From Methanobacteriota archaeon (GTDB lineage: Archaea; Halobacteriota; Bog-38; Methanoflorentales; Methanoflorentaceae), in assembly GCA_003170935.1 (NCBI GenBank), contig PMYA01000070.1:11653-25396 (forward strand): a DNA stretch of 13,744 nucleotides. The letters are read 5' to 3'. The position numbers and the translations under genes are program-made. The notes under the pieces are model-generated. The model did not search any database. It had not been told where the DNA came from and was given only the letters and a program-made list of their open reading frames with translations. Below are positions 1-13,744 of this stretch, one piece after another (the first letter of the stretch is position 1; every line of letters begins with the position of its first letter).

Positions 1-76
1 GCCAAGCCAGGTCAAAGGCGCTAGGTTGAGGGCCTAGTCTCACAGGAGTTCGTGCGTTCAAATCGCACCCCCCGCA
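1..76 (+). tRNA. tRNA-Leu(GAG), 5' end cut by window edge
   Basis: This is the 3' part of a leucine tRNA. The anticodon stem CTAGG (21-25) pairs with CCTAG (33-37) around the loop TTGAGGG, giving anticodon GAG at 28-30, which reads CUC/CUU leucine codons. A long variable arm lies at about 38-51, as expected of a class II tRNA. The T stem GTGCG (52-56) and CGCAC (64-68) enclose TTCAAAT. The acceptor 3' strand CCCCCGC (69-75) is followed by discriminator A76, and no CCA is encoded. The 5' acceptor strand and the first bases are outside the window. A leucine tRNA just ahead of rpl18e is a common euryarchaeal arrangement, so the two may be co-transcribed. Confidence 0.95.
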
Positions 77-108
77 TTTGTGATCAAAAATGCCAAATAG
101 GAGATAGC

Positions 109-477
109 ATGGCAAAGAAAAAAACAGAGAAGGCCAACCCTCAGTTGAAACCGCTCATAGAGAAGCTGAAAGCGTACGCGAGAGAGCATCAAGCAGATGT
201 TTGGAAGGAGGTGGCCAGAAGGTTGGAAGCGCCTTCTAACAACTATGCTAAGGTAAATTTGAGTCGCCTCAACCGATATACGAATTCAGGCGACGTCGTC
301 ATTATCCCAGGCAAGGTCCTTGGCGCGGGGTCAATAGATCACCCAATATCGGTTAGCGCGCTTAATTTCAGCGCTAACGCGCGACTTAAACTCCTTGCAG
401 CATCGGGAACTGTTATGACGATTGACGAGATCCTCGACAGATCTCCAAAAGGCAGCAATGTAAAGATCATACGATGA
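109..477 (+). CDS. rpl18e: Large ribosomal subunit protein eL18 (L18e)
   Basis: A 122-residue protein of the eL18 family, a component of the archaeal and eukaryotic large ribosomal subunit with no bacterial equivalent of this type. The basic N terminus (MAKKKTEKANPQL), the segment VNLSRLNRYTNSGDVVIIPG near residues 50-70 and the VLGAGSIDHPI stretch after it are typical. The reading frame stays open upstream into the tRNA-Leu gene. The start at ATG 109 is preferred because AGGAG at 99-103 precedes it by 5 nt and family members begin with this basic tail. It is the first protein gene of the operon running through rpl13, rps9, rpoN and rpoK. Confidence 0.96.
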   Translation: MAKKKTEKANPQLKPLIEKLKAYAREHQADVWKEVARRLEAPSNNYAKVNLSRLNRYTNSGDVVIIPGKVLGAGSIDHPISVSALNFSANARLKLLAASGTVMTIDEILDRSPKGSNVKIIR

Positions 478-501
478 TAGGTATGTAGGAATGGTGAATT
501 T

Positions 502-930
502 GTGACGGTAATCGATGCTAACGGTTTAATACTCGGGCGTCTCGCAAGCATAGTAGCTCATAGGTTGTTGTCTGGAGAACAGATCGATATCATTAATGCA
601 GAAAAAGCGCTCGTCTCAGGATCGCCAGAGACAACAGTGTCAAAGTACAAGACAATGCGTAGAAAAGGTTCGAAAGAGAGGGGACCTTATTTCCCCAAAC
701 GTTCAGATATGATTTTGCGGCGAACTATTCGAGGAATGTTACCTTATAAGAAAGCTTTTGGCAAGGCGGCATTTAGTCGACTTCGCGTTTATATGGGTAT
801 CCCAAAAGAGCTAACAGATGTAGAGGTAGAAACGCTCAATAGCGCGCATAAATCGAGGTTAAGCACTATCAAAGTCACTGACTTAGAGAAAGTCTCCCAA
901 CGATTAGGGGCAAAGAATCGGGTGAGATAA
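502..930 (+). CDS. rpl13: Large ribosomal subunit protein uL13
   Basis: A 142-residue uL13 protein of the large ribosomal subunit. Recognisable parts are the opening TVIDANGLILGRLAS, the KYKTMRRKGSKERGPYFPKR stretch near residues 48-67, and RTIRGMLPYKKAFGKAAFSRLRVY (about 74-97), which is the conserved rRNA-binding core. The length is normal for archaeal members. The start is GTG 502, since the nearby ATG 491 is out of frame; GGTGA at 493-497 can act as the ribosome binding site. The stop TAA (928-930) directly abuts the TTG start of rps9, so the two are probably translationally coupled. Confidence 0.96.
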   Translation: MTVIDANGLILGRLASIVAHRLLSGEQIDIINAEKALVSGSPETTVSKYKTMRRKGSKERGPYFPKRSDMILRRTIRGMLPYKKAFGKAAFSRLRVYMGIPKELTDVEVETLNSAHKSRLSTIKVTDLEKVSQRLGAKNRVR

Positions 931-1335
931 TTGGCGAAAAAAACTATTAGTTCAAGTGGAAAACGCAAAACCTCAATCGCGCGAGCGTCTTTTAAAGAAG
1001 GACCAGGCATTGTACGGATCAACAAGAAACTTCTAGACGTCGTGGAGCCAGCACTTGTGCGAGAGAAGATTCAACAACCGCTATATCTCGCCGGTGACCT
1101 CGCAAAACGACTAAATATCTCGGTGACCATTCGTGGTGGCGGAGTGATGGGACAGGCAGATGCAGCACGAACAGCAATCGCACGTGGGTTAATCGACTGG
1201 ACCAATGATCTCAATTTGAAGGATCTTTTCCTCAAACAAGATCGTTCTCTGCTCGTCAACGATTATCGACAAAAAGAACCGAAGAAATTTGGCGGCAAAG
1301 GGGCACGCGCACGGCGACAAAAATCCTATAGGTAA
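931..1335 (+). CDS. rps9: Small ribosomal subunit protein uS9
   Basis: A 134-residue uS9 protein of the small ribosomal subunit. The pattern SSGKRKTSIARA near the N terminus, VTIRGGGVMGQADAARTAIARGL in the middle (about 65-87) and the basic tail ending in ARARRQKSYR are diagnostic. In this family the C-terminal basic tail reaches the decoding region near P-site tRNA. The start is a rare TTG at 931, immediately after the rpl13 stop; GGGTGAG (919-925), inside the end of rpl13, serves as ribosome binding site. No in-frame ATG gives a complete N terminus. Confidence 0.96.
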   Translation: MAKKTISSSGKRKTSIARASFKEGPGIVRINKKLLDVVEPALVREKIQQPLYLAGDLAKRLNISVTIRGGGVMGQADAARTAIARGLIDWTNDLNLKDLFLKQDRSLLVNDYRQKEPKKFGGKGARARRQKSYR

Positions 1336-1346
1336 CAAGGCAAACG

Positions 1347-1535
1347 ATGATACCCATAAGATGTTTCACATGTGGCGCGGTGATCTCCAAACACTGGGAC
1401 GAATATAAAGACAGAATAAGTGCCGGAGAAGACCAAAAGACGGTGCTCGATGATCTGGGCGTAAAGCGATATTGTTGTCGCAGGATGCTCCTAACACACA
1501 AGGAGCTTGTTGATATTTTTGCTCCATATCAATGA
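1347..1535 (+). CDS. rpoN: DNA-directed RNA polymerase subunit N (Rpb10 homologue)
   Basis: A 62-residue RpoN, the archaeal equivalent of eukaryotic Rpb10, a zinc-binding assembly subunit of RNA polymerase. It starts MIPIRCFTCG and has the matching pair of cysteines in YCCRRMLLTH (residues 43-52); together C6, C9, C44 and C45 form the atypical zinc site of the family. The length is typical. It lies 11 nt after rps9. It is the archaeal polymerase subunit and is unrelated to bacterial sigma-54, which shares the symbol rpoN. Confidence 0.96.
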   Translation: MIPIRCFTCGAVISKHWDEYKDRISAGEDQKTVLDDLGVKRYCCRRMLLTHKELVDIFAPYQ

Positions 1536-1538
1536 TAA

Positions 1539-1612
1539 GGGGTTGTGGGGTAGCCTGGATATCCTACGGCGTTCGGGACGCCGTAACCTGAGTTCGAATC
1601 TCAGCAACCCCA
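1539..1612 (+). tRNA. tRNA-Pro(CGG)
   Basis: A complete 74-nt cloverleaf. Acceptor GGGGTTG (1539-1545) pairs with CAACCCC (1605-1611), discriminator A1612, no encoded CCA. The D stem is 1548-1551 with 1561-1564. The anticodon stem CGGCG (1567-1571) and CGCCG (1579-1583) hold loop TTCGGGA, giving anticodon CGG at 1574-1576, which reads CCG proline codons. The T stem is CTGAG/CTCAG around TTCGAAT. No intron is present. It begins 3 nt after the rpoN stop and ends 29 nt before rpoK, so it must be processed out of a transcript shared with the two polymerase genes or be transcribed from within them. Confidence 0.96.
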
Positions 1613-1641
1613 TGCAGAGGCCCTAGAAAGGAGGAGAGTCG

Positions 1642-1833
1642 TTGAAAGAAGTTGTTGAAGAACTTACTCGTTATGAAAGGGCCAGAATCGTCGGGGCGCG
1701 CGCTTTACAGCTTTCCATGGGCGCTCCAACGTTGATTGAATCTAACACAACAGATCCAATCGACATGGCGCTTGATGAGCTCAAGAAAGGGGTTATCCCA
1801 ATAACAATTAAGCGCCGCGGGACCCCGAGATGA
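1642..1833 (+). CDS. rpoK: DNA-directed RNA polymerase subunit K (Rpb6/omega homologue)
   Basis: A 63-residue RpoK, the archaeal counterpart of eukaryotic Rpb6 and bacterial omega, which helps assemble and stabilise the largest polymerase subunit. The block [20 protein letters not shown] (residues 8-27) is the conserved Rpb6/omega signature, and the end (IPITIKRRG) is typical of archaeal members. The start is TTG 1642, preceded by a strong AAAGGAGG Shine-Dalgarno at about 1627-1634. Its stop TGA (1831-1833) overlaps the ATG (1830) of the decayed enolase frame, preserving the ancestral rpoK-eno translational coupling. Confidence 0.96.
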
Positions 1834-2341
1834 ACTCGATTGAAGCAATATCAGTCGGCAAGATATTTGATGAAAACCCGATAGCCGTAACAGAAGTGGA
1901 GATAGTAACGACCCGCGGCTGATGTCTATGTTCTTATCCGGTCCGACGCGACACAGTCAAAAAAGCACGAGAACAAGTTATAGCGCTTATTGGCTCAGAA
2001 TTGAATCAGCAGGCAGAAATCGACGAGTTGCGCAAGCGATCTTTTCATTGCATAATATAAGGCGAGGGGACTACTCTGGCACTGATAGCACTAAAAACGG
2101 TTTCGAGCGTTTTTGAGGATTATGCCAGTGAGAAGGCTAAAGGACACTGCTATGAGTGCACACAGACAAATCGACGACCTGCGAAACAGAAACTTTACGT
2201 GTCGCAGTTGCATTGCCCGCCCCCATTCATTAAGCTGAACGTTAAGGGCGGTTAAAGTACAGCAAAACGATTGAACTAATACGCATAGAACAAGAACTAT
2301 TTGACGGAAAAAACTATAGGATAACAAATAAACCGAACTAA
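1830..2341 (+). pseudogene. eno: Enolase pseudogene (decayed, large internal deletion)
   Basis: Remnant of enolase (2-phosphoglycerate to phosphoenolpyruvate), which in many euryarchaea lies between rpoK and rps2. ATG 1830 overlaps the rpoK stop and opens an enolase-like start (SIEAISVGKIFDENP, then TEVEIVTT) that stops at TGA 1920-1922. A shifted frame just after reads MFLSGPTRH, resembling the VPSGASTG loop. The first frame resumes at 1953-2042 with TVKKAREQVIALIG and QQAEIDEL, like the enolase helix ending in QxEID. Bases 2190-2255 read KLYVSQLHCPPPF then NVKGG, like the LPVPMMNVINGG region. Bases 2267-2341, in another frame, give ELIRIEQELFDGKNY and a stop TAA, matching the enolase C terminus (QLIRIEQEL). 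About 240 codons of the barrel, with the metal-binding acidic residues and catalytic lysines, are missing. With several stops, frame changes and the deletion, one sequencing error cannot explain it. The alignment is from memory of the family, not computed. Confidence 0.85.
2311..2318 (+). promoter_or_regulatory. Possible TATA-like element ahead of rps2
   Basis: AAACTATA preceded by a purine-rich GGAAAA sits in the last part of the enolase remnant, about 25 bp before position 2342 and 38 bp before the rps2 start. That spacing would fit an archaeal TATA/BRE pair giving a short leader. The match to the archaeal TATA consensus is poor and the region is AT-rich anyway, so this is only a candidate. 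Confidence 0.18.
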
Positions 2342-2355
2342 CGAGAGGTGGAGCG

Positions 2356-2952
2356 ATGGAAGAAGTCACAGAATACGAATCAATCATACCGGTGGACGAG
2401 TACCTAGCTGCTGGGGTCCATATTGGCACTCAGCAAAAAACAGAAGATATGAAGCGTTTTGTTTACCGCGTCCGAGCAGATGGACTTTACGTGCTGGACG
2501 TCAAGGCCACAGATGACCGTATAAAAACTGCTGCTAAGTTTCTAAGCAAATTCGACCCAGCACGTATACTAGTGGTTTCGGCACGACAATACGGCCAATT
2601 CCCGGCTACGATGTTTGCCAAAGTGATAGGGGCAAAATCAATGGTAGGACGCTTTATACCGGGCACGCTTACAAATCCTGAATATAGAGACTTTGTAGAG
2701 CCAGATGTAGTGGTTGTTACAGACCCTATAGGAGATTTACAGGCAGTCAAGGAGGCCGTCGATATTGGAGTTCCGGTAGTCGCAATGTGCGACACGAATA
2801 ACATGACGATGCATATTGACGTAGTTATTCCGACCAACAACAAAGGGCGGAAAGCTTTAGCGCTTATCTATTGGCTGCTGGCGCAGGAGATTGCTAAGCT
2901 TCGCGGCCAACAAATGGACTACGCCTTAAACGATTTCGAAATCGAGATCTAA
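2356..2952 (+). CDS. rps2: Small ribosomal subunit protein uS2
   Basis: A 198-residue archaeal uS2 of the small ribosomal subunit. Diagnostic segments are [20 protein letters not shown] near the N terminus (residues 13-32), then [20 protein letters not shown] (about 98-117), [20 protein letters not shown] (about 145-164) and [13 protein letters not shown]. The ATG at 2356 is preceded by GAGGTGG at about 2345-2350, a good ribosome binding site. With enolase decayed, more than 500 bp without an intact gene separate it from rpoK. Either the operon transcript reads through the remnant or rps2 has its own promoter. Confidence 0.97.
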
Positions 2953-2961
2953 AGAGTACTA

Positions 2962-3720
2962 ATGAGGAAGCCTGCAAAAGCAGGATCGTGGTATCCCGGT
3001 GACCCTCGAGCACTGGAAGAACTCCTGCATAGTTTCATTCAAAAGCGAGAACCGCGTAAAATCAACAGCGTAGTAGTTCCTCACGCTGGCTATGCTTGTT
3101 CTGGGGCAACCGCGGGAAAAGTTTTCTCCGTTCTTCCTCATGCAGATACTTACATTATCATAGGGCCCAACCACCAATACCCTATTGTCTCAGTTTCGAA
3201 CGAACCTTGGCTTACGCCTTTCGGCAAAGTACGCGTTAATACACAGATCATCGAAGAGCTCGATATCGAAATAGCAAATGAGGCAAACAAAGAGGATAAT
3301 TCTATAGAACTTCAGCTACCGTTTCTTCAGTTTCTTTTCGAAGACTTTCAGATAGTCCCAATTACTATGGGGGTTCAAGGGCCTGAAAGCATAAAACAGG
3401 TTGTAGACGCTGTTCGACGGGTTGCAGACGAAAACACTGTGGTTATTGCCTCTAGCGATTTTACGCATTACGAGCCGGAGTTTACTGCCAAGAAAGTTGA
3501 CAAATGGGTTATAGAACCAATTTTAGAGCTGAACTCGCAAGAATTTCTCGCACGGTCTCGCTCAACTTCTCTTTGCGGCTATGGACCTATAGCAGTCGCA
3601 ATAGAGTTCGCTAAACATAAAGGCAGCGAGCTGGGGGAACTTGTCGATTATTCAACTAGTGCAGACACGTGCGGTGACTCGGCAGCAGTAGTTGGATATG
3701 CTGGAATAGTTATAGCGTGA
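2962..3720 (+). CDS. MEMO1 family protein
   Basis: A 252-residue protein of the MEMO family, related in fold to class III extradiol dioxygenases. Family marks are AGSWYPGDP (7-15), VVVPHAGYACSGATAGKV (37-54), IIGPNH (66-71), NSIELQLPFLQF (113-124) and ASSDFTHYEPE (163-173). By comparison with human MEMO1, which binds iron or copper through two histidines and a cysteine, H41, H71 and C205 (LCGYGPIAVAIE) should form the metal site; this assignment is inferred. A second CG motif (DTCGDS, 236-240) follows. The archaeal role is not established. It starts at ATG 2962, 9 nt after rps2, with only a weak ribosome binding site. It sits ahead of the mevalonate genes, as is common in euryarchaea, suggesting a link to translation or isoprenoid metabolism. 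Confidence 0.92.
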   Translation: MRKPAKAGSWYPGDPRALEELLHSFIQKREPRKINSVVVPHAGYACSGATAGKVFSVLPHADTYIIIGPNHQYPIVSVSNEPWLTPFGKVRVNTQIIEELDIEIANEANKEDNSIELQLPFLQFLFEDFQIVPITMGVQGPESIKQVVDAVRRVADENTVVIASSDFTHYEPEFTAKKVDKWVIEPILELNSQEFLARSRSTSLCGYGPIAVAIEFAKHKGSELGELVDYSTSADTCGDSAAVVGYAGIVIA

Positions 3721-3765
3721 CGCTCGAGAGCGCTTTGAAGGGGAAGTTTACACATAAATCTATAG

Positions 3766-4686
3766 ATGGTAACGTGTTCGGCGCCTGGTAAAGTCTATCT
3801 GTTTGGTGAGCACGCTGTTGTCTACGGAGAGCCAGCGATAGCTTGCGCGATAAACCTGCGAATAAGCACATCAGCAAAGCTCGTGTCATCAGGAAAAATT
3901 AAGATAGATGCGATGGGCAAGCGCCTAAACTGTATGAGTGAAGAATTTAAGTACGTCTGTTGTGCTGCGCAAACCATAAAACGTCTATTTAATACAGACT
4001 TTGGCGCAGAAATCTCGATAAAATCACAACTTCCCCCTCGTCAAGGGTTAGGCTCCTCAGCGGCCGTGACTGTCTCGACGATAAAAGCTCTTGCTGAATG
4101 TCTAGGTATAGACCTGAAAAATGAAGCAGTAGCAAAAATAGGACATCAAGTAGAAACCGCTGTTCAGGGAATAGCCAGTCCTGCAGACACCTTTGTCTCT
4201 TCAACGGGAGGCGTTGTGTTAATAGAGCAGACTAAAACTCGCCATCTTTCATCGCTCAATATACCGATCTTAATCGGCGCAACAGGTATTGAAAGGTCAA
4301 CCAGTGATGTCATTGCCTCAGTAACAAGATTAAAACAGACGTATCCTACTTTAATCACAAACGTCTTGTCTTCAATAGGGGACATAACACGTTTAGGAAC
4401 ACAGAAGCTTGCTAACGAAGACTTTGTCGGCTTAGGCGAACTTATGAATATCAATCAAGGATTACTCGAGTCAATCGGAGTGAGTGACGAAGCGCTGAGC
4501 AGACTTGTTTACGCGTCGAGAACTGCAGGAGCATTCGGGGCCAAAATTACAGGCGCCGGACGAGGAGGCTGTATGCTGGCAATTACGCCAGATGAAAACG
4601 TCAAGAAGGTCTCGCAAGCCATCGCAAAGCACGATGCCAAGGTGCTAAACACAGCGTTCTCTGATTCAGGTCTTCAGACAGAGTGA
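3766..4686 (+). CDS. mvk: Mevalonate kinase
   Basis: A 306-residue GHMP-family kinase that phosphorylates mevalonate to mevalonate 5-phosphate, the first committed kinase step toward archaeal isoprenoid lipids. Motif 1 is CSAPGKVYLFGEHAVVYGEP (residues 4-23), motif 2, the ATP loop, is PPRQGLGSSAAVTVS (90-104), and motif 3 is AKITGAGRGGCMLAI (259-273). SPADTF (138-143) carries the aspartate (D141) expected to act as catalytic base. Length and motifs fit an archaeal mevalonate kinase better than phosphomevalonate kinase. The ATG at 3766 directly precedes motif 1; a GA-rich stretch at about 3737-3746 is further upstream than a usual ribosome binding site. The gene is followed by ipk and idi-2. 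Confidence 0.95.
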   Translation: MVTCSAPGKVYLFGEHAVVYGEPAIACAINLRISTSAKLVSSGKIKIDAMGKRLNCMSEEFKYVCCAAQTIKRLFNTDFGAEISIKSQLPPRQGLGSSAAVTVSTIKALAECLGIDLKNEAVAKIGHQVETAVQGIASPADTFVSSTGGVVLIEQTKTRHLSSLNIPILIGATGIERSTSDVIASVTRLKQTYPTLITNVLSSIGDITRLGTQKLANEDFVGLGELMNINQGLLESIGVSDEALSRLVYASRTAGAFGAKITGAGRGGCMLAITPDENVKKVSQAIAKHDAKVLNTAFSDSGLQTE

Positions 4687-4703
4687 AAAAAGTGTGATTC
4701 AAT

Positions 4704-5459
4704 GTGATTCTGCTTAAAATCGGTGGCTCTGTCTTGACGGACAAAGCGCGAGCGAGCACTGTGCGAAAAGACTTTTTGCGCATGGTGGCTCAACAGATAG
4801 CCAACGCGAAGAGAGATGATCTCGTGCTTGTCCACGGCGCTGGCTCATTCGGACACCCGCAAGCAGCGGCTTACTTGTCTAAAGGCCGAAGCATTAGTGA
4901 TGCGTGGAAGACCCATCGAGCGGTATCCTCATTGAACACTTTGTTCATAAACGAGTTACATTCCCAACGCGTGCCTGCACTGCCTATTCACCCGCTAGAC
5001 AGCATCACACTAGATGGTGGCAGAATCGCGCGTTTTGACATGGCTGTGTTAGGCCTCATGCTCGAAAACGACATCATTCCGGTTCTTCATGGCGACATCG
5101 TTTTGGATAGCGCTGACGGTTTCAATATATTATCTGGTGATCAAATAGTTGCATTTCTAGCACAAAGGATGCAACCTGAAAAAATAGGTATCGGGACGGA
5201 CGTTGACGGGATTATTTACAAAGGAGAAAAAATATCCCACCTCAACGCTAACGAGTTTGAAAATTATCGCAAAGAGATCGTCGGTTCAAGCGTCGTAGAC
5301 GTCACAGGAGGTATGCTCCGTAAAGTCTCAGAACTTGTGGAAATCGCAAAAGCCGGCATTCAATCTGAAATATTCAACGCTACGCGTGGCGGCAACATAG
5401 CTAAGTTCTTGATATCAAACCAACAGGTAGGGACGATTATATCCATAGGTACAAAATGA
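4704..5459 (+). CDS. ipk: Isopentenyl phosphate kinase
   Basis: A 251-residue amino acid kinase family protein that converts isopentenyl phosphate to isopentenyl diphosphate, the hallmark step of the archaeal mevalonate pathway variants. LLKIGGSVLTDK (3-14) is the phosphate-binding start. VLVHGAGSFGHPQA (41-54) carries the histidine, H51, equivalent to the catalytic histidine known in archaeal IPKs. Later blocks are VLHGDIVLD, ILSGDQIVAFLA and IGIGTDVDGI, then DVTGGMLRKV. The start is GTG 4704; the overlapping ATG at 4702 is out of frame and an upstream GTG meets a stop at once. The end overlaps the start of the isomerase gene by ATGA, so the two are very likely translated together. Confidence 0.95.
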   Translation: MILLKIGGSVLTDKARASTVRKDFLRMVAQQIANAKRDDLVLVHGAGSFGHPQAAAYLSKGRSISDAWKTHRAVSSLNTLFINELHSQRVPALPIHPLDSITLDGGRIARFDMAVLGLMLENDIIPVLHGDIVLDSADGFNILSGDQIVAFLAQRMQPEKIGIGTDVDGIIYKGEKISHLNANEFENYRKEIVGSSVVDVTGGMLRKVSELVEIAKAGIQSEIFNATRGGNIAKFLISNQQVGTIISIGTK

Positions 5460-6520
5460 TAACGAACAGAAAAATCGAGCACTTAATGGTTTGCGCTGCT
5501 GAAGACGTGGAATCAGGAAAAACCGGCCTCGAAGATGTTAGATTCATTCACAATGCAGTTCCGGAAATTGCGAAGTCAAAAATTGATGTGACTGCTGAAT
5601 TCTTAGGAAGACGTTTCACAGCTCCTATCTTTATTGCTGGAATGACAGGTGGGCACAGGGAGGCTACCGCTGTGAATGCTGCACTTTCAGAGGCAGCAGA
5701 GCAACTCGGAATCGGCATTGGGGTCGGGAGCCAACGCGCAGCGATTGAACGTCCTGAACAAATCGAGTCATTTAGCATAGTCAGGGAGCGAGCGCCTACT
5801 GCCTTTGTGGTAGCCAACATCGGTGCTACACAAATCAAGGAATATGACCTAGATATTATCGAACGCATAATCGAGATGGTAGACGCAGACGCACTGGCAA
5901 TCCACTTAAATTTCCTGCAGGAGGCTGTACAACCAGAAGGTAATACCAATGCAGAAGGCTGCCTCGACGCCATAAAATCGCTTAGTGAGTCTCTGCGGGT
6001 GCCGATTATCGCCAAGGAGACGGGGGCCGGTATTTCCAGAGAGGCGGCAACTCTACTAAAAGAGGCAGGAGCGTCTGCGATCGACGTGGGCGGTGCTGGA
6101 GGTACAAGCTGGGCTAAAGTTGAGACTTACCGAGCACAGAAAGACCCTCTACTTGAGAGACTAGGAGAATTATACAGCAACTGGGGTATACCTACTGCGA
6201 TATCCATTTTAGAGTCTTTGACCCTCCCCGTTATCGGAACCGGAGGAATTCGGCATGGCCTTCATGTGGCCAAAGCAATTGCTCTTGGAGCGTCGTTATG
6301 CGGTATAGGCTTGCCTTTGTTAAAACTCGCTATAAAAGGTCCAGAAGATGTAATAAGCGAGATTACAGCAATAACTGAAGAATTGAAAGTTGCTATGTTA
6401 CTCACGGGATGTAGGACACTTGCTGATCTTAAAAGATGCCCACTTATAATCACTGGTGAAACTAAAGAAATCTTGCAGCAACGTGGATTTGACCTAACGG
6501 AGCTTCAGACAAGGAGATAA
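5456..6520 (+). CDS. fni: Isopentenyl-diphosphate isomerase, type 2 (FMN-dependent)
   Basis: A 354-residue type 2 isomerase that interconverts IPP and DMAPP using reduced FMN and a divalent metal, supplying the starter unit for prenyl chain growth. Conserved parts are RKIEHLMVC (5-13), GLEDVRFIHNAVPE (24-37), the flavin-binding APIFIAGMTGGH (56-67), GVGSQRAAIE (89-98), HLNFLQEAVQPEGN (150-163), which contains the active-site glutamine and metal-binding glutamate region, VPIIAKETGAG (182-192), DVGGAGGTSW (210-219) and the phosphate-binding GTGGIRHG (261-268). The length is normal. It starts at ATG 5456, overlapping the ipk stop, and ends 4 nt before RNase J. Confidence 0.96.
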   Translation: MITNRKIEHLMVCAAEDVESGKTGLEDVRFIHNAVPEIAKSKIDVTAEFLGRRFTAPIFIAGMTGGHREATAVNAALSEAAEQLGIGIGVGSQRAAIERPEQIESFSIVRERAPTAFVVANIGATQIKEYDLDIIERIIEMVDADALAIHLNFLQEAVQPEGNTNAEGCLDAIKSLSESLRVPIIAKETGAGISREAATLLKEAGASAIDVGGAGGTSWAKVETYRAQKDPLLERLGELYSNWGIPTAISILESLTLPVIGTGGIRHGLHVAKAIALGASLCGIGLPLLKLAIKGPEDVISEITAITEELKVAMLLTGCRTLADLKRCPLIITGETKEILQQRGFDLTELQTRR

Positions 6521-6524
6521 TCTA

Positions 6525-7865
6525 ATGGAGATAGAAGTTAACGCAATTGGCGGCTATGAAGAAGTCGGGCGCAATATGACTGCCATTCGGGTGAAAAAAG
6601 ACATCGTAGTCATAGATATGGGGCTCAGGCTCGACAGGATTGCCATTCACGAAGATGCAGAAATAGAAAAGATGCATCCTATTGACTTAATCAAGATGGG
6701 AGCGATACCAAATGACGCACCGCTGAGTAAATCCAAGAGGGCTGTAAAGGCGATAGTCTGCACGCACGGACACCTTGATCATATAGGTGCAGTTCCAAAG
6801 CTCGCACACAGATATGACGCCCCAATAATCGCAACACCATTTACCGCAGAACTGATTGCACAACAGATCCAGGCCGAGAAGAAGTTCGGCGTCGAGAATC
6901 CCCTTTATACGCTTGAAGCGGGACAAGTTTACCAAATAACTCCCGATATCGCAGTTGAATTCGTAAGAGCGACACACAGCATACCCGATCCAGTATTTGC
7001 CGTGGTACATACGCCGGCCGGCGCCCTCGTCTATGCGAACGACTTCAAGCTCGATCGAACTCCTGTGATTGGCAAACCCCCAGACTTCAATCGCCTTAAA
7101 AGTCTGGGAAAAGAGGGAGTGCTCGCTTTGATAGTAGAGAGCACTCGAGTCAAGGAGGTCGGCAAAACCCCGTCAGAACAGATTGCCAAAGACCTAGTTC
7201 GCGACGTGCTGCTTGGAACGGAAGACGAAGACAAAGGGGTGCTTGTCACGACGTTTTCGTCACATATCGCCCGCGTAAAGACAATCTTCGAAGCGGCTCA
7301 AGAGATGGACCGACGACCACTAATCCTCGGCCGCTCTATGGAGCGATATCTGGGAACAGCTGAAAGGATGGGATATGTAGAGCTTCCAAATGACATTGGT
7401 GTGTACGGAAACAGGAGATCGGTAGACAAAATACTGAAAAGAGTGATGCAGGACGGCAAAGACAAATACCTTCCGATAATCACAGGTCATCAAGGAGAAC
7501 CCGAAGCTATGCTCACGAGGGTCGCACGAGAGCTGACGCCCTATCAAGTGACGCCTGGCGACAAGGTCGTGTTTTCTGCTGACGTGATCCCCAACCCCAT
7601 CAATGCAGGCAACCGATATTCGCTCGAAACAAAGCTAAAAATGCGCGGTGCGCGGCTTTATACCAACGTCCACGTCTCAGGACACGCTGCACGCGAAGAC
7701 CACTGGGAAATGATCAAGATGCTCAAACCAAGCCACATTTTTCCAACACATGGAGATCTGACGATGACGAGCTCCTATGTAGAACTGGCAGAAGAAGCGG
7801 GTTATAGCCTTCGGGACAATATTCACCTTTTAAGAAACGGCCAGAACATTTCTATAAAACCTTAG
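6525..7865 (+). CDS. rnj: Ribonuclease J, archaeal type
   Basis: A 446-residue metallo-beta-lactamase/beta-CASP ribonuclease. Archaeal RNase J acts mainly as a 5'-to-3' exonuclease in RNA decay and processing. Visible motifs are CTHGHLDHIGA (79-89; HxHxDH, zinc ligands), RATHSIPD (148-155, H151), VYANDFKLD (169-177, D173), the beta-CASP part around TGHQGEP (320-326), VHVSGHAAREDH (382-393, H387) and the final FPTHGD (406-411). It lacks the long C-terminal domain of bacterial RNase J, as is usual in archaea. ATG 6525 has AAGGAGAT at about 6510-6517 as ribosome binding site. Its place among lipid-precursor genes is conserved in euryarchaea. Confidence 0.95.
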   Translation: MEIEVNAIGGYEEVGRNMTAIRVKKDIVVIDMGLRLDRIAIHEDAEIEKMHPIDLIKMGAIPNDAPLSKSKRAVKAIVCTHGHLDHIGAVPKLAHRYDAPIIATPFTAELIAQQIQAEKKFGVENPLYTLEAGQVYQITPDIAVEFVRATHSIPDPVFAVVHTPAGALVYANDFKLDRTPVIGKPPDFNRLKSLGKEGVLALIVESTRVKEVGKTPSEQIAKDLVRDVLLGTEDEDKGVLVTTFSSHIARVKTIFEAAQEMDRRPLILGRSMERYLGTAERMGYVELPNDIGVYGNRRSVDKILKRVMQDGKDKYLPIITGHQGEPEAMLTRVARELTPYQVTPGDKVVFSADVIPNPINAGNRYSLETKLKMRGARLYTNVHVSGHAAREDHWEMIKMLKPSHIFPTHGDLTMTSSYVELAEEAGYSLRDNIHLLRNGQNISIKP

Positions 7866-7891
7866 AAGCTAAGAGGAAACCACCCCTAGAG

Positions 7892-7898
7892 CTTATAT
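7892..7898 (+). promoter_or_regulatory. Possible TATA box ahead of the prenyl diphosphate synthase gene
   Basis: CTTATAT lies in the 72-nt gap between RNase J and the prenyltransferase, close to the archaeal TATA form. An initiation point about 25 nt downstream would fall near 7920 and leave a short leader containing the GGAGGTG ribosome binding site. The BRE position is not convincing. Confidence 0.28.
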
Positions 7899-7937
7899 CG
7901 TGAGCGAAATCGCAGCGCTTTCATGGAGGTGCCAATA

Positions 7938-8906
7938 ATGAACAATTTGAGTCACGACTTAGATAAAAGGAAGAATATAATCAGCAATGCGCTAAATGAC
8001 TATGTCCCGGTAGTCTTTCCCGAAGAATTGTACAAAGCTGCCCGGCACCTCATTGAAGCAGGCGGGAAAAGGCTGCGGCCTTCAGTTTTGCTAATGGCTG
8101 CCCAAACGGTGGACCCGAAAATCGCTATAGACACGATAATTCCCGCCGCGGTCTCCGTGGAGCTCATCCACAATTTTACTTTAATTCATGACGATATTAT
8201 GGATGCTGATGAGACGAGACGTTCGATTGAGACCGTTCACACCAAGTGGGGTATTTCAGAAGGCATCTTAGCAGGCGACACACTCTACGCTAAAGCCTTC
8301 GAAGTGCTTTCTTACACAAAAAAAGAACCAGACAAGGTAACAAAATGTCTTCGGCTACTCGCCAAGGCATGTTTACACATCTGCGAAGGACAATGGCTAG
8401 ACATCAAGTTCGAGAATAATCGGGACGTATCGGAGGCAGACTACCTAGATATGGTTCAAAAAAAGACCGCGGTCCTTTATGCAGCTAGTCTTGCCATGGG
8501 GGGTATACTCGGAGGCGGCACTGAGGATGAAGTGCACGCCCTTTGGGAATTTGGTATTGCTACGGGTATTAGTTTTCAGATCCGCGATGACGTGCTCGAC
8601 TTAATTACGCCATATGAAGTGCTCGGAAAAGACAGAGCAAGCGACCTCACAGAAGGTAAGATGACGCTCATTATGATACACGGGCTTAAGCATGGAATAA
8701 AGCTTGACCCATCTAAACTTACGACAGAAAATGAAATCGATGAAGCGATTGAAGCTTTGCAGAATGCTGGATCGATCGAGTATGCCATGGAAAAAGCGCG
8801 GGAGCTTCTATTAGTCGGCAAGTCGCGACTCTCTGTTATAGCCGACTCAGAGGCAAAAGATGATTTACTTGCACTCGCGGACCATATGATCTCCAGAGTA
8901 CATTGA
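7938..8906 (+). CDS. idsA: Geranylgeranyl diphosphate synthase-type prenyltransferase
   Basis: A 322-residue trans-prenyl diphosphate synthase that condenses IPP onto allylic diphosphates to make the C15/C20 precursors of archaeal ether lipids. Motifs are GGKRLRPS (42-49), the first aspartate-rich motif in LIHDDIMDADETRR (82-95, DDIMD at 85-89), GDTLYAKAFE (113-122), and the second in FQIRDDVLD (213-221). The DDxxD form of the first motif fits short-chain archaeal enzymes, but exact chain length cannot be read with certainty. The frame is open from ATG 7923, but ATG 7938 is preferred: GGAGGTG at 7925-7931 is correctly spaced for it and would lie inside the coding part otherwise. Confidence 0.93.
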   Translation: MNNLSHDLDKRKNIISNALNDYVPVVFPEELYKAARHLIEAGGKRLRPSVLLMAAQTVDPKIAIDTIIPAAVSVELIHNFTLIHDDIMDADETRRSIETVHTKWGISEGILAGDTLYAKAFEVLSYTKKEPDKVTKCLRLLAKACLHICEGQWLDIKFENNRDVSEADYLDMVQKKTAVLYAASLAMGGILGGGTEDEVHALWEFGIATGISFQIRDDVLDLITPYEVLGKDRASDLTEGKMTLIMIHGLKHGIKLDPSKLTTENEIDEAIEALQNAGSIEYAMEKARELLLVGKSRLSVIADSEAKDDLLALADHMISRVH

Positions 8907-8929
8907 TCGTAATCAGTCGAGGCGATCGA

Positions 8930-10618
8930 GTGGATTCTCAGGTTTTAAGAGCAGAGATCAAGAAACGAGCCCTCCAAAATGCGATTCGACACGGAGGCAA
9001 TGCAGACCGACGTGCCGTCATATCAAAGCTTATGGGCGATTATCCCGAACTTAGACAGCAAGCTTCAGCAATATCAAGCTCAATGGACTACGTCATAGCT
9101 GAGGTCAACACCCTGACGCTCGATAAACAGAGAGAATTGCTCGAAGAAATAGCCCCAGAACTGCTATGTCACGAAAGACAGCAGCAAGGCAAGAAGACCC
9201 ATCTCCCGGAGCTGCCGCACTCCGAACGCGTGATTATGCGATTTGCACCTAATCCTAACGGGCCCGCGACTCTCGGTAGCGCACGCGGAATTGTTGTTAA
9301 TTCTGAATACGCTAGAAGGTACGACGGTACATTTATTTTGCGTTTTGACGATACAGACCCTCAAACGAAGCGGCCAATGCTTGAAGCATACGCGTGGTAC
9401 CTCGAGGATTGTGAATGGCTTGGTGCGACCCCAAACGTCGTGGTTAACGCTTCCGACCAAATGGAGTTGTATTACCATTACGCCGAAAAACTCATCGTAA
9501 TGGGGGCTGCCTATGTTTGCACTTGCTCACAACAGCACTTTAAGACGCTTAAAGAAGCAGGGTTAGCGTGCCCTGATCGCGATAATGCACCTAAACTGAG
9601 TATGACGCGTTGGAAACAAATGCTCGACGGACATTTTAGCGAAAAAGAAGCTGTTTTAAGAATTAAAACTGATATAACTCATAAAAATCCTGCTTTGCGA
9701 GACTGGATAGGCTTCCGAATTGTCGATCTGACGCACCCCAGAGGACTGAAATTTCGCGTGTGGCCGCTGCTTGATTTCGAATCGGCCATTGAAGACCACG
9801 CGCTAGGGGTTACGCATATAATTAGAGGAAAAGATTTGCATGATAGTGAAAAAAGACAGAAGTTCCTTTACGACCATCTAGGGTGGGATTACCCGTTTAC
9901 CTTGCACTGGGGAAGGATTAGTGTACACGAATTCGGCAAGTTCTCAACAAGTGCGCTGAAAAAGCAGATAAGCGAGGGACTTTACACCGGATGGGATGAT
10001 CCTAGACTACCCACACTAAGGGCTTTGCGGCGGCGAGGTTTTACTCCAGAAGCGATCAAGCGCTTTATTGTGAAGCTTGGCGTTAACGAATCGGATATTA
10101 GCGTGAGCCTAGAGAACCTCTACGCTGAGAATAGAAAAATCGTGGACCCCGTTGCTCATAGATATTTCTTCGTCGATCATCCGGTTCTGATGCACATAAC
10201 CGGAAGCTCCCCCACCGTAGCCCATGCCCCGATGCACCCATCAAATCCTAATGTGTACAGAGAGATTCCCGTCGAAGCTGATGTTTGCATAAGTCCAAAA
10301 GACAAAACATTTTCTATAGGCGATTTGGTGCGATTGAAGGACCTTTATAACGTTCGAATTGTGAGCAAAGAGCCTCTAGAAGCAGAATACGCTAGCCAAG
10401 AAATAGTAAAAGGCACGAAAATAATCCACTGGGCCCCACCTGACGGGCCTCTGGTTCAGGTACTCACGCCGAGTGGAATCGATTTAGGAGTTGGCGAAGC
10501 TGGCATTGAAAATGAACTAGACAACGTGGTGCAATTTGAACGGTACGGATTTGTTAGAGTTGATAAGGTGGAACGAGAGGGATTGACAAAAATAACGTGC
10601 TACTTTACCCATCGGTAG
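8930..10618 (+). CDS. gltX: Glutamyl-tRNA synthetase, archaeal type
   Basis: A 562-residue class I synthetase that charges tRNA-Glu, of the archaeal/eukaryotic (GlnRS-like) branch. An archaeal N-terminal helical domain (RALQNAIRHGG, then EEIAPELL) precedes the Rossmann fold. The class I signature reads RFAPNPNGPATLGSARG (about 104-120), with TLGS (114-117) where many family members have HIGH. The KMSKS-equivalent is FGKFSTSALKK (about 335-345). FRVWPLLDFESAIEDHALGV and HIIRGKDLHDSEKRQ are standard. YVCTCSQ and LACP supply three cysteines in the insertion. An anticodon-binding barrel domain follows. The frame is open from TTG 8903, overlapping the previous stop, but GTG 8930 is preferred because it has GAGGCGA at 8919-8925 and gives a family-like N terminus. 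Confidence 0.94.
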   Translation: MDSQVLRAEIKKRALQNAIRHGGNADRRAVISKLMGDYPELRQQASAISSSMDYVIAEVNTLTLDKQRELLEEIAPELLCHERQQQGKKTHLPELPHSERVIMRFAPNPNGPATLGSARGIVVNSEYARRYDGTFILRFDDTDPQTKRPMLEAYAWYLEDCEWLGATPNVVVNASDQMELYYHYAEKLIVMGAAYVCTCSQQHFKTLKEAGLACPDRDNAPKLSMTRWKQMLDGHFSEKEAVLRIKTDITHKNPALRDWIGFRIVDLTHPRGLKFRVWPLLDFESAIEDHALGVTHIIRGKDLHDSEKRQKFLYDHLGWDYPFTLHWGRISVHEFGKFSTSALKKQISEGLYTGWDDPRLPTLRALRRRGFTPEAIKRFIVKLGVNESDISVSLENLYAENRKIVDPVAHRYFFVDHPVLMHITGSSPTVAHAPMHPSNPNVYREIPVEADVCISPKDKTFSIGDLVRLKDLYNVRIVSKEPLEAEYASQEIVKGTKIIHWAPPDGPLVQVLTPSGIDLGVGEAGIENELDNVVQFERYGFVRVDKVEREGLTKITCYFTHR

Positions 10619-10661
10619 ATCTTAGGGTTATTTCATCTCTAAATTGTGAACGAGTGCCGCG
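10619..10661. other. Convergent intergenic spacer
   Basis: Forty-three bases separate the ends of gltX (+) and the DUF2070 gene (-). Both transcripts must end here or overlap. There is no clear stem-loop and only short T-containing stretches such as TTATTTC, so no terminator is called. Confidence 0.6.
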
Positions 10662-12452
10662 CTAAGAATTGAACAGAACAAGTAACAACGAGATAGCTAC
10701 TGACGCAATAATCACGGAGATCGCCAAGGCACCGCCCATTGCCATTATAGCATTTACCGTACTTGCGAGCTGTGCCGTCTTTTGCGAACCAAAAACAAAT
10801 ACACCTGTAGCTTGTTGGGTGTTCATCCCAAAAGAAACCGGCTCTAGATCCCCCTCTGCCTCGTTAACAAGCTCTACAATCGTCTTCAACAGAATGTCGT
10901 TGTCGGATCTGAACCCCAACCAGTTCGCACCACCAAAGGAATTCACGACGTGGTTGTCAGTGGTCATGATTTCCGCTTCATCGACTTTCAAAGCGCTGAC
11001 TACCGTTTCCCGCAAATTTGGCACCATATTGTTAGCATCCGCTAAGATGTACGCTGTTCGCTGTCCTGCGGCGTCAACCAAAGCAACCTGAATTCCGAGA
11101 TCACCCATACCCTCGTCTCGTCCGAAAATAGGCCCCCTACTAGCTATTCCAAGCTTAATATCAGTTTCAAGGGGTTCTGATAGCATCAGTCGTGACGAGG
11201 CTTCCTGAATCGCGTCAATCAGATCGAATGATCTCTTCGTGCCTGCCCATACGGATGACGCATAAGGAGTTGTGCAGTTGTGCGCATCAATCAACGCAGA
11301 AAATCGCACACCCTGCGTTCTCGCTTCAGCACTAGCCACTAGACCAAGCCCAAATTCAATATCCTCTGTAGATTCGGGCGACAAAGTCGATACAAACAGG
11401 ATTGAGGTGCCGAATCTTTGAGCGAGAAGTTTTACATCACCTTTCTTTACTCTAATTGATTTTGATGCGTCTGTGCCATATTGGGTGTTTTCGAGTGCAC
11501 GTGCTGCAGCTTCAACTATTTTCACTGACTCTTTTGCTGATACTAAATTAAAATCATGCGTCGCGGTTCCGTGGGGAACCAAAACCTTTCCTCCATCGAG
11601 ATTCTCTACTATCCTCACGGGCAGATTTCCGCCGCCAAGCTCGCCGATTGGGCCTGGATGTACGGCTGGGATAACAAAAGTGGCTTTAAGCTGTTCTTTG
11701 GACCTAAAGGAGAGGGTAGTGACGGGAACTGTCACAGATTCGCCTATCTTTTTAAAGAAGTCCTCCATCCCAGGAGCGCCGTCAATTGTTTGCGCAATGT
11801 AACCGCGAATGAAATCTAAGCCGCTAACGCCGAACGACTTTCTTAAAGGTGCATCGATGTACCGTATGAATACTAGCGTCCCCACCGTGAAAATGATGCT
11901 TATTATGACTAAATTCACGAGGTAGCCCGTCACCCCGAATAACGGCAAGAAAATAGCCCCAAATATAGTTTGAAGTGAAGCAGGGCCTATATTTCGGGCA
12001 GCACCCTTCATCGTTGTGGCCATCAGCACTAAAAGCCTGAAAGCAAAAACGACGGCTAATGACATGACGTAGGCTGAAAACGTTAGTTGCCAACCTGTAA
12101 CGAACGAAATCACCGCACCGATGATACAAAAAATGCTAATAATTATGGCTCCAAGAACCGCCAACAAAGCGGAACGATTGATGGTCATAGTTCCTTGCAA
12201 CAGCCGAACAAACGGATGTGTGAAAGCCGCGGCTAGCACTGCTGGGATACCGATAAGGACCAAGCCAGCGAGAAGATTTTCTCTTAACCCAAAATTAAAG
12301 ACGCCCGCACCGACAACAAGAGACAACGCAAGTGTAAAAGGGACCGTGTTTTTCCATCGCGGCGCTGTAAAGACATATTTCATCAGTCCAGCGGTCCGCT
12401 CTTCCATCCCCTTTACGACCTTCTCCTTCGGGCCAAACACGCTAAATTTCAT
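10662..12452 (-). CDS. DUF2070 family membrane protein
   Basis: A 596-residue protein matching the archaea-specific DUF2070 family; the function is unknown. The N-terminal third is membrane-embedded, with hydrophobic segments near residues 36-55, 60-77, 95-118, 125-145 and one or two within 165-200. A large polar domain (about 205-560) follows, then a C-terminal hydrophobic anchor (about 565-595). The polar domain has conserved-looking histidine and acidic motifs: AVHPGPIGELGGGNLP (263-278), PHGTATHDFNL (293-303), LIDAHN (387-392), DANN (472-475) and TDNH (498-501). These look like metal ligands, but that is inference. ATG 12452 is chosen; the frame is open to TTG 12479. The start lies within the last codons of dph6, so the genes are coupled. 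Confidence 0.88.
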   Translation of the reverse strand: MKFSVFGPKEKVVKGMEERTAGLMKYVFTAPRWKNTVPFTLALSLVVGAGVFNFGLRENLLAGLVLIGIPAVLAAAFTHPFVRLLQGTMTINRSALLAVLGAIIISIFCIIGAVISFVTGWQLTFSAYVMSLAVVFAFRLLVLMATTMKGAARNIGPASLQTIFGAIFLPLFGVTGYLVNLVIISIIFTVGTLVFIRYIDAPLRKSFGVSGLDFIRGYIAQTIDGAPGMEDFFKKIGESVTVPVTTLSFRSKEQLKATFVIPAVHPGPIGELGGGNLPVRIVENLDGGKVLVPHGTATHDFNLVSAKESVKIVEAAARALENTQYGTDASKSIRVKKGDVKLLAQRFGTSILFVSTLSPESTEDIEFGLGLVASAEARTQGVRFSALIDAHNCTTPYASSVWAGTKRSFDLIDAIQEASSRLMLSEPLETDIKLGIASRGPIFGRDEGMGDLGIQVALVDAAGQRTAYILADANNMVPNLRETVVSALKVDEAEIMTTDNHVVNSFGGANWLGFRSDNDILLKTIVELVNEAEGDLEPVSFGMNTQQATGVFVFGSQKTAQLASTVNAIMAMGGALAISVIIASVAISLLLVLFNS

Positions 12453-13131
12453 CCATCCGCCCCGCTCTTTTTTCTTCAAGCCCTAGCTTACTGATCTCGA
12501 TATACCCTCTGCACTGTCCGTCAAACCACTTCTTTTCATAACTGATTATCTTGATGCGTTTATGAAAGATTGGGGCATCGAGGACGAGCGTTTCGTACTC
12601 CCCCCCCTCCCCCATAATATGCACTCCGTATCTTCCATGTAAAACAGATAAATCGTCAACTGCTTCTTTATCGATTGTCCGAGCTAGCCACGATTCATCC
12701 ATTCCATACGCCGCGACCTGAACGATTATAACGTGCATTAAGCGGGCCATTGCTCGCAGCAGACGTTCACTACCTTTGTTCCAAAGGGGCGCATACAAGC
12801 CTAATTGCAGCTCGTCGCAGAGCGTTTTTAATCGACTCATCTGGTAGTTTGATGCTATCGTACCCGCTACAACCCCGTCAACTTCGAGATCCTGCAGTAA
12901 GCTTTTCAGTACGACCAACTCGTCCTCGTGAGAAGAAGATATTCCAGAGGTTAATGGGATGCCGAGAGCCTGTGAAATCAAAGGCGTGACATGTGCACAC
13001 GGTGCGTGATACATAAACGAGTCTTCCACAGGGCGAACGTTAACCAATTGCACAACTTCGTGTTCATACGAAGCGCACGTTAATGCGCAGATTGAGTCCT
13101 TGCCCCCCGAAATTAAAGCAGCTAAACGCAT
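12442..13131 (-). CDS. dph6: Diphthine-ammonia ligase (Dph6 family)
   Basis: A 229-residue ATP-pyrophosphatase of the Dph6 family, which performs the last step of diphthamide synthesis on elongation factor 2: ATP-dependent amidation of diphthine. The N-terminal PP-loop is LISGGKDSICAL (6-17), and the family signature GEGGEYETLVLDAP lies at 174-187. GVVAGTIASNYQMSR (86-100) and LYAPLWNKG (112-120) also fit. Only the ligase core is present, without the C-terminal RidA-like repeats of eukaryotic Dph6, as is usual in archaea. A GGAG 5 nt before ATG 13131 serves as ribosome binding site. The signature is encoded by G-rich codons that form C8-T-C5 on the + strand. The 3' end overlaps the DUF2070 gene. 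Confidence 0.92.
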   Translation of the reverse strand: MRLAALISGGKDSICALTCASYEHEVVQLVNVRPVEDSFMYHAPCAHVTPLISQALGIPLTSGISSSHEDELVVLKSLLQDLEVDGVVAGTIASNYQMSRLKTLCDELQLGLYAPLWNKGSERLLRAMARLMHVIIVQVAAYGMDESWLARTIDKEAVDDLSVLHGRYGVHIMGEGGEYETLVLDAPIFHKRIKIISYEKKWFDGQCRGYIEISKLGLEEKRAGRMDEI

Positions 13132-13164
13132 ACAGTCTCCGCGTTCAATTGGAACAGAGAGGGC

Positions 13165-13509
13165 TTAATCTTCTTTAAGAACAACGTCAATTGCTTTAAG
13201 CGGCACATCTACCAAAGCTTTGCCTATTACTGACTTTGCAATTTTTGCTGCGTGGGACTCGTTTTCGGCATTCAATATTTTGATTTCGAGTATCAATCCA
13301 ACGAGAGCGGTCTTAGCCACCAAATAAGCACTGTCTAATGTTTCCCCGCACGCGGGACAAGATGTCGACCCAACGGCGACTTCAACCTTGCTTAACTTTG
13401 GGTTTAAACGCTTACCGGTCTCCGCTATCGCTATACCTATAGCATCATCTACCGATTTGACGTCTTTTACAAGCCATGCTGCCTCGAGCGTGACATAATA
13501 GTTCGGCAT
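13165..13509 (-). CDS. DUF555/UPF0212 family protein
   Basis: A 114-residue protein of the archaeal DUF555 (UPF0212) family, function unknown. It opens [20 protein letters not shown], has a CPACGE motif (residues 51-56) after a strand ending in VEVAVGSTS, then the conserved [20 protein letters not shown] near the C terminus. The single CPxCG pair may bind zinc together with a second subunit or may be redox active; this is inference. AGGAG lies 6 nt before ATG 13509. A 33-nt gap separates it from dph6 downstream, so they are likely in one transcript. Family identity is from motif recognition. Confidence 0.87.
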
Positions 13510-13540
13510 GCATTCTCCTAAGCCTGCACAGTTAATTAAT

Positions 13541-13573
13541 ATTCTTATAGCGCGATTCTTCCGAAAACGCTAT
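13541..13573 (-). promoter_or_regulatory. Candidate promoter with inverted repeat ahead of DUF555 gene
   Basis: Read on the minus strand, CTATAAGAAT (13550-13541) lies about 32-41 nt before the DUF555 start codon and is followed by AT-rich ATTAATTAA, a plausible archaeal TATA region. It overlaps one arm of the inverted repeat ATAGCG (13547-13552) and CGCTAT (13568-13573), with 15 nt between the arms. This could be an operator covering the promoter, a small hairpin, or chance. Confidence 0.3.
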
Positions 13574-13600
13574 CGCTTGTTCGATCGAAGGGCTGCCGTT

Positions 13601-13744
13601 TTAAGCTGTTTGTTCAGTCCGGAGTGCCCCTACACGAACTCCTGCATCGAGCCATCCATGGCCGTAGCTAAAGCACACCAAAGCGTTGACTAAATCGCCG
13701 ATAGCTCGAAAATGGAGCCCATCTTCATAGTAAGACCGCGCCAT
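13601..13744 (-). CDS. DUF357 family protein, C-terminal part (cut by window edge)
   Basis: An open frame of 47 codons runs in from the window edge at 13744 and stops at TAA (13603-13601). The residues include ARSYYEDGLHF, then GDLVNALVCFSYGHGWLDAG and VRVGALR, which match the conserved C-terminal half of the archaeal DUF357 family (small helical proteins of unknown function). The first codon in the window happens to be ATG, but family members have an additional N-terminal helix, so the true start lies outside. It is the first visible gene of the minus-strand cluster with DUF555, dph6 and DUF2070, and a 91-nt gap separates it from the DUF555 start. Confidence 0.75.
   Translation of the reverse strand: MARSYYEDGLHFRAIGDLVNALVCFSYGHGWLDAGVRVGALRTEQTA

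Follow-up and report, generated by a model that had tools for sequence, protein, structure and literature searches.

Archaea with two enolases have been described previously. According to the parts of PMC4390880 that deal with this gene, two copies occur in all Methanococci and Thermococci and in several Methanomicrobia, the copy beside the genes for Rpo6 and S2 is fast-evolving, and the in-situ paralogs of Methanococci and Thermococci correspond to arCOG01169/arCOG01170; the same parts propose that the operon copy retains an ancillary function only and that the other copy retains glycolysis. The enolase slot between rpoK and rps2 is also drawn in a figure, as the legend in PMC5817203 describes it. 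In the open-licence literature searched, arCOG01170 was found in PMC4390880 only, and the term "pseudoenolase," which we use here for enolase-like slot proteins lacking catalytic positions, was absent. Divergent slot enolases in Methanococci and Thermococci are already known from the account in PMC4390880, and the locus described here adds a terminal stage of decay.

The DNA analysed (the window, a stretch of 13,744 nucleotides) belongs to a metagenome-assembled genome (G000) in 186 contigs that is 77% complete. In the window, rpoK and rps2 are separated by 522 bases, and this gap holds the remnant of a slot pseudoenolase gene (Table 1). As the initial annotation had pointed out, the start of the remnant overlaps the stop of rpoK, the TGA of rpoK and the former ATG sharing an ATGA at 1830. 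The remnant ends with a TAA (2339–2341), 14 bases upstream of the rps2 ATG, and the GAGGTGG that precedes rps2 is presumably Shine-Dalgarno-like, given its resemblance to that motif. All 16 neighbouring genes scanned have complete frames with Pfam families. A tRNA-Pro (CGG) was reported by ARAGORN at 1539–1612, between rpoN and rpoK, where no Rfam family was matched at the gathering score; positions 1–79, directly before rpl18e, which we take to resemble a tRNA-Leu truncated to its 3′ part at the edge of the window, were not reported by ARAGORN. An RNA gene in the interval was considered and rejected, as Rfam matched nothing in the window at the gathering score; this negative is weak, because the tRNA-Pro was missed too. 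A 112-codon minus-strand frame (2091–2429) that spans parts of the remnant and the start of rps2 was taken as chance. Promoter and terminator signals in 1600–2400, for which only bacterial consensus sequences were used, did not rise above those of shuffled sequences.

Table 1. Features of the rpoK–rps2 interval, in window coordinates.
Feature	Position	Strand	Evidence
rpoK (RNA polymerase subunit K/Rpo6), intact	1642..1833	+	PF01192, 48.2 bits
Remnant of slot pseudoenolase gene, former start to former stop codon	1830..2341	+	alignment with open L003 slot gene
5′ piece	1830..2045	+	L003 protein codons 1–72, tblastn 60% identity, E 6e-20
In-frame TGA, codon 31 of former frame	1920..1922	+	sequence, frame-0 translation
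Junction of 572-base deletion relative to L003 (about L003 codons 78 to 268)	2060..2061	+	alignment
Middle piece	2061..2150	+	L003 protein from about residue 269
3′ piece, in the other frame, including former stop	2156..2341	+	tblastn 2156–2335 = L003 residues 302–361, 60% identity, E 1e-15
GAGGTGG before rps2	2345..2351	+	sequence
rps2 (ribosomal protein S2), intact	2356..2952	+	PF00318, 84.1 bits

The closest same-genus genome examined (G003), whose rps2 protein is 95% identical to that of the window, has an open slot gene of 362 codons (locus L003), which starts with the same ATGA overlap with rpoK and with which the rpoK–rps2 interval aligns end to end. Identity over the aligned pieces is about 79%, and when the remnant only was searched by blastn against the six slot genes of the genus, L003 was matched at 79.3% over 222 columns (E 1e-51) and a second time at 78.6% over 281 columns (E 3e-59), these E-values referring to the six-sequence database. 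A frameshift-tolerant alignment had been suggested as a check, which the locus passed: searched by tblastn, the window matched the L003 protein in three pieces in two frames, the middle one extending over 2061–2267 (codons 269–338 of L003, 47% identity, E 3e-10). In addition to the nonsense codon and the 572-base deletion, the remnant shows, relative to L003, a 3-base deletion and four 1-base indels, namely an insertion at 2225 and deletions after 2031, 2154, and 2263. Two of these four fall within short homopolymers, which are more prone to sequencing error. The three frames of 1830–2341 contain 6, 16, and 10 stops. The homologous gene at the same locus is open in all six same-genus genomes. 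The initial annotation had thus correctly recognised a decayed enolase homolog in the slot, with its blocks spread over frames with stops, that was lost by internal deletion and point decay beside intact neighbours. Its count of about 240 missing codons holds only if a canonical enolase with some 400 codons is the reference; the remnant has 512 bases and the nearest intact gene 1089, a shortfall of about 192 codons. The segment MFLSGPTRH, which it had read as an "SG loop," is off-frame, and in the frame that corresponds to that of the relatives the segment is a stop followed by CLCSYPVRRDTVKKAREQV.

The six slot genes of the genus amount to about five independent ones, because those of L006 and L008 are nearly identical. 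Their omega values were 0.11–0.41 in 12 of 15 pairs and, judging from these sequences, the open frame is held by selection. As the omega of rpoK, a gene of 63 codons, reached 0.34 in close pairs, only rps2 and E2, the enolase encoded away from the slot, are clearly tighter than the slot gene. The slot proteins share the enolase fold, domain order, C-terminal NELIRIEQEL block, and operon position with enolase (phosphopyruvate hydratase, TIGR01060); unlike enolase, two intact ones scored 92.8 and 102.6 bits with that profile, under its cut-off of 300, and the catalytic positions are absent. They also resemble NF006223 (PRK08350), an NCBIfam enolase-like "hypothetical protein" of 341 positions, in being enolase-like and shorter than enolase, but they reached only 57.4 and 57.9 bits against its cut-off of 624, two canonical enolases scored higher (105.5 and 130.9), and the cut-off was exceeded in none of 21 genomes. 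We aligned the six proteins with 18 slot-type enolases, including one located away from rps2 (L073), and with 25 out-of-slot enolases; L070_E2, which is a frame of 260 residues at the end of a contig, was left out. All 13 catalytic positions were present in all 18 slot-type and all 25 out-of-slot enolases. In contrast, all six genus slot proteins lack S39, H159, Q167, E211, K345, and H373 (catalytic and metal-binding positions in yeast enolase numbering), among them the catalytic Lys and His, and their gaps cover the stretches with the SGAST, GGAHA..QEF, and DEGG motifs, that is, three active-site loops.

This loop-less form is not confined to the genus. A protein search with the L003 protein gave 807 matches, the best 120 of which include at least 41 clusters of the family at 43–97% identity, below which identity drops to about 30%, the level of ordinary enolases. 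All 37 full-length clusters (351–366 residues) among these best 120 lack the same six positions, and the SGAST loop occurs in no intact full-length member. Four of the 41 clusters, with fewer than 340 residues, were excluded from the counts of 37 because gaps there may reflect truncation; they have none of the six positions either. Also among the best 120, D246, E295, and K396 are retained in most members but not all, and P0040 and P0041, the pair that diverges most, still have D320. Among 15 canonical enolases, 62 columns do not vary; the majority state of the family differs from them at 38, and 16 are conserved in at least 95% of the family. The family formed one clade (SH-aLRT 100, stem 0.83) by a quick method that flagged long branches. 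Several loop-less clusters among the best 120 matches are labelled "enolase" in the source database. P0041 is labelled "Candidatus Acidoferrum," a bacterium, and the rest of the family looks archaeal; the source contig of P0041 is perhaps mis-binned.

The genome of the window contains one full enolase, E2 on contig C162 (401.7 bits, 13/13 catalytic positions), to which 2pa6 (MJ0232) is the closest in sequence among solved structures and which forms one clade with its orthologs from G001–G004. E2 probably does the glycolytic work in this organism. We searched 60 genomes by profile, G000 included, and classified the 58 with an rps2 match; G045 and G046, in which no match to rps2 or to enolase was obtained, were left unclassified. 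A canonical enolase occupies the slot in 32 of the 58 genomes, alone in 27 and together with E2 in five. Pseudoenolase and E2 occur together in another five; one genome (G005, 61% complete) has the pseudoenolase only, E2 not being found, so that a fast-evolving slot copy with a second enolase is seen in five of the six same-genus genomes. Three genomes have a slot-type enolase away from rps2. The remaining 17 have E2 and no slot enolase by profile, namely G000, with its fossil, and 16 others; in seven of these 16 the slot DNA was read, and rpoK and rps2 lie 1–154 bases apart, depending on the start codon, while nine were assigned by profile search alone. On the tentative generalization given below, every stage of a replacement series would be represented in the 58 genomes. 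A single enolase, which had been assumed to be the rule in archaea, does not describe this sample, in which 10 of the 58 genomes have two enolase-type genes. G017, G023, G032, G041, and G043 have a slot enolase and a second one elsewhere, those aligned of both types retaining 13/13 catalytic positions; an earlier stage of the same replacement is possible for these genomes. The E2 of G006 (G006:C200:22444-23154) consists of two abutting matches to PF00113 positions 3–54 and 100–294, possibly owing to a frameshift or an internal gap.

Branch changes of the remnant and L003 were polarised with L004, L006, and L007 as the outgroup. The 54 changes on the remnant branch are distributed 19/19/16 by codon position, as flat as expected without constraint; the 20 changes on the L003 branch are distributed 4/6/10, and the two branches taken alone did not differ significantly (Fisher p 0.17). 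The remnant clustered, in a tree of 160 columns, with P0005, P0006, P0007, P0008, and P0010 (95/85), with P0009 just outside; its end branch of 0.71, compared with 0.035–0.10 for P0005–P0010, also points to lost coding constraint, and for so long a branch the tree program warns that the placement is unsure. P0005–P0010 are 63–68% identical to the remnant, compared with 62% for L003. From this grouping and the higher identity, it is probable that lineages more closely related to the window's than are the same-genus genomes examined carry open copies, making the decay local. P0005–P0010 are intact and seem nearer to the window's lineage, and P0005 represents 62 member sequences.

We consider it highly likely that the stretch is a pseudogene, still in place, of the genus-level pseudoenolase, with an intact catalytic E2 elsewhere. 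The initial annotation had instead regarded it as the fossil of the organism's own working enolase, lost in place. The homology to enolase and the slot are genuine, and the slot holds a canonical enolase in 32 of 58 genomes; nevertheless, a complete enolase is encoded elsewhere in the same genome, the slot family is without catalytic loops (6/6 in the genus and 37/37 full-length clusters among the best 120 of 807 matches), and the remnant groups (95/85) among proteins without an active site. Its preserved text also follows the loop-less family, the SGAST-loop region reading CSYPVRRDTVKK, and a working-enolase origin is thus very improbable. Because the family has no active site and the remnant, albeit a long branch, falls inside it, the immediate ancestor was very probably already non-catalytic.

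A species whose slot gene is in fact open, and a contig that carries errors or is a collapsed chimera of mixed strains, would fit an assembly from a metagenome in 186 contigs and the two 1-base indels in homopolymer runs. However, a 572-base deletion, a stop made by substitution, and 54 evenly spread branch changes do not resemble sequencing errors, the 16 neighbours are intact, and a whole-genome search for a second slot-type copy recovered only E2 and the three remnant pieces in a genome that is 77% complete; we regard such an artefact as highly unlikely. A new role for the interval, for example as a leader peptide coupled to rpoK or as an operon RNA element, appears extremely unlikely: the rpoK overlap, the start codon, and a 30-codon ORF remain, but substitutions over the remnant as a whole are blind to codon position, 1600–2400 holds no terminator-like site, and Rfam gave no match in the window (a weak negative).

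For the decayed pseudoenolase, we infer the following order of events. The lineage would once have had two enolases, a slot copy between rpoK and rps2 and a fully catalytic E2 elsewhere. The slot copy would then have lost three active-site loops and the catalytic residues and stayed an open, selected protein of enolase fold, presumably in a non-catalytic job. In the window's lineage this job would have ended, with a nonsense codon, small frameshifts, and the 572-base deletion, so that the remnant now appears to be changing without coding constraint between an rpoK and an rps2 that remain intact. This looks like the final step in retiring a redundant enolase copy, because the relatives' copy lacks the working parts and a real enolase is present elsewhere. 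On present evidence, what was lost seems to be an apparently dispensable, non-catalytic paralog and not the glycolytic enolase. An apparent loss of a central-metabolism gene is thereby recast as the last in a series of replacement steps, the earlier ones of which are still seen in relatives, and the locus points to a well-sampled loop-less enolase family (at least 41 clusters in the best 120 of 807 matches). Since selection maintains the family in relatives and the window's lineage has only a dead copy, comparing species with and without the slot pseudoenolase offers a handle on the ancillary role proposed for operon enolases in the relevant parts of PMC4390880. As a tentative generalization, to which we give somewhat less than even weight, the operon enolase has a second, non-catalytic job, and when glycolysis passes to a second enolase, the slot copy vanishes or is stripped to that job; this would have happened independently in this genus and in Methanococci, at the least, and the window's species would then lack the stripped copy as a natural knock-out.

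The genus is probably a further case of divergent slot enolases, independent of that in Methanococci and Thermococci. Like the paralogs reported in the corresponding parts of PMC4390880, it has a fast-evolving slot copy beside Rpo6/rpoK and a second enolase elsewhere; unlike them, one species here has lost the slot gene by decay. In the order of a Methanothermococcus, 25 of 26 genomes contain a weak enolase-like ORF of 310–337 residues, 24 of these 25 a strong enolase too, and one genome neither. Five Methanococcales ORFs that we aligned are, like the genus proteins, without S39, Q167, K345, and the H373-R374-S375 block. In contrast to their 310–337 residues, most family members here have 361–366 (best 120 of 807 matches), and the lineage is different. 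No enolase adjoins rps2 at the four Methanothermococcus loci L043 and L045–L047. In the best tree, the genus and Methanococcal pseudoenolases formed separate clades, and a joint clade was not rejected with the Methanococcal sequences (AU p 0.212). An independent origin would be the likelier one, because canonical slot copies are present in 32 genomes of the window's phylum. At three of the six loci read around the weak enolase-like ORF, an ORF that resembles rpoK by eye lies 28–190 bases upstream.
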